From: Tsuneonella amylolytica
GTDB taxonomy: Bacteria > Pseudomonadota > Alphaproteobacteria > Sphingomonadales > Sphingomonadaceae
Assembly (NCBI RefSeq): GCF_003626915.1
Contig: NZ_CP032570.1
Location: 1,612,001-1,676,000 of the forward strand
Length of the DNA: 64,000 bases
Reading direction: 5' to 3'
Part shown: positions 1 through 64,000 of the stretch, one piece after another
How positions within the stretch are numbered: position 1 is the first letter of the stretch
Layout of the letters: each line of letters starts with the position of its first letter
Notes under the pieces: model-generated
Told to the model about the DNA's origin: nothing
The model's database searches: none
What the model saw: the letters and a program-made list of their open reading frames with translations, nothing else
Program-made: the position numbers and the translations under genes

Positions 1-604
1 AGTAGCCGAAATGGTCCTGTCGGGGGCCATCAACAAGGAACTCGTCGGCTGGATCGCCAAGGCCGGCGGCAAGGCCCTCGGCGTGTCGGGCAAGGATGGC
101 GGGATGGTCACCGCCACCAAGGTCGAGCGGTCGCGCACGGATCCGGGCAGCAACATCGAACAGGCGATCGACCTGGGTTTCGTGGGCGAACCGGCGCGGG
201 TGGACACGACGCTGATCGATACCGCCGTCGCCGCCGGCATGATCCCCGTCATCGCGCCGATCGGCGCCGGTGAGGACGGGCACACCTACAACATCAACGC
301 CGACACGATGGCGGGTGCGGTCGCCGCGGCGCTCGGCGCGGCACGACTCTTCCTGCTGACCGACGTCGCGGGCGTGCTGGGCAAGGACGGCGTCCTGCTG
401 TCCGACCTCACCCCGGCTGACATCGCGGACCTTCGCGCCGACGGCACCATCAGCGGCGGCATGATCCCCAAGCTCGAAACCTGCGTCCACGCAGTGGAGG
501 CCGGCTGCGAGGCGGCGGTGGTGCTCGACGGGCGGGTGCCGCACGCCATGCTGCTCGAATTCTTCACCGCGCGGGGTGCCGGTACGCTGATCCGGGCGAA
601 ATGA
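1..604 (+). CDS. argB: Acetylglutamate kinase, 5' end cut by the window
   Basis: Phosphorylates N-acetyl-L-glutamate with ATP in the cytoplasm, the second step of arginine biosynthesis. About 200 C-terminal residues of a roughly 300-residue enzyme are visible. The reading frame is open through the first base of the window (codons for V-A-E precede the first visible Met at position 11), so the true start lies upstream. Recognisable pieces are the SGAINKELVG stretch, an FLLTDVAGVLGKDG segment of the nucleotide-binding half, and the late ISGGMIPKLE motif with its conserved Lys. Identification as ArgB is firm; only the 5' end is missing. Confidence 0.93.
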   Translation, partial: VAEMVLSGAINKELVGWIAKAGGKALGVSGKDGGMVTATKVERSRTDPGSNIEQAIDLGFVGEPARVDTTLIDTAVAAGMIPVIAPIGAGEDGHTYNINADTMAGAVAAALGAARLFLLTDVAGVLGKDGVLLSDLTPADIADLRADGTISGGMIPKLETCVHAVEAGCEAAVVLDGRVPHAMLLEFFTARGAGTLIRAK

Positions 605-697
605 GCCGCCCGGCCTGATCGCACCGCAGCGTATTATGCCGTTGTGACACGGCGTGCCGGTCGGCTAGAGCCGCCCCGACACCATCCAGAGGACACC

Positions 698-979
698 ATG
701 GACGCCCTGATCCAGATATTCATCATGCTCGCCAACACGGTGAACATGCTCGTCATCGTCTGGTTCATCATCGGGCTGCTGTTCAGCTTCAACGTGATCG
801 GCCGCGACAACCAGTTCTTCGTGGCGGTCCATGATGCGATCAGCCGCCTGTTCGAGCCCGTGCTCCGGCCGATCCGCCGGGTGCTGCCGGATACCGGCGC
901 GATCGATTTCTCGCCGATGGTCCTGCTTCTGCTGCTCTATGCCATCGTGATCGTCCTCGAGAGCTTGAGGCCGTACTGA
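698..979 (+). CDS. YggT family membrane protein
   Basis: A 93-residue integral membrane protein of the YggT family, whose members are linked to osmotic tolerance or division/envelope maintenance; the exact role is unsettled. Two hydrophobic segments are visible, at about residues 5-30 and 70-90, flanking a loop with [13 protein letters not shown], the family signature. The ATG at 698 is preferred over an in-frame start at 644 because AGAGGA lies about 5 bases upstream and the first membrane segment then begins at the N terminus. Its stop overlaps the folD start by one base (TGATG), so the two are probably co-translated. Confidence 0.85.
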
Positions 980-1875
980 TGGCCGCCGAGACGATCGACG
1001 GAAAGGCGTATGCCGCCGCCCTGCGCGAGCGGGTGGGCGCGCTGGCGGCCGATTTCGAGGAAAAGGCGGGTCGCAAGGCGGGCCTCGCGGTGGTCCTGGT
1101 GGGCGACGATCCGGCATCTGCCGTCTACGTGGGCTCGAAGGGCAAGGCGACGCGCGCCGCCAACATGGAGAGCATCGAGCACGTCCTCCCGGCGAGCACG
1201 ACGCAGGAGGAGCTGGAGGCTCTGGTGGATCGGCTCAATGCCGACCCCGCGGTCGACGGCATCCTGGTGCAGTTCCCGCTGCCGGACCATCTCAGCGAAC
1301 CGCGCATCTTCACCCGGATCGCGCCCGACAAGGACGTCGACGGGCTGAACCCGGTCAATTCGGGTCGGCTCATGGCGGGGCTCCACGGGTTCGTGCCCTG
1401 CACACCGCTCGGCTGCCTCATGCTGCTGCGTGACCGGCTGGGCAACCTGTCGGGCAAGGATGCGGTGGTGATCGGCCGGTCGAACCTCGTCGGCAAGCCG
1501 ATGGCGCAGTTGCTTCTGGCCGATAGTTGCACCGTCACCGTGGCCCACAGCCGGACCAAGGATCTTGCCGACCACGTCCGCCGGGCGGATATCGTCGTCG
1601 CCGCAGTCGGGCGGCCCGAGATGGTGCGCGGCGACTGGATCAAGCCCGGCGCGGTCGTGATCGACGTCGGCATCAACCGCCTGCCGCCCGAAGACGGTGC
1701 GGCGAAAGGTCGCCTCGTCGGCGACGTGGCCTTTGCCGAAGTCTCCGAAGTCGCTGGCGCGATTACTCCGGTACCAGGCGGGGTCGGCCCGATGACGATT
1801 GCGGTGCTTCTGCGTAACGCCCTCGTCGCGGCTTATCGCCACGAAGGGATCGAGCTGGCGGAAGACGCGATCTGA
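979..1875 (+). CDS. folD: Bifunctional methylenetetrahydrofolate dehydrogenase/cyclohydrolase
   Basis: Interconverts 5,10-methylene-THF, 5,10-methenyl-THF and 10-formyl-THF, feeding purine and formyl-Met synthesis in the cytosol. The length of 298 residues is standard. The catalytic Y-x3-K pair is visible as Tyr50/Lys54, followed by the [10 protein letters not shown] substrate motif, the NADP-binding GRSNLVGKP and the C-terminal PGGVGPMT signature. It starts at ATG 979, overlapping the yggT stop, and its own stop overlaps the next start (TGATG at 1875), suggesting one transcript through the lipoprotein gene. Confidence 0.97.
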
Positions 1876-2588
1876 TGCGCCGGCTGGCGGCCCTGGCGAT
1901 GCTCGTGCTTGCGGGATGCGCGACCCCGCCGGCGCAGCGCGAACGCGTGCTGCGTCCGGTCGCCGCGCCCAGCACCGTGATCGCAACCGAGCTCGCATTC
2001 GCCCGTGCCGCCCGCGACGAAGGAACCTGGACCGCTTTCCGCACCTATGCGACGAAGGATGCAGTGTGGCCGGGACCCCAATGGGAGAACGTCCAGACCG
2101 CGCTGAAGGGCGTCGCCGATCCCGCCGAACCGTTCGTATGGGAACCCGACGCCATCTGGTCGAGCTGCGACGGCAGCTTCGCGCTCTCCACCGGTCCTGC
2201 GACCCTGCCGGGAGGGCGCAAGACCCGCTTTGCGACGATCTGGCAGCGGCAGGACGACGGCGAATACCGATGGGTGCTCGATCAGGGGTTCGACCCCGAC
2301 GCGGGCTATTCCAAGCCCGAGATGATCGCGGCACGCGTCGCCGAGTGCGCCGCCCCGACGACCGCGTTCCGCTATTCGCGCGACAAGTTGCCGAAGGCTC
2401 GCCGCGGAGAGGCGTGGCAGGCGGGGGCATCGGACGACGGCACGCTTTCGTGGACAACGGCGCTGCATGCCGATTGCAGCCGCACGTTCGTCGTCACAGC
2501 GCGGCAGGGCGGCGAAATGCGCGAAGTCTTCCGCCGCGTGTCGCCCGTGCCGCCAGTCGCCGCCAGCAACGCGGCGCCGGTGTGCTGA
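1875..2588 (+). CDS. Putative lipoprotein with NTF2/SnoaL-like domain
   Basis: A 237-residue exported protein. The N terminus is a lipoprotein signal with lipobox V-L-A-G-C, the lipidated Cys being residue 15. Residues ~35-140 (ATELAFARAARDEGTW... to ...YRWVLDQGFDPD) read like the DUF4440/SnoaL-type cone fold found in many sphingomonad lipoproteins; the rest has no motif I recognise. Its start overlaps the folD stop by one base and marC follows one base after its stop, so it sits inside an operon. Function is unknown; lipoprotein status is well supported, and the fold assignment is inference. Confidence 0.75.
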   Translation: MRRLAALAMLVLAGCATPPAQRERVLRPVAAPSTVIATELAFARAARDEGTWTAFRTYATKDAVWPGPQWENVQTALKGVADPAEPFVWEPDAIWSSCDGSFALSTGPATLPGGRKTRFATIWQRQDDGEYRWVLDQGFDPDAGYSKPEMIAARVAECAAPTTAFRYSRDKLPKARRGEAWQAGASDDGTLSWTTALHADCSRTFVVTARQGGEMREVFRRVSPVPPVAASNAAPVC

Positions 2589-2589
2589 C

Positions 2590-3213
2590 ATGCTAGAACT
2601 GTTCCTCTCCGCCTTCATCACACTGTTCGTCGTTATCGACCCGCCCGGCTGCGCACCGATCTATGCCGGGCTGACCAAGGGCGCGAGCCCGGCGCAGTCG
2701 CGCAGCATGGCGATCAGGGCCTGCGTGATCGCGGGCATCATTCTCGTCGGCTTCGCGCTGTTCGGGGAAGGATTGCTCGGCGCGCTGCACATCGAACTCG
2801 ACAGTTTCCGGATCGCGGGCGGGCTGATGCTGTTCCTGATCGCGCTCGACATGGTGTTCGAGAAACGCACCGAACGGCGCGAGCAGCGCGCCGAGAAAGT
2901 CGCCGCCACGCCCGAGGTCGAGGACGTCAGCGTCTTTCCGATGGCGATGCCGATGCTCGCGGGGCCGGGCGCGATCGCATCGGTCATGCTGCTGACCTCG
3001 CGCGTGCAGGGGCTGGAAAACACGCTCGTAGTGCTCGGAGCGCTGGGTGCAGTGCTCGTCCTCACGCTCGCCGCATTGATCGCCGCGAGCCCGCTGATGA
3101 AGCTGTTCGGAGCACGGGTGGAGGCGGTGATTACCCGTCTGCTGGGCGTGCTGCTCGCGGCGCTGGCAGCGCAATATGTGATCGACGGACTGAGGGCGAG
3201 CTTCGGGCTCTGA
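2590..3213 (+). CDS. MarC family integral membrane protein
   Basis: A 207-residue membrane protein of the MarC/UPF0056 family (related to SnatA). Members include amino-acid exporters, but most have no proven substrate. It has about six hydrophobic segments, with FVVIDPPGCAPIYAGLT near the N terminus and the central PMAMPMLAGPGAIASVMLL family signature. A charged cytoplasmic-type loop (residues ~95-115, rich in E/R) separates the two halves. The start at 2590 follows the preceding stop by one base; longer in-frame readings run through the upstream lipoprotein gene in another frame and lack membrane character. Confidence 0.88.
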   Translation: MLELFLSAFITLFVVIDPPGCAPIYAGLTKGASPAQSRSMAIRACVIAGIILVGFALFGEGLLGALHIELDSFRIAGGLMLFLIALDMVFEKRTERREQRAEKVAATPEVEDVSVFPMAMPMLAGPGAIASVMLLTSRVQGLENTLVVLGALGAVLVLTLAALIAASPLMKLFGARVEAVITRLLGVLLAALAAQYVIDGLRASFGL

Positions 3214-3217
3214 CCCG

Positions 3218-3829
3218 CTACTGCAGCGTGACGCGGCCTTCGTCGGGATCGCTCATGCCGAAGAACTGCATTAGCTGGACGAGGAGCTCGCACCGCTCCT
3301 GCAGGGTATCGGCCTCCAGCAGCGCCTGCTTGGCGGCAAGGTCGAACGGGGCGATCTGGCTGACCCCGTCGATCAGCGTCCGATCGTCGAGCCGCGAGAC
3401 CGATTCCCAGTCGACGCTGTAACCCTGCAGGTCGGCGAAATTGCGCGCTTCCTGTTCGAAGCCCGCACGTTCGATGCTGGAGAGTACGGCGTCGGGATCG
3501 TCGTCGATCAGGTCGCCTTCGACTTGCCGGAACGGCGTCGCGACATCGAGCTCGCGGCGAAGGCGGAACCGGGCCTCGCCCGTCAGCACGATGTTGTAGC
3601 GCCCGTCGTCCATCGCCTCGACCTCGTCGATCTTGCCGACGCAGCCGACCTCGAAGAGCGGGGCGGCGTCGGCCCCGCTCTGCGGCTGGATCATTGCGAT
3701 CCGCCGGTCGCGGGCCAGCGCATCCCCCACCAGCGCGCGGTACCGCGGCTCGAAGATATGGAGCGGCAAGTGCAGCCCCGGAAACAGGATCGCGCCGGGT
3801 AGCGGAAAGATCGACAGGCGGGTCGCCAT
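3218..3829 (-). CDS. LON-substrate-binding-domain protein
   Basis: A 203-residue cytoplasmic protein made only of the N-terminal substrate-recognition domain of Lon protease (LON_substr_bdg); no AAA+ or Ser/Lys protease module follows. It begins MATRLSIFPLPGAILFPG and carries LPLHIFEPRYRAL, the hallmark start of this domain. Such stand-alone proteins are common in alphaproteobacteria and have no settled role. It begins 3 bases after the stop of the thioredoxin/TPR gene, so the two are probably co-transcribed and may act together in protein quality control; that link is inference. Confidence 0.9.
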   Translation of the reverse strand: MATRLSIFPLPGAILFPGLHLPLHIFEPRYRALVGDALARDRRIAMIQPQSGADAAPLFEVGCVGKIDEVEAMDDGRYNIVLTGEARFRLRRELDVATPFRQVEGDLIDDDPDAVLSSIERAGFEQEARNFADLQGYSVDWESVSRLDDRTLIDGVSQIAPFDLAAKQALLEADTLQERCELLVQLMQFFGMSDPDEGRVTLQ

Positions 3830-3832
3830 CGC

Positions 3833-4759
3833 TCAGCCGAACAATACGGTGGACAGCTTGCGCCGGGTGGCGACGGCCCACGGATCTTCGAGGCCGACCG
3901 CTTCGAACATCTTCACCAACCGCGCGCGGGCCGCGCCCTCGTTCCATTCGCGATCGGTGCGGATCATGCCGAGCAGGGTTTCGCCCGCCGCTTCGCGGTC
4001 GCCGCCGGCGAAGGCGGCTTCGGCGTAGGCCATCTGCGCGTCCATGTCGGTCGGCCGCTCGGCCGCGGCGGCGCGCAGTGCCTGCAATTCATTGTCGTCG
4101 ACCCTGTCGCCGGCCAGCTCGAGCGCGGTCAGCGCGGTCCGCACCGCCGGATCTTCGCCGAGTCCCGACGCAATCGCAGCGGCCTGGGCGCGGGCATCTT
4201 CGGTGCGGCCCGATGCCACCAGTGCGCGGATCAGCCCGGCGTTGGCGCCCGGGTGGTCCGGCGCCATCTCGACGACCTGGGAAAAAATGCCCGCCGCGCG
4301 TTCGGCATCGCCATCGGCAAGGATGCCTTCGCCCATCTCGACGAACTGGGCCACGTCGGGTTCGCCGCCGCCGACTCCCGCCTCCGCATCGCCGCCTTCG
4401 ACGGGTAGCTGGGCGAGCAACTGGTCGAGCATCTGCTTCAACTGCGATTCGGTGCGCGCACTGGTCAGGTCGGCGACCGGCTGGCCCTGGAACATCGCAT
4501 AGACGGTCGGGATCGAGCGGACCTGGAACTGCGCGGCGATGAACTGTTCCTCGTCGACGTTGACCTTCGCAAGCACCACGCCCCGGTCGGCATATTCGCC
4601 GCACACCTTTTCCAGCACCGGCGTCAGCGCCTTGCACGGGCCGCACCATTCGGCCCAGAAATCGAGCACGACGAGTTTCGTCATCGACGGTTCGACGATG
4701 TTCGTCCGGAACGCGTCGACCGCCTTCTGTTCTTCGAGGTTCAGCCCCATGCTGGCCAC
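3833..4759 (-). CDS. Thioredoxin-fold TPR protein, CnoX/YbbN-like
   Basis: A 308-residue protein with an N-terminal thioredoxin domain (residues ~10-115, active-site WCGPC at 38-42, conserved cis-Pro region IPTVYAMF) followed by a TPR-like helical tail. This layout matches CnoX/YbbN, a chaperone-linked thioredoxin-fold protein that protects clients during oxidative or chlorine stress. Both active-site Cys are present, unlike the E. coli protein. A GTG at 4759 is chosen because AAGGGGA lies 7 bases upstream; an ATG at 4750 and one at 4798 are alternatives with poorer spacing. The stop lies 3 bases before the LON-domain gene. Confidence 0.88.
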   Translation of the reverse strand: MASMGLNLEEQKAVDAFRTNIVEPSMTKLVVLDFWAEWCGPCKALTPVLEKVCGEYADRGVVLAKVNVDEEQFIAAQFQVRSIPTVYAMFQGQPVADLTSARTESQLKQMLDQLLAQLPVEGGDAEAGVGGGEPDVAQFVEMGEGILADGDAERAAGIFSQVVEMAPDHPGANAGLIRALVASGRTEDARAQAAAIASGLGEDPAVRTALTALELAGDRVDDNELQALRAAAAERPTDMDAQMAYAEAAFAGGDREAAGETLLGMIRTDREWNEGAARARLVKMFEAVGLEDPWAVATRRKLSTVLFG

Positions 4760-4940
4760 GTATCGGTCCCCTTGATCGCTGCTTGCGTGAACCGACAATG
4801 TGGGCCTTCGCGCGCCGATGTGAAGCGAAAAGACCGCGGGGGCGGGGGGCAGGCGAATTAGGGCTTGCGGGGGTGGGAAGCCGTTGCTAATCGCGCGCCT
4901 CCCCGGCCCCGGGCGATCGTTCGAGGCCAGACGTCAGTGA

Positions 4941-5015
4941 GCGGGCGTAGCTCAGGGGTAGAGCATCACCTTGCCAAGGTGAGGGTCGGGCGTTCGAATC
5001 GCCTCGCCCGCTCCA
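4941..5015 (+). tRNA. tRNA-Gly (anticodon GCC)
   Basis: A complete cloverleaf is readable. The 7-bp acceptor stem pairs GCGGGCG with CGCCCGC (5005-5011), the D arm is GCTC...GAGC, and the anticodon stem TCACC/GGTGA encloses loop TTGCCAA with anticodon GCC at 4973-4975. The T loop is TTCGAAT, the discriminator base is T and the 3' CCA is encoded (5013-5015). Length is 75 bases. Confidence 0.97.
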
Positions 5016-5180
5016 GCGTTTCTCGCGGCCGCGCATCGACGCGCGCACTTCATGCAGCCATCCCGAAATCGCGTCATGCTGCTCCGGATCAGGAGCGCGA
5101 CCAAGTTTCGTTCGGTTCGTCCGACAAAGGCCGGTTTTGATCGAAGGGGGGTTGCTCTGCGCCTTTCAAGGTCGCATGGG

Positions 5181-5194
5181 GATGATATTTCATC
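5181..5194. promoter_or_regulatory. Candidate operator upstream of the ZnuD-type receptor
   Basis: An AT-rich imperfect palindrome, arms GATGA and TCATC around a 4-base spacer, lies 45-59 bases before the GTG start of the TonB-dependent receptor in an otherwise GC-rich leader. Its place fits repressor control of a metal-uptake receptor, and a Zur-type regulator is encoded at 27467-27928. I cannot confirm that it matches the Zur consensus of this group; the short arms make chance occurrence possible. Confidence 0.3.
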
Positions 5195-5239
5195 ACAAGC
5201 GGCCTCTTCCTTTCGACAATACCAACCGACAGGATTCCC

Positions 5240-7420
5240 GTGACCTCGAACGCCTATCTTCGGACCTCTTCGATTGCGCTCGTCGCAGCCTTTATCGCTC
5301 AACCGGCCATGGCGCAGACCTCCCCAACGCAGCAAACGCCTCCTACCCGCGGCGAAATCGGCGACGACGTGCACAACCGCAGGGCTGGCGAGGACGGCAT
5401 CGTGGTGACCGCCCCCGGTCTCGAGCGCCTCGACGTGCTCGCCGGTACGAGCGTTGTCGAAGGAGACGAGCTTCAGCGGAATATGAGCGGGCAACTCGGC
5501 GACGTGCTCGAAAGCGTTCCCGGCGTCACGTCGTCCAGCTTCGCACCCGGCGCGGCACGTCCGGTTCTGCGCGGGTTCAGCGGTGAGCGCGTGCGGGTCC
5601 TGTTCGATGGCATCGGAGCGATCGACGCATCCAACACGTCCGACGATCACGCGGTCAGCATCGATCCGCTAACGGCCGAACGGATCGAGGTGCTGCGCGG
5701 CCCGGCAGTGCTGCTGTACGGCAGCCAAGCCATCGGCGGCGCGGTGAACGTTATCGACAAGCGCATCCCGCGTCGCGAGCCGCTTGACAAGATTCACATC
5801 GATGGTCTGGCCAGCTACGATACGGTGAACGAGCAATACAGCCTTGGCGGTTCGCTCGATGCGGCGCTAGGCGGGGGCTTCGTTTTCCACGCCGACGGCT
5901 CTTACCGGGACGCCAACGATCTCAGGATCCCTGGATACGTTGTCTCCGATGGATTGCGCGCCAACTTGCTGGCGGATGCCGACGAAGAGGAAGGCGAGGG
6001 CGAAATCGAGGAAGCCGCCGAATTGCGCGGTATCGCCAACCAGCGGGATATATTGCCCAACAGCTTTGCCCGGGCCTGGTCGGCCAACGCGGGTCTCGCG
6101 TTCTTCCGCGGCGACAGCAACATGGGGGTTTCGGTCGGCTGGTACGACACGACCTACGGTGTGCCAGAGCGTCCGGGTGCCGGCCACCATCATCACGAAG
6201 GCGAGGAAGGCCACGACGGCGAAGAGCATGAGGGCGAGGAGGAAGAAGGCGGGGTCTCGATCGGCCTCAAGCAATTCCGCGCCGATTTCCGCGGTGAATA
6301 CGTTTTCGGTGGAAGCTTCATCGACCGCATGCTGACCCGTGTCGGGTACAGCGACTACACCCACACCGAATTCGAAGGCAGCGAAGTCGGTACGGTGTTC
6401 GATATCACCGGGATCGAGGCGCGCACCGAATTCGTCCAGGCCCCCCGCGGGGCGCTGCGCGGTTCTTTTGGGGCTCAGTACTATTTCCGAGACTTCGCCG
6501 CGGTGGGCGAGGAAGCATTTGTGGCGCCGAACGAAACCGAGCAATTCGGCTTGTTCGCCCTGCAGGAATTCGGCGACGGACCGTTCGAGATCGAAGGGGC
6601 GATCCGATACGAGAAGACCAACGTCGAATCTGCCCCGCTCAACGTGCGGCGCGACTTCGACGCGTTCTCGGGGGCGCTCGGCGCGTCCTTCCAGACTGCG
6701 GGCGGGTTGCGTTTCGGTGTCAACGGTTCACGCGTATCGCGCGCACCGGCCGGCGAGGAACTGTTCGCCAATGGACCGCACATCGCGACCCAGGCGTTCG
6801 AGGTGGGCGATCCGAACCTCAAGATGGAACGGGCGTGGGGCGTGGAAGGCTACATGCGTGGCACGGTCGGCCCGGCGCAGGTCAGCATCGCCGTGTTCAA
6901 GAACTGGTTCGACGACTTCATTTATCTCGAAGAGACGGGCGAGGAAGAGGACGACCTGCCCGTCTTCGCCTATCTCCAGGACGACGCAACTTACTTCGGC
7001 GTCGAAGGGGAGGTTACCGCGCCGCTCTTCAGCATCGGAACCGGTTCCCGGGTCGTGGGAGAAGCGCGCGGGGAGTACGTCCGCGCCAAGTTGGACGACG
7101 GCACCCCCCTGCCGCGCATCCCGCCCCTCGGCCTGTCGGGAGCGCTGCAGCTCGAAACGACGGCTTTCGACGTGCGCGGCGAGGTCGAATGGTTCGCCAA
7201 ACAGAACCGGATCGCTCCCTTCGAAACGCCGACCGACGATTTTGCGTTCGTCAACGCTTCGATCGCTTGGCGGCCGTTCGACGGACAGCGCAATATTACC
7301 CTGATGGCGGGGGTCGACAACATCTTCGACACCGAAGGCCGGCGCCATACGGCTTTCACGAAGGATTTCGTTCCCCTGCCGGGAAGGAACTTCAAGATTT
7401 CGCTGCGTACCAGTCTCTAA
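5240..7420 (+). CDS. TonB-dependent receptor, ZnuD family (zinc uptake)
   Basis: A 726-residue outer-membrane receptor expected to import zinc or a zinc chelate using TonB energy. It has a signal peptide (cleavage after AMA, residue ~25), a plug domain (IVVTAPGLERLD near residue 55, then IEVLRGPAVLLYGSQAIGGAVNVID), and a 22-strand-type barrel ending in aromatic/hydrophobic residues. An extracellular loop at ~315-338 is packed with His and Glu (GHHHHEGEEGHDGEEHEGEE), as in ZnuD, and a second acidic stretch (EEEGEGEIEEAAE) lies at ~248-262. FAAVGEEAFVAP is a further ZnuD-family motif. It starts with GTG. A zinc role is inferred from family; haem has also been reported for ZnuD. Confidence 0.88.
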   Translation: MTSNAYLRTSSIALVAAFIAQPAMAQTSPTQQTPPTRGEIGDDVHNRRAGEDGIVVTAPGLERLDVLAGTSVVEGDELQRNMSGQLGDVLESVPGVTSSSFAPGAARPVLRGFSGERVRVLFDGIGAIDASNTSDDHAVSIDPLTAERIEVLRGPAVLLYGSQAIGGAVNVIDKRIPRREPLDKIHIDGLASYDTVNEQYSLGGSLDAALGGGFVFHADGSYRDANDLRIPGYVVSDGLRANLLADADEEEGEGEIEEAAELRGIANQRDILPNSFARAWSANAGLAFFRGDSNMGVSVGWYDTTYGVPERPGAGHHHHEGEEGHDGEEHEGEEEEGGVSIGLKQFRADFRGEYVFGGSFIDRMLTRVGYSDYTHTEFEGSEVGTVFDITGIEARTEFVQAPRGALRGSFGAQYYFRDFAAVGEEAFVAPNETEQFGLFALQEFGDGPFEIEGAIRYEKTNVESAPLNVRRDFDAFSGALGASFQTAGGLRFGVNGSRVSRAPAGEELFANGPHIATQAFEVGDPNLKMERAWGVEGYMRGTVGPAQVSIAVFKNWFDDFIYLEETGEEEDDLPVFAYLQDDATYFGVEGEVTAPLFSIGTGSRVVGEARGEYVRAKLDDGTPLPRIPPLGLSGALQLETTAFDVRGEVEWFAKQNRIAPFETPTDDFAFVNASIAWRPFDGQRNITLMAGVDNIFDTEGRRHTAFTKDFVPLPGRNFKISLRTSL

Positions 7421-7423
7421 GCG

Positions 7424-7954
7424 TCAGCCAACGTGCCCGTCGCCGTCGCGGTCGAGAACGCGGCGGCGGGCGACCGGCGCCCCTTCAACCGCTTCGGCAC
7501 GTCCTTCGGCACGGGCGGCGCGCAGTTCGGCGTCGTGGGCGCGCGCGTTGGCATCGGCTGCCTCGCGCTCGCCGCGCCGGGCGGCGCGCATGCGGTCGTA
7601 GCCCCACACCATATGGCCGTAGGCGAAGACCATCAGCAGGCCGCCCGCGATCGCCACGTTCTTGAGCGCCATCGCGGCCTGCAGAGGATCGCCGAACTGG
7701 TTGTGGAAGAAGAATACCGTCAGCAGCGTGAAGCCGAACAGCAGAATCGATACCAGCCGGCTCATGAAACCGAGCGCCAGCAACAGCCCGGCGACCACCT
7801 CGAAGATGCCCACCGGCTGCGCCAGGTTGCCGGGCAGGTTCGCCGACTGCAGCATCTGCGCAGCACCGGAGGGATCGATGATCTTCGGAATGCCGGCGAG
7901 CACGAACAGCGCGGCGATCAGGATGCGGCCGATGATGGCGGCGATGGTGGACAT
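7424..7954 (-). CDS. DoxX family membrane protein with charged C-terminal tail
   Basis: A 176-residue protein whose first ~118 residues form the four-helix DoxX/DoxD-like membrane domain (ILIAALFVLAGIPKIIDP, later GIFEVVAGLLLALGF). DoxX proteins are loosely tied to quinone or thiol redox. The remaining ~58 residues are a charged Ala/Arg/Glu stretch ending in DRDGDGHVG, which resembles a truncated EF-hand-type calcium loop; this tail is not part of the usual family. The ATG at 7954 has GAAAGGAA upstream. The stop converges on the ZnuD-type gene with a 3-base gap. Confidence 0.85.
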   Translation of the reverse strand: MSTIAAIIGRILIAALFVLAGIPKIIDPSGAAQMLQSANLPGNLAQPVGIFEVVAGLLLALGFMSRLVSILLFGFTLLTVFFFHNQFGDPLQAAMALKNVAIAGGLLMVFAYGHMVWGYDRMRAARRGEREAADANARAHDAELRAARAEGRAEAVEGAPVARRRVLDRDGDGHVG

Positions 7955-8016
7955 GGCGTGTTCCTTTCCCCGTTTTGCCCGGTCAACGCGCGGGCGGCGC
8001 GATTTGTGCCGGGCGG

Positions 8017-9204
8017 CTATTCCTCGAGCGCGAACGCGATCTCGGCGTGGTCGCGCAGCCGCTCGACCAGCGCTTCGCCCAGGATCGAACCCGGCGTTCC
8101 GATCCCGCCTTCGGCATCGCTGGCGAGCAGCGCCATGCCGGTTTCGGCCAGCATGCGGCTGGTCGAACCGTATCCCGGATCGTAGCGACCCTTCACGCCG
8201 TAGTGCAGGCGCTCCCCGCTCTCCATCTCGCCCACGAACACCACGTCGTAGTATCCGTTCTCGCGCTGCTCGGGGGTCGGGCCCTCGCCCGGCTTGGGCG
8301 GCTTCGCGCCGAACGGGTTCTTGAGCATTTCGGTCACCGCGTTGGCCGCGGCCTTGCCCGCCTCGCCCGGGCTGGTCAGCATCATCTCGTCGTAACGGAA
8401 GTCCTCGCCATACGGGAAACCGCGCAGGAAGTTGGTCCGGTGCACGTTCTTCACGTTGATCGTCGCCATGATGAACGGCGCAGCCCACTTGCCGAGGTCG
8501 TCCTCGTAATGCGGGATCATGCCCGCCGGCTGGTCCGGTCCCTCGAAGCCGGGGGTCAGCCCGAAGGGGCTCGACAGGGTCTTGATGATCGAGGGGTTCT
8601 TCGCCGCCGCCTTCATCGTCGCGGTGAGGCTGGCCGCGGTCCCGCCGGAGAACGTGCCCTGCATGGCCCGCACCCGGCCGCGCACCCGCGGGGCGGGTTT
8701 GCCGTAGCGCGCCTGCGCCTCCTTCTGCAGCATCAGCACGCCGAGGTCGAAGGGGATGGAATCGAAACCGCTCGAGAAGCTGATCCTCGCGCCGCTCGCC
8801 CTGGCCTGTTCGTGATGGGCGTCGATCATCTCGCGCATCCACGCCGGTTCGCCGCACAGGTCGGCGTAGTCGGTGCCGCTGCGCGCACAGGCGGCAACGA
8901 GTTCGCTGCCGTAGAGCTGGTACGGGCCGACCGTGGTCAGCACCACGCGCGTCCGGTGGCACATGGCATCGAGGCTGCCGGGGTCGTTCGCGTCGGCGAT
9001 CACCAGCGGCGTGTTGGCGGGGGCACTGATCTCGTCGCGGACCGCTTCCAGCTTGTCCTTGCTGCGCCCGGCCATCGCCCACTTGGGCGCATCCGGCTTG
9101 CCGCCGTATTCCCGCACGAAATGTTCGGCCACCAGCCGCCCGGTGTACCCGGTCGCGCCGTAAACGACGATGTCGAATTCCCTTTCGGTCCGCCCTTCGG
9201 CCAT
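8017..9204 (-). CDS. Saccharopine dehydrogenase-like / trans-acting enoyl reductase family oxidoreductase
   Basis: A 395-residue protein with an N-terminal Rossmann fold (DIVVYGATGYTGRLVAEHF from residue ~11) and GRSKDKLEAV, typical of the saccharopine-dehydrogenase NADP-binding family that includes mycobacterial trans-acting enoyl reductases and mammalian SCCPDH. CGEPAWMREMIDAHHEQA is a further family segment. The substrate is unknown; a role in modifying a lipid or polyketide is possible only by analogy. It lies 62 bases upstream of doxX on the same strand. Confidence 0.85.
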   Translation of the reverse strand: MAEGRTEREFDIVVYGATGYTGRLVAEHFVREYGGKPDAPKWAMAGRSKDKLEAVRDEISAPANTPLVIADANDPGSLDAMCHRTRVVLTTVGPYQLYGSELVAACARSGTDYADLCGEPAWMREMIDAHHEQARASGARISFSSGFDSIPFDLGVLMLQKEAQARYGKPAPRVRGRVRAMQGTFSGGTAASLTATMKAAAKNPSIIKTLSSPFGLTPGFEGPDQPAGMIPHYEDDLGKWAAPFIMATINVKNVHRTNFLRGFPYGEDFRYDEMMLTSPGEAGKAAANAVTEMLKNPFGAKPPKPGEGPTPEQRENGYYDVVFVGEMESGERLHYGVKGRYDPGYGSTSRMLAETGMALLASDAEGGIGTPGSILGEALVERLRDHAEIAFALEE

Positions 9205-9272
9205 TCCCGCTCTCCCTTTTCAGGAAGAAAGGATGCGCCGCGCGGCGCGCGAAGTCCAGAGGGGCGGCGTCG

Positions 9273-9827
9273 CTACAGCCTGGGCAGGGTTACCCCGCGC
9301 TGGCCCATGTATTTGCCAGCGCGGTCCTTGTAGCTCGTTTCGCAGCGTTCGTTGCCCTGAAGGAACAGGAACTGGCACGCGCCTTCGTTGGCGTAAATCT
9401 TCGCCGGGAGCGGGGTGGTGTTGGAGAATTCCAGCGTCACGTGCCCTTCCCAGCCCGGTTCGAGCGGGGTGACATTCACGATGATCCCGCAGCGCGCATA
9501 AGTGCTCTTGCCGAGACATATGACCAGCACGTCCTCGGGCACGCGGAAATACTCGACCGTGCGGGCCAGCGCGAACGAGTTGGGCGGGATCACGCAGACA
9601 TCGGTCTTGCGATCGACGAAGCTGTTGGCGGCGAAATTCTTGGGGTCGACAACCGCGCTGTCGACGTTGGTGAAGATCTTGAACTCGTCGGCCACACGCG
9701 CGTCGTAGCCGTAGCTCGAGAGGCCGTAGCTGATCACGCCGTCGCGGCGCTGGGCCTCGACGAAGGGTTCGATCATCCCGCGCGTGCGTGCCGCCTCGCG
9801 GATCCACCTGTCGGAGAGAATCGCCAT
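9273..9827 (-). CDS. dcd: dCTP deaminase
   Basis: Deaminates dCTP to dUTP, supplying dUMP for thymidylate synthesis. The 184-residue length is exact for the family. Visible motifs are [13 protein letters not shown], the nucleotide-binding [11 protein letters not shown] and the catalytic-site [18 protein letters not shown] 9827 is chosen because it gives the canonical [11 protein letters not shown] start; longer readings run into unrelated sequence. A secreted protein gene lies 56 bases upstream on the same strand. Confidence 0.97.
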
Positions 9828-9883
9828 GGCCGGTTGATTCCCGACCCGGTCCGCCGGGGCAAGCGCGCGGCCGCGCTTATCCG

Positions 9884-10411
9884 CTAGAACCGCTTGCCGC
9901 GAACCTGCGGGTTGATGGCCACGATGTGGTTGAGCCACGCCTTGGGCTTGCGGATCATGCCGGCCGGGTAGTCGATCTTGACCCCCGCGATCCGCGCGAT
10001 CGCGCCGACGAAGTGGATGCAGTTGTTCTTGTCGAGGTCGTAGAACTTGCCCGGCTGGTTGCGCCATTCCTCCACCTCGCGCTTGATCGCGCGATACTGG
10101 GCGTCGGTCAGCTCGACCGAGAAATGGCGGTTGGTCTTGGCGATCCACTTGTCCTTTTCGACGTAGATGACGTGTTCGACCGGTCCGGCGAGGACCGCTG
10201 GCGATGCAGTCTTGGCGGAGAAGCCGTAGTTCTCCTTCACCCGCCTGCCGGTCGCGTCCTCGGTCCCTTCCAGCACCACGAACGTGTGCGGATAGCGGCC
10301 GAACAGGACCGAGCCGTTGAAGCTGTGGAAGCTGGCGGTGACCTTGGCGAAGGCCCCCGGCGCCCAGGCGAGCGCGATGGCGGCGAGGAGGAGGGTTATC
10401 AGGCGGCGCAT
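9884..10411 (-). CDS. Exported protein with a His/Asn-Cys pair, function unknown
   Basis: A 175-residue protein with a Sec signal (residues 1-22, cleavage after AFA). The mature part contains PHTFVVLEG (His42) and [16 protein letters not shown] (Cys131, His133). A His near a short strand and a Cys preceded by Asn at the start of a helix are arranged as in papain-like or NlpC/P60-like cysteine hydrolases, in circularly permuted order. I do not recognise a named family. The protein is probably periplasmic. Enzymatic activity is a guess from two motifs. Confidence 0.7.
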
Positions 10412-10484
10412 GGCCGCGCCCTATCAGGCCGGCAAGCTGAACCGAAACGGAATTTCAGTGGCTTGCCGGCCTGGTGCGGCCCGC

Positions 10485-12845
10485 TCAGAAGCGGACGGTG
10501 CCCGTCACGAAGACCTGGCGCGGATTGCCGTAGAACGCCGTCAGGGTCCCTTCCTTGCCGAGCGAGGGGATCGGATAGCCGTTCGCCCCGAGCGGGATGG
10601 CGCCGGTCGTCGCATCGGCGACGACGAAGGTGTATCCGCTGGTCTTGTATTCCTTGTCCGTCAGGTTGCGGCCGTGAAGCCCGATGCTCCAGCGATCGCC
10701 AGGTGCGTTGTAGACGAGGTTGGCGTCGAGCAAGACGTAGCCCGGCTGGTCGATGTACGGGTTCGGCACCTCGAACTGGAAGGTCTTCGACCGGTAGGAC
10801 GCCGTTGTGGTGAAGGCGATGTCGCCATCGCCGACCGGCGTAGTGTAGCCGAGCGTTCCGCTCGCGGTCCACTGGGGGGTGTTCTGCACTTCGCGGAAGT
10901 TCGCGACATCGGTCGGCACACCGCCGATGTTGGTGATGTAGCGGTCGTACTGCGCGTCGATGTAGCCGAGCGAACCGGCCAGCGTCAGCCGGTCGCCGGC
11001 CGCCATCAGGTCGCGGCCGAGGCGGGCGGTGGTCTCGAACTCCACGCCCTTGAAGGTCGCCTTGCCGGCGTTGGACACAACCCCGCAGAAGGTCGCGATG
11101 CCGCCGACGTTGCAGGCCACCGATCCGGGGATCTGCACGTCGGTGTAATCGGCATAGAAGCCGGCGAGCGCAACATAGAGCGCGCCGTCCATCAGGCTGC
11201 CCTTGTAGCCCACTTCGTAGCTGTCGACCTGTTCCGGGCGGAAGCTCAGGAAGCTCGCCACCTCGGCGTCGGAGCGGATGCCGTTACCGTCGAGATCGGG
11301 CGCATTGACGCCAACACCGCGCGGATCGAAGCCGCCGCCCTTGAAGCCCTGCGAATAGCTTGCGTAGAGGTTGTGATCGGGCGCCGGCTTGAAGCTGACC
11401 GACGCGCGAGGCGTGAACGCCTTGAACTTTCGGCTGCCGCTGAAATTGGTGCTGGGCGCGCCGAATGCGACCCCTGCGCCGCCGAAAACCGGCGAGCCGC
11501 CGCCGAGGTAGTTCTGCCGCAAGATGTCGGCCGTGCGGGTGTCCCAGGTGTATCGTCCGCCGAGAGAGACGCTGAGCCGGTCGGTGATGTCGAGCGTCGC
11601 ATCGCCGAAGACGGCATAGGTTTCGGTGTCGACATCGGCCTCGGTGAAGGCGGTGAAGCCGTTGAGCGTGGTGAACAGACGCACGTCGAACAGCGTGTCG
11701 GCCTTCGCATCGAGATAGTAGAAACCGACCAAGGCCGACAGCGGGCCGTTATCGTACAGAAGCTGCAGTTCCTGGCTGATCTGTTCGTTGTTGTAGATGC
11801 CCGGCACGTCGAGATCGACCGCCGGCAGCGCGTCGAAATCGATCGGCGTGTCGGTCGTGTCCTTGCGCCATGCGCTGATCGAGCGGAACGTGAGCGCATC
11901 CGACAGGTCGACGCGGACGTTCATCGCGACCCCGTATGCCTCGATGTCCTGCTTCGGATCGTCGAGCCCGCCGCGCGTGTCGAAGACGTCGCCGAGAACG
12001 GCCGCGCCCGAGGCGATGCCGGGGATCAGGCGGTGGCCGCCGCGCGGGCTGCTCTTGTCACGGGCGTAGTCGCCCGACACGCGGACGAGCACCGGCGCGC
12101 CGTAGCCGCCGAGCTCGAAGGTGCCGCGCGCGGCCCACAGGTCCTTGTCGTAGTTGTCGCGCCCGGTCGTGAGGTTGGTCCCGAACCCGTCGCGTGTCAG
12201 CCGGGCAAGCGCCCCGCCCAGTCGCACGATCTCGCCGCCCGATGACGCGCTGATCACCCCGTCGATCTGGTTATAGCTGCCGTAGGTCGCCTTCACCATC
12301 AGCGACGGGTCCTGCGGCAGGTTCTTCGTCACGTACTTCACCGCGCCGCCGATGGTGTTGCGGCCGTAGAGCGTGCCCTGCGGCCCGCGCAGCACCTCTA
12401 TCCGCTCGACGTCGTAGATGTCGAGCACCGCAGCCTGTGGTCGGTTGAGGTAGACGTCGTCGAGGTAGATGCCGACGCCCTGTTCGAAGCCCGACACGGG
12501 GTCCTGCTGGCCGACACCGCGGATGAAGGCGCTGAGCGTCGAGTTGGTGCCGCGGCTCGCCTCCAGCGTGGTGTTGGGGGTGGTCTGGCCGATGTCGGTG
12601 ATGTCGATCGCGCCCGACTGGGCCAGCGATTCTCCGGAATAGGCGGTCACCGCGATCGGCACGTCGACGAGGTTTTCCTCGCGGCGACGCGCGGTGACCA
12701 CGATCGCGCCTTCGTCGGTATCGGCAGTCGCTTCCGCTTCGTTGGGCAGGTCCTGCGCGGCAGCGGGCGCGGCCAAGCCGGCGATGCCAAGCGACACGGC
12801 GAGTGCGAAGCCGCTGGCGGCTGCGGAAACGGGCAGGCGGGTCAT
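10485..12845 (-). CDS. TonB-dependent receptor (sphingomonad type, substrate unknown)
   Basis: A 786-residue outer-membrane receptor. The signal peptide ends near AAAQ (residue ~31), a TonB-box-like region IVVTARRREENL follows at ~48-59, then the plug (VPIAVTAYSGE, IEVLRGPQGTLYGRNTIGGAV) and a barrel ending VFVTGTVRF with the terminal Phe used for assembly. The type is abundant in Sphingomonadales and usually takes up plant- or hydrocarbon-derived compounds; substrate cannot be read here. ATG 12845 has GGGAGAG 6 bases upstream; an earlier start would run through the palindrome shared with the divergent TetR gene. That arrangement suggests local repression. Confidence 0.9.
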   Translation of the reverse strand: MTRLPVSAAASGFALAVSLGIAGLAAPAAAQDLPNEAEATADTDEGAIVVTARRREENLVDVPIAVTAYSGESLAQSGAIDITDIGQTTPNTTLEASRGTNSTLSAFIRGVGQQDPVSGFEQGVGIYLDDVYLNRPQAAVLDIYDVERIEVLRGPQGTLYGRNTIGGAVKYVTKNLPQDPSLMVKATYGSYNQIDGVISASSGGEIVRLGGALARLTRDGFGTNLTTGRDNYDKDLWAARGTFELGGYGAPVLVRVSGDYARDKSSPRGGHRLIPGIASGAAVLGDVFDTRGGLDDPKQDIEAYGVAMNVRVDLSDALTFRSISAWRKDTTDTPIDFDALPAVDLDVPGIYNNEQISQELQLLYDNGPLSALVGFYYLDAKADTLFDVRLFTTLNGFTAFTEADVDTETYAVFGDATLDITDRLSVSLGGRYTWDTRTADILRQNYLGGGSPVFGGAGVAFGAPSTNFSGSRKFKAFTPRASVSFKPAPDHNLYASYSQGFKGGGFDPRGVGVNAPDLDGNGIRSDAEVASFLSFRPEQVDSYEVGYKGSLMDGALYVALAGFYADYTDVQIPGSVACNVGGIATFCGVVSNAGKATFKGVEFETTARLGRDLMAAGDRLTLAGSLGYIDAQYDRYITNIGGVPTDVANFREVQNTPQWTASGTLGYTTPVGDGDIAFTTTASYRSKTFQFEVPNPYIDQPGYVLLDANLVYNAPGDRWSIGLHGRNLTDKEYKTSGYTFVVADATTGAIPLGANGYPIPSLGKEGTLTAFYGNPRQVFVTGTVRF

Positions 12846-12901
12846 CTCTATCTCTCCCAAACGCGGCGCGTCCTCGCGCGCGCCTTTCGATAGGCGCTGT
12901 A

Positions 12902-12924
12902 TTGAAACCTGAACCACGTTTCAA
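12902..12924. promoter_or_regulatory. Candidate TetR operator between divergent receptor and regulator genes
   Basis: A 23-base palindrome has perfect 7-base outer arms, TTGAAAC and GTTTCAA. Counting inner pairs, 9 of 11 positions match around a central A at 12913. It lies 57 bases before the receptor start (minus strand) and 46 bases before the TetR start (plus strand), the classic place for an autoregulatory TetR operator controlling both. Binding by this TetR is inference from position and symmetry. Confidence 0.6.
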
Positions 12925-12969
12925 CTTTTATTGTTGCCCCGGTGTGCCCGCTTCCGTAAGCGTTGCGCG

Positions 12970-13596
12970 ATGGCCACCGACCCCACCCCGCCGGCAAGCG
13001 CAGCAAGTCCCGGCAAGGAACCGCGCACGGCGCGGGGCAAGGCCACCATGCGCAAGCTCCTCGACGCGGCGGCGCAGGAGTTCGGCGAGCTGGGTTTTCA
13101 CGCCGCGTCGATCAGCGGCATCACGCGGCGCGCCGGTACCGCGCTCGGCAGTTTCTACACCTACTTCGACAGCAAGGAGGCGATCTTCTCCGCGTTGGTC
13201 CGCGACATGAGCCGCGCGGTCGCAGAGTCCGCCGCCGCGGCGATGACGCCGACCGCCACCGGCATCGAGCGCGAGCGCGAGGCGCTGGCCGCCTTCCTCG
13301 CCTTCGCCCGCGCGCACAAGGAAATCTACCGCATCGTCGACGAGGCGGAGTTCGCCGATCCCGCCAGCTACCGTGCGCACTACGGCGGCACGGCCGAACG
13401 GATCACCGCGCGGCTCGATCAGGCAGTGGCGTCGGGCGACCTCGCGCCCGGCGACAACGAGGTCCGCGCGTGGGCGATCATGGGCGCCAACGTCTTCCTG
13501 GGCATGCGCTTTGGCGTGTGGGACGACAGCCGCCCGATCGACGAGATTACCGGCGCGGTGTCCGATCTCCTCTTGCGGGGGCTAGCTCGCCAGTAG
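12970..13596 (+). CDS. TetR family transcriptional regulator
   Basis: A 208-residue repressor-type protein. The N-terminal helix-turn-helix is clear at about residues 25-75: MRKLLDAAAQEFGELGFHAAS, then ITRRAGTALGSFYTYFDSKEAIF. The C-terminal ligand domain is unassigned. It is divergent from a TonB-dependent receptor with a 23-base palindrome between, so it likely senses the receptor's substrate or a metabolite of it. ATG 12970 is used; a TTG at 12931 in frame is less likely. The last 15 bases overlap the convergent end of putA. Confidence 0.92.
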   Translation: MATDPTPPASAASPGKEPRTARGKATMRKLLDAAAQEFGELGFHAASISGITRRAGTALGSFYTYFDSKEAIFSALVRDMSRAVAESAAAAMTPTATGIEREREALAAFLAFARAHKEIYRIVDEAEFADPASYRAHYGGTAERITARLDQAVASGDLAPGDNEVRAWAIMGANVFLGMRFGVWDDSRPIDEITGAVSDLLLRGLARQ

Positions 13597-16500
13597 CGAG
13601 GCGTTGCCGCCGGCGGCGGTGGTGTCGATGCACACAACGCGCTCGGTCGCGAACCGCAGGACGTAATGCGGGCCCCCCGCCTTGGGTCCGGTCCCCGACA
13701 GGCCTTCGCCCCCGAACGGCTGGCTTTCGACCACTGCGCCGATCTGGTTGCGGTTGACGTATAGGTTGCCGACCTTCGCCAGCCGCTCGACCGTCCGCCG
13801 GGTTTCGGCGATGCGGCTGTGCAGCCCCAGGGTGAGCCCGAAGCCGACCGAGTTGATGTCGTGCACCACCTGCTCCAGTTCGCGCCCCTTGAAGCGGGCG
13901 ACGTGGAGGACGGGTCCGAAGTTCTCGCGGCGCAGGTCCTTGATGGAAGCGATCTCGATGATCGTGGGCGCGACGAAACAGCCGTCGGCGGTGCCGGGCG
14001 GAAGTTCGCGCCGCCATACCGGGCGCCCCTCCTTCATCCGCCGCGCGATATGGCGTTCGAGCGCCGCGCGCGCATCCTCGTCGATCACCGGGCCGACATC
14101 GGTGGGAAGCGCGGCGGGATCGCCGATCTCGAGCGCTTCGAACGCGCCCTTTATCATCCGCAGCATCTCGCCCGCCACGTCGTCCTGCAAGTAGAGCACT
14201 CGCAGCGCGCTGCAGCGCTGGCCGGCGCTCTGGAACGCGCTGTTCACGACGTCGCGGGTGACCTGTTCGGGCAGGGCCGAACTGTCGACGATCATCGCGT
14301 TCTGGCCGCCGGTCTCGGCGACGAACGTGGCGATTGGCCCCTCGCGCGCGGCGAGGCTGCGGTTGATCGCTTGCGCGGTCGCGGTCGAGCCGGTGAATGC
14401 GACCCCGGCGATCCGCGGGTCCGAGGTGATCAGCTGGCCGACTTCGCCAGCGCCGGGAAGGAGCTGGAACACCTCGTCGGGAATGCCCGCCTCGTGACAC
14501 AGGCGCACGGCAAGCGCGGCGATCAGCGGGGTCTGCTCGGCCGGCTTGGCAATGACGGTATTGCCCGCCGCCAGCGCGGCGGCGGCAGGCCCGATGAAGA
14601 TTGCCAGCGGAAAGTTCCAAGGACTGATGGTGGCGAACACGCCGCGTCCGGCAAGGCTCAGACGGTTCTCTTCCCCGGTCGGACCGGGCAGGGGAATGGG
14701 GGCGGAGAACAGCCGTCGCGCCTCGGCGGCGTAGAAGCGCAGGAAATCGACCGCCTCGCGCACTTCGAGCACGGCATCGACAAGCGTCTTGCCCGCCTCG
14801 CGTTGGCACAACGACAGGAATTGCGCGGTGTGCGCCTCGAACGCATCGGCCGCGGCTTCCAGCAGCAGCGCGCGTTTCGCACCGCCCAGCGCGTTCCAAC
14901 CCGGCTGGATCGCCTCGGCCCGGCGAACCGCGTCGGCGACCTCGGCGGGGGTGGCATCGCGGCGGCTGCCGACTTCGCGGGTCATGTCCTGCGGCGAGGT
15001 GATCGGGGCGATCTCCCCAGCCTCGGCACCGGGAAAGGTCGGGGCGGCGTCCCAGTGACGACCCGCAAGGCCGTCCAGTTCGGCCATCAGCGGTTCGAGC
15101 ACCAACGGATCGGCCAGATCGACCCCGGCGCTGTTGGCCCGGGCACCGAAAATGGCGTCCGGCAAGGGAATCGCCGGATTGCGCTTCGTTTGCGTTGCGG
15201 CGAGTTCGGCAACCGGATCGCCCGTCAGCTCGCCCACAGGGACACCGGCATCGGCCATCCGGTTGACGAACGAGGAGTTGGCCCCGTTCTCCAGCAGGCG
15301 GCGCACGAGATAGGCGAGCAGATCCTTGTGCCCGCCGACCGGCGCGTAAATGCGTACCGGGGTCCGCCGGTTGCCTTCGACCTTGGCAAGCTCGGCGTAA
15401 ACGTCCTCGCCCATGCCGTGCAGGCGCTGGAATTCGAATTCACGGCCTCGGGAGAGCGCCTTGATCGCACCGATGGTGTAGGCGTTGTGGGTCGCGAAGG
15501 CGGGGTGGATGGCGTCCGCCGCCTCGAACAGCCGGGCCGCGCAGGCGAGATAGCTTACGTCGGTGGACAGCTTGCGGGTGAAGACCGGGTAATCCGTGTG
15601 CCCGCCGATCTGGCTCAGCTTGATCTCGCTGTCCCAGTAGGCGCCCTTGACCAGCCGCACGAACAGCCGCCGGCCATGCCGCCGCGCGACTTTCGCGGTC
15701 CAGTCGCACATATGCACCGCGCGCTTCTGGTAGGCCTGCACCGCGAGGCCGAAGCCCGTCCATTGGGTGCCGTCGGCGCGCGCGAACAGCGCATCGTCGG
15801 CAACCAGCGCCTCGATGATGTCCATCGACAGCTCGAGCCGCTCGGCCTCCTCGGCATCGATGGTGAAGTGCATGCCCCCGTCGCGCGCCTTGCCGGCGAG
15901 ATCCTTCAGCATCGGGACCAGCGCCGCCTTCGCCGCTTCGGCGTGGAGGAAATCGTAGCGCGGATAGAGCGCGGACAGCTTGACCGAGATGCCCGGTGAC
16001 TGCTCCCAGCCCGCCGCCGTCTCGCGGCTGAGGCGGGCGATGGCCGCCTCGTAGCTCGCGCGGTAGCGTTCGGCATCGGCGAAGGTCATCGCCGCTTCGC
16101 CCAACATGTCGAAGCTGTGCTGGAGGCCGCGGGCGCGTTCGGGCGCGGCGCGCTTCAGCGCCTCGTCGATCGTGCGGCCGAAGACGAACTGGCCGCCCAG
16201 GATGCGCATCGCCTGCAGCGTCGCCTTGCGGATCACCGGCTCGCCCAGCCGGTTCATCGCCCCGCGCAGTGTGCGGCCCATGCCGCGCTGGTGCTGTTCG
16301 GGCCGTTCGAGCACCTCGCCCGTCAGCATCAGCGAGAACGTCGCCGCATTGACGAACGTGCTGCTCGATTCGCCGAGGTGCTCGCCCCAGTCGATGTCGC
16401 CGATCTTGTCCTTGATCAGCGCGTCGGCGGTCGCCGCGTCGGGCACGCGCAGCAGCGCCTCGGCAAGGCACATCAGCGCGATGCCTTCTTCGGTGTCGAG

Positions 16501-16716
16501 CCCGTAGGTTTGGAGGAACGCGTCGAGCCCGCTGGCCTTGCGCGCCCGCGCACCCTCGATCAGCCCGCCCGCGATCCGTGCCGCTTCGCCGTGCACGGCC
16601 TGGACAGGCGCCGCCATACGGATGCGCTCGGCGACGCAGGCTTCCTCCTCCATCCGGTAGGCAAGGCGCAGGGGACGGCGATCGACGGGGGCGGGGGCGG
16701 CGGGTATGGTCGGCAT
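13582..16716 (-). CDS. putA: Bifunctional proline dehydrogenase / glutamate-semialdehyde dehydrogenase
   Basis: Oxidises proline to glutamate in two steps, with FAD then NAD+, channelling the intermediate. At 1044 residues it is the short PutA type without the N-terminal ribbon-helix-helix DNA-binding domain, so it should not repress its own gene. The PRODH half spans ~90-440 (LYPRYDFLHAEA, RLVKGAYWDSEIK, THNAYTIGAI), the aldehyde dehydrogenase half ~500-1020 (ISPWNFPLAIFIG, VAFTGSTATAQ, catalytic Cys in SAGQRCSALRVLYL). ATG 16716 is preferred over a TTG at 16749. Its 3' end overlaps the TetR gene tail to tail by 15 bases. Confidence 0.96.
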   Translation of the reverse strand: MPTIPAAPAPVDRRPLRLAYRMEEEACVAERIRMAAPVQAVHGEAARIAGGLIEGARARKASGLDAFLQTYGLDTEEGIALMCLAEALLRVPDAATADALIKDKIGDIDWGEHLGESSSTFVNAATFSLMLTGEVLERPEQHQRGMGRTLRGAMNRLGEPVIRKATLQAMRILGGQFVFGRTIDEALKRAAPERARGLQHSFDMLGEAAMTFADAERYRASYEAAIARLSRETAAGWEQSPGISVKLSALYPRYDFLHAEAAKAALVPMLKDLAGKARDGGMHFTIDAEEAERLELSMDIIEALVADDALFARADGTQWTGFGLAVQAYQKRAVHMCDWTAKVARRHGRRLFVRLVKGAYWDSEIKLSQIGGHTDYPVFTRKLSTDVSYLACAARLFEAADAIHPAFATHNAYTIGAIKALSRGREFEFQRLHGMGEDVYAELAKVEGNRRTPVRIYAPVGGHKDLLAYLVRRLLENGANSSFVNRMADAGVPVGELTGDPVAELAATQTKRNPAIPLPDAIFGARANSAGVDLADPLVLEPLMAELDGLAGRHWDAAPTFPGAEAGEIAPITSPQDMTREVGSRRDATPAEVADAVRRAEAIQPGWNALGGAKRALLLEAAADAFEAHTAQFLSLCQREAGKTLVDAVLEVREAVDFLRFYAAEARRLFSAPIPLPGPTGEENRLSLAGRGVFATISPWNFPLAIFIGPAAAALAAGNTVIAKPAEQTPLIAALAVRLCHEAGIPDEVFQLLPGAGEVGQLITSDPRIAGVAFTGSTATAQAINRSLAAREGPIATFVAETGGQNAMIVDSSALPEQVTRDVVNSAFQSAGQRCSALRVLYLQDDVAGEMLRMIKGAFEALEIGDPAALPTDVGPVIDEDARAALERHIARRMKEGRPVWRRELPPGTADGCFVAPTIIEIASIKDLRRENFGPVLHVARFKGRELEQVVHDINSVGFGLTLGLHSRIAETRRTVERLAKVGNLYVNRNQIGAVVESQPFGGEGLSGTGPKAGGPHYVLRFATERVVCIDTTAAGGNASLLAS

Positions 16717-16771
16717 GGGGCCGCGCCCTGCACCCGGTTTCACCTGCAATCAAGCGGGCATGACAGGCCGC

Positions 16772-18310
<1,539 letters not shown>

Positions 18311-18387
18311 CCGCCTCTCCTCGGGATCCGGTCTTGCGACTCCTCGTTCGAGGCAGGTTGCAAGATGAAACCCGCTATCGCAAGCCG

Positions 18388-19584
18388 TTACTCCCAGCCG
18401 CGCTCGAGGAAGCGCAGCGCGCACCCGGCGAGCAGCGCGGCTCCGCGCGGCAGTGCCGCCTCGTCCACCATCATGCGGGTCGAATGGATGGAGCAGCAGT
18501 TGCGCCAGTCGTCGCCTTCGGCCGCAACGCCCAAGAAGACCATCGCGCCCGGCACCTTTTCAAGGACGTAGGAGAAGTCTTCGGCCCCCATGCTCGGCGC
18601 CGCCATGTCGGCCCAGGCACCTTCGCCGAACAGATCGCCGGCGACCGCGCGGGCAAGGGCGATCGCGCGCGCATCGTTGACCGTCACCGGAAACCCGTGG
18701 CGCAGTTCGAACTTCGCCGTCAGGCCGTACGCCGCAGCGGTCGCGTGAGTGACCTCCTCGATCAGGGCGTGCACCTTCTCGCGGTGACGTTTCGACAGGG
18801 TGCGGATCGTCCCGGCCAGCCGGACCCGGTCGGGTATGACGTTGTGCGCGGTGCCGCACTGGATCGTGGTCACCGTCACTACCACCGCGTCTGCCACGGC
18901 GAAGCGGCGGGTGACCATCGCCTGCAGCGCGCCGACCAGCGCGGCCGCGCCGGGCACGGGGTCCATCGCGTCGTGCGGCATCGAGGCGTGGCCGCCCCGC
19001 CCCTCCATCAGGATGTCGAACTCGTCGGCCGAGGCCATCATCGCCCCGGTCCTGGCCGCCACCGCGCCGTGCCGCGCATTGGGCATGATGTGGAGCGCGA
19101 AGGCGGCTTCGGGCAACGGATCGATCAGCCCGTCGTCGAGCATGTGGCGCGCGCCGTGGAAGCCTTCCTCCCCCGGTTGGAACATGAACTGGATCTCGCC
19201 GGCGATCCCCTCGCGGCGGGCGCACAGTATCTCGGCGGCGCCGGCGAGCATCGCGGTATGGGTATCGTGCCCGCAGGCGTGCATCCGGCCCGGAATGGTC
19301 GAGGCGAAATCGAGCCCGGTTTCCTCGGTCATCGGCAACCCGTCCATGTCGCCGCGCAGGAGCACGCGGCGGCCCTCGGTGCCCCCCTTGAGCGTGGCCA
19401 CCGCCCCGGTGGTCGTACCGCCCTCGCGCCATTCGAGCGGCAGGTGGGCGAGCGCGGCGCGCACCTTGGCAAGCGTCAGCGGCGTCTGAAGGCCGACTTC
19501 GGGTTCGGCATGGATCGCGCGGCGCAGCGAAACGATGCGGTCGGCGATGGAGCGGGCCGAATCGAGGAGGTCGGGATGGAGCAT
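18388..19584 (-). CDS. M20 family amidohydrolase (hippurate hydrolase-like)
   Basis: A 398-residue metallopeptidase/amidohydrolase. The metal-binding HACGHDTH is at residues 102-109, LLRGDMDGLPM at ~75-85 and the catalytic PGEEGFHGA at ~137-145, the pattern of the M20D group that includes hippurate hydrolase, IAA-amino-acid hydrolase and N-acyl-amino-acid deacylases. It is cytoplasmic, with no signal peptide from ATG 19584. Substrate is probably an N-acyl or N-aroyl amino acid. It is divergent from the diacylglycerol kinase gene 92 bases away. Confidence 0.92.
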   Translation of the reverse strand: MLHPDLLDSARSIADRIVSLRRAIHAEPEVGLQTPLTLAKVRAALAHLPLEWREGGTTTGAVATLKGGTEGRRVLLRGDMDGLPMTEETGLDFASTIPGRMHACGHDTHTAMLAGAAEILCARREGIAGEIQFMFQPGEEGFHGARHMLDDGLIDPLPEAAFALHIMPNARHGAVAARTGAMMASADEFDILMEGRGGHASMPHDAMDPVPGAAALVGALQAMVTRRFAVADAVVVTVTTIQCGTAHNVIPDRVRLAGTIRTLSKRHREKVHALIEEVTHATAAAYGLTAKFELRHGFPVTVNDARAIALARAVAGDLFGEGAWADMAAPSMGAEDFSYVLEKVPGAMVFLGVAAEGDDWRNCCSIHSTRMMVDEAALPRGAALLAGCALRFLERGWE

Positions 19585-19676
19585 GGCGTCAATCCTATCC
19601 TGAGGCGGGACGGCTGCGGGGAAAAAGTTGTGTCGCAGGCCGCCCGCCCCATCTAAAGCGCCGTCCAAGGTTCGCC

Positions 19677-20711
19677 ATGTCAACCGTCTTCAAGGTCCCG
19701 GCCGCGCGCGCGCAGGCCCCCGGCGCTCCAACCGGAGCGGGCGAAACCGCGTCCGGTCCGGCCCCGCGCGTGGAGGGCGGGCCGCGCATCGGTGTGATCT
19801 ACAACCCGCGCAGCCACCGCAATCGCAAGCTGCAGCAGGAAGTCGAGGCGCTGCCCGGCGTCAGCGTCGCGGCACCCGAGCGGCGCGGGGAACTGCGCGG
19901 CGTCCTCGAAGGCTTTGCCGCCGACGGCGTGACCTGCATTGTCGTGAGCGGAGGCGACGGCACCGTGCGCGACGTGCTGACCGCCGGCCTGCCCGTATTC
20001 GGCGATGCGTGGCCCGCGCTCGCGGTGATTCCGGCGGGCAAGACCAACGCGCTCAACGCCGACCTCGGTGCACCGAAGGACTGGACGCTGAAAGGTATCC
20101 TGGGTGCGCTGGAGGCGGGCAACCGCGCGGTTCGCCGGCCGCTGATCGTGCGCGACCGGGACGGCGGCGGCGAGCTCGCCGGTTTCATCTTCGGCGCGGG
20201 CGTGTTCACAACGGCGGTCGCCGCCGGGCAAGACGCCCACCGGCTGGGCGCGTTCGACAGCCTCGCAGTCGGCGCGACGGCGGTCTGGGGGATGGTGCAG
20301 GCGCTGCTGGGCAGCGATCGCAATCGCTGGCGGCGCGGCGAACGTATGGCGATCCGGACCGGCGCGGACCGCGCGCCCCTGCCGCGCAGCGACCGCGGCG
20401 ATCCGGCCCGCCGTACCTTCATCCTCGCGATGACGGTCGAGCAGCTGCCCGCCAACATCCGCCCCTTTGCCGACCTCGAGGGCATGAAGCTCATCGCGCT
20501 CGACTATCCGACCCGCAGTCTGCTGGCGCGGGCGCCCGCGATCGCGCGGGGCTGGTGGCCGGCCCACGCAGAGCGGCGCGGACTCCACCGCTGCGCGACC
20601 GATCGCATCGAGATCGACCTCGGCGACCGGTTCATTCTCGACGGCGAGGCGTTCCCGGCCGGCTCGTACGAGATCGTGCCGGGCCCCGCGTTGTCGTTCG
20701 TCGTTCCGTGA
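19677..20711 (+). CDS. Diacylglycerol/lipid kinase family protein
   Basis: A 344-residue member of the DAGK catalytic-domain family (DgkB/YegS type), expected to phosphorylate a lipid such as diacylglycerol at the inner membrane face. The N-terminal ~35 residues are low-complexity Ala/Pro/Gly; the kinase domain starts at RIGVIYNPRSHRN (37-49), with the nucleotide-binding SGGDGTVRDVL at 91-101 and IPAGKTNALNADLG at ~118-131. A late FILDGEAF resembles the second-domain family motif. Its stop overlaps the next GTG start by four bases (GTGA), so it is translationally coupled to the Tam41-like gene. Confidence 0.9.
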   Translation: MSTVFKVPAARAQAPGAPTGAGETASGPAPRVEGGPRIGVIYNPRSHRNRKLQQEVEALPGVSVAAPERRGELRGVLEGFAADGVTCIVVSGGDGTVRDVLTAGLPVFGDAWPALAVIPAGKTNALNADLGAPKDWTLKGILGALEAGNRAVRRPLIVRDRDGGGELAGFIFGAGVFTTAVAAGQDAHRLGAFDSLAVGATAVWGMVQALLGSDRNRWRRGERMAIRTGADRAPLPRSDRGDPARRTFILAMTVEQLPANIRPFADLEGMKLIALDYPTRSLLARAPAIARGWWPAHAERRGLHRCATDRIEIDLGDRFILDGEAFPAGSYEIVPGPALSFVVP

Positions 20712-21610
20712 CGAGGTCGCTTGAGGCGCGCATTGCAACCGCGCTCGATACACCGGTGCATCCCGAAGTGAAGGCGATCGCCGCCCGGCTGGCGAGCGAG
20801 GCCGGAGCGTGCGCGGTGCTGTTCTACGGATCGAACCTGCGCACCGGCTCGCTCGAGGGTGTGCTCGACTTCTACGTGCTGCTGCCGGGGGCGCAGCGCG
20901 AACGGATCTGGCCCCGGGTCTCCTACCGCGAATGGGAGACCGCGTCGGGGACCTTGCGTGCGAAAATAGCGACGATGGCGCTGGAAACGTTTGCCCGCGC
21001 GGCGGCCGGCCGGTCGCGCGACACCACGATCTGGGCGCGCTTCGTGCAACCGGCGGGGCTGGTGTGGGTACAGAGCGAGGCGGCGCGCGCGGCGGTGCTG
21101 GCGGCGGTCGCCGATGCGGCGAAGACCGCCGGCCGGTTCGCGGCGGCGCTCGGCCCGCCGGGCGGAACCGCGGCCGATTACTGGCGCGCGCTGTTCCGCG
21201 CGACCTACGAAGCCGAATTCCGAGTCGAGAAGCCGGGGCGCGAGAACGACATCCTGTCGGTCAACGCGGCCCATTTCGACGGCCTGCTGCCGCTGGCATG
21301 GACGGCGGACGGGCTCGCGTTCGCGCGCGACGGCGACGTGTTGCGGCCAAACCTGCCCGACGCACGGCGGGCGCAGATACTGCGCGCCTGGCGCACGCGA
21401 GCACGCCTCGGCAAGCCGCTCAACCTCCTGCGTCTCGCCAAGGCGAGTACGACGTTCGACGGTGCCGCGGCCTATGCCGCGTGGAAGATCGAGCGGCATA
21501 CCGGCATCGCGGTGCACCTGACGCCGTGGCGCGAGAAACATCCGTTCCTTGCCGCCCCCGGCGTGCTGTGGCGGGTGTGGCGGGCGCGCAGCCGCGCCGG
21601 TCAGCGGTAA
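20708..21610 (+). CDS. Putative Tam41-like phosphatidate cytidylyltransferase
   Basis: A 300-residue protein with no signal or membrane segment, starting at GTG within the kinase stop (GTGA). Several stretches recall the Tam41/Mmp37 family (mitochondrial CDP-DAG synthase, nucleotidyltransferase fold): VLFYGSNLRTG (Y40-G41-S42) then VLDFYVLL (D54-F55); GTLRAKIATMALETFA (81-96), where Tam41 has an 'IKYGVIS' strand-helix; IWARFVQP (108-115); and YEAEFRVEKPGREN then AAHFDGLL (167-194). Order and spacing are preserved. If correct, the product makes CDP-DAG from phosphatidate and CTP, directly after the kinase that makes phosphatidate. This is a memory-based comparison, not an alignment. It converges on the DUF2141 gene with a 10-base overlap. 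Confidence 0.6.
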   Translation: MTRSLEARIATALDTPVHPEVKAIAARLASEAGACAVLFYGSNLRTGSLEGVLDFYVLLPGAQRERIWPRVSYREWETASGTLRAKIATMALETFARAAAGRSRDTTIWARFVQPAGLVWVQSEAARAAVLAAVADAAKTAGRFAAALGPPGGTAADYWRALFRATYEAEFRVEKPGRENDILSVNAAHFDGLLPLAWTADGLAFARDGDVLRPNLPDARRAQILRAWRTRARLGKPLNLLRLAKASTTFDGAAAYAAWKIERHTGIAVHLTPWREKHPFLAAPGVLWRVWRARSRAGQR

Positions 21611-22095
21611 CGCATCGCGATACGGATGGACTTCACGCCGTTCACCGCGAACCCCGTCTTGCTCACGCTCGGCTTGCCGAGGTTGAAGATGTTGATCGAG
21701 GGGTTGTTCGACATCGCGCCGCCGTCGCCCAGAAGATCGGTCTCGCCGTCTCCGTCGAGGTCGTGGCGCACCGCGACCGCGTAGCTGCCGTTGGCGGGCA
21801 CCGGCAGGCAGAAGCTCATGGAGCCAGCCTTGGCCGGTGCCTCGACACGGTTCAGCCAGCGTCCCTTCTTCAGCCAGTCGCCTTCGGTCGCCCGGTAGAC
21901 CTGCGCGCGCACGCGCCCGGTCGACGCCTTGACGCCGTCGACGGTCACCATGACCGCCGGGCCGGCCCCGCGGCAACGGCTCATGTCGTTGGAAATCTTG
22001 TTGCGATACTGCGCCGCGGCCGGGCTTGCGACGCCGAGCGCGAGTGCGCTCGCAGCGAGAAGAATGCCGATAGGGCGGATGGTCTTGGCGATCAT
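21601..22095 (-). CDS. Exported DUF2141 protein
   Basis: A 164-residue secreted protein: signal peptide residues 1-29 (cleavage after AAA), then a DUF2141 domain. Visible signatures are [40 protein letters not shown] (an Asp-rich loop like those that bind calcium) and the terminal IRIAMRYR strand. DUF2141 proteins occur widely as single-domain exported proteins with no known activity. ATG 22095 is chosen because it begins a proper signal peptide. Its 3' end overlaps the convergent Tam41-like gene by 10 bases. Confidence 0.85.
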
Positions 22096-22325
22096 GGAAT
22101 GTCCCTGTGGCGGGGGCGCGCGCGAACTGTGCCGGCGGGCAAGACCCCCTGTTTCGCTGCACAAGGTGCCCGATGGGGCCTGAATTTGCGCTTAATTGGG
22201 ACAGCGCCCCGATTTGCGCCGGTTCGGGCCGCGGCAATGTGGAAAAGACCGGGCGATTCGCTTGTGCCGCGTGGCGGGCAAGGGTTAAGCGCCCGTCAGG
22301 CATAGGAGCCCCTGCAGCACGCATC

Positions 22326-23000
22326 ATGGCGCGCCCGTTGATCTCCCCCTCCATCCTGTCGGCCGACTTCGCGCGGCTGGGCGAGGAAGTGCGCGCCATC
22401 GACGCGGCCGGGGCGGACTGGATTCACGTCGACGTGATGGACGGGCATTTCGTGCCCAACCTCACGATCGGGCCGGGCGTGGTAAAGGCGCTGCGCCCGC
22501 ATACCGACAAGCCGTTCGACGTGCACCTGATGGTGAGCCCGGTGGACACCTGGCTGGAGGCGTTCGCCGATGCCGGTGCCGACATCATCACCGTCCACCC
22601 GGAAGCGGGCCCACACGTCCACCGGACCGTGCAGGCGGTGAAGGCGCTGGGCAAGAAGGCCGGCATCAGCCTCAACCCGGCGACGCCCGCCAAGATGCTC
22701 GACTACCTGATCGACGAGATCGACCTCGTCCTGATCATGAGCGTCAATCCAGGCTTCGGCGGACAGAGCTTCATTTCCAGCCAGCTTCGCAAGATCGAGG
22801 CGGTCCGCAAGTTGATCGACAAGACGGGGCGGGACATCCATCTCGAGGTCGACGGCGGGGTCGATCCCGTCACCGCACGGCAGTGCGTCGATGCCGGGGC
22901 CGACGTCCTGGTCGCGGGGTCGGCCACCTTCCGCGGCGGGCCGGACCGCTACGCCGCCAACATCGCTGCGCTGAAGAGTTCGCACGAGGCGGGCGAGTAG
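22326..23000 (+). CDS. rpe: Ribulose-phosphate 3-epimerase
   Basis: Interconverts ribulose-5-phosphate and xylulose-5-phosphate in the pentose phosphate pathway. The 224-residue TIM barrel shows [10 protein letters not shown], the metal/catalytic [32 protein letters not shown] and LEVDGGV. ATG 22326 gives the standard N terminus; AGGAG lies 17 bases upstream, which is far. Its TAG stop shares its last G with the GTG start of the heparinase-like gene (TAGTG). Confidence 0.96.
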
Positions 23001-24868
23001 TGGCGACGGCCGAGGACGTCCGCACCGCTTCGCGCGCCGACGGACAGGCCCGGTCCCGCGCGCTGCCGCTCGGTTCCGCAGGCGAACCGCATGTGCTTTT
23101 GCCCGGAGACGATGCACCCGAAACCGTGATCGAGCCCGGCCGTGCGCTGGCGCTGGCCGATTTCTCCGCGCCATCGGTGGGTGCGGGCGAGGCGCTGATA
23201 CGCCTCGCCTACCGCATGGGGGTATCCGGTGCGACGCTCGCCCGCCCGTTCGGCAAGCCTGCACGCCCGCGCCTGCTGGGCACCGTCGACAGCCCGCTCG
23301 TCGGCGACCGGGCCGCCGGCGTGGCGTTGCGGGCGGGGCACTTCCTCGTCCACGGAGTGAAGGCGCCCATCGCGCAGATGGACTTCCAGCCGGTCGCCAA
23401 ACTGACCCCGCCGTTCGAGCGGACGGTGCACGGGTTCACCTGGATGCGCGATCTTGCCGCCTGCGGTCCGCGCGAACAGTGCACGGCGACCGCCGAGCGC
23501 GTGCTGGCTGCCTGGCTCAAGGCCAACCACCGCCCGGGCAAGAGCGCGCGCAAGGGCGCTGCGTGGAGCGTGGAGAACGCCGGCCTGCGCCTGCTCGGCT
23601 GGCTGGTGCACGCGCCGCTCATCCTGTCGGGCGACGCGGCGCTGCGCACGCGCACGCTCGCCGCGATGGAGGAAACCGCGCGCTGGCTCGACCGCAATAT
23701 CGGCAAGGCCGGCGACCGGCTGGCCGAAGTCGCCGGCTGGACCGGGATCGTCGCTGCCGGCCTGCTGCTGCCCGATGGCAAGCCGCGCCGGCTGTTCGGC
23801 GAAGCGGGCCTCGTCCGGGCGCTGGGCGAACTGGTCGCCGAGGACGGCGGGGTGCTGTCGCGCAGCCCGCTCGCCCAGATGGAGGCGATCGGCCTCCTGA
23901 CCGAACTCAAGGCCTGCTACGCCGCCGTCCGCCGCGACCCTCCGCCGGCGATCGAGGCGATGCTGGGCCTGCTCGTACCGCCGCTGCTCGCGCTGCTCCA
24001 CGGCGACGGGGGTCTGGGCAACTGGCAGGGCGCGGGTGCGGTCGGGGCCGACCGGATCGCTGCGCTGGTGAGTGCGAGCGGCGTTCGGACCCGCCCTCTC
24101 AAGGATGCCCGGCAGTGGGGCTACCAGCGCGCCACCGGGGGGAAGGCGGTGTTGCAGTTCGACGCGGCCCCGCCGCCGCTGGCGAAGCACGCACGCTCGG
24201 GTTGCGCGAGCACGCTGGCCTTCGAGCTGAGCCATGGACCGCAGCGGATCGTCGTCAACTGCGGCGGTGCGGCGTTCGCGGGCGGACAGGTTCCGGTCCG
24301 CATCGAACAGGGCCTGCGCGCGACGGCGGCCCACTCCACCCTTGCGCTCGACGATGCCAACTCCACCGCCGTCCTCCTCCACGGCAAGCTTGGCGCCGGG
24401 GTCGGCGAGGTGGAGATCGACCGCAAGACGCTTTCCTTGAAGGACGGCACCGCCACCCGGCTGGAGGCGAGCCACGACGGTTACGTCCCGCGCCACGGGC
24501 TTGCCCACCGCCGCATCCTCATCCTGCGCGACGACGGCAGCGAGCTGCGCGGCGAAGACCTGCTGGTGCCGGCGGGCAAGGGCGGGGGCAAGCGCGGCAA
24601 GATCGGCTTCGCCATCCGCTTCCACATCGGTCCGGGCATCGAGCTCGGCCTGTCGGACGATGGCAAGGGTGCGGGCCTCGCACTGCCCGACGGCAGCTAC
24701 TGGCAGTTCCGCCTCGGCAAGCTGGACGAGGGCGTGTCGCTGTCGGTCGAGGAAAGCCTGTGGGTCGATGGGCAGGGACGCCCGCAGCCGATCCAGCAAC
24801 TCGTGATACAGGGTATGACCCCGAGGAGCGGCGGCAGCTTCGCCTGGCTCTTCAAGAAAATGGGATAG
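23000..24868 (+). CDS. Heparinase II/III family protein
   Basis: A 622-residue protein with an N-terminal alpha/alpha barrel (about residues 70-310: [41 protein letters not shown]) and a beta-rich C-terminal half ([24 protein letters not shown]-type [11 protein letters not shown]) as in the heparinase II/III lyase superfamily. No signal peptide is seen from the GTG at 23000, so it may be cytoplasmic. The position between rpe and purH is conserved in alphaproteobacteria as I recall it. Lyase activity and substrate are unproven for this branch. Confidence 0.85.
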
Positions 24869-24875
24869 AATCGAC

Positions 24876-26465
24876 GTGACCGATGTGACCATCAGGCGGG
24901 CGCTGCTTTCGGTGTCCGACAAGGAAGGGCTTGCAGCGCTCGGCAGCACGCTGGCCGACGCGGGTGTCGAGCTGGTCTCTACCGGCGGCACCGCCAAGGC
25001 GCTGCGTGACTGCGGGCTGGAAGTGCGCGACGTGAGCGACCTCACCGGCTTTCCCGAGATGATGGACGGACGGGTGAAGACGCTGCATCCTATGGTCCAC
25101 GGCGGCCTGCTGGCCGTGCGCGACGATCCCGAACACGCCGCCGCGATGGACGCGCACGACATCGGCGCGATCGACCTGGTGGTCGTCAATCTCTACCCAT
25201 TCGAGGCGACGGTCGCGCGCGGGGCCGACCGCGACGAGATCATCGAGAACATCGATATCGGCGGGCCGAGCATGGTGCGTTCGGCGGCGAAGAACCACCG
25301 CTACGTGACCATCGTGACCGATCCTGCCGACTACGACGAGCTGATCGCCGAACTCGGCGCGCACGACGGCGCCACCACGCTTGATTTCAGGAAGCGGCTG
25401 GCGGCCAAGGCATTCGGCGCGACCGCTGCCTACGACAGCATGATCAGCCAGTGGTTCGCCTTCGCCGACCAGCAGCAGCAATTTCCCGACCTCCTCGCTG
25501 TCAACGGCCGCCGGGTCACCGAACTCCGCTACGGCGAGAACCCTCATCAGAAGGCCGCGCTCTATATGCCGGTGGGCCCGCACGGTTCGGGCATCGCGCA
25601 GGCGAGCCAGCTGCAGGGCAAGGAACTGTCCTACAACAACTATGCCGACGCCGACGCCGCGCTGGAACTCGTCGCCGAGTTCGCCGGACAAGACCCCGCG
25701 GTGGTGATCGTCAAGCACGCCAACCCGTGCGGCGTTGCGCAGCGGCCGACCCTGCTCGAGGCATGGCGCGAGGCGCTCGCCTGCGACGACGTGTCGGCGT
25801 TCGGCGGGATCGTCGCGGTCAACACGGTCCTCGACGGCCCGACGGCGGAGGCGATCTGCGAGATCTTCACCGAAGTCGTCGTCGCTCCCGATGCGGACGA
25901 CGATGCCAAGGCGGCGTTCGCCAAGAAGAAGAACCTGCGGCTGCTCCTGGCCAGCGATCTGCCGGATCCGCGTCGCGGCGGTCTGGCGATAAAGCCGATC
26001 ACCGGCGGACTACTGGTCCAGACCCGCGACAACGGGGCGATCACCGAAGCGGACCTGACGGTCGTGACGCAGCGCCAGCCGACGGCGCAGGAACTGAAGG
26101 ACTGCCTCTTCGCCTGGACCGTGGCGCGCCATGTGAAGTCCAACGCGATCGTCTATGCCAGGGACGGGGCGACGGCCGGTATCGGCGCGGGTCAGATGAA
26201 CCGCCGCGATTCGTCACGCATCGCGGCGATGAAATCGGCAGAGGCGGCGCAGAAATTCGGCTGGGACCAGCCGCGCACGGTCGGCAGCGCCGTCGCTTCG
26301 GACGCGTTCTTCCCGTTCGCCGACGGATTGCTGGCCGCAGCCGAAGCCGGGGCGACCGCGGTCATCCAGCCGGGCGGATCGATCCGCGACGAGGACGTGA
26401 TCAAGGCCGCCGACGAGGCGGGCTTGGCGATGGTGTTTACCGGGATGCGCCACTTTCGGCATTGA
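24876..26465 (+). CDS. purH: Bifunctional AICAR transformylase / IMP cyclohydrolase
   Basis: Carries out the last two steps of purine synthesis, AICAR to FAICAR to IMP, using 10-formyl-THF (supplied by FolD). The 529-residue protein shows the MGS-like IMP cyclohydrolase domain first ([34 protein letters not shown]) and the transformylase domain after residue ~195, with catalytic [10 protein letters not shown] and the terminal [12 protein letters not shown]. It starts with GTG 24876, 7 bases after the previous stop. It is probably last in the rpe-heparinase-like-purH operon. Confidence 0.98.
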
Positions 26466-26595
26466 TCGCGAACTGCCGATCATCGCTTCGCCTCAGAAGC
26501 GAACCAAGCAACCTGAACGCCGCGCAACTGGCGGGTTAAGCACCTCGCAATCGCCAGTGAAGTACCCATGTCGCCTATTCGAAGGAAAGCACGAC

Positions 26596-26745
26596 ATGGG
26601 CCTGTTCAAACCCGATCTCATCCGCAATTTCGCCATCGGTTTCGCGCTCGGCGCGGCAGCCGTCGTCTGGCACATTGCGCCGAACATGGCCCAGCAGCTC
26701 GTCCCCGCAGCGCACGCCGCCACCGTGGAGACGCCCGCTCGATGA
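26596..26745 (+). CDS. Small single-span membrane protein upstream of msrA
   Basis: A 49-residue peptide (MGLFKPDLIRNFAIGFALGA...) with one hydrophobic segment at about residues 11-27 and an Ala-rich tail. GAAGGAAAG lies ~8 bases before ATG 26596, stronger than any signal for the longer in-frame start at 26557. The stop overlaps the msrA start by four bases (ATGA), which argues that it is translated and coupled. Function unknown; it may anchor or assist the lipidated MsrA, by location only. Confidence 0.65.
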   Translation: MGLFKPDLIRNFAIGFALGAAAVVWHIAPNMAQQLVPAAHAATVETPAR

Positions 26746-27413
26746 AATGCTTCACGCTCGCCATCGCCGCCGCCGGTCTTGCGCTGGGCGGTTGCCAGCA
26801 GTCCGCTTTCGCCCCGGAAATCACCGTCGCCGCGCCGCAGGCGCAGCGCACCGCGAAGGAAAGCGGCCTGAAGACCGCCGTCTTTGCAGGCGGCTGTTTC
26901 TGGGGCGTGGAGGCGGTGTTCAGCCATGTGAAGGGCGTGAGGAGCGCGGTCAGCGGTTATGCCGGTGGCACCAAACGGCAGGCGAACTACGATCTGGTCT
27001 CGAGCGGGGTGACCGACCACGCCGAGGCGGTGAAGGTGACGTACGACCCCAGCGTGGTGCGCTACGACCAGTTGCTGCGGATCTATTTCTCGGTCATCGC
27101 CGATCCCACGCTCAAGAACCGGCAGGGGCCGGACACCGGCGCGCAGTACCGCACTGCGTTGTTCCCGGTCGGCACGGAGCAGGCGGCGGTCGCCAAAGCC
27201 TACATCGCGCAGCTTTCGGCAGCGAAGGTCTACAAGCGGCCGATCGTCACCACGATCGAGGGCGGTGCGTTCTTCCCGGCCGAAACCTACCATCAGGATT
27301 TCGCGCAGAAGAACCCCAACCATCCCTACATCCGCACGTGGGACGCGCCCAAGGTCGCGGCGCTCAAGTCGATGTATCCGGGCGTTTGGAAGACCGGTTT
27401 CACCACCGGCTGA
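26742..27413 (+). CDS. msrA: Peptide-methionine (S)-S-oxide reductase, exported lipoprotein form
   Basis: Reduces methionine-S-sulfoxide in proteins. The 223-residue product begins with a lipoprotein-type signal (lipobox L-G-G-C, Cys18), so it probably works on periplasmic or envelope proteins rather than in the cytosol. The catalytic GGCFWG has Cys52 as nucleophile; GYAGG, TDHAEAV and YHQDF are the other MsrA signatures. No C-terminal resolving Cys is visible, so recycling may need an external thiol partner. It starts at ATG 26742, overlapping the small membrane-protein gene. Confidence 0.94.
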   Translation: MKCFTLAIAAAGLALGGCQQSAFAPEITVAAPQAQRTAKESGLKTAVFAGGCFWGVEAVFSHVKGVRSAVSGYAGGTKRQANYDLVSSGVTDHAEAVKVTYDPSVVRYDQLLRIYFSVIADPTLKNRQGPDTGAQYRTALFPVGTEQAAVAKAYIAQLSAAKVYKRPIVTTIEGGAFFPAETYHQDFAQKNPNHPYIRTWDAPKVAALKSMYPGVWKTGFTTG

Positions 27414-27466
27414 CGGTGCCGCGCGCGGGGTGGCGTCCGCCCGGCGCGCGCACTACATAGCCCGGC

Positions 27467-27928
27467 ATGGCAGGCCATCACCATCACAACGAGCACTCGG
27501 GGCACGACCTCATCCACGCCGCCCAGGACGCGCTGACCAAGGCGGGCGAGCAGTGGACCGAATTGCGCGCCGACGTGTTCGCCGCGCTGAGTACGCACGC
27601 GAGCCCCGCCAGCGCCTACGACATCGCCGATCAGGTGTCGGCCCAGCGCGGCAAGCGCATCGCGCCCAATTCGATCTACCGCATCCTCGACCTGTTCGTG
27701 GCCAACAACCTCGCCATGCGGGTGGAATCGTCTAACGCCTATCTCGCCAACAGCCACCCCGGCTGCCTGCATGACTGCATTTTTCTGGTGTGCGACGAAT
27801 GCGGCGAGGCGACCCATATCGACAACGATGCGGTGTCGAAGACCGTCCGCGGCCTCGCCGAAGCGGCGGACTTCAAGGCCGAGCGACCGGTAATCGAAAT
27901 ACGCGGCCTTTGCGCTGAGTGCCGCTGA
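27467..27928 (+). CDS. zur: Fur family regulator, Zur-type
   Basis: A 153-residue metal-sensing repressor. The winged helix spans ~30-90 (WTELRADVFAAL, SAYDIADQV, NSIYRILDLFV). The dimer domain carries HPGCLHDCIFLVCDECGEATHI with C109xxC112 and a late C149xxC152, the four-Cys structural zinc site of the family. LVCDECGEATHID and the absence of ferric-Fur signature spacing favour Zur. The first 13 residues hold six His (HHHH at 4-7, H10, H13), which may add metal binding. A ZnuD-type receptor in this window is a likely target. Confidence 0.85.
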   Translation: MAGHHHHNEHSGHDLIHAAQDALTKAGEQWTELRADVFAALSTHASPASAYDIADQVSAQRGKRIAPNSIYRILDLFVANNLAMRVESSNAYLANSHPGCLHDCIFLVCDECGEATHIDNDAVSKTVRGLAEAADFKAERPVIEIRGLCAECR

Positions 27929-28009
27929 GGGCATTCCTCATGCAATGCTCATGGTTTCGTGGGCAACGGTTCATCGACAGGCCGCAGAGCGCGTTGTAGG
28001 GATGGCGGC

Positions 28010-29932
28010 ATGACGACCCGCCCCGATACGCCCCTGCTCGACACCGTCGACACCCCCGCAGACCTCCGCAAGCTCAAGCCCGAGCAGCTTCGCCAGCTGT
28101 CCGACGAATTGCGCGCGGAGATGATCGACGCCGTCGGCAGCACCGGCGGGCACTTGGGCTCCGGTCTCGGCGTGGTCGAGCTGACGACCGCGATCCATTA
28201 TGTCTTCGACACGCCGACCGACAAGCTGGTGTGGGACGTCGGGCACCAGGCCTATCCGCACAAGATCCTGACCGGCCGTAGGGATCGCATCCGGACCCTG
28301 CGCCAGGGCGGCGGCCTGTCGGGCTTCACCAAGCGCAGCGAAAGCGAATACGATCCGTTCGGCGCGGCGCATTCCAGCACCTCGATTTCCGCTGCGCTCG
28401 GCTTCGCCATGGCGAACAAGCTGCAGGGTCGCCCGGGCAGGGGCATCGCGGTGATCGGGGACGGCGCGATGAGCGCCGGCATGGCCTACGAGGCGATGAA
28501 CAATGCCGAACAGGCGGGCAACCGGCTGGTGGTGATCCTCAACGACAACGACATGTCGATCGCGCCCCCGGTGGGCGGGCTCTCGGCCTATCTCGCGCGG
28601 ATGGTCTCGAGCAGCGAATATCTCGGCCTGCGCAGCCTCGCCTCGCGCCTGTCCAAGAAGCTCAGCCGCAAGGTGCACAACAGCCTGGAAAAGGCCGAAG
28701 AGTACGCGCGGGGAATGGTGACCGGCGGGACGATGTTCGAGGAACTGGGCTTCTACTACGTCGGCCCGATCGACGGGCACAACCTCGATCACCTCGTGCC
28801 GGTGCTGGAAAACGTGCGCGACAGCGAGCAGGGCCCGATCCTGGTCCACGTGGTGACCAAGAAGGGCAAGGGATACGCCCCGGCGGAGAACAGCGCCGAC
28901 AAGTACCACGGCGTGCAGAAGTTCGACGTCATCACCGGCGAACAGAAGAAGAGCGCGGGCGGGCCGCCGGCCTACCAGAACGTGTTCGGCGACACCCTCG
29001 CCAAGCTCGCCGAAACCGACCCGCGCATCTGCGCGATTACCGCCGCGATGCCGAGCGGGACGGGCGTCGACCGCTTCGCCAAGGCGCATCCCGACAAGGC
29101 GTTCGACGTCGGCATCGCCGAACAGCACGCGGTGACCTTCGCCGCCGGCCTCGCCGCGGAAGGCATGCGCCCGTTCTGCGCGATCTATTCGACCTTCCTC
29201 CAGCGCGCGTTCGACCAGGTGGTCCACGACGTGGCGATACAGAACCTGCCCGTCCGCTTCGCGATCGACCGCGCCGGTCTGGTCGGCGCGGACGGCGCGA
29301 CCCACGCAGGTTCGTTCGACGTGACCTATCTCGCGACGCTGCCCAACATGGTCGTGATGGCCGCGGCGGACGAGGCGGAGCTGGTTCACATGACCTATAC
29401 CGCCGCTTGCCATGACAGCGGCCCCATCGCCTTCCGTTACCCACGCGGGGGCGGCATCGGGATCGACCTGCCGGACACCCCACAGCTGCTCGAGATCGGC
29501 AAGGGCCGGGTGGTGCGCGAAGGGACGAAGGTGGCAATCCTGTCGCTCGGCACGCGCCTCGCCGAAGCGCTGAAGGCCGCGGACCAATTGGAGGCGAAGG
29601 GCCTGAGCACGACCGTCGCCGACCTGCGTTTCGCCAAGCCGCTCGACACCGACCTGATCGATCGCCTCATGCGCACTCACGAGGTCGTCGTGACCGTGGA
29701 GGAGGCCGCCATCGGCGGCCTCGGCGCGCACGTGCTGACGCATGCCAGCGATGAAGGGTTGCTGGATGGTGGCTTGAAGATCCGCACGATGCGCCTGCCC
29801 GACGTGTTCCAGGACCACGACGATCCGGCGAAGCAGTACGACGAAGCCGGTCTCAACGCCCCGCACATCGTCGATACGGTGCTGAAGGCGCTGCGCCACA
29901 ACTCGGCGGGTGTCGAGGAAGCGCGGGCGTGA
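28010..29932 (+). CDS. dxs: 1-deoxy-D-xylulose-5-phosphate synthase
   Basis: Thiamine-diphosphate enzyme that condenses pyruvate and glyceraldehyde-3-phosphate, the entry step of the MEP isoprenoid pathway (quinones, hopanoids, carotenoids). The 640-residue length is standard. Motifs: [35 protein letters not shown], the ThDP-binding [17 protein letters not shown], and in the C-terminal half [16 protein letters not shown] and [18 protein letters not shown] 28010 gives the family start; AGGGATGG lies upstream. The stop overlaps an AT-rich orphan gene by four bases (GTGA). Confidence 0.98.
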
Positions 29933-30240
29933 TCCCTACCGAAGAAGTGACAAGCGACATATCTGAAGGCGGGGTCGCCTTGGGCTTTTTTTGTGTATGG
30001 CTGTTGGGCGTTTCAACTGTCGGCATGTTACCTTGGTTCAAGTTTTGGCACGGTATTGCAGCAATTGTCGTTTATGCAGCCGCCTCGCTGATTTTTGTGC
30101 CAATATCTGGCTGGATTTGGAGCTATGCCTTGCGCCGGCAAGTCGGCCGAAGTTCGCTCAAAATTGTTTTTTGGCCGGTTTACTTATTAATGGGTATTTT
30201 CGTCTCTTTTTTCATATTAGTCGCTAGGTTAGCGAAGTAA
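29929..30240 (+). CDS. Small membrane protein in an AT-rich patch, function unknown
   Basis: A 103-residue protein with three predicted membrane segments, near residues 17-36, 42-64 and 78-98, and a basic loop ([10 protein letters not shown]) before the last. It begins at the GTG overlapping the dxs stop. Hand count gives about 47% GC over 29941-30240, far below the high-GC genes on both sides, and codon choice is visibly different (ATT, TTT, TTA used freely). I recognise no family. It is probably a recent acquisition or fast-evolving orphan; expression could ride on dxs by coupling. Confidence 0.55.
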
Positions 30241-30304
30241 GCTCGTTATTATTTGGGAGATAATTGCGAATCTAAATAGTGGGCTGACCGACTTTTCAGG
30301 AGTA

Positions 30305-30424
30305 ATGCGTGTTAAAGTCGGATTGATATCTTTGACGAACAAGAATTACCTAATTTGCCCGATTGCTCTTAAGTATCGTATTCAAGATTTTAGTGATGGG
30401 ATAGGTATTTATTCGGAAGCCTAG
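30305..30424 (+). CDS. Possible 39-residue small ORF in the AT-rich patch
   Basis: Reads MRVKVGLISLTNKNYLICPI and onward for 39 codons to a TAG at 30422-30424. AGGAG sits just before the ATG (2-base spacing, tighter than usual). The surrounding 180 bases are about 38% GC by hand count. The stop overlaps the convergent NnrU gene end by four bases. With no recognisable family and short length, it may be a decayed fragment of a longer transferred gene rather than a working one. Confidence 0.25.
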   Translation: MRVKVGLISLTNKNYLICPIALKYRIQDFSDGIGIYSEA

Positions 30425-31101
30425 TCAGTCCACCGCCACATTCCTGCCGGGACGCCCGCCGCGCCGATATGCGCCCAGGTGATCGCGAGCCACAGGACCG
30501 TCGCCACCAGCCACAGCATGGCGCCCGCTTGAGGCAGCGCGGAGAGGCGGGGCCAGTAGCTGGTCCTGGCTTCCCAATCGGTCCACGCCGGGCCCATCAG
30601 CCGCTCCTTCTTGCGATCCTGCAGCCGCGCTCCGACGAGCGCGAGGACGAGTATCGCGGCCGCGACGATGGTCGTCCGCACGCTCCATTCGATGGAGAGG
30701 TGGGAAACGGCCCACAGCGCGAAGCCCCACATCATCGGGTGCCGGGTGACGCGAAACACGCCGTGCGGCTCCTGTGCCGCCAGCTTGTTCGCGCCGGGAG
30801 CGGGCAGCGCAGGGTTGCCCCGCAGCGAGCCGAGGAAGAGAAGCAGCGCGGGGAGCGTCAGCACGGTCGCGACGGCCCAGCCGATGTCTCCGCTGTTCGC
30901 GCCGAGATCGGCCGGCGGCGCGGCGCGGAAGGCGAGCACCATCCACCCGAACGTGGCGAAGGCGACCAGCGAATAGACGAGCAGGAAGCCCTTCTCGCCC
31001 GCCACGCGCACGAGCGGCGCGCGCAAGGGGTGCGACAGGGCGAAATGCGTGCCGACGAACGCGATGCTGGCGGCGATCAGCGACTGAAGGGCGGGGTCCA
31101 T
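30421..31101 (-). CDS. NnrU family membrane protein
   Basis: A 226-residue integral membrane protein of the NnrU family, first linked to nitrite/nitric-oxide reduction gene clusters and related in fold to isoprenylcysteine methyltransferase-like proteins. About six hydrophobic segments are visible; the signature HGVFRVTRHPMMWGFALWA lies near residue 115-133 and FALSHPLRAPLVR near residue 25. No denitrification genes are in the window, so its job here is unclear. ATG 31101 has GGGAG 8 bases upstream; an ATG at 31116 is an alternative inside the upstream palindrome. Confidence 0.85.
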   Translation of the reverse strand: MDPALQSLIAASIAFVGTHFALSHPLRAPLVRVAGEKGFLLVYSLVAFATFGWMVLAFRAAPPADLGANSGDIGWAVATVLTLPALLLFLGSLRGNPALPAPGANKLAAQEPHGVFRVTRHPMMWGFALWAVSHLSIEWSVRTTIVAAAILVLALVGARLQDRKKERLMGPAWTDWEARTSYWPRLSALPQAGAMLWLVATVLWLAITWAHIGAAGVPAGMWRWTD

Positions 31102-31112
31102 CCCGAGCACTC

Positions 31113-31135
31113 CCATGTCAACAGTGTCAACATGG
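31113..31135. promoter_or_regulatory. Candidate operator/promoter element before nnrU-like gene
   Basis: A 23-base symmetrical element has outer arms CCATGT/ACATGG and inner ACA/TGT around a central G; only the two CA/CA steps break the symmetry. It can also be read as two direct copies of TGTCAACA one base apart, which on the minus strand give two TTGACA -35-like boxes. It lies 12-34 bases before the ATG at 31101. A dimeric regulator site or a repressed promoter are both possible. Confidence 0.4.
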
Positions 31136-31168
31136 GTAGCGCAGCGCAACCGGAATGCAAGCCCGGTG

Positions 31169-31684
31169 CTACTCCGGCTCGCCGATGCCCAGAAGTCGCA
31201 CGGTGAACAGCAGCGTCGCGCCGCCGGGGATCGGTCCCTTGCCCTTCATGCCGTAGGCCAGCGGTGCGGGGGCGGCGATCTCGATCGTGTCGCCGACGCC
31301 CATCTCGGGGATCGCCAACTGCCATGCGGGGATCAGCTTGCCGAGCGGGAAAGTGGCCGGACCGCGCCCTTCGGAACTGTCGAACTGCGTCCCGTCGGTG
31401 AAGGTGCCGGTGTAATCGACCGTGACGATGTCGGCAGGCGTCGGATGCCGCCCCGACCCGTCGCCCGCCACGCGCCGCCAGAGGAGCCCGCCCTCCATCG
31501 TCTGCCAGCCGGGCTCGGCCGCCCGTGAGGCGAGGGCAGCCTGCTGGGCGCTGACCCACGCCATGTCCTGGCTGCGGTCGGGCGGGCCGGACGGCGACTG
31601 CGCCACCGCGGCCACCCCGATGAGCAGGGCCGCGCCGAACGCGAGCGTGGCGAACCGGTCGCCGGTCGGGAAACGCTTGCTCAC
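31169..31684 (-). CDS. FKBP-type peptidyl-prolyl cis-trans isomerase, exported
   Basis: A 171-residue protein with an N-terminal signal anchor or signal peptide (SKRFPTGDRFATLAFGAALLIGV) and a C-terminal FKBP domain (VTVDYTGTFTDGTQFDSS, GVGDTIEIAAPAPLAYG, GATLLFTVRLLGI). It would catalyse proline isomerisation during periplasmic protein folding. GTG 31684 has AGAGG 7 bases upstream; ATG 31720, overlapping the preceding amidohydrolase stop, is an alternative adding 12 residues. It is the last gene of the minus-strand set with two exported amidohydrolases. Confidence 0.88.
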   Translation of the reverse strand: MSKRFPTGDRFATLAFGAALLIGVAAVAQSPSGPPDRSQDMAWVSAQQAALASRAAEPGWQTMEGGLLWRRVAGDGSGRHPTPADIVTVDYTGTFTDGTQFDSSEGRGPATFPLGKLIPAWQLAIPEMGVGDTIEIAAPAPLAYGMKGKGPIPGGATLLFTVRLLGIGEPE

Positions 31685-31709
31685 CGCCCGCCTCTCGTCA
31701 ACCTGCCCC

Positions 31710-33083
31710 TCACCAGTCATAGGCCTTGGGCTGGTCGCGATCGTCGAGATCGCGGTAGCGGTCGCGCAAGCGGGTCCGGTGATCGACCCGCGGTTGCTCG
31801 ACGCCGTCGATGAAGATGCGCTCGGGCGCGCTCGCCAGTTCGAGCGGATCCCCGTCCCACACCACGAGATCACCGGCGGCGCCCGGGGCCAGCACGCCCA
31901 TCCGCCCGCCATAACCGGCGATGTCCGCCGGAACCGAACTGATCGCGGCGAAGGCCTTGCCCCAGCTCAGCCCGCTTGCGCCTGGCACCTTGGTCAGCGC
32001 GACGAGGTTGCCGGCGAACTGGGTGAGGTTGGCCGGCTGGTCGCCGGTCGTGCCCGCAAGGCCGCCCAATGCGACCTCGACCCCGGCGGCGACCATGCGT
32101 CCGACGTTGCTCTGGGTCGCGGCGAGCTGTTCGAAGCTTGCGGGAAGGTCGTTGAGCGGCTGGGCGATCACCGGTACTCCGGCGGCGGCCAGCTCGCTCG
32201 CCACCCGCCAGCCTTCGCTCGCACCGACGATGACCATCTTCAGCCGCGGAAACTCGCGCTTGAGGGCGAGGACCGAGAGGATGTCCGACGCGCGCTCGAC
32301 GTTGACGTAGAGCGTCTGCGTGCCGTTCACGACCGGTACCAGCGCGGCCGCATCGAACCGGTTCAGCAGCACGTCCTCGCGCGCGGTGGTGTTGTCGACG
32401 AGGCGGGGATCGATCGGAATATCGTCACCGGTCTGGACGGGGGCGGGTCGGCCGCCCCCGCTGATCCGTGCATCGCTGCCGTACTGCCGCGCCTCGCGCA
32501 GGGCATTGCGGAACAGGGCGTGCGCACTCGTGCGGCTGCCGCCCGCGAGCCGCGCTCCTCCCTCGCCGAGAGTGACGAGCTGGAATGCGCGCGGGCGCAC
32601 GACCATGCGGTTGTCCGCGCCGAGATCGACGACCGCGCCCTGCCCGCCGAAGATCGTGCTCGACGGTGCGCCGAACACGCTGGCGCGGGTGATCCCGGCG
32701 TTGCGCGCGACGGCGACGTGCTGCGAGGCGGGGTTGAGCGCGGGCACCACGTCCAGCGCAGCGCCGAACGGCGAATTGCGCGCTCCGATGTCGTTCGATT
32801 CCTGCACCCCGCCCGCATCGAACAGGCCGAGGTTGGTCATCGCCGCGAAGACACCGGGGGTCACCCACTTGCCGGTGCCGTCGACCGCCTGCATTCCGGC
32901 GGGAATCGCCACCCCGCGCCCGGCGGCGACGACCTTGCCGGCGCGCACGACGACCGTCGCGCCGTCCTGCGGCTCGCTGCCGTCGCCGGTCGCGACGGTG
33001 GCGTTGGTGATGGCGAAGTCCTGCGCCATCGCCGGGGCGGACAGCGCAAGCAGCGCCGCGCCTAGAAGCAAACGCACGCTCAT
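31710..33083 (-). CDS. Exported amidohydrolase-family protein lacking the metal-site HxH
   Basis: A 457-residue periplasmic protein: signal peptide 1-20 (cleavage after AMA), then the amidohydrolase composite fold (FAITNATVATGDG, KVVAAGRGVAIPAG, and late GAAGDLVVWDGDPLE). Where its neighbour has GVIDIHSHLG, this one reads GVFAAMTNLG, so the two metal-binding His are Met82 and Asn84. Other His-rich metal positions are also not obvious. It is probably a pseudo-enzyme, perhaps a partner of the intact paralogue whose stop codon overlaps its start (ATGA). Length and frame are intact, arguing against decay. Confidence 0.87.
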   Translation of the reverse strand: MSVRLLLGAALLALSAPAMAQDFAITNATVATGDGSEPQDGATVVVRAGKVVAAGRGVAIPAGMQAVDGTGKWVTPGVFAAMTNLGLFDAGGVQESNDIGARNSPFGAALDVVPALNPASQHVAVARNAGITRASVFGAPSSTIFGGQGAVVDLGADNRMVVRPRAFQLVTLGEGGARLAGGSRTSAHALFRNALREARQYGSDARISGGGRPAPVQTGDDIPIDPRLVDNTTAREDVLLNRFDAAALVPVVNGTQTLYVNVERASDILSVLALKREFPRLKMVIVGASEGWRVASELAAAGVPVIAQPLNDLPASFEQLAATQSNVGRMVAAGVEVALGGLAGTTGDQPANLTQFAGNLVALTKVPGASGLSWGKAFAAISSVPADIAGYGGRMGVLAPGAAGDLVVWDGDPLELASAPERIFIDGVEQPRVDHRTRLRDRYRDLDDRDQPKAYDW

Positions 33084-34450
33084 TTCACGTCTCCTTCACC
33101 GGGCTGGCCGAGTTCGAAATCGCTGACCGGGCGGCGCTTGGGATCGTTGGCGTCGAACATCAGCGCGCCGTCGACCCAGACCTTTTCCGGCCGGGTGTAG
33201 ACCGACAACGGATCGCCGTTCCACAGCACCACGTCGGCCATCTTGCCCGGCGCGAGGCTGCCGGTCACGTCGGCGATGCCCATCGCGGTGGCGGCGTTAA
33301 GGGTGATCCAGCGGATGACGTCGGCATCGGAAATCTGGATGCCGCTGCGCCGGCCGGCGGCCTGTGCCTTGGCCGCTTCCTGGTTCAGCCGCTGGATGCC
33401 GTTCTCGTCGTCCGAGTGGATGACGACGCACGCGCCGGCATTGTGGATGAAGGCGGCGTTTTCGGGAATGCCGTCGTAGCTTTCCATCTTGAAGCCGTAC
33501 CAGTCGGCCCAGACCGCGCTGCACACGCCATTTTCGCGCAAAAGATCGGCGATCTTGTAGCTTTCGACCGCGTGATGGAAGGCGGCGACCTTGTAGCCCA
33601 TTTCCTTGGCCATATCGAGGACGATGGCCATCTCGTCGGCGCGGTAGCAGTGGTTCTGGATGCGGATGTCGCCGGCCAGCACGCCCTTCAGCGTCTCGGT
33701 GGCGAGGTTGCGCTTCTTGCCGTCGTCGGCCTTGGCGTTGAGCCAAGTCTGCCGGTTGACCGCCAGGTTGCCCATCCGGGTGGAGGGCATGCGGCCCTTG
33801 CTGCCGTAGACCCGCTTGGGGTTCTCGCCGCAGGCCATCTTCATGCTGTAGGGCGCGCCGGGGAATTTCATTCCCTGCATCGTGCGGCTCGGCACGTTCT
33901 TCAGCGTCACCGCGCGGCCGCCCATGAGGTTCGCCGAACCGGGCAGTATCTGCAGGGCCGTGACCCCGCCGTTGGCGAGGGCGCGGGTGAACCCCGGGTC
34001 CTGCGGCCAGACCGAATGTTCGGCCCAGACCTCGGGTGTGGTCGGGCTCGTCGCCTCGTTGCCGTCTGAATGCGCCTCGACCGAGGGGGTGGGATAGTCG
34101 CCGAGGTGCGAGTGGATGTCGATGACGCCCGGCGTCACGTATTTTCCGGTACCGTCGATGCGGGTGTAGCCCGCCGGTATGGCGAGGTCCGCGGCGCCGA
34201 TGCCCACGACCTTGCCGTCGGCGAACAGGACCGTGCCGTTCTCGATCCGCCCGCCGGCCCCGTCGTAGACCGTCGCCCCGACCAGCGCGGTCGGTGTGCC
34301 GGGATAGGGGCGGTAGGTGGACGGGTACGGATTGGCGTCGACGGCAGCGGGCGTGCTGCTCGCGCTTTTCGTGTCGCTTCCGGGTGTGGCGGCGCAGGCG
34401 GCCAGGGCGAGAGCGCTCGCGGCGGCGAGCGCGGTGCGAATAGTGGTCAT
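33080..34450 (-). CDS. Exported amidohydrolase (lipoprotein), intact metal site
   Basis: A 456-residue amidohydrolase of the D-aminoacylase/dihydroorotase-like superfamily. The N terminus has a lipoprotein signal with lipobox L-A-A-C (Cys19). The metal motif DIHSHLGDY gives His113/His115; later RIQNHCYRADEM, AFHHAVESYKIAD and VVIHSDDENG supply further metal and catalytic His/Asp. Substrate is unknown; relatives cleave N-acyl amino acids or dipeptides. ATG 34450 has GGGGGA upstream. It is followed without a gap by the metal-less paralogue and preceded by a POT peptide transporter, consistent with peptide use. Confidence 0.9.
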   Translation of the reverse strand: MTTIRTALAAASALALAACAATPGSDTKSASSTPAAVDANPYPSTYRPYPGTPTALVGATVYDGAGGRIENGTVLFADGKVVGIGAADLAIPAGYTRIDGTGKYVTPGVIDIHSHLGDYPTPSVEAHSDGNEATSPTTPEVWAEHSVWPQDPGFTRALANGGVTALQILPGSANLMGGRAVTLKNVPSRTMQGMKFPGAPYSMKMACGENPKRVYGSKGRMPSTRMGNLAVNRQTWLNAKADDGKKRNLATETLKGVLAGDIRIQNHCYRADEMAIVLDMAKEMGYKVAAFHHAVESYKIADLLRENGVCSAVWADWYGFKMESYDGIPENAAFIHNAGACVVIHSDDENGIQRLNQEAAKAQAAGRRSGIQISDADVIRWITLNAATAMGIADVTGSLAPGKMADVVLWNGDPLSVYTRPEKVWVDGALMFDANDPKRRPVSDFELGQPGEGDVK

Positions 34451-34465
34451 CGATCCCCCATGGAA

Positions 34466-34494
34466 GAAGGGCGCGGCCCCCGGCCGCGCCCTTC
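34466..34494 (-). terminator. Strong hairpin between POT transporter and amidohydrolase genes
   Basis: Perfect 13-base stem (arms GAAGGGCGCGGCC and its complement, loop CCC) located 10 bases after the POT transporter stop on the minus strand. No U-run follows, so it may act as a partial terminator or as an mRNA-stabilising 3' stem separating transporter and enzyme expression levels rather than as a full intrinsic terminator. Confidence 0.6.
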
Positions 34495-34503
34495 GCTGTC
34501 GGT

Positions 34504-36084
34504 TCAGTTCGGGCGGGTTGCCGGGTGAACCCCGGCTTCCTGCGATTCGAGGCCCGCGCCCGCCTGGCCTTCCAGGTCGTCGCCGACATTGTCGTCGCGC
34601 AGGGTGTCGAGGTGCATCAGCTTCTTTATCAGCGGGCTGATGACGAGGACGGCGACACCGACGCCCACCGCGACCCAGCCGACGGTCGAGTAGACGCCGA
34701 GCACCACTTCCTTGCCCGCTTCCTCGCCCACGCCTTCCGCGCCGGTGGCCGACGCGATGAGGCCGGCGGCGAAGTTGCCGGTGGCCGACGCGAAGAACCA
34801 CACGCCCATGATCAGCGACGCCATGTGCGCCGGCGCAAGGCGGTTCATCGCCGAAAGGCCAACGGGGCTGAGGCAGAGTTCGCCCGTCGTGTGGAGCAGG
34901 TAGATGAGGAAGATGTAGATCACCGGGGTCGGCACGTCGACGCCGACCGAGGCTGCACCCCAGACCAGCACGAGGAAGCCGAGACCGACCTGCACGATGC
35001 CGAGGCCGAACTTGAACGGCGTCGACGGCTCCAGGCCCTTGCGCCCGAGCACCGTCCATAGGGTCGCGAAGACCGGGGCGAGCAGGATGATGTAGATCGC
35101 GTTGACCGACTGGAACACCGATGCCGGCACCCCGCCGCGGTCGACGTGGCGATCGGTGAACAGGTTGAGACTGGAGCCTGCCTGTTCGAACAGCGCCCAG
35201 AAGATGATCGAGGTGATGATCAGGAACAGCGCGGCGAAGATGCGATCGCGCTCTTCGGGTGCGAGCTTGGTGACGGCGACGAAGATCACGTAGGCGACTA
35301 GTAATCCGCCGAACACGCCGAGCAGGGTGCCGACGACGGCCTGGTTCTGCACCAGGACCCAGCACAGCGCGACGAGGCCGACGCCGATGGCGTACATCGT
35401 CCATTCGCGTCCCTTGGCGAGCGGCGCGGGCGGCTCGCCCCGGCCGAGCAACAGGCCGCGGCCGACAACGAACACGATGAGGCCGGCCAGCATGCCGATA
35501 CCGGCGAGGCCGAAGCCGTAGGCCCAGCCGTAGGTTTCGCCGATGTAGCCGCAGAGCAGCGAACCGAGTGCGGCGCCGAGGTTAATGCCCATGTAGAAGA
35601 TGGTGTAAGCACCGTCGCGGCGCACGTCGGTGCGCGGATAGAGCTGGCCGACGATCACCGAGATGTTCGCCTTGAGGAAGCCCGAACCCACGATGATGAG
35701 GGCAAGGGCGAGCCAAAAGACGTTGATCATCGGGTTGCCGGTGTGACCGACCGCCGCTTCGCCTTCGAACGCCATGAACAGGTGGCCGAGCGTCAGCAGT
35801 ACCGCACCGAACTGCACCGCCTTGCGCTGACCGAGATAACGGTCGGCGAGATAGCCGCCGACGACCGGAGTAATATATACGAGCGCGGTGTACGCGCCGT
35901 AGATTACGCCGGCTTCGGCATCGGAAAAGAGCCAGTGCTTGGTCAGGTAGAAGATCAGCAGCGCCCGCATGCCGTAGTAGGAGAACCGCTCCCACATCTC
36001 GGCGAAGAAGAGCATAAACAGGCCCTTCGGATGCCCCAGGAAGGTGCCGGCGCTGTCGCCGTGCGGTAGCTGTGCTGATGCCAT
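34504..36084 (-). CDS. POT/PTR family proton-dependent peptide transporter
   Basis: A 526-residue inner-membrane MFS-type transporter for di- and tripeptides driven by protons. The diagnostic ExxERFSYYGMRALL motif lies at the end of the N-terminal leader (residues ~29-45), followed by VGGYLADRYLGQRKAV and the second family signature FYMGINLGAALGSLLCG. About 14 hydrophobic segments are readable. ATG 36084 is preferred over an in-frame start at 36144. It lies upstream of two exported amidohydrolases and divergent from a GntR regulator. Confidence 0.94.
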   Translation of the reverse strand: MASAQLPHGDSAGTFLGHPKGLFMLFFAEMWERFSYYGMRALLIFYLTKHWLFSDAEAGVIYGAYTALVYITPVVGGYLADRYLGQRKAVQFGAVLLTLGHLFMAFEGEAAVGHTGNPMINVFWLALALIIVGSGFLKANISVIVGQLYPRTDVRRDGAYTIFYMGINLGAALGSLLCGYIGETYGWAYGFGLAGIGMLAGLIVFVVGRGLLLGRGEPPAPLAKGREWTMYAIGVGLVALCWVLVQNQAVVGTLLGVFGGLLVAYVIFVAVTKLAPEERDRIFAALFLIITSIIFWALFEQAGSSLNLFTDRHVDRGGVPASVFQSVNAIYIILLAPVFATLWTVLGRKGLEPSTPFKFGLGIVQVGLGFLVLVWGAASVGVDVPTPVIYIFLIYLLHTTGELCLSPVGLSAMNRLAPAHMASLIMGVWFFASATGNFAAGLIASATGAEGVGEEAGKEVVLGVYSTVGWVAVGVGVAVLVISPLIKKLMHLDTLRDDNVGDDLEGQAGAGLESQEAGVHPATRPN

Positions 36085-36121
36085 GCGACTGAATGTCCCT
36101 CGTTTGGTCGCGGCCGTCCCC

Positions 36122-36137
36122 CCAATAAGCGTATTGG
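36122..36137. promoter_or_regulatory. Candidate operator between POT transporter and gntR
   Basis: Inverted repeat CCAATA - 4 bases - TATTGG, 38-53 bases upstream of the POT transporter start in the divergent intergenic region. Its AT content and symmetry stand out in the local sequence. It could be the site for the neighbouring YtrA-like GntR repressor, but this is placement-based inference. Confidence 0.35.
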
Positions 36138-36315
36138 CGGCCAATCAAGCGGCGCACCCTAGCGGCGAACGCGCGCATGTGAAGCCATTGTTTCAATCGC
36201 AACCGGCTGAACCGGGGATGACCGCGAGTAAGGGGACGCGCCCGCCGGAACGCCTCGCGGAACTTGACGCGCACCGCTGTATTATGTCACTGACGCAGTC
36301 TATCAGGAACTCCGC

Positions 36316-36657
36316 ATGACCCGTGAAAGCCGCCCCGTTTATCTCCGCCTGCGCGACATCGTCGCCGCGGCGATCATCGAGGGGCGCTATCGCGAAGGGG
36401 AAATGCTGCCGTCGGTTCGCGCCTTCGCCGCCGAACAGGGCGCCAATCCGCTGACCGTCGCCAAGGCGTACCAGCAATTCCAGACCGACGGGCTGGTCGA
36501 GGTCCAGCGCGGGGTCGGCATGTACGTCGCCCCCGGGGCCGCCGACAAGCTGCGCCGGACCGAGCGGCAGCGTTTCGTGGACGAGGAATGGCCGACCATT
36601 CGCGCCCGCATCGACCGGCTCGGCATCGACCTCGACGATCTGCTCGCGCGGACCTGA
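36316..36657 (+). CDS. GntR family regulator, YtrA-like (no effector domain)
   Basis: A 113-residue regulator consisting of a GntR winged helix (residues ~8-75: PVYLRLRDIVAAAIIEGRY, LPSVRAFAAEQGANPLTVAKAYQQF, GLVEVQRGVGMYV) and only a short helical tail. That size is typical of the YtrA subfamily, which often regulates neighbouring transporters. The adjacent divergent POT transporter is the obvious candidate target. Confidence 0.93.
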   Translation: MTRESRPVYLRLRDIVAAAIIEGRYREGEMLPSVRAFAAEQGANPLTVAKAYQQFQTDGLVEVQRGVGMYVAPGAADKLRRTERQRFVDEEWPTIRARIDRLGIDLDDLLART

Positions 36658-36770
36658 CGGCGTTCGATCCGCAATTGCGCTCGCCCGCCCTGTCTGGCAG
36701 GTGAAACACAGGTAATCCCAACCGGGCTGGTCGTGCCCGCATCACCGAATACGCATGAGAAAGGTGCGCG

Positions 36771-37052
36771 ATGATCAGGTCCGAACTGCTGCAGGCCCTC
36801 GCGAAGGACAATCCCGAACTGCGCACCGACGAGGTGGAGCAGGTGGTGGACATCTTCTTCGACGAGATCGGCAGTCGCCTTGCCGAAGGCGGCAGGGTCG
36901 AACTGCGCGGGTTCGGCGCCTTCTCCACCCGCGAGCGTGAGGCGCGCAAGGGCCGAAACCCGCGCACCGGCGAGGCGGTCGACGTGCCGGCCAAGAAGGT
37001 GCCCTACTTCAAGCCCGGCAAGGAAATGCGCCGGATGCTCAACGAGGATTGA
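36771..37052 (+). CDS. ihfB: Integration host factor beta subunit
   Basis: A 93-residue HU/IHF-family DNA-bending protein. It begins [17 protein letters not shown] and carries the beta-arm [28 protein letters not shown], with the Pro at the tip that intercalates into DNA. Features match IHF-beta more than HU. It would shape the nucleoid and help recombination and promoter architecture together with IHF-alpha, which is not in this window. A GAGAAAGGTG stretch precedes ATG 36771. Confidence 0.92.
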
Positions 37053-37112
37053 GCGACCGCGACCTGAAGAAATTGCCGTGATGCCCGACGCGCGCTAGCA
37101 GGCGCGCGGATT

Positions 37113-37197
37113 GCGGGTGTGGCGGAATGGTAGACGCCGGGGACTTAAAATCCCCTGAGCTTTGCTCGTGCGGGTTCGAGTCCCGCCACCCGCACCA
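37113..37197 (+). tRNA. tRNA-Leu (anticodon TAA)
   Basis: Acceptor stem GCGGGTG pairs with CACCCGC (37187-37193). Anticodon stem GGGGA/TCCCC encloses loop CTTAAAA, anticodon TAA at 37146-37148. A long variable arm (TGAGC TTTG CTCG-type stem, ~37155-37169) marks it as class II. T loop is TTCGAGT and CCA is encoded at 37195-37197. Length is 85 bases. Confidence 0.97.
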
Positions 37198-37377
37198 TCT
37201 TGTCCGACCGGCACGCGCACATCGGAGCGAGGGAGCCGTATCCGGTTGCGAAAGCTTTCGGTAACTCACCGCAGCAACCCGGTATTTACCCGTAAAGCGC
37301 GATTACCGTGATGGAGACCGGTGCGGGCTATCCGAACCTTTGCGGTCGGGTGCCGCGAGGAATGGGACAACGGGTCG

Positions 37378-38034
37378 ATGGAGCACCAGAGGATTGACGT
37401 GCCGCAGTCTGCGGCTTCGATCGCGGACGCCTGCGAAGAACGCAGTGCCCCGCGCTTCACGCTGCTGATTCGTTCGGCCAAGCTGGTCGCGCCGACCGGC
37501 GAATTCATCTGCGTCATTCGCGACGTGTCCGAATCGGGCGTCAGCCTGCGCGGCTTCCATGCGCTGCCCGTGGGCGAGCCGCTGTTCCTCGAACTGCAGA
37601 CCGGCGAGCGGCACGAGATCGCCGCGATCTGGGGACGCGGGTACGAGGCGGGTTTCCGCTTCGTGAACAGCGTCGACGTGGCCCGACTGGTCGCAGAAGT
37701 GGGTTGCTTTCCGAAGCGGCAGCTGCGGCTCGGCATGGCGTTCCCGATCGAGCTGATGTTCCTCGGCCGCAGGATCGCAGCGGAAATCCTCAACGTCTCG
37801 CAGCAGGGTGCGCGGATCGCCTGTGCCGAAATCCTCGCTATCGACCAGCCGGTACGCATGGCATCGGCCAACTTTCCGGAGGTTCGCGCCCGGGTTCGGT
37901 GGCGGCGGAACGGCGAGTGCGGGGTAGTCTTCGACGACACCTTCACGCTCGCGCAGCTGGCGATCTTCGCTGCTCAGCTCCAGCAGCCGGACTTGCTGAC
38001 CGACCCGGAATGCGCCTCCGCCGCGCGGCGCTGA
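37378..38034 (+). CDS. Protein with two PilZ-like domains
   Basis: A 218-residue cytoplasmic protein. The first PilZ domain has the full c-di-GMP signature: RSAPR (RxxxR) near residue 22, then DVSESGVSLRG (D/NxSxxG) near residue 50. The second, from about residue 115 (KRQLRLGMAFPIELMF), keeps NVSQQGARIA but its RxxxR is degraded, so it probably does not bind the nucleotide. It is likely a c-di-GMP effector of motility, adhesion or polysaccharide output. ATG 37378 is used; a GTG at 37321 with GGAG upstream is a real alternative adding 19 residues. A TTTAC/GTAAA palindrome lies at 37285-37296. Confidence 0.85.
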   Translation: MEHQRIDVPQSAASIADACEERSAPRFTLLIRSAKLVAPTGEFICVIRDVSESGVSLRGFHALPVGEPLFLELQTGERHEIAAIWGRGYEAGFRFVNSVDVARLVAEVGCFPKRQLRLGMAFPIELMFLGRRIAAEILNVSQQGARIACAEILAIDQPVRMASANFPEVRARVRWRRNGECGVVFDDTFTLAQLAIFAAQLQQPDLLTDPECASAARR

Positions 38035-38097
38035 GGCGCTGGCCCGACGCGCGTTTACCATTCGGTAACCAAATTCCTTCACTCCCCGATCCATCGA

Positions 38098-39681
38098 ATG
38101 GGGGGCCAAGTGACCGATCTATCCAGCGAACTGACCGTCGACGTCGCCATCATCGGCGCGGGCCCTGCGGGATTGACCGCGGGATACCTGCTGACGAAGG
38201 CAGGCAAGACGGTGGCCATCGTCGAGAAGGACGCCACCTATGTTGGTGGCATCAGCCGCACCGTGGAGCACGAGGGCTACCGCTTCGACATCGGCGGGCA
38301 CCGGTTCTTCTCGAAATCGCAACAGGTCGTGGATCTGTGGAACGAGATTCTGCCCGACGACTTCATCCAGCGCCCGCGGATGAGCCGCATCTATTACGAA
38401 GGCAAGTTCTACAGCTATCCCCTGCGCGCGTTCGAGGCGCTGTGGAACCTCGGCGTCTTCCGGTCCGCCGCGTGCATGGCCAGCTACGCGTGGTCGAAGG
38501 TCTTCCCGGTGCGCGAAGTGCGCAGCTTCGAGGACTGGACCAGCAACCAGTTCGGCAAAAAACTCTACGGCATCTTCTTCAAGACCTACACCGAGAAGGT
38601 CTGGGGCATGCCCTGCAACGAGATGAGCGCCGACTGGGCCGCCCAGCGCATCAAAGGGCTGTCGCTATGGGGTGCGGTGGTCGACGGGCTGAAGCGCAGT
38701 CTTGGCCTCAACAAGCGGCCCAACGACGGTATGGCGACCAAGACCCTGCTCGAGACCTTCCGCTATCCACGGCAGGGCCCGGGCATGATGTGGGACGCCG
38801 CGCGCGACAAGATCGTGGCGACCGGCCTCGGGACGGTGGTCATGGGTCATTCGCTGGAGCAGCTCGCTGCGGACGGTAACGGCGGCTGGCGGATGACAGC
38901 GAGCGCGAAGAATGGCGGCAAGGTCGCCATCCGGGCCGCGCACGCCATCAGCAGCGCGCCGATGCGCGAACTGGCCGCGCGCATGCACCCGCTGCCCGAC
39001 ACGACATTGAACGCCGCCAATCTCAAGTACCGCGACTTCCTTACCGTGGCGCTGATGGTGGAAGGGGAGGACCTGTTCCCCGACAACTGGATCTACATCC
39101 ACGACAGCAAGGTGAAGGTGGGCCGCGTACAGAACTTCCGGTCCTGGTCGCCCGAGATGGTGCCCGATCCGGACATGGCCTGCGTCGGCCTCGAATACTT
39201 CTGCTTCGAAGGCGACGGACTCTGGTCGATGGCGGACGACGACCTCGTGGCGCTCGCAACGAAAGAGATGGAAATCCTCGGCCTGCTCGACCCGAAGAAG
39301 GTCAAGGGCGGCGCGGTGGTGCGGCAGGAAAAGGCCTACCCCGTCTACGACGAGACTTACGCCGCCAACGTCGCCGCGATGCGCTATGAGCTGGAGGACA
39401 GGCATCCCACGCTTCACCTCGTGGGCCGCAACGGCATGCACCGCTACAACAACCAGGATCACGCGATGATGACCGCGATGCTCACCGTCGAGAACATCCT
39501 CGCCGGCAGCCGTGTCTACGACACCTGGTGCGTGAACGAGGACGCCGAATACCACGAGGCGGGCGACGAGGGAGCCGAGGCAGCGCTACCGCAACGCGAG
39601 GTGACCGCCGATCAGGCCGCCGCGCTCGGATCGGTGCGCGATGTGCCCCGGCGGGTGGGCGAGGGGCGCCGGGCGGCCTGA
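38098..39681 (+). CDS. FAD-dependent oxidoreductase, UDP-galactopyranose-mutase-like
   Basis: A 527-residue flavoprotein with an N-terminal dinucleotide motif (VAIIGAGPAGLTAGYLL at ~15-31) and an FDIGGHRFF segment typical of the amine-oxidase/UGM-like group often encoded with glycosyltransferases. The C-terminal HLVGRNGMHRYNNQDHAM is a family signature. It likely acts on a nucleotide or lipid-linked sugar. Followed after 113 bases by GtrA and a GT-C-like membrane enzyme. GTG 38110 with GGGGGG upstream is an alternative start. A TTACC/GGTAA inverted repeat lies just upstream at 38055-38068. Confidence 0.82.
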   Translation: MGGQVTDLSSELTVDVAIIGAGPAGLTAGYLLTKAGKTVAIVEKDATYVGGISRTVEHEGYRFDIGGHRFFSKSQQVVDLWNEILPDDFIQRPRMSRIYYEGKFYSYPLRAFEALWNLGVFRSAACMASYAWSKVFPVREVRSFEDWTSNQFGKKLYGIFFKTYTEKVWGMPCNEMSADWAAQRIKGLSLWGAVVDGLKRSLGLNKRPNDGMATKTLLETFRYPRQGPGMMWDAARDKIVATGLGTVVMGHSLEQLAADGNGGWRMTASAKNGGKVAIRAAHAISSAPMRELAARMHPLPDTTLNAANLKYRDFLTVALMVEGEDLFPDNWIYIHDSKVKVGRVQNFRSWSPEMVPDPDMACVGLEYFCFEGDGLWSMADDDLVALATKEMEILGLLDPKKVKGGAVVRQEKAYPVYDETYAANVAAMRYELEDRHPTLHLVGRNGMHRYNNQDHAMMTAMLTVENILAGSRVYDTWCVNEDAEYHEAGDEGAEAALPQREVTADQAAALGSVRDVPRRVGEGRRAA

Positions 39682-39794
39682 GGCACGAGGCGGCGATCAA
39701 GAAGCCTTCGGGGGCGTTGGCTAAAAAGTAACGGGATGGACCGACAATCGCGCGCGGCAAGGATGCCGCTCGCACACGAGACACGGGGGCACGG

Positions 39795-40214
39795 GTGATC
39801 GCAACGCTGACCAGGTTCGCCGACGTGCGGCTCGTGCGCTACGCCCTGGCGAGCGTGGGCGCGCTGGCGATCGACATGGGCAGTTTCCTCGCGCTGCTCG
39901 CGCTGGCGGTGCCTGCCGCAGGCGCCTCGGCCATCGGATATATCGTCGGGATCGGGGCGCACTGGATGCTGTCGAGCCGCGCGGTCTTCGTCGGCCGCGT
40001 CGCCGCGAACGGCGCGGCGCGCCACCGGCAGAAGGCCCTGTTCGTGGGATCGGCGCTCGTCGGCCTCGCGATCACCACCGCGATCGTCGGCGCAGGGGTC
40101 CGCGCCGGCATGGACCCGCGGGTTGCGAAGCTCGCCGCCATCGCGGTCAGTTTCGCCATCACTTGGATCCTGCGCAGCCGCGTCGTGTTTCGTAACCCGG
40201 CGGGCGCGCGGTGA
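39795..40214 (+). CDS. GtrA-like membrane protein
   Basis: A 139-residue, four-span membrane protein of the GtrA family (LVRYALASVGALAIDMGSFLAL at the start, VAFAITW-type VSFAITWILRSRVVF at the end). Family members are thought to flip or deliver polyprenyl-phosphate-linked sugars across the inner membrane. It starts with GTG and its stop overlaps the GTG of the next gene (GTGA), so coupling to the GT-C-like enzyme is likely and fits a lipid-linked sugar donor/transferase pair. Confidence 0.85.
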   Translation: MIATLTRFADVRLVRYALASVGALAIDMGSFLALLALAVPAAGASAIGYIVGIGAHWMLSSRAVFVGRVAANGAARHRQKALFVGSALVGLAITTAIVGAGVRAGMDPRVAKLAAIAVSFAITWILRSRVVFRNPAGAR

Positions 40215-41980
40215 GCCTTTTCGTGGAACGGCGCAGGCCTGCGGTCACGCCGGAACTGCTGATGCGCGTCACGCTCGCCTGGGCGATGATTGCAGCACTG
40301 CTGCTCGTCACCGGGCTGCCCGCCATTCTCGGCCACCGGTTCCCGGACCCCGACGATACCCTGCGCCTGCTGCAGGTGCGCGACCTCATTGCTGGGCAGG
40401 GCTGGTACGACATGACGGTTCACCGCGCCGACGGGGAGGTCATGCACTGGTCGCGGCTGGTCGACCTGCCCATTGCGGCGGTCATCCTCGCCCTGCGCGG
40501 TCTCGTCGGGATGGCGGCGGCGGAAACGACCGCGCTCGTCGTGGTCCCCCTCGTTACGATGTTCGTCTGCCTGTTCCTCGTCGGCCGGATAGCCTGGCGG
40601 CTGCTAGGCGACGAACTGGCCATGTTCGCGTGCCTGGCGCTGGCCTTTTCGGTGCCGGTGGTTGAACAGCTGCGGCCGATGCGCATCGATCACCACGGGT
40701 GGCAGATCGCGCTCGTCCTCCTCGCGCTCAACGCCATGATGGCCCGGTCGCCGCGTACCGGCGGGTGGATCGTCGGCGGCGCGCTGGCGACCGCGCTGGC
40801 GATTTCCATCGAGCAGCTCCCTATCGCCTGCGCGTTCGTCGCGGTCCTCGCATTCCGCTGGTTTTCGGACCGGCACGAGCGCCAGTGGCTGGTCTCCGCG
40901 ATGCAGGCGCTCGCCGTCGTTTCCGCCGTGCTCTTCGCCGCGACCCGCGGCCTGTCGGCGATGCAGACGTGCGACCAGATCGCGCCGGTGCACCTCGCTG
41001 TCTTTGCGTGGGGCGCGGTCGTGTTCACCGCCGCGTCCGCGCTTGAGCCGCGTCCGCGCGGTATGCTGTTCGCCGCCGTTGCCGCCGCGGTCGGGGGCGC
41101 GCTCGCGATCGTGTGGCAGATCGCGCCCGCCTGCATCGGCGGCACGTTCGGTGCGGTCGAACCGGTGGCGCGCGAGTTGTGGCTGTCGCGGGTCGCGGAA
41201 GGGAGCCCCATCTGGCGACAGGACCTGCCAGTCATGCTTCAGATCGTGCTGCCGCCGGCGATCGGCCTCGCCGCGCTGGTCCGGCTCGCGGGCCGTTCGT
41301 CGGGTTGGTTGCGGCGGTGCTGGACCGAATACGCGATCCTTCTGGCTGCGGCGTTCGTCCTCAGCATATTCGTCGCGCGGGCCGGAGCGGTGGCGGGCGC
41401 GCTCGCCGCGATCCCGGTGGGCTGGCAACTGCGCGAATGGCTCCGCCGGGTGCGCCATGCGCGCCGGCCGATGAAGCGTATCGCCACTTACGGCGCGGTC
41501 TCGGTCGCGCTCGTTCCCGCCGCGCCCGCACTCCTGCTGCTGAGCGCGGTGCCGGGCCAGGCGCAAGGGCAGTACGCGCCCCTCCATCGCATGCCGGCAG
41601 AGGGCGAGTGCGGAATCTCGGCTGCGCCGCTGGCGCTGAAGGAAGAACCGACCGGCAGGTCGCTCGTCCCGCTCGATGTCGGTGCGATCGTGCTGCTCGA
41701 AACCCGTCAGTCGGTCATGGCAACCGCGCACCACCGCGCGGCCAAGCTCGGGACGGTGATACGCGCCTTCACCGCCGACGATGCGACCGCCCGCGCCATC
41801 GTGGAGGGCGAGGGGATCGACACCGTCGCGCTGTGCCCCTCGCTGGCCGAACCGCAGAATTATGCTCACGATGCGCCGAACGGCCTTGCCGCTGCGCTGA
41901 TGAGCGGCCGAGCGCCCGGCTGGCTGGAGCCGCTTGCCCCGCGCGGCGATGGCTGGAGGGTGTGGCGCGTGCGCCACTGA
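40211..41980 (+). CDS. Polytopic membrane protein, GT-C glycosyltransferase-like
   Basis: A 589-residue protein with roughly 11-12 membrane segments and a ~150-residue soluble C-terminal part. The first periplasmic loop holds FPDPDDTLRLLQVRDLI (Asp pair ~46-50) and MHWSRLVDLP; a second conserved-looking motif is RPMRIDHHGWQIAL (~155-168). Acidic pair in loop 1 plus a later D-H motif is the pattern of GT-C enzymes (STT3, ArnT, PMT) that use polyprenyl-phosphate sugars. The acceptor is unknown: protein, lipid A or glycan. Coupled to gtrA by a GTGA overlap. Confidence 0.7.
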   Translation: MSLFVERRRPAVTPELLMRVTLAWAMIAALLLVTGLPAILGHRFPDPDDTLRLLQVRDLIAGQGWYDMTVHRADGEVMHWSRLVDLPIAAVILALRGLVGMAAAETTALVVVPLVTMFVCLFLVGRIAWRLLGDELAMFACLALAFSVPVVEQLRPMRIDHHGWQIALVLLALNAMMARSPRTGGWIVGGALATALAISIEQLPIACAFVAVLAFRWFSDRHERQWLVSAMQALAVVSAVLFAATRGLSAMQTCDQIAPVHLAVFAWGAVVFTAASALEPRPRGMLFAAVAAAVGGALAIVWQIAPACIGGTFGAVEPVARELWLSRVAEGSPIWRQDLPVMLQIVLPPAIGLAALVRLAGRSSGWLRRCWTEYAILLAAAFVLSIFVARAGAVAGALAAIPVGWQLREWLRRVRHARRPMKRIATYGAVSVALVPAAPALLLLSAVPGQAQGQYAPLHRMPAEGECGISAAPLALKEEPTGRSLVPLDVGAIVLLETRQSVMATAHHRAAKLGTVIRAFTADDATARAIVEGEGIDTVALCPSLAEPQNYAHDAPNGLAAALMSGRAPGWLEPLAPRGDGWRVWRVRH

Positions 41981-42002
41981 TCTCGACGCTCGTCGAACTC
42001 TC

Positions 42003-42024
42003 CGCGCGCTAGGTCGAGCGCGCG
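42003..42024 (+). terminator. GC-rich hairpin after the GT-C-like gene
   Basis: 8-base perfect stem CGCGCGCT/AGCGCGCG with a 6-base loop, starting 23 bases after the stop at 41980. No U-run follows, so it is at most a weak or factor-assisted terminator separating the glycosylation genes from the RND efflux genes. Confidence 0.35.
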
Positions 42025-42148
42025 ATTGCCCCGTGATGCACCGCAGCGTATGGCCCGCTGACCCGCATGCTTGCATGTGGTGACCTACTCCGATAACACA
42101 CTTTGGCGCGGCCGGAGGCGATGGAGCCGGGCGGACAGGGCACAGGCG

Positions 42149-43351
42149 ATGAATTACGAGACGACCGTCGAAGCACAGGACAGCGTGCAATACCGGGACA
42201 GCCGCGATAGCGACCTGTCCGGCGTGACGGTGGACGAGCGCCCCGCGAAGAAGCGGCGCTGGCCGCTGGTCGCGCTCGTCGGCGCGATCCTGCTGGCCGT
42301 CGTACTCTATCTCGCCGCGGGCGGCGGCGCCGAGGAAGACCCGTTCGCTCCGCCCGAGGCCGGGCAGATCCCCTCGGTCAGCGTCATCACGCCGGGCCGC
42401 GCGACGATCGCCGGCACCATCGATGCCACCGGCACTCTCGCCGCGCGCCGCGAACTCCCCGTGGGTTCGGTGGGCGAGGGCGGCCGGGTGGTGTCCGTTT
42501 CCGTGGACGAGGGCAGCTGGGTCCGCCAGGGCCAGGTGCTCGTATCGGTCGACCGCTCGGTGCAGAACCAGCAGATCGAGGGCGCGCGCGCCCAGATCGG
42601 CGTCGCCCGCGCCGACCTCAATCTCGCGCAGGCCAACCTCGACCGCGCCCTCAAGCTCGTCGATCGCGGCTTCATTTCCAAGGCCGACGTCGATCGGCTG
42701 ACCGCCACCCGCGATGCCGCCCGTGCGCGCGTCAACGTGGCGCAGGCAACGGTTGGCGAACTGCAGGCGCGTACCGCGCGGCTCAACATCTACGCGCCGG
42801 CTTCCGGCCTCGTTCTCACCCGCAGCGTCGAGCCCGGCCAGACGGTGGGTGCCGGCGGCACCCCGCTATTCACCATTGCCCAGGGCGGCGAGATGGAACT
42901 GCGTGCCAAGCTGAGCGAACAGGACCTCAACGCGATCTCGGTCGGCAACGAGGCGCGGGTGACCCCGGTGTCGAGCGAGAAGTCGTTCGTGGGACAAGTG
43001 TGGCAGATCGCTCCCACGATCGACCAGCAGACCCGGCAGGGCGAGGCGCGCATCGCGCTCGCTTACGCACCCGAACTCAAGCCCGGCGGCTTCGCCTCGG
43101 CCAGCCTCGCCAGCGGCACGGTCGTCGCCCCGATGCTGCCGGAATCGGCGATCCAGACCGACGAGAAGGGGCAGTTCGTGTATGTCGTGGCCCAGGACAA
43201 CACCGTCCAGCGGCGCGGCATCCGCACCGGCATCGTGACCGAGAACGGTATCGCCATCGTCGAAGGCCTCACTGGCAACGAACGCATTGTCCTAAGGGCC
43301 GGCGGATTCCTGGCGCCGGGCGACAAGGTCAAGCCGGTGGCGGCCCGGTGA
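42149..43351 (+). CDS. RND efflux periplasmic adaptor (membrane fusion protein)
   Basis: A 400-residue HlyD/AcrA-type adaptor linking an RND pump to an outer-membrane channel. It has an unusually long charged cytoplasmic N-tail (~36 residues), one membrane anchor (39-58), a lipoyl-like half (RRELPVGSVGEGGRVVSVSVDEGSWVRQG split by a coiled hairpin at ~130-200) and beta-barrel/membrane-proximal domains. ATG 42149 is chosen over 42071 because the latter runs through the likely leader. The permease follows after 16 bases; no TolC-like channel gene is adjacent. Confidence 0.9.
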   Translation: MNYETTVEAQDSVQYRDSRDSDLSGVTVDERPAKKRRWPLVALVGAILLAVVLYLAAGGGAEEDPFAPPEAGQIPSVSVITPGRATIAGTIDATGTLAARRELPVGSVGEGGRVVSVSVDEGSWVRQGQVLVSVDRSVQNQQIEGARAQIGVARADLNLAQANLDRALKLVDRGFISKADVDRLTATRDAARARVNVAQATVGELQARTARLNIYAPASGLVLTRSVEPGQTVGAGGTPLFTIAQGGEMELRAKLSEQDLNAISVGNEARVTPVSSEKSFVGQVWQIAPTIDQQTRQGEARIALAYAPELKPGGFASASLASGTVVAPMLPESAIQTDEKGQFVYVVAQDNTVQRRGIRTGIVTENGIAIVEGLTGNERIVLRAGGFLAPGDKVKPVAAR

Positions 43352-43367
43352 GGCCGACGCGAACGCC

Positions 43368-46300
43368 ATGAACATGCGTAACATCTCCGCCTGGTCGATC
43401 CGCAACCCGGTGATCCCGATCATCCTGTTCGCGGGCCTGCTGATCGCGGGCCTCGTCGCGTTCAACCGGATGACGGTGATCAACTTTCCAGAGGTCGATT
43501 TCCCGGCGGTGACGATCAACGTCGCCCAGCCCGGCGCCGCCCCGACGGAAGTGGAAACACAGATCACCCAGAAGATCGAAGGCGCCGTGCGCTCGATCAA
43601 CGGGGTGGAAGAAATCAGTTCGACCGCATCCGAAGGCAGTTCGAGCACGTTCGTGTTCTTCACCGTCGGCACCAATTCGAACGACGCCACCGCCGAAGTG
43701 AAGAACGCGGTCGACCAGATCCGCGGCGACCTGCCCGACGGCATCCTCGAACCGCAGGTCCGCAAGGTCGAGATCAACGGCGGCAGCCTGCTCGGCTATT
43801 TCGCGGTCAGCGCCGACGACATGACGATGGAGCAGCTGAGCTGGTTCATCGACGACACCGTCAGCCGCCAGCTCCTGTCGGTGGAGGGCATGGCCAAGGT
43901 CAGCCGCGGCGGCGGCGTCGACCGGCAGATCCGCGTGGTCGTCGACCCGGCGCGTATGCAGGCGCTCGGCGTCACCGCGCGCGACATCAACAACGTGCTG
44001 CGCCAGACCAACATCAACGCCGCCGGCGGCCAGACCGAGATCGCCGGCTCGCGCCAGTCGGTCCGCGTGCTCGGCAACGCGCAGACCGCCTATGCCCTCG
44101 GCCAGAGCCAGATCAATTTGGGCGGCGGGCGGACGGTCAAGCTGAGCGACGTCGCCGACGTCACCGACAGCTATTCCGAGCGGACGAGCTATTCGAAGCT
44201 CAATGGCCGCGAGGTGGTGACCTTCTCGATCGAGCGCGCGCGCGGCACTTCCGACGTGGAAGTCTACGACGATGCCGTCCGGGTCTTGAAGAAGATCGAG
44301 GCCGACAACTCCGGCGTCCACTTCACCTCGCTGTTCACGCCCGTCGATTACACCAAGAGCCAGTACGAAAGCTCGATGGCGGCGATGATCGAGGGCGCGA
44401 TCCTGGCGATCGTGGTCGTGTTCTTCTTCCTGCGCGACTGGCGCGCGACCATCATCAGCGCGATCGCGATTCCGCTGTCGGCGATCCCGACCTTCTGGTT
44501 CATGGATCTGCTGGGATTCAACCTCAACACGCTCAGCCTGCTCGCGCTCGGCCTCGTCGCGGGGGTGCTGGTCGACGATGCGATCGTGGAGATCGAGAAC
44601 ATCGTCAGACACATGCGGATGGGCAAGTCCGCCTATCAGGCGTCGATCGACGCGGCCGACGAGATCGGCCTTGCCGTGGTGGCGACGACCATGTCGATCG
44701 TCGCGGTGTTCCTGCCGGTGGGCATGATGCCGGGCATCCCGGGCGAATTCTTCAAGCCGTTCGGCCTCACGGTCGTGGTCGCGGTGCTATGCAGCCTGGC
44801 GGTGGCGCGCATGATTACCCCGATGATCGCCGCCTACTTCCTGCGCGCGCACGGCGAGCAGTCGCACGGCGAGGGCCGGGCGATGGACTTCTACATGCGG
44901 GTACTCACCTGGACGCTCGATTCGCGCCGCAGCCATGAACTGCGCGCGAAGCTCGCCTTCGTCCGCACGCGCCTTGCCTACTACGTCCCGGCGCTCGTCG
45001 CGGGCGTCGCGCTGATGGCCTATTCCATCTTCACTCGCGCGAACGCCCCCGTCGACCCATTGAGCGAACCGCCGGGCACCATGAGCCTGCTGATGGGCGG
45101 CCTGTTCGGCGGCTTCCTGCCGGGCTTCCTGCTCGGCTGGCTCGTTACCTTCATCGTCGGGCTGATCTACGGCCGGATGGCGGGATACGACAGCAACGGC
45201 TGGACCGAGCGCTCGCGTTTTGCCGGGAAGCGCTTTCTCGCTCGCGCGCGCGACCACCGGTTCTACGCCTTCCTCATCGGCGTCGGCGCGTTTATCGCGA
45301 CGATCCTGATGTTCATGGCACTGCCGAGCCAGTTCCAGCCCGAAGAGAACAACGACACTTCGCAGGTCTCGATCACGATGGTGCCGGGCACTACGCTGGA
45401 GCAGACCGAAAGGGTGGCCCGAACCGCCTCCAATCTCCTGCAGCGCCAACCGGAAACGGTGCGCGTGCTCGAATCCGTGCGCGAAGGAAGCGCGACGCTT
45501 TACGTGGCCCTGAAACCCGCGGCCGAACGCGAAACGAAGACCAAGGAGTTCGAAAAGCGCCTGACGCCCGAATTGCAGACGATCGCCGACGCCCAGATCA
45601 ATTTCCAGGGTGGCGACGGCGGTGGTGGCGGCAGCGGCCGGGCGTTGTCGGTGATGCTGTCGGGTAGCGACCCTGCTCTGTTGCAATCGACCGCGCAGAC
45701 CCTCGTCGAACAGATGCGCGGGGTCGAGGGGGTCGTGGCGCCTCGCATCGCCGCGGACCTTCAGCGCCCCGAACTCATCATTCGTCCGCGAATGGACCTT
45801 GCCGCTTCGCTGGGGGTCACGACCGCATCGCTCAGCCAGGCGATCCGCATCGCGACGCTGGGCGAGATCGACCAGAATTCGGCCAAGTTCTCGCTATCGG
45901 ACCGGCAGATTCCCATTCGGGTAATCCTGCCCAAGGATTCGCGACAGGACCTTTCCACCGTCGAAAACCTGCCCGTGCCGACCGCCAGCGGCGGTTCGGT
46001 ACCGCTGAGCCGGGTGGCCGAAATCAGCTTCGGATCGGGTCCGACGCAAATCCAGCGTTACAACCAGTCGCGCCGCGTGGTCGTGGGTGCGGACATCGGT
46101 CCCAAGGCGGTGTCGGGCGACCTGATGAAGCAGATTCGCGCATTGCCGATCATGCAGAACCTGCCGCAGGGCGTCAGCAGCGAGCCGGTCGGAGACGACA
46201 AACGCCAGGCGGAGGTCATCAACTCGTTCCTCGTCGCGGTCGTAAGCGGCGTATTTCTCGTCTTCGCGGTGCTCGTGCTGCTCTACCGCCGGTTCATCTC

Positions 46301-46838
46301 GCCGCTGGTCAATATGACCTCGCTGCTGCTCGCGCCGCTCGGCGGGCTTATCGCGCTGTGGCTGTTCGGCATGGTGATGGACGGGGCGCCAGTGCCGATC
46401 TCGATGCCGGTCTACATCGGCATCCTGATGCTGCTGGGAATCGTCGCCAAGAACTCGATCCTGCTCATCGACTTCGCGATCGAGGAGATGGAGAACGGCG
46501 TGCCCAAGAAGGATGCGATCATCGACGCCGGGCACAAGCGCGCGCAGCCGATCGTGATGACGACGGTGGCGATGGTCGCCGGCATGGTGCCGACCGCGAT
46601 CTCGCTGTCGGGAGACGGTGCCTGGCGCGCGCCGATGGGCATGGTGGTGATCGGCGGACTGATCCTGTCGACCGTGCTCACGCTGCTGCTGATCCCGGCG
46701 GGCTTCAGCCTCGCCGACGGGTTCGAGAAGCGGGCCGGCCCGTGGCTGCGTACGCGGCTGCTCACCTACAAACCGGGCGACGACGACGGGACGATCCGTG
46801 GGCGGCCTCCCGAAGCACCGGGCGTCCCTGCCGAGTGA
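43368..46838 (+). CDS. RND efflux permease with an extra two-helix segment
   Basis: A 1156-residue proton-driven inner-membrane exporter of the AcrB/MdtB-like HAE family: MNMRNISAWSIRNPVIPIIL start, TM4 proton-relay ALGLVAGVLVDDAIVEIEN (DD pair) near residue 400, VGMMPGIPGEFFKPFG, and repeat half from TM7. It is ~100 residues longer than usual. The excess lies between TM6 and TM7 (about residues 505-630) and contains two more hydrophobic stretches, YYVPALVAGVALMAYSIFT (~538-556) and a Gly-rich one at ~575-602. Substrate unknown. Stop overlaps the DUF445 GTG by three bases plus one (GTGA). Confidence 0.93.
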   Translation: MNMRNISAWSIRNPVIPIILFAGLLIAGLVAFNRMTVINFPEVDFPAVTINVAQPGAAPTEVETQITQKIEGAVRSINGVEEISSTASEGSSSTFVFFTVGTNSNDATAEVKNAVDQIRGDLPDGILEPQVRKVEINGGSLLGYFAVSADDMTMEQLSWFIDDTVSRQLLSVEGMAKVSRGGGVDRQIRVVVDPARMQALGVTARDINNVLRQTNINAAGGQTEIAGSRQSVRVLGNAQTAYALGQSQINLGGGRTVKLSDVADVTDSYSERTSYSKLNGREVVTFSIERARGTSDVEVYDDAVRVLKKIEADNSGVHFTSLFTPVDYTKSQYESSMAAMIEGAILAIVVVFFFLRDWRATIISAIAIPLSAIPTFWFMDLLGFNLNTLSLLALGLVAGVLVDDAIVEIENIVRHMRMGKSAYQASIDAADEIGLAVVATTMSIVAVFLPVGMMPGIPGEFFKPFGLTVVVAVLCSLAVARMITPMIAAYFLRAHGEQSHGEGRAMDFYMRVLTWTLDSRRSHELRAKLAFVRTRLAYYVPALVAGVALMAYSIFTRANAPVDPLSEPPGTMSLLMGGLFGGFLPGFLLGWLVTFIVGLIYGRMAGYDSNGWTERSRFAGKRFLARARDHRFYAFLIGVGAFIATILMFMALPSQFQPEENNDTSQVSITMVPGTTLEQTERVARTASNLLQRQPETVRVLESVREGSATLYVALKPAAERETKTKEFEKRLTPELQTIADAQINFQGGDGGGGGSGRALSVMLSGSDPALLQSTAQTLVEQMRGVEGVVAPRIAADLQRPELIIRPRMDLAASLGVTTASLSQAIRIATLGEIDQNSAKFSLSDRQIPIRVILPKDSRQDLSTVENLPVPTASGGSVPLSRVAEISFGSGPTQIQRYNQSRRVVVGADIGPKAVSGDLMKQIRALPIMQNLPQGVSSEPVGDDKRQAEVINSFLVAVVSGVFLVFAVLVLLYRRFISPLVNMTSLLLAPLGGLIALWLFGMVMDGAPVPISMPVYIGILMLLGIVAKNSILLIDFAIEEMENGVPKKDAIIDAGHKRAQPIVMTTVAMVAGMVPTAISLSGDGAWRAPMGMVVIGGLILSTVLTLLLIPAGFSLADGFEKRAGPWLRTRLLTYKPGDDDGTIRGRPPEAPGVPAE

Positions 46839-48127
46839 GCGGTGAAACCCCGCGCCTGCCGAAGCGTTGGCGAGGCATGGGGGGCACCCAGATAACACCG
46901 GACCGAGCACGCACGATGCGCCGCACCGCCACCGGCCTGCTGGTGGCGATGGCGGGGCTGTTCGTGCTGACCGGGCAATATCTCGGGCTGCATCCCGCCG
47001 TCGGCTATGTCCGCGCCTTCGCCGAGGCAGCGATGGTCGGCGGGCTTGCCGACTGGTTCGCGGTGACCGCGCTGTTCCGCCACCCCCTCGGCATACCAAT
47101 CCCGCACACCGCGATCATTCCGGAAAACAAGGACCGGATCGCCGACACGATGGCGACATTCCTGCAGGACAACTTCCTCACCCCCGCCGTCGTCGCGCGC
47201 CGGATGCAGGACATGAACCTGGCGAAAGCCGTCGGCGAGTATCTTGCCGCGCCAGGGCAGGGCGACACCGGCGCAAAGCTGCGCTCGGGCGCGGGCGACC
47301 TCATCGCCGAGTTTCTCGAAACGCTCGACCCCGAACGGCTCGGCACACAGGTCCGCGGCGGGCTCAAGTCGCTTGCCGCGCGGGTCGATGTCGCCCCGCT
47401 CGCCGGCCAGTTGCTGACCGCAGCGATCGCCGATCGGCGGCATCTGCCGCTGATCGATTCGGCGATCCGCTGGGCGGGCCTGACGATCGAGGCGAACGAG
47501 ACGCTCATCCGCGATATGATCCACGAGAAGGCGAACGGCCTCGTGCGCTGGACCGGCCTCGACGAGAAGCTCGCGAACTCCGTGCTCGACGGGCTTTATA
47601 AGCTGCTGGCCGAAGTGCTCGTCGATCCGAACCACCCGCTTCGGGGCAAGCTCGAGGAAGGGCTCGCTCAGCTTGCGCACAACCTGATGCACGATCCCGA
47701 AACGCGCGCCCGGGTGGAAAAAGCCAAGAACGACTTGCTCGACAATCCGGTCGTCGGCCGCTGGTGGTTGAGCGTGTGGGAGCGTCTGCGCGGCGGGCTC
47801 ATGAAATCGGCGCGCGAGCCGGGCGGCGGGCTGTCCGCCGTCTTCGGCGAGACGCTAGCCGATCTCGGCAAGACCCTCGCCGCCGACGACCGGCTGCAGT
47901 GGCAGATCAACCGCTTTGCCCGCCGTACCGCGGTCGGCGTCGCGACGCGGTACGGCGGGCAGATCGTGCGGCTGATCTCCGAAACCGTGCGCCGTTGGGA
48001 CGCGCGGACGCTGACCGACCGGATGGAGGGCGCGGTAGGCCGTGACCTCCAGTTCATCCGCATCAACGGCACGGTCGTGGGCGGTCTCGTGGGGGTGACG
48101 ATCCACGCGCTCGACGCGGTGTTCTGA
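46835..48127 (+). CDS. DUF445 family membrane-associated protein
   Basis: A ~430-residue DUF445 protein, function unknown. The family block LHPAVGYVRAFAEAAMVGGLADWFAVTALFRHPLG is split here by length but readable from residue ~50, followed by IPIPHTAIIPENKDRIADTMA. An N-terminal hydrophobic segment (ATGLLVAMAGLFVLTG) and a C-terminal one suggest membrane association with a large helical soluble middle. The GTG at 46835, overlapping the pump stop, is chosen by the coupling pattern of this genome; ATG 46877 or 46916 are possible. Confidence 0.85.
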   Translation: MSGETPRLPKRWRGMGGTQITPDRARTMRRTATGLLVAMAGLFVLTGQYLGLHPAVGYVRAFAEAAMVGGLADWFAVTALFRHPLGIPIPHTAIIPENKDRIADTMATFLQDNFLTPAVVARRMQDMNLAKAVGEYLAAPGQGDTGAKLRSGAGDLIAEFLETLDPERLGTQVRGGLKSLAARVDVAPLAGQLLTAAIADRRHLPLIDSAIRWAGLTIEANETLIRDMIHEKANGLVRWTGLDEKLANSVLDGLYKLLAEVLVDPNHPLRGKLEEGLAQLAHNLMHDPETRARVEKAKNDLLDNPVVGRWWLSVWERLRGGLMKSAREPGGGLSAVFGETLADLGKTLAADDRLQWQINRFARRTAVGVATRYGGQIVRLISETVRRWDARTLTDRMEGAVGRDLQFIRINGTVVGGLVGVTIHALDAVF

Positions 48128-48134
48128 GCGCGCG

Positions 48135-48653
48135 GTGACCCAGCCCTTTCTCCATACCGACCGGCTCGAGCTGTGGCAGCCTGGCGCCACGGACATGGAG
48201 GCCATGTTCGCGGTAATGCAGGACCCCCGGACCTGGCGCTATTTCGGCGCGCCCATCGGGCGGGCGGACCACACGACCCGCTTCATGCGCAACGCCGGCA
48301 GCTGGTCGCTTTACGGCTACGGTTCATTGATGGTCCGCGAACGCGGGCGGCCCGACGTAATCGGCAATTGCGGCGTGTTCCATACCTGGCGCGGGCTGGG
48401 CGAGGACTTCGACGACCGGCCCGAAGCCGGCTGGATCGTCGCCGCCGACCACACCGGCAAGGGCTACGCGCGCGAGGCGATGGACGCAGTTCTCGCCTGG
48501 TTCGACCGCGAACACGGCCCGCGCGAAATCGTCTGCATTATCCACCCCGACAATGCGCCGTCGATTGCGCTGGCAAACCGGCTCGGCTTCGTGCCGACGC
48601 GACTGGGGGAGTTGGGGCCGGACAACCCGGTGCAGCTGTTCAGTCGCGTCTGA
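48135..48653 (+). CDS. GNAT family N-acetyltransferase (RimJ/RimL-like)
   Basis: A 172-residue acetyltransferase starting with GTG. FLHTDRLELWQPGATDMEAMFAV is the usual RimL-type opening, GWIVAADHTGKGYAREAMDAVLAWF contains the acetyl-CoA pyrophosphate-binding Q/RxxGxG/A-like turn (HTGKGYA), and NAPSIALANRLGFV is motif B. Acceptor substrate unknown (protein N terminus, amine or antibiotic). It lies 7 bases after DUF445. Confidence 0.9.
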   Translation: MTQPFLHTDRLELWQPGATDMEAMFAVMQDPRTWRYFGAPIGRADHTTRFMRNAGSWSLYGYGSLMVRERGRPDVIGNCGVFHTWRGLGEDFDDRPEAGWIVAADHTGKGYAREAMDAVLAWFDREHGPREIVCIIHPDNAPSIALANRLGFVPTRLGELGPDNPVQLFSRV

Positions 48654-48660
48654 AGCGACC

Positions 48661-49608
48661 TCAGGGTATCTGGAAGAGGACCGTGTTGCTCCAGTAGGAG
48701 CGGATCGGGGCACCCGAAGCATCGAGCGCAGGGTCGAACCTGGCCGAGCGCATCATCGCGGCGCAGACCGCATCGTCGAAACCCTTTGCCCGGGTCGTCG
48801 CTTGGATATGGCACTTGCTCGGCGTGCCGTCAGGCTCGACGATGAGGCGGAAGTAGACGAGGCCCTGATCGCCGTTCCGCAGCAGCTGGAGCGGATATTG
48901 GTTCGCCCCGATCCACTTCGCGGGGCTGTCCAGCGGAATTACGCTGCGCGTCAAGCTCCGGTGCGCCTCGACGTCGATACCCCATTGGCGAACCAGATCG
49001 TCGACGCATGTGCGTAGAGCGGCCATCGGTTTGCCCATCGAACCAAGCGCCAGCCGGACTGATCGCTTGCCCGGCTTGCCGATCACCAGAGTATCGATCT
49101 GTGCCTCGCGTTCCGGTGTGATCTTCATCCCGAACACATCGGGATCGCCGGGGATCTCGTCGCTGCTCTTGCGGTATTGCGACCCGGTTCGGCGGTCGTC
49201 GATCGTCTCGACTTCGCCCAGCTCGTCCAGCGTCATGCTCGAATATACGAGCGCGGGGTTCTTGCCCATTTCGCCCTTGAGGCCGGCGCGCTCGATCTCT
49301 CTGCCGTCCGGCTCGAAACGGGCCGGTGTCTGGGGAGAGGAAAAAACGCGCAGCGCCTTTCCCGTCACGAGGAGGCTGAACGAATCGCCCGGCTGGAACC
49401 GTTCGAAGGATATCGCGACGAGGTCGTCCGGCGTACCGAAACTGCGGCGAAGGCTGCACTGGTCGACACCGAAGTCGAGGTTCCATTTGGACGCTGGCTG
49501 ATAAACCGAGACGGGTTCAGCTGCGGACAGGGGCTGACTGGACAACCCCGCAAGCGCGAGAACGGTTAGGAATCTGAACAATGGCGCGCCCCCTTTGGAA
49601 GCGGCCAT
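48661..49608 (-). CDS. Exported protein with TonB C-terminal-like domain
   Basis: A 315-residue periplasmic protein: a hydrophobic signal (FLTVLALAGLSSQPLSAAEP), an unassigned middle, and a C-terminal ~85 residues resembling the TonB/energy-transducer fold (NQYPLQLLRNGDQGLVYFRLIVEPDG, FDDAVCAAMMRSARFDPALDASG). Unlike TonB it has no proline-rich spacer or retained N-terminal anchor. Similar stand-alone domains are frequent in sphingomonads. A TTG at 49581 with AAAGGGGG upstream is an alternative start giving a cleaner signal peptide. Confidence 0.75.
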   Translation of the reverse strand: MAASKGGAPLFRFLTVLALAGLSSQPLSAAEPVSVYQPASKWNLDFGVDQCSLRRSFGTPDDLVAISFERFQPGDSFSLLVTGKALRVFSSPQTPARFEPDGREIERAGLKGEMGKNPALVYSSMTLDELGEVETIDDRRTGSQYRKSSDEIPGDPDVFGMKITPEREAQIDTLVIGKPGKRSVRLALGSMGKPMAALRTCVDDLVRQWGIDVEAHRSLTRSVIPLDSPAKWIGANQYPLQLLRNGDQGLVYFRLIVEPDGTPSKCHIQATTRAKGFDDAVCAAMMRSARFDPALDASGAPIRSYWSNTVLFQIP

Positions 49609-49632
49609 TGTTCGATAAAGTCCCTCCGATTT

Positions 49633-50562
49633 CTAGAGCTTTTCGGTCAGTTCCGGCAGGATCTTGTAGAGATCGCCGACGAGGCCGATGTCCGCCACCT
49701 GGAAGATCGGCGCGTCCTCGTCCTTGTTGATGGCGATGATCGTCTTGGAATCCTTCATGCCTGCAAGGTGCTGGATCGCGCCCGAAATGCCGATCGCCAT
49801 GTACACCTCGGGGGCCACGATCTTGCCCGTTTGGCCGACCTGGTAGTCGTTGGGCACGTAGCCCGCGTCCACCGCCGCGCGGCTCGCGCCGACGCCGGCG
49901 TTAAGCTTGTCGGCGAGCGGGAGGATGTATTCCTTGAAAGTGTCGGCATCCTTCAGCGCGCGGCCGCCCGACACGATGATCTTGGCGCTGGTCAGCTCGG
50001 GGCGCTCGCTCTTGGCGAGTTCGCTGCCCTCGAAGGTGCTGGTGCCGGCGTCGGCCGATCCGCTGACCGCCTCAACCGTGCCGCTGCCGCCCTCGGCAGC
50101 CGCCTTGTCGAACGCGGTGCCGCGCACGGTGATGACGAGCTTGGAGTCGCTCGATTCGACCGTCGCGATCGCGTTGCCGGCGTAGATCGGGCGGGTGAAG
50201 GTCTTCTCGCCCTCGATGCCGATGATTTCGGACACCTGCATAACGTCGAGCAGCGCGGCGACGCGCGGGGCGATGTTCTTGCCGGTGGTCGTCGCAGCCG
50301 CCAGGAACGCGTCATGGTGCCCCATGAGGTCGGCGACGAGCGGCGCGACGTTTTCGGGCAGCTGGTGTTCGTAGGCATCGCCATCGGCGACGTGGACCTT
50401 GCCTACGCCAGCGATCCTGGCGGCAGCATCGGCCACCGCGCCGCAATCCTTGCCCGCGACGAGCAGATGCACTTCGCCGAGCTTCGATGCCGCAGTCACG
50501 GTCGCGAGAGTCGCGTCCTTCACGCTGGTGTTGTCGTGGTCGACCAGAACGAGAGTCTTCAT
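49633..50562 (-). CDS. etfA: Electron transfer flavoprotein alpha subunit
   Basis: FAD-binding alpha subunit of ETF, which passes electrons from acyl-CoA and other dehydrogenases to the quinone pool via ETF-QO. Length 309 residues is standard. The N-terminal ETF domain begins [16 protein letters not shown]; the C-terminal FAD domain carries [20 protein letters not shown] and [20 protein letters not shown]. It follows etfB after 26 bases on the same strand. Confidence 0.97.
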
Positions 50563-50588
50563 TTCGCTATTCCTTTTTCCGCTCTGGC

Positions 50589-51341
50589 TCAGGCGATGCC
50601 GAGCGCCTTCAGCTTGCCGACGAGTTCGTCGACGTCGGCGACCTTGATGCCCGCTTGGCGGACCGGCGGTTCGGATACCTTCAGGGTCTTGAGGCGGGGG
50701 GCAGTGTCGACGCCGTAATCGGCCGGGCTCTTGGTCTCGAGCGGCTTGGATTTCGCCTTCATGATGTTGGGCAGCGAAGCGTAGCGCGGTTCGTTGAGGC
50801 GCAGATCGGTGGTGACGACGGCGGGCATCGCCAGCTTCACCGTTTCCAGACCGCCGTCGATCTCGCGCTTCACGGTCACATGATCGCCGTCGACGGTCAC
50901 CTCGTTGGCGAAGGTGCCCTGCGGGCGGTCCATCAGCGCGGCAAGCATCTGGCCGGTCTGGTTCGAATCGTCGTCGATCGCCTGCTTGCCGAGGATGACC
51001 AGCCCGGGCTGTTCCGCATCCGCAATGCCTTTCAGGATCTTGGCAACCGCGAGCGGCTCGACCTCGGTGCCGTCGTCGACTTGCACGAGGATCGCGCGGT
51101 CCGCGCCCATGGCGAGGCCGGTGCGCAGGGTCTCGGTCGCCTTGGCGGGCCCGATGCTGACGACCACGACCTCGGTCGCGGCGCCCTTCTCCTTCAGGCG
51201 GAGCGCTTCCTCGACCGCGATCTCGTCGAACGGGTTCATGCTCATCTTGACGTTGGCGAGATCGACGCCGCTGCCGTCGGCTTTGACCCGCGGTTTCACG
51301 TTGTAGTCGATCACCCGCTTGACGGGGACGAGGATCTTCAT
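50589..51341 (-). CDS. etfB: Electron transfer flavoprotein beta subunit
   Basis: AMP-binding beta subunit of ETF, 250 residues, standard length. It begins [19 protein letters not shown], with [19 protein letters not shown] and the ETF-beta signature region [20 protein letters not shown]. Partner of the next gene etfA. Together they serve beta-oxidation and branched-chain amino acid breakdown, which fits the acyl-CoA synthetase elsewhere in the window. Confidence 0.97.
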
Positions 51342-51402
51342 GGCATCTTCCTTGTCGTTTCGACGCTGTGCTCGCGCCGCTTATCTAACCTTTACGTAAG
51401 CG

Positions 51403-51846
51403 TCAATCGGAGTGCGTTCGGGTGAACTCCGCGATCAGCGATTGATACGCTCTTTCATCGGGAAAGCGCGCGAAGCTGTGTTTCGCTCCCGTTCTTGCCC
51501 AATCGAACCCTTCGGCGGTCTGGCTTTCGACGAAAGGGGGGCCAGGCGGCGGCTCGTCGAGCATCGGTGTGCGAACGTTGACGAACGGCATCGCGGCCGG
51601 GCGGGTGAAGACCCAGCTCTTGCAATGATCGCAGTGGTAATGCCGGGCCTCGTCGCCGTGCGCGCCGCCGACGACCGGATCGCCCGTTGTCACCGTGAAC
51701 GCATCCGCCGGGAAAGCGCTGGTGAGCGAGAACGCGCTTCCGGTCATCCGCTGGCAGCCGCGGCAGTGGCAGGCACCGGTGAGCAGCGGCGCGCCCTCGA
51801 CAGAGAACGTGAGCTGCCCGCACCGGCACTGCCCGGTCGCGATCAC
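51403..51846 (-). CDS. GFA family (glutathione-dependent formaldehyde-activating-like) zinc protein
   Basis: A 147-residue protein of the GFA/CENP-V fold. Zinc-site Cys clusters are visible: QCRCGQL (C7, C9), [12 protein letters not shown] (C26, C28, C31) and YHCDHCKSW. Only some members activate formaldehyde with glutathione; most are uncharacterised. It begins at GTG 51846, overlapping the sucC stop by four bases (GTGA), a likely case of translational coupling rather than shared function. Confidence 0.88.
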
Positions 51847-53039
51847 GCGGCCTTCTTCACCTCGGCCACGATCTTGCGCGCCGCATCGCCGAGGTCGTCG
51901 GCGCTGACGATCGGCAGGCCGCTGTTGGCGAGGATGTCCTTGCCTTCCTGCACGTTGGTGCCTTCCAGGCGTACGACCAGCGGAACCGAAAGGTTCACAT
52001 CCTTGGCCGCCTGTACGATGCCGTTGGCGATCACGTCGCACTTCATGATCCCGCCGAAGATGTTGACGAGGATGCCCTCGACCGCCGGGTCCTTGAGGAT
52101 GATCTTGAACGCCGCCGTCACCTTCTCGGTTGTGGCGCCGCCGCCAACGTCGAGGAAGTTGGCCGGGAAAGCGCCGTTCAGCTTGATGATGTCCATCGTC
52201 GCCATCGCCAGGCCCGCGCCGTTGACCATGCAGCCGATGTTGCCGTCCAATTTGATGTAGGCGAGGTCGTATTCGCTCGCCTCGACTTCGGCCGGGTCTT
52301 CCTCGGTCTCGTCGCGCAGCGCCTCGATGTCCTTGTGGCGGAACATCGCGTTGCCGTCGAAGCTCATCTTGGCGTCGAGCACCATGAGCTTGCCGTCCGA
52401 CTCGGCGAGCGGATTGATCTCGATCATCTCGCAGTCGAGCGCCATGAACGCGTCGTACAGCTGTTTGCCGAGTTTGGCTGCCTGCTTGGCGAGGTCGCCC
52501 GACAGCTCGAGCCCCGCGGCGAGCGCGCGGCCGTGGTGCGGCATGAAGCCCTGAGCGGGATCGATCACGATCGTCGCGATCTTTTCCGGCGTGTCGTGGG
52601 CGACGTCTTCGATGCTCATGCCGCCTTCGGTGCTGGCGATCATCGCCACCCGGCCGGTCGCCCGGTCGACTACCATCGACAGGTAGTATTCCTTGCCGAT
52701 GTCCACGCCGTCGGTGATGTAAAGGCGGTTGACCTGCTTGCCCGCATCGCCGGTCTGGATGGTGACCAGAGTGTTGCCGAGCATGTCCTTCGCGTTGGCC
52801 TCGACCTCTGCGATCGACTTCGCCAGGCGCACGCCGCCCTTGGCACCCTCGCCCAGTTCCTTAAAGCTGCCCTTGCCGCGGCCGCCGGCGTGGATCTGCG
52901 CCTTCACCACCCATAGCGGGCCGGGAAGCTGCTTCGCGGCTTCGACCGCTTCCTCGACTGACAGCGCCGGGATACCGGCGGGGACGGGGAGGCCGTGCTT
53001 CGCGAGGAGATCCTTGGCCTGGTATTCGTGGATGTTCAT
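51843..53039 (-). CDS. sucC: Succinyl-CoA synthetase (ADP-forming) beta subunit
   Basis: TCA-cycle enzyme subunit that carries the ATP-grasp nucleotide site, 398 residues. [20 protein letters not shown] is the canonical start; [23 protein letters not shown] and [13 protein letters not shown] are family motifs. The alpha subunit gene sucD, usually directly downstream, is not here: the next gene is a GFA protein. So the two subunits must be expressed from separate loci in this genome. Confidence 0.97.
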
Positions 53040-53140
53040 GGGTGCGCGCTGCCTTCGGTAACCGGATGGGGATTCGCCCGCGGCCTAAGCATGGATCGCC
53101 GTGCTTGAAAAGGGCGCGGGGGCGATGCAGGACCGAAGCC

Positions 53141-53923
53141 GTGATCGACTCCGCGCGCCTCCGTGAAATCGTCGTCGAAGCGGGGCGCATCGCGCACGCC
53201 ATGTGGCCGGGCGCGGGCCATGCGCTGGAAACCTGGGAAAAGTCGCCCGGCAACCCCGTGTGCGCCGGCGACATCGCGGTCGACGCGTTCCTGAAGCGCG
53301 AGCTTGCAGCGTTGCTGCCCGCGGCCGGCTGGCTGAGCGAGGAGACCGCCGACGACTTCACCCGCCTCGGGCGGCACCTCATCTGGCTGGTCGACCCGAT
53401 CGACGGGACGCGCGACTTCATCCGCGGCCGGACCGGCTGGGCGGTGTCGGTCGCGCTCATCAGTGGGGGGCGGCCGCTGATCGGATCGCTCGCCGCCCCG
53501 GCGCGGGGCGAGTTCTGGCACGCCGTCGCCGGGCGCGGCGCGTGGCGGAATGGAGAACGGCTGGTCGCTTCGACCCGTTCGAAATTCGCCGGCGCGCGCG
53601 TACCCACCGATGCCCTGCCCAAGGACGACCGCGATCTTGCGATGGTGGACAAGCCGAACTCGATTGCCCTGCGCGCGGCGATGGTTGCAGCGGACGAGGC
53701 CGATCTCCTGGCGACGCTGCGCTGGGGCTGGGAATGGGACTTGGGCGCCGCGACCCTGATCGCACGCGAGGCCGGCGCGGCGGTGACCGACGCCTTCGGC
53801 AATCCGCTCGCCTACAACAAGCGCGATCCGCGCGCCTTCGGCCTCCTCGTCAGCGCGCCCGGCATCCACGACGCGGCGGTCGAGCGACTGGCCCGCCGGG
53901 CGCACCTGATCGCGGGGCGGTAA
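53141..53923 (+). CDS. CysQ / inositol monophosphatase family phosphatase
   Basis: A 260-residue Mg-dependent phosphatase. WLSEETADD (Glu67/68) and the metal motif WLVDPIDGTRDF (Asp85, Asp88) are clear, with WEWDLGAATLIAREAGA as the C-terminal signature. The best match is 3'(2'),5'-bisphosphate nucleotidase (CysQ), which clears PAP from sulfate assimilation; inositol monophosphatase is the alternative. GTG 53141 is the only in-frame start that does not include the unrelated leader. It is divergent from sucC. Confidence 0.87.
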   Translation: MIDSARLREIVVEAGRIAHAMWPGAGHALETWEKSPGNPVCAGDIAVDAFLKRELAALLPAAGWLSEETADDFTRLGRHLIWLVDPIDGTRDFIRGRTGWAVSVALISGGRPLIGSLAAPARGEFWHAVAGRGAWRNGERLVASTRSKFAGARVPTDALPKDDRDLAMVDKPNSIALRAAMVAADEADLLATLRWGWEWDLGAATLIAREAGAAVTDAFGNPLAYNKRDPRAFGLLVSAPGIHDAAVERLARRAHLIAGR

Positions 53924-53930
53924 CGAAAAA

Positions 53931-53956
53931 GGCCGGCGTCCTTGCGGATGCCGGCC
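53931..53956 (-). terminator. Rho-independent terminator for the OmpA-like gene
   Basis: An 11-pair stem (GGCCGGC arm with one G-U pair inside, 4-base loop TTGC) lies 31 bases after the OmpA-like stop on the minus strand and is followed in that direction by five T residues (AAAAA at 53926-53930 on the plus strand). Because the CysQ-like gene ends at 53923, the stem could also slow its plus-strand transcription, but no U-run exists on that side. Confidence 0.85.
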
Positions 53957-53987
53957 TCTCGTGTGCGACCACGAAGGTTGAGTTAGA

Positions 53988-54674
53988 TCAGTAACCCGCG
54001 CTGCCTGCTTCCTGCTGGCTGACGGGTAGAATCTTGACCTCGACCCGGCGGTTGCGCGCCTCGTTGACGTTGTCGCCGGTCTGCACCGCGAGGTTGGTCT
54101 CGCCGAAGCCCATCCAGCGGATGCGGCTGGAGGCCACGCCGCGGCCGATCAGGTAGTTCGCCACGGCCTGCGCGCGCTGTTCCGACAGGCGCTGGTTGGA
54201 CGAGGACGAACCGACGGTATCGGTATAGCCGTACACGTCGACCAGGCTGTTCGGGTACTGCTGCAGGCTCGACGCGACGCGGTCGAGCAGGCTCTGGAAG
54301 CCCGAATTGATCTGGTAGCTGCCGGTGGCGAACGTCACGCCGTCGGGCAGGTTGACGAGGATCGCCTGGCCGCCGTCGACTTCGCTCACGTCGACGCCCG
54401 AACCGGCCGTGCTGGTCCGCAGTTCACGGATCTGCTGATCCATACGATAGCCGACGTAGCCGCCGAGCGCGCCGCCGGCCACGGCACCCGCGATGCGCGC
54501 GGTGCGGCCGCCGATCAGGCCGCCAAGCAACGCGCCTGCGGCCGTGCCGCCGATGCCGCCAATCGCCGTGCGCGAAATCTTGCGCTCGCCGGTGTTGGGA
54601 TCGGTCACGCACGCCGACACGGCGACGAGCGACAGGCAAGCGAAGCCCGCTGTGATCTTGCGAGAAAATTGCAT
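53988..54674 (-). CDS. OmpA family lipoprotein with glycine-zipper segment
   Basis: A 228-residue outer-membrane-linked protein: lipoprotein signal with lipobox V-S-A-C (Cys22), a glycine-zipper region (~38-75, GGIGGTAAGALLGGLIGG), and a C-terminal OmpA-like peptidoglycan-binding domain (VDVYGYTDTVGSSSSNQRLS, EQRAQAVANYLIGRGV, NEARNRRVEVKI). Resembles YiaD-type proteins that tie the outer membrane to the wall. ATG 54674 gives the proper signal. Transcription ends at a good intrinsic terminator. Confidence 0.93.
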   Translation of the reverse strand: MQFSRKITAGFACLSLVAVSACVTDPNTGERKISRTAIGGIGGTAAGALLGGLIGGRTARIAGAVAGGALGGYVGYRMDQQIRELRTSTAGSGVDVSEVDGGQAILVNLPDGVTFATGSYQINSGFQSLLDRVASSLQQYPNSLVDVYGYTDTVGSSSSNQRLSEQRAQAVANYLIGRGVASSRIRWMGFGETNLAVQTGDNVNEARNRRVEVKILPVSQQEAGSAGY

Positions 54675-54809
54675 GTGGGAAACCCCTCTTTCGGTTGTGT
54701 TCCAGGCACTCCGGCCCACCAGTCCCGGCAGTGCCTCGTTGCCATGAACGACGCACCGCGCTCGCCGTTCCCGCTGGCGCGCAGGCGCAGATGTGCTAGC
54801 GACCGGGGC

Positions 54810-56102
54810 GTGACACCGTTTCCATGGCCCGACCTGCTGATCATCGGCGGGCTCATCCTGCTCAACGGCGTGTTCGCGGCGAGCGAGCTCGCGATCGTTT
54901 CCGCCAAGACGGGGCGCCTGCGCGGCGCAGCCGAAAGGGGCAGCGCGGCGGCGAAGACCGCGATGGCGCTGGCGGCCGACCCGGGCAAGTTCCTCTCGAC
55001 CGTGCAGATCGGCATCACCCTCGTCGGGATCGTTGCGGGTGCGTACTCGGGCTCCAGCCTCGGCGGGCCGGTGGGCGAACGGCTGGTCGTCCTCGGGCTC
55101 GATCCGAAATACGGTCCGGTCGCGGGGTTCACGCTGGTCATCGCACTGACCACGTACGCCAGCGTCGTGATCGGCGAGCTCGTGCCCAAGCAGGTGGCGC
55201 TGCGGGCGGCGGTGCCGATCGCGCTGATCGCGGCGCGGCCGATGGCGCTGCTTTCGAAGCTTGCCGCGCCCGTGGTCTGGCTGCTCGATTCGTCCTCCTC
55301 GCTACTCATCCGTCTGCTCGGCATCCGGCCCGGCGGTCAGGGATCGGTCACGGCCGAGGAGCTGCGGATGATCTTCACCGAAGCGACCCATTCGGGGGTG
55401 ATCGAACACGGGCAGAGCGAGATTCTCGCCGGCGTCGTCCGCCTCGCCGACAGGCCGGTGCGCGAACTCATGACGCCGCGCACGGAGATCGACTGGCTCG
55501 ACCTCCATGCGCCCGAGGTCGAACTGCGCAAGCGCATCGACGCCAGTCCGCATTCGCTGCTGCCGGTGGCCGAAGGGTCGCCCGACAAGGTGTTGGGCGT
55601 GGTCAAGGTCCGCGAGGTGCTCGGCCAGCTGCTGGCGGGTCAGGCGGTGGACCTTGCCGGATTGATGAAGAAGCCCGAGGTCATTCCCGACCAGCTCGAC
55701 GCGATGGACGCGCTGCGCACGCTGCAGCAGGCCGAAGTCGCGATGGCGATGGTGCACGACGAATACGGGCACCTGGACGGAATCGTGACGCCGGTGGACC
55801 TGCTGACCGCGATCGTCGGCAACTTTGCGTCCGACAGCGATCTCGGCGAAGCGCCGACCATTGCGGAACAGGACGACGGCACGATGCTGGTGTCGGGCGG
55901 TCTGCCGGCGGACCAGATGGCCGACCGTCTCGCCATCGACCTGCCAGAGGACCGCGAGTTCGCGACCGTGGCGGGCTATGTCCTGTGGATGCTGAAAAAG
56001 CTGCCCGAGCCCGGCGAGACTTTCGAGGACCAGGGCTGGCGCTTCCAGGTCAGCGAGATGGACGGCCGCAAGATTGTGCGGCTGGTCGCCACCCCGCTGT
56101 GA
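54810..56102 (+). CDS. CNNM/hemolysin-C-like transporter-associated protein with CBS domains
   Basis: A 430-residue inner-membrane protein: DUF21 membrane domain with about four hydrophobic segments (PDLLIIGGLILLNGVFAASELAIV, later VVIGELVPKQVALR), a CBS pair at ~200-330 (VRELMTPRTEIDWLD, DEYGHLDGIVTPVDLLTAIVG) and a C-terminal CorC_HlyC domain (ATVAGYVLWMLKKLPEPG). Family members act in magnesium/cobalt efflux; 'hemolysin' is a historical label. GTG 54810 opens the usual N terminus; ATG 54744 would add 22 charged residues. Confidence 0.88.
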   Translation: MTPFPWPDLLIIGGLILLNGVFAASELAIVSAKTGRLRGAAERGSAAAKTAMALAADPGKFLSTVQIGITLVGIVAGAYSGSSLGGPVGERLVVLGLDPKYGPVAGFTLVIALTTYASVVIGELVPKQVALRAAVPIALIAARPMALLSKLAAPVVWLLDSSSSLLIRLLGIRPGGQGSVTAEELRMIFTEATHSGVIEHGQSEILAGVVRLADRPVRELMTPRTEIDWLDLHAPEVELRKRIDASPHSLLPVAEGSPDKVLGVVKVREVLGQLLAGQAVDLAGLMKKPEVIPDQLDAMDALRTLQQAEVAMAMVHDEYGHLDGIVTPVDLLTAIVGNFASDSDLGEAPTIAEQDDGTMLVSGGLPADQMADRLAIDLPEDREFATVAGYVLWMLKKLPEPGETFEDQGWRFQVSEMDGRKIVRLVATPL

Positions 56103-56135
56103 TCGCGGCCCCGCCGGGGCGGGGCACGCGAACGG

Positions 56136-56537
56136 TTATCCCGGGATGACCGCCGAAGCAGCCTGCCCGTCGCCTTCCGGCGCGGCGATGATGTCGCGGG
56201 TCACGCGGCCCTTGGCCACGGTGTTGGTCTGCGGATCGCCGACCGCGGTGCGGATGCCCGGATCGGCGCTGCCGGCGCGTTCCAGCGCGCTGGTTTCCAC
56301 CGCGCTGCGCGCTGCCGGGCCACCGAAGAGCACGTCGAGCGCCTGCTCGGCCGCGGTGCCTTCGGTCGGGCGCGGTGCGCCGGGGGCGGGCGGCTGCAGG
56401 TTGAAGTCGGGCGGCACGACCAGCGGCGCCTGACGCTGCACCGCGAATTCGTCGGGACGCTCGCGGTTGAGGATGCCGCCGCTGCCGCATGCGGCCAGCG
56501 TGGTGCACGAAAGGGCGACGAGTACGATCTTGCGCAT
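56136..56537 (-). CDS. DUF3035 lipoprotein
   Basis: A 133-residue lipoprotein (lipobox L-A-A-C, Cys17) with the DUF3035 signature RPDEFAVQRQAPLVVPPDFNLQPP right after the signal; the rest is low complexity. The family is restricted to alphaproteobacteria as far as I recall and often follows lspA, as it does here (6-base gap). LspA would process its own neighbour's signal peptide. Role unknown. Confidence 0.88.
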   Translation of the reverse strand: MRKIVLVALSCTTLAACGSGGILNRERPDEFAVQRQAPLVVPPDFNLQPPAPGAPRPTEGTAAEQALDVLFGGPAARSAVETSALERAGSADPGIRTAVGDPQTNTVAKGRVTRDIIAAPEGDGQAASAVIPG

Positions 56538-56543
56538 GGTTGT

Positions 56544-57065
56544 CTAGCTCTCCACGACCGTATCGGCCGGTTGTTCGGGGGCCTTTTCGCGCACGAAGAG
56601 CGATCGGGCAAGGATGATGAGGACGCCGATGGTGATGGCGGCATCGGCGACATTGAATATCAGGAACGGACGGAACTCGCCGAAATGCAGGTCGAGGAAG
56701 TCGACCACGTAGCCGTGTTCGTAGCGGTCCTTGATGTTGCCGAGCGCCCCGCCGAGGATGAAGGCCAGCGGCACGATGTCGGCAAGCTTCCTCTCGCGCA
56801 CCATCCACACGGTGACGACCGCCGCAATGAACCCGGTCACCCCCACCAGGATCCAGCGCATCGTTTGCGATTCGGCGGTGAACATGCCCAGCGACACGCC
56901 GTAGTTGTGGGTCAGCGTGAACTGGAAGAACGGCAGCAGGTAATGCGATTGGCCGAGGCCGAGCCGCAACGTGTCGAGGATGTAGCTCTTGCTGATCTGA
57001 TCGACGGCGAACAGCACAACCGCGATGGCGAGCCCGACAAGACGATTGCGGACGAGCGGGTTCAT
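56544..57065 (-). CDS. lspA: Lipoprotein signal peptidase (signal peptidase II)
   Basis: Aspartic protease that removes signal peptides from diacylglyceryl-modified prolipoproteins. 173 residues, four membrane segments. Catalytic Asp regions are visible: GNIKDRYEHGYVVDFLD and FNVADAAITIGV; LTHNYGVSLGMF is another family motif. ATG 57065 overlaps the ileS stop (ATGA), the common ileS-lspA order. Confidence 0.97.
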   Translation of the reverse strand: MNPLVRNRLVGLAIAVVLFAVDQISKSYILDTLRLGLGQSHYLLPFFQFTLTHNYGVSLGMFTAESQTMRWILVGVTGFIAAVVTVWMVRERKLADIVPLAFILGGALGNIKDRYEHGYVVDFLDLHFGEFRPFLIFNVADAAITIGVLIILARSLFVREKAPEQPADTVVES

Positions 57066-60046
57066 GCCGGCATACCTTCCACCACGTCCGCGCACCGCGC
57101 GCACAGGTCGCCGTCCTCGGCGACTTCGGGCAGCAGTCGCCAGCAGCGGCCGCACTTGTGGTCGGTGGTGCGCGTCACGGTCACGCCGTCGCCTTCGCCC
57201 CGGTGCACTGTCGCGGTGATGAACAGTTCGGCGAGGTCATCGTCGGAGAAACCGTCGGGCACCGCGTTGGCGGGCACGGTCACTTCGGCTTCGAGGCTGG
57301 AGCGCACGACCTTCTCGCGGCGCAGCGGCTCGACCGCTTCGGTCACCCGTTCACGCAAGTCGCGCATCGCGCTCCACCGGGCGGTATCCGCACTGGCGGC
57401 TGGCAGTTCTGGCCATTCGAGCAGGTGCACGCTCCCGCCGCCCGGATAGCGTGTGCCCCACACTTCCTCGGCGGTGAACACCAGCACCGGCGCCGCCCAG
57501 CGGACGAGCGCGTGGAACAGCGTGTCGAACACGGTCCGCACGGCGCGGCGGCGGGTGCTGCCGGGGGCGTCGCAGTAAAGCGAATCCTTGCGGATATCGA
57601 AATAGAACGCCGACAGGTCCTCGTTGCAGAAATCGATAAGCGTGCGGACGTAGGTGTTGAAGTCGTATTCGTCGGTTGCCCGGCGCAGCGCGGCGTCGAC
57701 CTGCGAAAGTTGATCAAGTACGTACTGCTCGAGTTCGGGCATCTCGCCGACCGGGAGCGTCTCGGTTTCGTCGAACCCTTCGAGCGCGCCGAGCAAGTAT
57801 CTGAAGGTATTGCGAAGTTTGCGATACTGGTCGGCGACGCCCTTCAAAATCTCGTCGCCGATGCGGTGGTCCTCGGTGAAGTCGACCGACAGCGCCCACA
57901 GGCGGATGATGTCCGCGCCGTAGGTTTCCATGACCTTCAGCGGATCGACCGTGTTGCCGAGGCTCTTGGACATCTTCATGCCCTTGGCATCCATCGTGAA
58001 GCCGTGGGTGAGCAACTGGTCGAACGGCGCGCGGCCGCGGGTTCCGCAGCTTTCGAGCAGGCTCGCCTGGAACCAGCCGCGGTGCTGGTCGGACCCTTCG
58101 ACGTAGATGTCGGCGGGCCAGGTGAGGTCGGGCCAGCGGCCGCTGTCCAGCACATAGGCGTGGCTCGATCCCGAATCGAACCACACGTCGAGGATGTCGG
58201 ACACCGCTTCCCACTCGTCGTGGTTGTAGGCCTCGCCGAGGAAGCGGTGCGCGGTGTCGGGCGTCCAGGCGTCGATACCCTCGGCGCGGACGGCTTCGAC
58301 GATGGCCGCGTTGACCGCTTCGTCGACGAGGTATTCGCCGCTCTTGCGGCTGACGAACAGCGTCATCGGCACGCCCCAGGCGCGCTGGCGGCTGAGCACC
58401 CAGTCGGGGCGACCGGAGACCATGCTGCCGAGGCGGTTGCGGCCCTTTTCGGGGATGAAGCGCACGCGCTCGATCTCGGCCATGGCGATTTCGCGGAGCG
58501 TAAGCCCCTCCCCTTCAGGGGAGGGGTTGGGGTGGGGGCTGTCAGGCGCGGCCAGGCCTTCCTGACCGGCCCCTCCCCCGGCCCCTCCCCTGAAGGCGAG
58601 CGGCCTATCCATCGGCACGAACCACTGCGGGGTGCAGCGGAAGATTACCTTGGCTTTCGAGCGCCACGAGTGCGGGTAGCTGTGCTTGTAATCCGCGCTC
58701 GCCGCCAGCAGCGCGCCCGCTTCGCGCAAGTCCGAACAGATTGGTCCGTCGGGGGCGTTGAACTTGGGGTTGATCACCGAACCCTGCCCGCCGAGCCAGC
58801 CCCAGTCCGCGCGGTACTTGCCGTCGCCCTCGACCGCGAACTTCGGGGTCAGGCCGTGCGCCTTGCACAGCTCGAAATCGTCCTCGCCGTGATCGGGCGC
58901 CATGTGGACGAGCCCGGTGCCGGTATCGGTGGTGACGAACTCGCCCGGCAGGAACGGCCGCGGCTCGGCGAAGAACCCGCCGAGGTGGTACATGGGGTGG
59001 CGGGCGACGGTGCCGGCGAGGTCGGAGCCTTTGCCGCGCCAGAAGGGCTTGATGACTAGCCCAACGCCGCTTTGGCCTTCACGCGCCAGTTGTTGCTCGA
59101 ACCGGTTCTTGAACTCCTCAAGAAGAGGTTCGGCAATCAGGTACTTTCGACCAGCTAGCGCAGCACGCAGATCATCGGGGTAGGCGGGATGGGGCTCGTT
59201 GATCGAACTCCACGCGGTGTGAACGATCGAGAGAATTTCTAGACCGACATACTCAACCTCCGGCCCATAAGCGATCGCCTGGTTCACCGGGATCGTCCAC
59301 GGCGTGGTCGTCCAGATCACCGCGTGCGCGCCGACCAGTTCGGGGATCGGGCTCTCCACGATCTCGAACGCCACGTCGATCTGCGTCGAGACCACGTCCT
59401 CGTACTCGACCTCGGCCTCGGCCAGCGCGGTCTTTTCGACCGGGGACCACATCACCGGCTTGGCGCCGCGATAGAGCTGGCCGCTCTCCGCGAACTTGAG
59501 CAGTTCGGCGACGATCGTCGCCTCGCTCTCGGGCTGCATGGTGAGGTAAGGGTGGTCCCAGTCGGCCATCACGCCGAGCCGCTTCAGCTGCCCGCGCTGC
59601 ACGTCGACCCAGTGCTGCGCGTAGGCGCGGCACTCGGCGCGGAATTCCAGCAGCGGGACCTCGTCCTTGTCGCGCTTGGCCTTGCGGTACTGTTCCTCGA
59701 CCTTCCATTCGATCGGCAGCCCGTGGCAGTCCCACCCGGGCACATAGGGCGCATCCTTGCCGAGCAGATTCTGCGTGCGGCAGACCATGTCCTTGATCGT
59801 ATGGTTGAGCGCGTGGCCGATGTGCATGTCGCCGTTCGCGTAGGGCGGGCCGTCGTGATACATGAACTTGGGCCGGCCGCGGCGCGCATCGCGCAGGCGC
59901 TCGTAGAGCTTCTCGTCCTCCCAGCGCGCAGCGATGCCCGGCTCCTTCTGCGGCAGGCCGGCCTTCATGGGAAAGTCGGTCTTCGGCAGGAAGACGGTGT
60001 CGCGCCAATCTCGTTGGCTGTCGCGTTGGGGAGTGTCATCGCTCAT
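57062..60046 (-). CDS. ileS: Isoleucyl-tRNA synthetase, with in-frame repeat insertion
   Basis: Charges tRNA-Ile. At 994 residues it is slightly long. PYANGDMHIGHALN (HIGH) is at ~65-78, IWTTTPWTIPVN marks the editing domain, KMSKSLGN (KMSKS) at ~690, and a C-terminal zinc-binding CGRCW...CARC closes the protein. Between VPMDRP and TLREIAM, residues ~484-514 are Gly/Pro-rich (SPHPNPSPEGEG) and translate a palindromic repeat element. A second oddity is a lower-GC stretch (59050-59275) in the editing-domain start. The frame stays open, so the enzyme is probably functional. Confidence 0.97.
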   Translation of the reverse strand: MSDDTPQRDSQRDWRDTVFLPKTDFPMKAGLPQKEPGIAARWEDEKLYERLRDARRGRPKFMYHDGPPYANGDMHIGHALNHTIKDMVCRTQNLLGKDAPYVPGWDCHGLPIEWKVEEQYRKAKRDKDEVPLLEFRAECRAYAQHWVDVQRGQLKRLGVMADWDHPYLTMQPESEATIVAELLKFAESGQLYRGAKPVMWSPVEKTALAEAEVEYEDVVSTQIDVAFEIVESPIPELVGAHAVIWTTTPWTIPVNQAIAYGPEVEYVGLEILSIVHTAWSSINEPHPAYPDDLRAALAGRKYLIAEPLLEEFKNRFEQQLAREGQSGVGLVIKPFWRGKGSDLAGTVARHPMYHLGGFFAEPRPFLPGEFVTTDTGTGLVHMAPDHGEDDFELCKAHGLTPKFAVEGDGKYRADWGWLGGQGSVINPKFNAPDGPICSDLREAGALLAASADYKHSYPHSWRSKAKVIFRCTPQWFVPMDRPLAFRGGAGGGAGQEGLAAPDSPHPNPSPEGEGLTLREIAMAEIERVRFIPEKGRNRLGSMVSGRPDWVLSRQRAWGVPMTLFVSRKSGEYLVDEAVNAAIVEAVRAEGIDAWTPDTAHRFLGEAYNHDEWEAVSDILDVWFDSGSSHAYVLDSGRWPDLTWPADIYVEGSDQHRGWFQASLLESCGTRGRAPFDQLLTHGFTMDAKGMKMSKSLGNTVDPLKVMETYGADIIRLWALSVDFTEDHRIGDEILKGVADQYRKLRNTFRYLLGALEGFDETETLPVGEMPELEQYVLDQLSQVDAALRRATDEYDFNTYVRTLIDFCNEDLSAFYFDIRKDSLYCDAPGSTRRRAVRTVFDTLFHALVRWAAPVLVFTAEEVWGTRYPGGGSVHLLEWPELPAASADTARWSAMRDLRERVTEAVEPLRREKVVRSSLEAEVTVPANAVPDGFSDDDLAELFITATVHRGEGDGVTVTRTTDHKCGRCWRLLPEVAEDGDLCARCADVVEGMPA
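58505..58597. repeat. REP/RPE-like palindromic element inserted in ileS
   Basis: Starts with a perfect 10-base inverted repeat (CCCCTCCCCT, loop TC, complement) at 58505-58526, continues through GTTGGGGTGGGGG, and ends with a second, decayed copy of CCCCTCCCCT plus GAAGG at 58582-58597. Translated on the minus strand it yields the Pro/Gly/Glu string seen when such intergenic palindromes invade genes in other high-GC proteobacteria. No second copy was seen in this window. Confidence 0.8.
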
Positions 60047-60100
60047 GGCGGCATGGCCGCTAGCCGAAGGCGGCCCGCTAGGAAAGGTTTTCGCGCCTTG

Positions 60101-61030
60101 CTACCGCTGGCCCGCCCGCCGGGCCTTCATCGCCGCCTCGCCCGCGTCCTGTTCGGCGCGGCTGCGGTTGTCGACGCGGGGGTAGAGCGACGGGCCGAGG
60201 TTCCACAGGTCGTCCACCCAGATGAGCCCGTTGAAGCTCGCCGGAATCTCGCCGAACTGTTCGGGCAGGGTGAGACCTGCCGGGTCGCCATCGACCTCGC
60301 CGGCGGTGGCGGAAGGGCCGACCATGATCACCCGGCCGCCGCCGTCCTTCATCCGCTGGAGCAGGCGGTTCGGCCACCCGGCGAGCGATCCTTGCGCGTC
60401 GATCGGGATCATCATCGTGCCGCCCTTGCATTCGTCCGGCAGCACGCCGGTCCAGCCCGACTTGCGGTACGCATCGCGGCAGGTGCGCGCGCTGGCGGCG
60501 CTGAACACCCAGGCTTGCGGGAGGAGCGCGCGCATGCGGGCGATCACGCCGTCACGCGCCTCGTCGGCGGCATAGAACGCATCGCCCGCTGCGACCGGAT
60601 CGCGGCCGATCGCCTTCAGCTTCGCGACCAGCCGGTCGGCGGCGGCGGCGTCGCTGCCCTTTGCGAACGTGAACAGCAGCGCCTTGGGTTTCGCCACCTG
60701 TGCGATCTGGGACAGCGTGGGCGCCGCGCCGAAGCTGTCGGTGCAGCGGGCGGGGGCGATGGTGCCGTCCGGCGCGACCTCGATCGCGATCATGCTCGCG
60801 CCCAGCTGCCGCGCGGTGGCGATCGCGGCCAGGCTGTTGTCGGGGAGCACGGGATAGCGTGCGGCGCCGGGTGCGGGTGTGCAGGTGCCGATCGGCTCCC
60901 CCGCGGCGCGGTGCGCGACAAGGCCGGGCTTGCCCACCGGCTCGGGCGCGAGCCAGCTCGCGTTGAGGAACGTCCAGCCGAAGAACAGCACCGCGAAGGC
61001 GAACAGTGCGCGCCGGAGCCACTTACCCAT
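60101..61030 (-). CDS. Glycerophosphodiester phosphodiesterase-like protein, degenerate
   Basis: A 309-residue protein with an N-terminal membrane anchor or signal (ALFAFAVLFFGWTFL) and a GDPD-like TIM-barrel opening: LVAHRAAGEP (His-Arg), PDNSLAAIATARQLGA and IAIEVAPDG. In active enzymes these read HRG, E-N-T and E-x-D; here E-N is D-N and the E-x-D is E-V-A, so key acidic residues are altered and activity is doubtful. Its start overlaps the ribF stop by 8 bases; ileS follows 54 bases later. Confidence 0.75.
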   Translation of the reverse strand: MGKWLRRALFAFAVLFFGWTFLNASWLAPEPVGKPGLVAHRAAGEPIGTCTPAPGAARYPVLPDNSLAAIATARQLGASMIAIEVAPDGTIAPARCTDSFGAAPTLSQIAQVAKPKALLFTFAKGSDAAAADRLVAKLKAIGRDPVAAGDAFYAADEARDGVIARMRALLPQAWVFSAASARTCRDAYRKSGWTGVLPDECKGGTMMIPIDAQGSLAGWPNRLLQRMKDGGGRVIMVGPSATAGEVDGDPAGLTLPEQFGEIPASFNGLIWVDDLWNLGPSLYPRVDNRSRAEQDAGEAAMKARRAGQR

Positions 61031-61952
61031 CGAGCAGCCGCCGTGCCTCGTCGCAGTCGCGCGCCATCTGCGCCTGCAGGGCTTCGAGCGAATCGAACTT
61101 CGCCTCCGGGCGCAGGAAATGATGGAACGCGACCTCGATCTCCTGCCCGTAGAGATCGCCGGAGAAATCGAAGAAGTAGGGCTCGAGCAGTTCCTTGGGC
61201 GGATCGAAAGTCGGGCGCACGCCGATGTTCGCCGCGCCCATGAGCTCCTGCCCTGTTGCGAGCACCCGCCCGGTCACCGCGTAGATGCCGTAGCGCGGGC
61301 GCAGGTATCCCTCGAGCGGCAGGTTGGCGGTCGGATAGCCGATGGTCCGCCCGACCTTGTCGCCGTGCTGGACCACGCCGCGGATCGCGAAGGGGCGGGT
61401 GAGCAGCCGGGCGGCTGTCTCGCAGTCGCCCTGCCGCAACGCCTCGCGGATGCGGCTGGAGGATACCGGCGCGCCGCCCTCCATCACCGGGGGCACGGTG
61501 CGGGTCTCGATCCCTACTTGCGCCCCGAGGTCCCGCAACACGTCGAGGTTGCCGCCGCGATCCTTGCCGAAGGTGAAATCCTCGCCGGTGACGACGCCCG
61601 CCACGCCCAGCCGGTCGTGCAGCAGGTGGCGCACGAAGCCGTCGGCGGTCGTGCCGGCGAGATCGCGGTCGAAGTGGAACACCATCATCGCCGTCGCCCC
61701 GGCGGCGAGGTAGAGTTCCTGCCGCTGTTCGAGGGTGGTGAGCCGGAACGGCGGGGCATCGGGCCGGAACAGGCGCACGGGATGCGGGTCGAACGTGGCG
61801 ACGATGCTCGGACGGCCGCCTTCGCGCGCCCAGCGGATCGCCTCGCCCGCGACCGCCTGGTGGCCGAGATGGAACCCGTCGAAATTGCCGAGCGCGATCA
61901 CCGCGCCGCGCAAGCTGTCGGGCATCCGCTCGCGATGGTCGAGCCAGCGCAT
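61023..61952 (-). CDS. ribF: Bifunctional riboflavin kinase / FAD synthetase
   Basis: Makes FMN and FAD from riboflavin. 309 residues: N-terminal adenylyltransferase (IALGNFDGFHLGHQA, with the GNFDGxHxGH signature; VVTGEDFTFGKDRGGN; SSSRIREAL) and C-terminal flavokinase (GRTIGYPTANL, YGIYAV, LEPYFFDFSGDLYG). Start overlaps the folA stop by one base (TGATG); the end overlaps the GDPD-like gene. Confidence 0.97.
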   Translation of the reverse strand: MRWLDHRERMPDSLRGAVIALGNFDGFHLGHQAVAGEAIRWAREGGRPSIVATFDPHPVRLFRPDAPPFRLTTLEQRQELYLAAGATAMMVFHFDRDLAGTTADGFVRHLLHDRLGVAGVVTGEDFTFGKDRGGNLDVLRDLGAQVGIETRTVPPVMEGGAPVSSSRIREALRQGDCETAARLLTRPFAIRGVVQHGDKVGRTIGYPTANLPLEGYLRPRYGIYAVTGRVLATGQELMGAANIGVRPTFDPPKELLEPYFFDFSGDLYGQEIEVAFHHFLRPEAKFDSLEALQAQMARDCDEARRLLDG

Positions 61953-62446
61953 CAGGGTTGCTCCCCCGGCCGTTCGAGCGTGACGAAGCTGTAGGCGGGC
62001 GTCGCGCCGTCCGCCGCATGATCCTCGCGCGCGACCTCGCGCCAGTCGTCGCCGAACGCGGGCACACGGGTGTCGCCGTCGTAATCGCCGCGGACCTCGG
62101 TCAGTTCGATGCGCGTGACGGCGGGCAGCAGCAGGCGGTAGATCTCGGCGCCGCCGATCACCGAGACGTCGCCGTCCCCCGCCATCGCCAGCGCCTCGTC
62201 CGCCGCGTGGGCGACCTCGGCCCCGTCGGCCTGCCATTCGCGGCTGCGCGTGAGGACGATGTGGCGGCGTCCCGGCAGCGGCGCGGGGAAACTCTCGAAG
62301 GTCTTGCGGCCCATGATCATCGGCTTGCCCAGCGTGAGCGCCTTGAACCGCTTGAGGTCGGCGGAAATCCGCCACGGCAGCGCCCCGTCGCGGCCGATCG
62401 TCCCGTTGTCCGCCCGCGCGAGGATGGCGACTATCTGCCGTGCCAT
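61952..62446 (-). CDS. folA: Dihydrofolate reductase
   Basis: Reduces dihydrofolate to tetrahydrofolate with NADPH. 164 residues. IVAILARADNGTIGRDGALPW, MGRKTFESF, HIVLTRS and VSVIGGAEIYRL are the family blocks. ATG 62446 lies inside the end of purK (16-base overlap), and the stop overlaps ribF, so all three are co-translated. Confidence 0.97.
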   Translation of the reverse strand: MARQIVAILARADNGTIGRDGALPWRISADLKRFKALTLGKPMIMGRKTFESFPAPLPGRRHIVLTRSREWQADGAEVAHAADEALAMAGDGDVSVIGGAEIYRLLLPAVTRIELTEVRGDYDGDTRVPAFGDDWREVAREDHAADGATPAYSFVTLERPGEQP

Positions 62447-63501
62447 ATTCGCGTCACGTGCCCCATCTTGCGTCCTTCGCGCGCGTCGGACTTGCCGTAG
62501 AGATGGAGGTGCGCGGCGGGATCGGACAGGACCGCGTGCGCGCCCGACACGTCGCCGATGATGTTGTCCATCGTCACCCGGCCCGCGGTCGTCGCGGTGT
62601 TGCCCAGCGGCAGGCCGGCGACCGCGCGGATGTGGTTCTCGAACTGGCTCGTCGCCGCGCCCTCGATCGTCCAGTGGCCCGAATTGTGGACCCGCGGAGC
62701 CATTTCGTTGAACACCGGGCCGGCGGCGGTCGCGAAGAATTCGCAGGTCAGCACCCCGACGTAGCCTAGCGCGTGGGCGACCTTCTCGGCCAGCGCGCGC
62801 GCCGGGCCGACCTGCGCCGCCACCGCATCGCACGGCGGCCAGAGCGATTGCGAGAGGATGCCGTCTTCGTGGCGGTTCTCGGTCGAATCCCAGAACCGCA
62901 CCTCGCCATCGGCACCGCGCACGAGGATGACCGAGAATTCGGCCGCATAGTCGACCCAGCCTTCGTACACGCACGGCGCCTGCGGCAGGCGGATCGCCTC
63001 GACGTCGCGCGGCCCGGCGAGCCGCCACTGGCCCTTCCCGTCGTAGCCGTCGCGCGCGGTCTTGAGCACGCCGGGGGTGCCGATGCGGGCGATCGCGCGG
63101 GCGAGGTCGTCGGCCGAATCGACCGGGGCGAAGGGCGCGGGTCGGCCGCCGAGGTCTTCCACGAAGCGTTTTTCGCGCAGGCGGTCCTGCGCGGTTTCCA
63201 GCGCTCGGACCGACGGCGCGATGGCGTCGCCCAGGAACTGCAGCGGGCCGGTGGGCACGTTCTCCCACTCGAAGGTGATCGCATCGCAGGCGTCGGCGAA
63301 GCGGCCGATGGCGAGCGGGTCGGTCAGCGGGGCGACGGTCGTCTCGGCGGCGACTTCGGCGGCGACGCTGTCGCGCTCGGGCGTCAGGATGTGGCAGCGA
63401 TAGCCGAGCTGCGCGGCGGACATCGCCAGCATCCTGCCGAGCTGGCCGCCGCCCAGGATGCCGATGGTGCTGCCCGGCTTCAGCGATTGTGCCTGCCGCA
63501 T
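62431..63501 (-). CDS. purK: N5-carboxyaminoimidazole ribonucleotide synthase
   Basis: ATP-grasp enzyme that carboxylates AIR to N5-CAIR in purine synthesis. 356 residues: IGILGGGQLGRMLA at the start, ITFEWENVP, GVLKTARDGYDGKGQW (ATP-grasp) and EMAPRVHNSGHWTIEGAATSQFENH. It starts within the purE stop (TGATG) and acts directly before PurE. Confidence 0.98.
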   Translation of the reverse strand: MRQAQSLKPGSTIGILGGGQLGRMLAMSAAQLGYRCHILTPERDSVAAEVAAETTVAPLTDPLAIGRFADACDAITFEWENVPTGPLQFLGDAIAPSVRALETAQDRLREKRFVEDLGGRPAPFAPVDSADDLARAIARIGTPGVLKTARDGYDGKGQWRLAGPRDVEAIRLPQAPCVYEGWVDYAAEFSVILVRGADGEVRFWDSTENRHEDGILSQSLWPPCDAVAAQVGPARALAEKVAHALGYVGVLTCEFFATAAGPVFNEMAPRVHNSGHWTIEGAATSQFENHIRAVAGLPLGNTATTAGRVTMDNIIGDVSGAHAVLSDPAAHLHLYGKSDAREGRKMGHVTRIWHGR

Positions 63502-64000
63502 CAGTTCTCAGGCACCTCGCCCACCGCATCGGTGCGCGCGGCGCGCCAGTCCTGCAACCGCTGCGACAGGCCTGCGTCCGACAGCGCGAGGATCGCCGCG
63601 GCGAGCAGGCCCGCATTCGTCGCGCCGGGCTCTCCGATCGCCAGCGTCCCGGTGGGAATGCCGGCGGGCATCTGCACGATCGACAGCAGGCTATCCATGC
63701 CCGAAAGCGCCTTCGACTGAACCGGAACGCCCAGCACCGGCAGGTGGGTGAGCGCGGCGATCATGCCGGGCAGGTGCGCCGCTCCGCCCGCCCCCGCGAT
63801 GACGACCTGGAACCCCTCGCCCGCCGCGCCCTTACCGAACGCGTGCAGGCGGTCGGGCGTGCGGTGGGCCGAGACGATCCGCGCCTCACAGGCGATGCCC
63901 AGCTCGTCCAGCACTTCGGCGGCGCGCTTCATCGTGGGCCAATCGGACTGGCTGCCCATGACGATGGCGACCTTCGCGGGCCCGCTTGCCTGACCGGATG
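63501..64000 (-). CDS. purE: N5-CAIR mutase (purE), 5' end cut by the window
   Basis: Converts N5-CAIR to CAIR, the step after PurK. The visible ~166 residues contain [22 protein letters not shown] and [11 protein letters not shown], the substrate-binding blocks. In-frame codons ([13 protein letters not shown]) precede the first visible Met at 63959 without a start codon, so the true start lies just past the window end. First known gene of the minus-strand purE-to-DUF3035 operon. Confidence 0.96.

Follow-up and report, generated by a model that had tools for sequence, protein, structure and literature searches.

The window analyzed here, a 64,000-nucleotide stretch of the single-contig, 2.79-Mb genome of Tsuneonella amylolytica, carries two overlapping genes on its forward strand. 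Both open reading frames, and the GTGA tetranucleotide through which they overlap, had been called in a sequence-only reading of the window and were borne out by the sequence. The genes and the main motif of the first are located as follows.

19677..20711, + strand: CpgB-type lipid (ceramide) kinase, 344 aa, with a DAGK_cat domain (PF00781 match, cluster-kinase profile)
19950..19961, + strand: GGDG ATP-binding motif of the kinase, residues 92-95 (sequence; motif named in PMC10331486, available text)
20708..20711, + strand: GTGA overlap, containing both the start codon of the second gene (GTG) and the stop codon of the first (TGA) (sequence)
20708..21610, + strand: CpgC-type, Tam41-fold nucleotidyltransferase, 300 aa, GTG start (AlphaFold model, structure comparison, and family alignments A1 and A2)

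The upstream product matched the Pfam DAGK_cat profile (PF00781) with 48.6 bits (cut-off, 23.6), confirming that the partner gene belongs to the DAGK family as first proposed. Caulobacter CpgB (CC_1160) is described, in the available text of PMC10331486, as a ceramide kinase that carries an LCB5/DAG kinase domain. The window kinase shares the features expected of CpgB, namely, the DAGK domain, the GGDG motif, and the absence of a CxxxCxxC motif; it has two cysteines only, and these lie far apart. Against a profile of 15 kinases from sphingolipid clusters it scored 168 bits, while the two further DAGK_cat proteins found in T. amylolytica scored 33 and 18 bits. By sequence comparison, it is the most CpgB-like of the three DAGK_cat proteins found in this genome. 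The third-position GC contents of the pair (0.875 and 0.860) are close to that of the open reading frame at 24876-26465 (0.864), which was identified as purH by matching gene order in Qipengyuania; the pair therefore does not look foreign to its genome.

Kinship of the transferase with Tam41

The downstream protein had been proposed to be a bacterial relative of Tam41/Mmp37, the mitochondrial CDP-diacylglycerol (CDP-DAG) synthase (PF09139; PDB 6ig2 and 6ig4). The motifs on which that proposal was built are present: YGS at residues 40 to 42, LDF at 53 to 55, TLRAKIATM at 82 to 90, YEAEFR at 167 to 172, and AHF at 188 to 190. Like Tam41, the protein is without an evident membrane helix (highest 19-residue Kyte-Doolittle mean, 1.33). 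An AlphaFold model calculated from alignment A1 had a mean pLDDT of 90.3, and a Foldseek search of the PDB with this model placed fission-yeast Tam41 first (E value, 1.5e-7); the Firmicutes Tam41 entry 7ecd was absent among the best 50 matches listed. When VIA-align was run over the top 1000 chains from Foldseek, 7ecd gave a Z score of 18.1 over 217 residues (3.0 A; 12% identity), and the fission-yeast entries 6ig4 and 6ig2 gave 16.4 and 16.2 over 211 to 215 residues. The next fold after Tam41, an aminoglycoside nucleotidyltransferase, scored 7.3. A second model, of a distant family member (L137) that is 29% identical to the window protein and whose alignment overlaps the first, had a pLDDT of 94.4 and ranked the same folds similarly by VIA-align (7ecd, 19.9; 6ig2, 17.4; 6ig4, 17.3; next, 7.3). 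With this model, all three Tam41 entries came out on top in Foldseek (E values, 3.9e-10 to 2.3e-8), 7ecd at rank 5. Both models possess the nucleotidyltransferase domain together with the helical part that characterizes the Tam41 fold. Kinship with the aminoglycoside nucleotidyltransferases was considered and dropped, the match being confined to the nucleotidyltransferase domain (about 105 to 116 residues; Z score, 7.3 or less).

Sequence searches gave a more divided picture. Identity between the window protein and Tam41 is 11-12%, which counts against the reading favored below; identities to Tam41 overall range from 11 to 18%, and among solved structures the Firmicutes enzyme comes nearest. 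The window protein matches no Pfam family at an E value of 1 or less and hence is not a member of PF09139 itself, and no member of alignment A1 (22 proteins) matches PF09139 even at an E value of 10 or less. Four of the 44 members of alignment A2 do match at an E value of 1 or less, and their matches fall in a common part of the profile. L137 scored 28.8 bits, which passes the cut-off of 24; L134 scored 23.2, L140 21.8, and L118 11.6 bits (E value, 0.18, which is not significant alone). Three of the 44 thus match at an E value of 0.001 or less, one of them over the cut-off. Single-sequence searches with the transferase returned nothing in Pfam or NCBIfam and only chance-level matches among PDB sequences; A1 and A2, used as profiles against the PDB, returned only weak nucleotidyltransferase matches (E values, 0.06 to 0.4), with Tam41 absent, and L140 alone matched 6ig2 at an E value of 1.6. 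PF09139 was found in none of 14 control genomes, not in the genome of the window, and in 1 of 398 Pseudomonadota genomes (L140), there below the cut-off. The PF09139 search therefore says little about absence. The suggested check against PF09139 and the Tam41 structure therefore came out in parts: negative for the window protein against the profile, mixed for the wider family against the profile (three of the 44 members of A2, but none of the 22 of A1), and positive for the fold. We conclude with high confidence, from the separation of fold scores (18.1 and 16.4 versus 7.3) and these three profile matches, that the transferase is homologous to Tam41. The window protein is a divergent branch and not a standard PF09139 member.

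To describe conservation across the family, one member per locus was taken (209), of which 158 were distinct with a long match and 155 remained at 95% identity. Twelve residues never varied in these 155 members: Y40, G41, D54, P69, K86, W109, R111, Q114, E170, R172, Y256, and K260. The elements of the transferase are as follows.

20825..20833, + strand: Tyr40-Gly41-Ser42, the nucleotidyltransferase GS motif (Y and G in 155/155 members, S in 154/155)
20867..20869, + strand: Asp54 (155/155), with Tyr at position 56 in 153/155
20963..20965, + strand: Lys86, aligned via L140 with the lysine of the fission-yeast Tam41 KYGV segment (155/155)
21032..21052, + strand: W109-x-R111-F112-x-Q114-P115, aligned via L140 with Tam41 AGRFQKP (W, R, and Q in 155/155; P in 154; F in 150)
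21215..21223, + strand: E170-x-R172 (155/155 each)
21542..21601, + strand: predicted C-terminal basic amphipathic helix, residues 279-298 (AlphaFold model)

A GS motif is a defining feature of Tam41, and the usual acidic motif of nucleotidyltransferases is D-x-[DE]. The transferase family seems to combine the GS motif with a single residue of the usual acidic three; in the window protein, Tyr56 stands where D-x-[DE] would have its second acidic residue. The sequence-only reading had made its case depend on Ser42 and Asp54 being conserved among orthologues at the putative active site; both are, and the reading stands on that count. The placements of Lys86 and of the W109-P115 segment rest on a phmmer alignment of L140 with 6ig2 whose E value of 1.6 is weak alone. 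The hydrophobic moment at the C terminus is 0.50 for residues 283-300, the second highest in the protein, but 0.35 for residues 279-296, and the basic helix is a possible candidate for membrane contact.

With the window protein as the query, a family member was found in 46 of 60 genomes, the window's own included, and in 7 of 10 other genomes of the same genus. Profile A1 found the transferase in 42 of 385 alphaproteobacterial genomes and profile A2 in 27 of 398 Pseudomonadota genomes (own genome included in both), two of the latter outside the class. This distribution in the 60 genomes, together with site residues kept across 155 members, argues that the observation is more than chance. The nearest named relative among the matches, with very near records possibly left out, was that of Tsuneonella litorea (78% protein identity). 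Seventeen plasmid records also hold the transferase gene, labeled "hypothetical protein" under the match, and some of them name the neighboring genes.

Genomic context and co-occurrence

To place the pair among its neighbors, we turned to 39 carrier genomes outside the family of the window, all labeled as other orders of the class, and took 20 loci, each with up to 8 kb of flanking sequence; some of these loci end at contig ends. Their contents were determined by clustering of open reading frames, family scans, and profile searches. Serine palmitoyltransferase (spt) was present in 18 of the 20 loci, fatty acyl-AMP ligase and acyl carrier protein in 17 each, a CerR-like epimerase, LptF, and LptG in 15 each, and the kinase in 19; a metallophosphoesterase was found in 12 and a CpgA-like CDP-alcohol phosphatidyltransferase in 11. 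The genes run in the order ligase, epimerase, carrier protein, and palmitoyltransferase, followed on the opposite strand by the Tam41-like gene and the kinase. In adjoining the spt, acyl carrier protein, epimerase, and acyl-AMP ligase genes, these relatives of the window pair resemble the Caulobacter cluster, and the run from CC_1165 to CC_1160 fits theirs when compared, strands aside, by the order described in the available text of PMC11324152.

In 99 of 101 loci, the transferase has the kinase directly upstream in the same orientation, with "directly upstream" taken as a kinase profile end within -50 to 200 bases. The set comprises the 80 best of 370 contig matches, which are close relatives, plus the 20 class loci and L140; within it, conservation of the pair, which the sequence-only reading had left to a survey, is thereby established. 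The two exceptions are L152, which is truncated by a contig end but shows a kinase remnant at a lower length limit, and L155, which is without a kinase. L204 and L207, the latter being the modeled member L137, are also without a nearby kinase, and these three loci, with a transferase and no adjoining kinase, count against the reading favored below. In 17 later loci picked for diversity, the kinase adjoins in 15 and a palmitoyltransferase match occurs in 10, one of them diverged; seven of the 17 come from the same 39 carriers, and L203 shows the L140 locus again with wider flanks. Loci from other families of the window's own order (L210, L211, L212, L214, L215, and L216) have the pair immediately next to the spt operon. 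The adjoining cpgB gene and spt operon that mark CpgC are therefore both seen in relatives, whereas the genome of the window keeps the cpgB neighbor only.

In T. amylolytica itself, serine palmitoyltransferase is encoded at 1257412, some 373 kb away from the pair and with an acyl carrier protein just upstream, and a fatty acyl-AMP ligase (870.8 bits) at 1072287. The pair sits among unrelated genes away from spt, a point against the favored reading and a difference from Caulobacter; scattering of such sphingolipid genes is described for Sphingomonadales in the available text of PMC11324152. No CpgA-type protein was found in this genome, where the best of three CDP-alcohol phosphatidyltransferases scored 26 bits against the CpgA-like profile; full-length proteins of the source loci scored 425 to 569 bits and those of three other loci 390 to 445. 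The third CDP-alcohol phosphatidyltransferase found (L170) was considered as the missing headgroup enzyme and is only a tentative candidate, its similarity to CpgA-like proteins being weak (best E value, 0.01). The final lipid of the organism may therefore differ from that of Caulobacter and, by analogy with Zymomonas as treated in the available text of PMC11324152, may be a one-glycerate lipid or another.

Across 385 alphaproteobacterial genomes, serine palmitoyltransferase (NF047599; E value of 1e-100 or less) was found in 49, including 41 of the 42 transferase carriers (own genome counted). The exception (G392) has a diverged serine palmitoyltransferase homologue (260 bits) beside its transferase gene. 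Eight of the 49 genomes with serine palmitoyltransferase lack the transferase, which counts against the favored reading. A Fisher test on the co-occurrence gave 5.6e-46, a value that ignores the relatedness of genomes and treats two 385-genome draws as the same set. A survey of cdsA, likewise suggested at the outset, found a separate cdsA at 2375201 in the genome of the window and CdsA (PF01148) in 41 of the 42 carriers, the sole miss being a genome that is 77% complete. The gene thus tracks sphingolipids and does not replace CdsA, and a replacement role was dropped. Gene order and profile, and not the Caulobacter sequence itself, lead us to infer orthology between the window pair and Caulobacter cpgBC (CpgB, CC_1160/CCNA_01218; CpgC, CC_1161/CCNA_01219), which have in common a DAGK-domain kinase of the ceramide kinase type and its partner.

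Proposed reaction and its alternatives

In our favored reading, to which we give a probability of about two in three, the pair is a cpgB-cpgC unit for making bacterial phosphosphingolipids, in which CpgB makes ceramide-1-phosphate and the Tam41-family CpgC activates it with CTP to CDP-ceramide. The CpgB-type kinase would phosphorylate ceramide to ceramide-1-phosphate. The CpgC-type transferase, acting as a peripheral protein, would bind CTP in its nucleotidyltransferase domain, with YGS and D54 holding phosphates and metal, K86, R111, and their neighbors as candidate contacts to CTP or the lipid phosphate, and the basic C terminus possibly touching the membrane. CMP from CTP would then be moved onto ceramide-1-phosphate to yield CDP-ceramide and pyrophosphate, as Tam41 makes CDP-DAG from phosphatidate, and a further enzyme would exchange CMP for the headgroup (glycerate in Caulobacter). 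The modeled Tam41 fold of the CpgC-type partner suggests this reaction; we infer from it CTP as the donor, ceramide-1-phosphate as the acceptor, CDP-ceramide as the product, and the roles of the residues.

The donor nucleotide is not readable from sequence, and no separate enzyme for swapping the headgroup is known. CpgC might accordingly act on ceramide-1-phosphate with another nucleoside triphosphate, activate the headgroup instead, or join glycerate in one step. We consider this unlikely: the Tam41 entries 7ecd and 6ig2 hold CTP by title (6ig4 does not), and direct attachment of glycerate to ceramide-1-phosphate is called energetically not very favorable in the available text of PMC11324152.

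The sequence-only reading had the pair convert DAG to phosphatidate and then to CDP-DAG, which would be a salvage pathway or an additional route to glycerophospholipids alongside CdsA. The Tam41 fold and the DAGK_cat domain are what such a route would need, and CpgB also accepts DAG as a substrate in vitro, with comparable activity (PMC10331486, available text). However, CdsA is retained by nearly all carriers, and the transferase tracks serine palmitoyltransferase and sits in its cluster. The same source reports that deletion of cpgB left phosphatidate levels unaffected. Because the neighborhood, the co-occurrence with palmitoyltransferase, and the published Caulobacter cpgB and cpgC genetics point to ceramide and ceramide-1-phosphate, the earlier proposal probably has the wrong substrate, and we regard a CDP-DAG route as quite unlikely. 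Finally, a transferase that has the fold without catalysis and helps the kinase or presents the lipid, for which the retention of only D54 of the usual acidic pair (Tyr at 56) might speak, is scarcely credible, given that Tam41 is active with one of three acidic residues (PMC11646218, available text), that the site residues vary little or not at all in 155 members, and that three loci have the transferase without an adjoining kinase.

The reading as ceramide-1-phosphate activation can be set beside systems described in the available text of several papers. CpgC (CC_1161) is required for ceramide phosphoglycerate; it has an InterPro domain suggesting a CDP-DAG synthase, and in 2024 the authors considered an NDP-activated ceramide (PMC11324152). 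The CpgC step was still described as unidentified in 2025 (PMC12275187), and a May 2026 preprint has CpgC acting via an "unidentified" mechanism (PMC13228409). CpgD (CCNA_01210), a CTP:phosphoglycerate cytidylyltransferase, uses CTP in the same pathway but is of the COG1213 sugar-phosphate type and produces the CDP-glycerate needed for the second unit of the headgroup (PMC12275187). Mitochondrial Tam41 shares with the window protein the fold and one conserved site Asp; it differs in sequence and Pfam membership, as described above, and the window protein has a bacterial sphingolipid context and probably ceramide-1-phosphate as its substrate. Bacterial Tam41 is known from Firmicutes, with homologues stated in proteobacteria, and is reported to make CDP-DAG (PMC11646218); the Firmicutes enzyme FbTam41 (7ecd) is the closest solved structure by VIA-align, at 12% identity to the window protein.

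Bacterial Tam41, the cpgBC genes, and the idea of an NDP-ceramide on the InterPro hint are thus already known. Within the literature searched, what is new is the fold evidence for the CpgC family from two models with a conserved site, the tie of this family to serine palmitoyltransferase across genomes, and the specific reaction proposed. Among the matches listed in that literature, a solved CpgC mechanism was not found, and no report of bacterial CDP-ceramide was found in a search that lacked most subscription journals. It is very unlikely, in our estimate, that CpgC is a separate sphingolipid branch of Tam41 making CDP-ceramide from which the mitochondrial enzyme of cardiolipin synthesis descends by a change of substrate.

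The conversion of ceramide-1-phosphate to ceramide phosphoglycerate is an open step in bacterial sphingolipid synthesis (PMC13228409, available text). With the Tam41 fold and the conserved site, this open CpgC step becomes one defined assay, CTP plus ceramide-1-phosphate. A finished lipid of the ceramide phosphoglycerate type supports Caulobacter survival without LPS (PMC12275187), and the genes for the finished lipid affect polymyxin and detergent sensitivity (PMC11324152), according to the available text of both papers. The kinase and its partner would together put charged headgroups on bacterial sphingolipids, and, if the proposed reaction is true, one enzyme family links these headgroups with the mitochondrial cardiolipin route.

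Neighbouring gene, PDB sequence match and headgroup candidate

The CpgC-like, Tam41-fold transferase gene is convergent with a DUF2141 gene, and the 3' ends of the two genes overlap by 10 bases. The same DUF2141 neighbour is annotated in Qipengyuania citrea.

21601-22164 of the window, minus strand, DUF2141 gene

When the 44-member profile of the transferase family (A2) was compared with PDB sequences, 9xbd_E was the only match at E ≤ 10 (E = 0.056). This small nucleotidyltransferase-domain protein, whose structure has been solved, matched through the GS motif region.

A candidate enzyme for a headgroup step is encoded elsewhere in the genome (L170; approximately 230 aa, with the start codon chosen by us). 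Its likeness to CpgA, the CDP-alcohol phosphatidyltransferase of the Caulobacter pathway, is weak.

G000:C1:2345987-2346412, minus strand, CDP-alcohol phosphatidyltransferase-like protein L170, the third such protein found in the genome

Distribution of the transferase and its kinase

The transferase was not found in 3 of the 10 other same-genus genomes searched (G001, G003, and G004), while in two genomes of the same family (G071 and G204) serine palmitoyltransferase was present and the transferase was not found. The transferase branch has therefore apparently disappeared from some lineages. Furthermore, no adjoining kinase gene was found at three CpgC-like loci, L207 (G182), L204 (G540), and L155 (G245); in these genomes, the kinase gene may lie elsewhere.

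Plasmid-borne clusters

Phosphosphingolipid cluster genes, including a CpgC-like gene, were observed on plasmids typed as IncP, of Diaphorobacter sp. JS3051 (L199, NZ_CP065408.1; predicted to be conjugative) and Pseudomonas sp. JS425 (L200, NZ_CP073662.1; predicted to be non-mobilizable). Mercury or sulfonamide resistance genes lie close to the cluster on these plasmids. Collectively, the plasmid location and the nearby resistance genes suggest that the phosphosphingolipid pathway is able to pass between species.
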